Of a stretch of DNA of 5,217 bases, positions 1 to 5,217 are shown piece by piece. The translations under genes and the position numbers were made by a program. The notes under the pieces were generated by a model, which saw only the letters and a list, made by a program, of their open reading frames with translations, did not search any database and was not told the origin of the DNA. The DNA is from Deltaproteobacteria bacterium (GTDB taxonomy: Bacteria > JAUYMQ01), in the NCBI GenBank assembly GCA_030698575.1, contig JAUYMQ010000426.1:1-5217 (forward strand). Direction: 5' to 3'. Within the stretch, counting starts at the first letter, position 1; every line of letters begins with the position of its first letter.

Positions 1-1
1 T

Positions 2-115
2 TTCATCCAGGCCGTGATGGACCTGGTTACCTACGACACGACCTCCGGCCCCGGCACGCGCCTCACGATGATCAAGCGCCGGAAGGCTGGCAGTGAGGAA
101 GGGGATCCCGCGTGA
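2..115 (+). CDS. RsbW/SpoIIAB-like ATP-binding protein (probable serine kinase / anti-sigma factor), C-terminal end only
   Basis: An open frame enters from the left edge and ends at TGA 113-115, giving 37 visible residues. They include MDLVTYDTTSGPGTRLTMIK, which resembles the last strands of the HATPase_c (GHKL, Bergerat-fold) domain in RsbW-type kinases, where a G-x-G-T-R-L-x-M-x-K stretch precedes a short basic end. Members of that family use ATP to phosphorylate a serine in a STAS-domain antagonist and often bind a sigma factor. The very next gene is such a STAS protein and overlaps this one by 4 bases, which strongly supports the call. The ATP-binding N, G1 and G2 boxes lie outside the window, so activity cannot be judged. 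The order kinase-then-antagonist is the reverse of the usual rsbV-rsbW or spoIIAA-spoIIAB order. A histidine-kinase-like protein is a less likely alternative. Confidence 0.68.
   Translation, partial: FIQAVMDLVTYDTTSGPGTRLTMIKRRKAGSEEGDPA
95..104 (+). promoter_or_regulatory. Ribosome binding site supporting the GTG start of the STAS gene
   Basis: The purine run GAGGAAGGGG ends 7 bases before GTG at 112. It lies inside the end of the upstream kinase-like reading frame. It decides the non-ATG start and fits a coupled gene pair. Confidence 0.6.
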
Positions 116-456
116 GCGCACAGTTCGAGGTCCTGCTCGAGATCAGCGACGGGCTGGCGGTGCTCGCCGTGCATGGCGAGGTCGACATGCACAGCTCTCC
201 CAAGGTTCGTGAGGCGCAGGGCAAGGCGCTGCAGGGCGGCACGCGGGGCGTCGTGGTCGATCTTTCCGGCGTCGGCTACATGGACAGCTCGGGAATCGCG
301 ACGCTCATCGAGGGGCTGCAGCGCGCGAAACGCGAGGGGCGCAATTTCCGCCTCGTCGGGTTGACCCCCTCCGTGCGAGACGTGTTCGATCTCGCCCGCC
401 TGGCCGACGTGTTCGAGATCTTTACAACGCGCGACGAGGCCCTGAAAGCCACCTGA
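112..456 (+). CDS. STAS-domain protein, anti-sigma factor antagonist type / possible MlaB-like subunit
   Basis: This 114-residue protein is one STAS domain, the usual length for RsbV/SpoIIAA proteins. The early strand (VLAVHGEVDM, about 17-26) matches the family's G-E-x-D motif. VVVDLSGVGYMDSSGIATLI (47-66) holds the D58-S59-S60-G61 phosphorylation loop, with S59 at the position of SpoIIAA Ser58. LVGLTPSVRDVFDLARLADVF (about 81-101) is the usual C-terminal helix region. The GTG start is chosen because AAGGGG (99-104) lies 7 bases upstream and because the GTGA overlap with the preceding kinase-like gene is typical of translational coupling. The MlaE permease gene begins 30 bases downstream. 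Two roles are possible: a partner-switching antagonist freed or blocked by phosphorylation, or the cytoplasmic STAS subunit of the Mla transporter (as MlaB is in E. coli). The sequence identifies the domain securely but not the role. Confidence 0.93.
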   Translation: MSAQFEVLLEISDGLAVLAVHGEVDMHSSPKVREAQGKALQGGTRGVVVDLSGVGYMDSSGIATLIEGLQRAKREGRNFRLVGLTPSVRDVFDLARLADVFEIFTTRDEALKAT

Positions 457-486
457 CCGCGCCCCCCGCCGGAGTCGCACGCTCCC

Positions 487-1323
487 ATGCCCGATTCCCG
501 CATCCTGACCCGGTCGCTCGGCCTGATTGGCCGGAACGGCATTGCGCTCCTCCGGCACACCTCGAGCGTCTGGTGGCTCCTCATGGAGACGCTCCGCTGG
601 GTCCTCCACCGGGCGCGCCGCCGCCGGCTGCTCGGTGACGGCGCCATCCTCCGGCAGATGGAGGAAATCGGCCTCCGCTCGCTTCCCATCATCGCACTCA
701 TCGCCCTTCTCATTGGTGTGATTCTTGCGATGCAGACCTTCTTCCAGATGAAGCGCCTGGGCGCAGAGAGCCTCATCGGCGGCATGGTGGCGGTGGCGCT
801 CACGCGTGAGCTGGCGCCGCTCCTCACGGCGCTCGTGGTCGCGGGGCGCGTGGGCGCGGCCTTCACGGCCGAGATCGGCAGCATGAAGGTGACCGAAGAA
901 GTGCTCGCGCTCGAAACCATCGGCATCAATCCGGTGGGGTTTCTCGTCGCACCGCGCTTTCTTGCCATGACGATCATGCTGCCGGCCCTCACGGTTTTCG
1001 CCGTCGTTCTCGGAATCATGGGGGGCTGGGCTCTGGGCGCGGGAAACTTCGGCATGTCGACGGGAGGTTACTTCGACAGCGCGCGGGATTCGCTCGTCCT
1101 GAAGGACTTCGTCTCCGCCGGTGTCAAGTCGGTCGTGTTCGGCTGGATCATCGCCCTCATGGCCTGCTACCGGGGCCTCATTGTGGAAGGGGGGCCGGAG
1201 GAGGTGGGGCGCGGGACGATGGAGGCGGTCGTGTCGTCGATGGTCCTGATCGTCGTGGCGGATTTCTTCATCACGGGGCTTTTCTATTACTCCTTCTACC
1301 TGTTCAAGGTGCCCATTCTGTAG
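487..1323 (+). CDS. mlaE: MlaE-family ABC transporter permease (phospholipid transport)
   Basis: This 278-residue protein is the inner-membrane permease of an MCE-type lipid ABC transporter. An N-terminal amphipathic, basic stretch (about 8-50, including RARRRR 42-47) precedes hydrophobic segments near 66-86, 97-120, 157-182, 209-228 and 246-272, the normal MlaE (formerly DUF140) layout. The family signature is clear: T106-R-E-L-A-P-L-L-T, then VAGRVGAAFTAEIGSMKVTE (118-137), ALETIGINPV (141-150) and the C-terminal ACYRG...EEVGRGTMEAVV (226-249). Length is close to E. coli MlaE at about 260 residues. MlaE dimers form the membrane channel that exchanges lipid with the periplasmic MlaD ring. 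The ATG at 487 gives a full N-terminal elbow helix, although its Shine-Dalgarno (GGAG 471-474) is 12 bases away and weak. The gene lies 30 bases after the STAS gene and 39 before the ATPase gene, so co-transcription is likely. Confidence 0.96.
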   Translation: MPDSRILTRSLGLIGRNGIALLRHTSSVWWLLMETLRWVLHRARRRRLLGDGAILRQMEEIGLRSLPIIALIALLIGVILAMQTFFQMKRLGAESLIGGMVAVALTRELAPLLTALVVAGRVGAAFTAEIGSMKVTEEVLALETIGINPVGFLVAPRFLAMTIMLPALTVFAVVLGIMGGWALGAGNFGMSTGGYFDSARDSLVLKDFVSAGVKSVVFGWIIALMACYRGLIVEGGPEEVGRGTMEAVVSSMVLIVVADFFITGLFYYSFYLFKVPIL

Positions 1324-1362
1324 CGCGGGCGCGGGGACAGCGTCAGCGCGGCGGAGAGCTGG

Positions 1363-2187
1363 ATGAGCAACGCGACGGCTGAGAGCGCGGGGAGAGAGCC
1401 CGTGATCCGGATCGAGAATCTCGAGAAGCGATTCGGCGATCGGCCGGTCTACGACGCCGTCTCCTTCGACGTGATGGAGCGCGAGATCACGGCGGTGATC
1501 GGCCTCTCGGGCGAGGGGAAGAGCACGCTGCTCAGGATTCTATCGGGGACAATGAAGCCCGATGCAGGGCGGGTGCTGGTGAGAGGCAAGGACATCACCG
1601 GCCTGTCGCCCGACGGGCTGCGGGACTGGCAGAAGCGCTTCGGGATGCTGTTTCAGGGGTCGGCGCTCTTCCATTCCATGACGGTCGGCGAGAACGTGGC
1701 GCTTCCCATCCTCGAGCACACCGAGCTCGACCGGAACGTCGTGGACCTCATGGTGAAGCTCAAGCTCGAGATGGTCGGCCTTTGGGGCTTCGAGAACTTC
1801 CGGCCCTCCCAGCTCTCCGGCGGAATGCAGAAGCGCGTTGCGCTCGCGCGCGCGATTGCCCTCGATCCCGAGCTAATCTTCTGCGACGAGCCGACAGCCG
1901 GGCTCGACCCCATCGTCGCTAGTGTCATCGTGAAGCTCATCATGGATCTTCGCGAGAAGCTCCGCATCACCGCGGTTGTGGTAACTCATGACGTCGAGTA
2001 CGCCTTCCGCATGGCCGACCGGGTGATCATGCTCTACCGGGGCCGCGTGGTGGTCAGTGGTTCACCGGAGGAGCTGAGGAATCACCCCGATCCGGTGCTC
2101 CAGCAATTTCTGAGTGGGAGCCCCGAGGGGCCCATTCCCATGCGGCGGTCCGGCGAAGAGTTCCTGGCCGATCTATTGAAGCAGTAA
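1363..2187 (+). CDS. mlaF: MlaF-family ABC transporter ATP-binding protein
   Basis: This 274-residue cytoplasmic ATPase powers the MlaE permease. All ABC motifs are present: Walker A GLSGEGKST (47-55, K53), Q-loop Q98 in MLFQGSALF, signature LSGGMQKR (151-158), Walker B LIFCDE (171-176, catalytic E176), D-loop AGLDP (179-183) and the switch histidine H209 in VVVTHD. The M-Q-K-R form of the signature is typical of MlaF/Ttg2A/Mkl-type ATPases rather than sugar or peptide importers. Beyond the nucleotide-binding fold, HPDPVLQQFLSG...EGPIPMR...ADLL (241-272) aligns well with my recollection of the C-terminal extension of E. coli MlaF, which wraps the partner ATPase and contributes to MlaB binding. 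The ATG at 1363 has GGAG (1353-1356) 6 bases upstream. The mlaD-like gene starts 19 bases after the stop. I see no damaged motif, and the protein should be active. Confidence 0.97.
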   Translation: MSNATAESAGREPVIRIENLEKRFGDRPVYDAVSFDVMEREITAVIGLSGEGKSTLLRILSGTMKPDAGRVLVRGKDITGLSPDGLRDWQKRFGMLFQGSALFHSMTVGENVALPILEHTELDRNVVDLMVKLKLEMVGLWGFENFRPSQLSGGMQKRVALARAIALDPELIFCDEPTAGLDPIVASVIVKLIMDLREKLRITAVVVTHDVEYAFRMADRVIMLYRGRVVVSGSPEELRNHPDPVLQQFLSGSPEGPIPMRRSGEEFLADLLKQ

Positions 2188-2206
2188 CGGAGGGCGGGCG
2201 GAAAGC

Positions 2207-3166
2207 ATGGAATACTCACGAACCGAGATCGGAACGGGCCTCATGATCGTGGCCGCCGGGCTGCTGGCGGCGGTGGTCATATTCGTGGTCGGCGATTTCA
2301 GGAATCTTTTCACCCCGCGCATCAGGCTGGAGATCGTCTTCGACGAATCGCACGGCATCAAGCGCTACGCCGAGGTGCGCTACGCCGGTGTGAAGATCGG
2401 GCAGGTTGATGCCATCGATCTCGATCAGGAACACGGGCAGCGCGTGGTGCTCGGCGTGATGGTTCAGCGCGACGCCGAAGTACAGGAAGGCGCGGTGCCG
2501 CGGATCAAGACGCTCGGCTTCCTCGGCGAACGCTACGTGGCGATCGAGCCGCCCGAGAAGCAAGGCCGCACGCTGAGCGACGGGGAGCGGCTGGAGGGGC
2601 GCACCACCGTGCCGCTGGAGGACATCGGCGCCGTGCTGGGCGATCTCACCGACCAGATCGGGGAGACTCGCAATCAGCTCGATTCACTCCTGAACGACAA
2701 GGAATTCCAGGAGAACCTGAAAGCCACGGTCAAGAACGCGCGGGAGATGACTGCCGAACTCCAGGGCCTTCTATCGGAGAACCGCGCCGCCATCGGCGAA
2801 ACACTGGCCAGCACGCGCTCCGCCACGAGCGAGCTCGACGAGCTTCTCACGAAGCACAAGGACGATCTGTCCACGACGCTCGGGAATCTCGCCAGCCTCT
2901 CCGAAAAGCTCGACGCCATGGCCAACGATCTGGAGGTGCTGGCCGAAAAGAGCCGCGGCCTCATGGACCGGAACGATCAGGAGATCGACGGAACCATCGC
3001 GGATCTCCGGGCCACGGCCCGGAACGCGCGCGAGCTTTCGTCCGATCTCAAGCGACACCCGAATCGGCTCATCAAGATCTTCCCTGATCTGTTCCCCTGG
3101 GGCGGCGACGATGGTGACGACAAGGAAGATGAGGACGCGGCGGCCGGCGCGGCGGCTACGCCCTGA
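2207..3166 (+). CDS. mlaD: MlaD-like MCE-domain protein with extended C-terminal helical region
   Basis: This 319-residue protein is the periplasmic substrate-binding component of the lipid transporter. A single uncleaved N-terminal membrane anchor spans about 10-29 (GLMIVAAGLLAAVVIFVVG). The MCE domain covers roughly 39-115, with the family's F-D...V-R-Y-A-G-V-K-I-G-Q-V (45-67) and the strand pair ending G-F-L-G-E-R-Y-V-A-I-E-P (104-115). Residues 142-282 are almost wholly predicted helix or coiled coil, lacking proline and rich in Leu, Glu, Lys and Ala. RHPNRLIKIFP (283-293) matches the N-P-x-R-L type ending common in long MCE proteins. The tail (301-319) is Asp/Glu- then Ala-rich and probably disordered. 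E. coli MlaD has about 183 residues, so this is an elongated form that could make a longer helical tube. The start ATG has two purine runs upstream (GGAGGG 2189-2194 and GGAAAG 2200-2205). It follows mlaF by 19 bases and probably ends the operon core. Confidence 0.94.
   Translation: MEYSRTEIGTGLMIVAAGLLAAVVIFVVGDFRNLFTPRIRLEIVFDESHGIKRYAEVRYAGVKIGQVDAIDLDQEHGQRVVLGVMVQRDAEVQEGAVPRIKTLGFLGERYVAIEPPEKQGRTLSDGERLEGRTTVPLEDIGAVLGDLTDQIGETRNQLDSLLNDKEFQENLKATVKNAREMTAELQGLLSENRAAIGETLASTRSATSELDELLTKHKDDLSTTLGNLASLSEKLDAMANDLEVLAEKSRGLMDRNDQEIDGTIADLRATARNARELSSDLKRHPNRLIKIFPDLFPWGGDDGDDKEDEDAAAGAAATP
2717..3052 (+). repeat. Diverged internal protein repeat within the MlaD helical region
   Basis: Two 16-residue helical segments, residues 171-186 (bases 2717-2764) and 267-282 (bases 3005-3052), share the pattern L-(K/R)-A-T-(V/A)-(K/R)-N-A-R-E-(M/L)-(T/S)-x-(E/D)-L. 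They are 96 residues apart, near the start and end of the helical region. The DNA copies have diverged, so this is an old or convergent helix repeat and not a recent duplication. Confidence 0.45.
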
Positions 3167-3204
3167 CCACGCCCCGGCAGAATCCCTTCCCCTGCGTTCC
3201 GCTT

Positions 3205-3238
3205 GCCGCGCGAGGGCGTGTTGCGGGAGACGCGCGGC
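3205..3238 (+). repeat. GC-only inverted repeat (hairpin) between mlaD and the methyltransferase gene
   Basis: GCCGCGCG (3205-3212) and CGCGCGGC (3231-3238) are perfect 8-base reverse complements around an 18-base loop. The hairpin sits in the 93-base spacer, 38 bases after the mlaD stop and 21 bases before the preferred methyltransferase ATG. No T-run follows it, so it is not a standard intrinsic terminator. It could stabilise the upstream mRNA end, pause transcription or hinder translation of the next gene. Chance is possible in such GC-rich DNA. Confidence 0.4.
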
Positions 3239-3259
3239 TGTGAGAGGCTGGGCCGGCAG

Positions 3260-4126
3260 ATGAAACCCGGACGACCCAGCTTCACGGCCGAAGGTGCCGC
3301 CGCCATCAGGGCGCTCGAGACCCTTCGGCCCCTGCGCCTTCGCATCTTCGAAGATCCCTACGCGAGCGCGTTCCTGAGCCGCCGCACACGCTGGCGCACC
3401 TGGGTGGGCTTGCGCCTTCTGATCGAACGCCTGATGGAACGCGCGCTTCCCGGCGTGATCCCCTTTACGGTCGCGCGGGCGCGCTGGATGGACGATCTTC
3501 TCGTCGAGCTTGCCCCCCGCGCCGAGCAGATCGTCATTCTCGGCGCCGGTTACGACACCACCTTCGCCCGGCACCCCGAACTCCCCCGCCGACTCGCCTA
3601 TTTCGAGGTCGATCATCCCGACACGGGCCAGGCCAAGCGTGCGCGCATCGCGGCGCGGCCGGAACTTTTCGGCGACTCCTACGACAAGGTGCGGTCGGTT
3701 GCTGTCAATTTCGAGCGCGAGAACCTGATCGAGCGCCTCGGGGAGAACGGTTTTGATCTCGGCAAGCAAACGGTTTACGTCTGGTCGGGCGTCATTCCCT
3801 ACCTCGAGCGCTCCGCGGTGGAATCGACCCTCAGGCAACTCGCGCGCTCGGCATCCGGCAGCCACATCATGGCGGATCTCGTGGCCGCGCGAGGGCTGAA
3901 ACACAAGCACGCTTCCCGGACGCTCCGCTACTTCAAGAAACTCGGTGAATCGATCCGGTTCATGATGGATCCGGAGGACCTCAAGACGATCATCGCGCCC
4001 GTCGGGCTGCACGTCGAGTCGGTGGTGATGGGAGAATCGCTGCGCGAGATGTACTTCAAGCCCGAGGATCCCCGGCGTGTTTCGAAGTTCGCCTACCTCG
4101 TCCATCTGCGGACAGGATCGGGTTGA
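3260..4126 (+). CDS. LCMT-family (TIGR00027-like) class I SAM-dependent methyltransferase
   Basis: The 288-residue product resembles leucine carboxyl methyltransferase-like O-methyltransferases (PF04072). RPSFTAEGAAAIRALE (5-20) and the D-P-Y-A stretch (32-35) are the family's N-terminal hallmarks. ILGAGYDTTF (93-102) is the SAM-binding motif I. YFEVDHPDTGQAKR (114-127) carries the acidic residue after strand 2. VAVNFERENL (147-156) is the family's later D/N-F motif, and VWSGVIPYL (174-182) is the W-x-G-V-x-x-Y-L motif. No signal peptide is seen, so it is cytosolic. The frame is also open 19 codons upstream to a TTG at 3203, but family similarity starts just after this ATG and the TTG lies beside a GC hairpin, so the ATG is preferred. 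The Shine-Dalgarno (GAGAGG 3242-3247) is distant. The substrate cannot be read from sequence. The gene follows mlaD by 93 bases and may be read through from it. Confidence 0.9.
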   Translation: MKPGRPSFTAEGAAAIRALETLRPLRLRIFEDPYASAFLSRRTRWRTWVGLRLLIERLMERALPGVIPFTVARARWMDDLLVELAPRAEQIVILGAGYDTTFARHPELPRRLAYFEVDHPDTGQAKRARIAARPELFGDSYDKVRSVAVNFERENLIERLGENGFDLGKQTVYVWSGVIPYLERSAVESTLRQLARSASGSHIMADLVAARGLKHKHASRTLRYFKKLGESIRFMMDPEDLKTIIAPVGLHVESVVMGESLREMYFKPEDPRRVSKFAYLVHLRTGSG

Positions 4127-4143
4127 TGCAGTGGCGCGACCCC

Positions 4144-4173
4144 TTGGGCCCCCCGGGACGGATGAGCTATATT
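4144..4173 (+). promoter_or_regulatory. Putative sigma-70-type promoter for the moeB-rhodanese gene
   Basis: TATATT (4168-4173) matches the -10 consensus at 5 of 6 positions and is a rare AT patch in GC-rich DNA. TTGGGC (4144-4149) is a weak -35 match (3 of 6) with an 18-base spacer. The position, 63 bases before the start codon and just after the methyltransferase stop, suits a separate transcription unit. The -35 is poor, so activity is only plausible. Confidence 0.4.
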
Positions 4174-4211
4174 CCCCGCCCTGATCGCCTGATGCCGCCC
4201 CGCCCGGAAGG

Positions 4212-4230
4212 GGAGCCTTTCTCGGAGCCT
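4212..4230 (+). promoter_or_regulatory. Ribosome binding site of moeB, within a short direct repeat
   Basis: GGAGCCT occurs at 4212-4218 and again at 4224-4230. The GGAG of the second copy (4224-4227) lies 8 bases before ATG 4236, a good Shine-Dalgarno spacing. The first copy is 12 bases further upstream with no start codon at a suitable distance. The repeat may be chance. Confidence 0.5.
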
Positions 4231-4235
4231 GACCC

Positions 4236-5217
4236 ATGCCCATCGAACTGACGCCTGTCCAGTACCAGCGCTACAGCCGGCATCTCATCCTCCCCGAGGT
4301 CGGGCTCGATGGACAGAAACGGCTGCTCGAGTCCAGCGTGCTCATCGTCGGCGCCGGAGGCCTGGGCTGTCCACTCTCGATCTACCTGGCCGCCGCGGGC
4401 GTGGGGACCATCGGCCTGGTGGACTTCGATCTCATCGATCTCACGAATCTTCAGCGTCAGATCCTTTACACGGTGGACGACGTCGGCAAGCCCAAGGCCG
4501 ATGTGGCCGCGCGGAGAATCCAGGCCCTGAACCCGGACGTGGATGTGAAGATCTACAAGGAAAGACTCACGAGTGAAAACGCCATGGGCATCATGGCGGA
4601 CTACGACATCATCATCGACGGCACGGATAACTTCCCGACGCGCTATCTGACGAACGACGCTTCGGTTCTTCTCGGCAAGCCGAACGTGTACGGCAGCATC
4701 TTCCGCTTCGAGGGGCAGGCCAGCGTGTTCGACGCGCGGCGGGGCCCCTGCTACCGCTGCCTCTTCCCCGAGCCGCCGCCGCCGGGCATGGTCCCGAGCT
4801 GCGCCGAGGGGGGCGTTCTAGGCATCCTTCCCGGCACCATCGCCATGATCCAGGCCACCGAGACGATCAAGCTCATCACGGGGAAGGGTACACCGCTCAT
4901 CGGGCGGCTCCTCCAGTACGACGCGCTCGCCATGAAGTACCGGGAGTTCAAGCTGCGGAAGGATCCGAAGTGCCCCGTCTGCGGCGAGAACCCAACCGTG
5001 AAGGAGCTGATCGACTACGAGGGGTTCTGCGGCATCGGCCAAGCGCAGGATGAGGTGCCCGTCGATGAGATCAACCCGGTGGAGCTGAAGGTGAAGCTCG
5101 ACGGCAAGGACGACTTCCTGCTCCTCGACGTGCGCGAGCCCGGTGAGGTCGAGATCGCCAGGATTGCCGACACGCCTGTCATTCCGGTGAACGAGCTGGC
5201 CGACCGGCTTTCAGAGC
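4236..5217 (+). CDS. moeB: MoeB/ThiF-family adenylyltransferase with C-terminal rhodanese domain (3' end outside window)
   Basis: The visible 327 residues form an E1-like enzyme that adenylates the C-terminal Gly-Gly of a small sulfur carrier (MoaD, ThiS or similar) before thiocarboxylate formation. The N-terminal Y-x-R-H-x-x-L-P (13-20) and GAGGLG (39-44) mark the family; D63 and D65, R74 in NLQRQ and K86 complete the ATP site. DGTDNFPTRY (128-137) follows. Zinc cysteine pairs are C172/C175 (CYRC) and C246/C249 (CPVC). C189 in PSCAEGGVLG is at the position of the family's conserved loop cysteine. From about 275 a rhodanese domain begins (VPVDEINPVELK, then LLLDVREPGEVEIARI 295-310), but its active-site cysteine lies past the window. 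E. coli MoeB lacks this domain; MoeZ/MoeBR and eukaryotic Uba4/MOCS3 have it. The frame stays open to the last base. Whether it serves molybdopterin, thiamine or cysteine synthesis is unresolved. Confidence 0.94.
   Translation, partial: MPIELTPVQYQRYSRHLILPEVGLDGQKRLLESSVLIVGAGGLGCPLSIYLAAAGVGTIGLVDFDLIDLTNLQRQILYTVDDVGKPKADVAARRIQALNPDVDVKIYKERLTSENAMGIMADYDIIIDGTDNFPTRYLTNDASVLLGKPNVYGSIFRFEGQASVFDARRGPCYRCLFPEPPPPGMVPSCAEGGVLGILPGTIAMIQATETIKLITGKGTPLIGRLLQYDALAMKYREFKLRKDPKCPVCGENPTVKELIDYEGFCGIGQAQDEVPVDEINPVELKVKLDGKDDFLLLDVREPGEVEIARIADTPVIPVNELADRLSE

Follow-up and report, generated by a model that had tools for sequence, protein, structure and literature searches.

A conserved operon suggests partner-switch control of an Mla-type lipid transporter through its STAS protein

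Thr52 of the E. coli STAS protein MlaB lies near the centre of the interface with the transporter ATPase MlaF (PMC7367683). The phosphomimetic substitution T52E lowers MlaF binding (PMC7367683), T52A abolishes ATPase activity although MlaB stays bound (PMC7367683, PMC5016091), and when MlaB is missing, MlaF becomes unstable within the complex (PMC7367683; PMC5016091). On the MlaF side, a C-terminal extension wraps onto the neighbouring subunit, with Tyr261, Leu265 and Leu266 in the MlaF–MlaB groove (PMC7367683). Phosphoregulation of the MlaB STAS domain at Thr52 was hypothesised in 2016 and again in 2020, with no kinase known (PMC5016091, PMC7367683).

Here we describe a locus in which kinase and STAS genes run directly into the genes of such a transporter (Table 1). 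The stretch of DNA that was analysed (5,217 nucleotides, hereafter the window) is the complete contig C344 of a genome that comprises 653 contigs and is 91.6% complete. We think it likely that the locus belongs to a conserved operon in which a partner switch, made up of a SpoIIE-type phosphatase, an RsbW-like kinase and a STAS protein, has MlaF and not a sigma factor as its output, and in which phosphorylation of S59 of the STAS protein blocks the engagement of MlaF. No description of a kinase–STAS–mla cluster was found in the open-licence PMC literature, where searches on Mla and partner-switch proteins yield the two MlaB papers cited above. The components are of known kinds; against that literature, what appears to be new is their combination into a partner switch whose output would be a transporter ATPase.

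Table 1. Features of the window, with the basis of each assignment
Feature	Position	Strand	Basis or remark
RsbW-like serine kinase (HATPase_c_2), C-terminal end	2..115	+	Alignment to kinase C-termini
STAS protein with RsbV/SpoIIAA-like topology, proposed counterpart of MlaB	112..456	+	GTG start; phosphosite S59, helix signature A63-T64-E67
S59 codon, predicted phosphorylated residue, MlaB Thr52 equivalent	286..288	+	Ser in 45/46, Thr in 1/46 distinct Mla-linked STAS
mlaE, lipid ABC transporter permease	487..1323	+	Pfam MlaE, TIGR00056, tree clade
mlaF, transporter ATPase	1363..2187	+	Pfam ABC_tran
MlaF C-terminal extension (SGSPEGPIPMRRSGEEFLADLLKQ), equivalent of the E. coli 'handshake' at the MlaF–MlaB interface	2113..2184	+	Alignment; PMC7367683
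mlaD, MCE-domain lipid-binding subunit, long C-terminal region	2207..3166	+	Pfam MlaD

The gene layout read in the initial annotation stands in all its parts: the kinase frame and the STAS gene share 4 bases, where the stop of the one meets the start of the other (GTGA, 112-115), the STAS protein has an intact DSSG loop with S59 (Y56-M57-D58-S59-S60-G61), and mlaE, mlaF and mlaD follow at gaps of no more than 39 bases (STAS–mlaE 30, mlaE–mlaF 39, mlaF–mlaD 19). Pfam matches identify STAS (E-value 4.5e-23), MlaE (2.5e-77), ABC_tran (9.4e-33) and MlaD (1.7e-16), and the match of the window MlaE to TIGR00056 is above cut-off; the permease, the ATPase and the MCE subunit lie together in one operon. 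Downstream, 3' of mlaD, come an LCM-type methyltransferase and then a MoeB/ThiF-type adenylyltransferase; no mlaC was found in the window or its operon, and MlaA is likewise absent from the window. The MlaD protein, 319 residues long with a long region past its MCE domain and encoded in an operon lacking mlaC, recalls the bridge-like MlaD of Veillonella (PMC10665443). The same genome holds a second Mla-like cluster on contig C390 (L016 of genome G000, 9102-14540), which is arranged in pairs, mlaE-mlaE-mlaF-mlaF-mlaD-mlaD, looks like a heterodimeric lipid transporter and has downstream of it two similar proteins, each about 500-530 residues long (14587-17766).

Since the window is a complete contig, its kinase is truncated by the contig end. 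What the window retains is a frame ending in FIQAVMDLVTYDTTSGPGTRLTMIKRRKAGSEEGDPA and a stop codon, and this segment can be aligned to the C-terminal end of RsbW-like kinases. An N-terminal part is found at the very end of another contig of the same genome, C449 (5282-5587; HATPase_c_2, 1.2e-17), and contains the N box DEACTNVIRHAY and the G1 Asp (DEG). The C449 frame stops at ...RPRPLDQI and the window opens with FIQAVMD; because relatives have DEVRPGGLGTHFIQSIMDEV across this junction, the two contig ends appear to be halves of one kinase gene, and from their exact fit we infer that they join. By reading frame, eight residues (~23 bases) are missing at the junction between C449 and C344, and these include the G2 box (PGGLG in relatives). 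The full kinase, whose N and G boxes the initial annotation had singled out for confirmation, is therefore recovered in part: the N box and G1 Asp are present on C449, whereas the G2 box falls within the contig gap and is seen in relatives. In the alignment the N box and the G1 Asp are conserved, and the ATP-binding and catalytic motifs are intact across all lineages; the kinase of the Nitrospinae locus L047, for example, matches HATPase_c_2 at 1.2e-25. Before the kinase, C449 encodes a REC-SpoIIE phosphatase of the PPM type (4031-5272; SpoIIE, 8.8e-47), and upstream of this a cNMP-GAF-HisKA-HATPase sensor kinase (2068-3939). Read together, the orders on C449 and in the window would place before the mla genes an unbroken series that runs from the sensor through phosphatase and kinase to the STAS protein.

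About 75 other genomes, from at least five groups of phylum rank among others, have the order kinase-STAS-mlaE-mlaF(-mlaD), in many cases with SpoIIE at its head. So do five named records: Nitrospina (L046, L048), another Nitrospinae bacterium (L047), an unclassified bacterium (L049) and a Phycisphaerales bacterium (L050). A sample of 192 genomes from across bacteria contains 157 with MlaE, and kinase-STAS-mlaE is present in 16, under 14 family codes; in the window genome, this order spans two contigs. A kinase of this type (E below 1e-41) occurs in 62 of the 82 genomes searched in the phylum of G045, where kinase-STAS-mlaE was seen at each of the 30 loci read. The corresponding counts for three more groups at phylum level are 9/9, 24/30 and 2/2 loci; six of 30 loci of one phylum had no mlaE detected next to the module, two of the six being short loci. 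The gene preceding the kinase is usually SpoIIE, and in five genomes (G029, G040, G067, G113, G176) SpoIIE and kinase are fused. These fused SpoIIE-RsbW-like proteins, of about 560-600 residues, lie directly 5' of STAS and mlaE (L124 3854-5605, L125 1635-3350, L126 4444-6174, L128 4393-6132, L066 1922-3307) and combine opposing activities in a single chain.

Recurring as it does in many distant genomes, the gene order is not due to chance, and the adjacency, which had at first been seen in this one stretch of DNA, proves widespread. That kinase and STAS genes, usually together with a phosphatase gene, stand directly before lipid transporter genes suggests that transport is switched by phosphorylation. 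On balance we also favour a broader reading, by which a widespread class of Mla systems, in several phyla, is under post-translational control by a dedicated partner switch that targets a STAS protein of MlaB type, so that the MlaB phosphosite would have a natural kinase.

Within the STAS protein, S59 directly follows an Asp and takes the position of Thr52 of E. coli MlaB; its equivalents in the classical switches are Ser58 of SpoIIAA and Ser56 of RsbV. All 46 distinct Mla-linked STAS proteins have Ser or Thr at this invariant phosphosite (divided as given in Table 1), and all 46 have A63, T/S64 and E67 on the helix that follows. Among 15 other, non-Mla STAS proteins, G63 is found in 12 and E67 in 4, and Ser or Thr occupies the phosphosite in all 15; a conserved Ser alone is thus not diagnostic. 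Two STAS proteins with no adjoining mla gene also show the helix signature of the Mla type (A63, E67), at L133 4742-5083 (G110) and L132 836-1288 (G143).

The prevalence of Ser/Thr at this site in STAS proteins generally, as in those 15, would also fit a STAS protein that is a constitutive MlaB-like subunit, with S59 kept for structure or for ATPase activity and with the kinase and phosphatase serving another substrate or occasional turnover; E. coli MlaB likewise requires T52 for ATPase activity, with no kinase known (PMC5016091). We regard a constitutive subunit as improbable, given that the kinase motifs are kept across all lineages, that the kinase stays adjacent to the STAS gene, and that the window genome has only one such kinase (HATPase_c_2, RsbW-like, above cut-off) and only one such STAS protein (RsbV-like, at E <= 1e-10).

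The family membership of the STAS protein bears on a different possibility. Its profile match to TIGR00377 (anti-sigma antagonist) scores 82 bits, above cut-off, whereas that to the MlaB equivalog NF033618 (NCBIfam) reaches 28.8 bits where the cut-off is 90; by profile the protein falls outside the family of E. coli MlaB, which it resembles in position. The solved proteins to which it is most closely related are anti-sigma antagonists. We also predicted a structure with AlphaFold2 from an in-frame STAS-MlaE-MlaF read-through of the window (691 residues, 13 alignment rows). This pseudo-fusion reached a mean pLDDT of 75 and a pTM of 0.46 with MlaF poorly modelled, and it includes a confident STAS fold in which S59 starts a helix (59-74) and a last strand and helix are of SpoIIAA type. 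Neither of these two additional elements is present in MlaB (PMC7367683). With these additions and an MlaB score below cut-off, the STAS protein might bind the kinase only; it would then be an RsbV-type kinase antagonist and nothing more, the target of the kinase would lie elsewhere (a sigma factor, for example), and the mla genes would be co-transcribed targets or passengers. The profile scores, the solved relatives and the modelled extra elements all speak for such an antagonist. Against it stand the linkage to mlaE across many families, a neighbouring MlaF that has the MlaB-interface extension, and the lack of a sigma factor in the annotated neighbourhoods or above the SigB/F/G cut-off in the genome, both set out below, and we consider it unlikely.

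The window MlaF ends in GPIPMRRSGEEFLADLLKQ, and E. coli MlaF in GPVPFRYPAGDYHADLLPGS; the aligned part reads GEEFLADLL in the former versus GDYHADLL in the latter. Scored as a [YFL]xxx[LIM] motif at the MlaF C-terminus, the extension is present in 17 of 17 readable MlaF proteins of kinase-linked loci, and in E. coli MlaF, and in none of 26 MlaF proteins from loci without a kinase and separate STAS gene, among them the genome's own paralogue in C304; a short, differently spaced tail at L038 was counted as absent. The association of extension and kinase amounts to only two to three independent contrasts on the tree, all concordant. We view the accompanying MlaF extension as strong circumstantial evidence, not proof, that the STAS protein would occupy the site of MlaB.

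In the MlaE tree, all sampled kinase-linked MlaE proteins, the window's included, fall in one clade with support of 100/99, and E. coli MlaE lies in a different clade. Six other MlaE proteins are nested in the kinase-linked clade, five with long N-terminal extensions and one from G143; for the latter mlaE, no mlaF or mlaD was detected within several kilobases. The N-terminal extensions are of about 100-150 residues (L114 3048-4142, L118 3096-4325, L119, L123, L129), and of these only L114 and L118 match STAS. At these loci no kinase adjoins and the readable MlaF is without the C-terminal extension, as if fusion of STAS to MlaE had replaced the docking element of MlaF.

As to other partners in the genome, no sigma-factor gene was noted in the neighbourhoods whose open frames were listed, and no SigB/F/G-type sigma factor lies above cut-off in the 91.6% complete window genome. 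A sigma factor as output, with none in the annotated neighbourhoods and none past the SigB/F/G cut-off genome-wide, is unsupported; no output other than the transporter accompanies the partner-switch module. The initial annotation had proposed one STAS protein in a dual role, bound to transporter and kinase alike, with a possible link to a sigma factor. The dual role receives indirect support from the MlaF extension and from the published position of the equivalent residue at the MlaB–MlaF interface (PMC7367683), whereas the sigma-factor link is not supported. That this STAS protein would serve the transporter itself, in place of a separate MlaB-like gene, agrees with the genome, where no second RsbV/MlaB-like STAS protein was found at E <= 1e-10.

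We envision the switch as follows. In its unphosphorylated form the STAS protein would take the place of MlaB, contacting the helical subdomain of one MlaF and the C-terminal extension of the partner MlaF, and would thereby support assembly and activity of the ATPase. The kinase would bind the same helical face of the STAS protein, making the two interactions mutually exclusive, and would phosphorylate S59. With S59 at the centre of the interface, the phosphorylated protein is proposed to be unable to engage MlaF, and transport would drop until a SpoIIE phosphatase, here the REC-SpoIIE protein encoded after the cNMP-GAF-histidine kinase, responds to a signal by taking the phosphate off and so restores transport. 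The proposed sign, in which the unphosphorylated STAS protein supports MlaF, is drawn from the E. coli results with T52E and with MlaB loss. Since T52A MlaB is bound yet inactive, control through binding alone may be too simple.

Sequence cannot give the sign, and in classical switches the output protein is bound by the kinase and not by the STAS protein. Both points leave some room for the opposite arrangement, in which the phosphorylated STAS protein activates or assembles the transporter, or free kinase inhibits MlaF and the STAS protein relieves it. The reduced MlaF binding of T52E, and the repulsion predicted for a phosphate at the centre of the interface (PMC7367683), argue against such a reversal, which we rate as very unlikely.

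If MlaF is indeed the output of the switch, phospholipid traffic between the two membranes could be adjusted quickly by signals, and the reach of partner switching would include the direct control of a transporter ATPase. The gene order is spread over many little-studied bacteria and bears on the E. coli phosphorylation proposal, which was left unexplained; as the cluster pairs candidate kinases and phosphatases with the transporter, MlaB phosphoregulation becomes testable with native protein sets.

Among known systems, HsbR-HsbA of Pseudomonas, SypE-SypA of Vibrio and the Btr proteins of Bordetella resemble the locus in that a STAS protein is switched by a kinase and phosphatase; we know of no transporter ATPase as output in any of them. 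MlaE proteins that have a STAS domain fused to their N-terminus share the tie of STAS to permease, and five such or similar proteins nest in the kinase-linked clade; unlike the window, they hold STAS and permease in the same chain, have no kinase beside them, and their readable MlaF is without the extension. With E. coli MlaFEDB the locus has in common MlaE, MlaF, MlaD, a small STAS protein, a Ser/Thr at the Thr52 position and the MlaF extension, and it differs in its longer RsbV-like STAS protein, in the lack of mlaC in the window and in an MlaE of another clade. A kinase gene, and usually a phosphatase gene too, adjoins the transporter genes here, whereas the E. coli mlaFEDCB operon has, to our knowledge, neither. 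With RsbU-RsbW-RsbV and SpoIIE-SpoIIAB-SpoIIAA, finally, the cluster has all three protein families in common, and it conserves their catalytic motifs and the phosphosite; it differs from both in that the cluster is without a sigma factor and an ABC lipid transporter stands in the output position.
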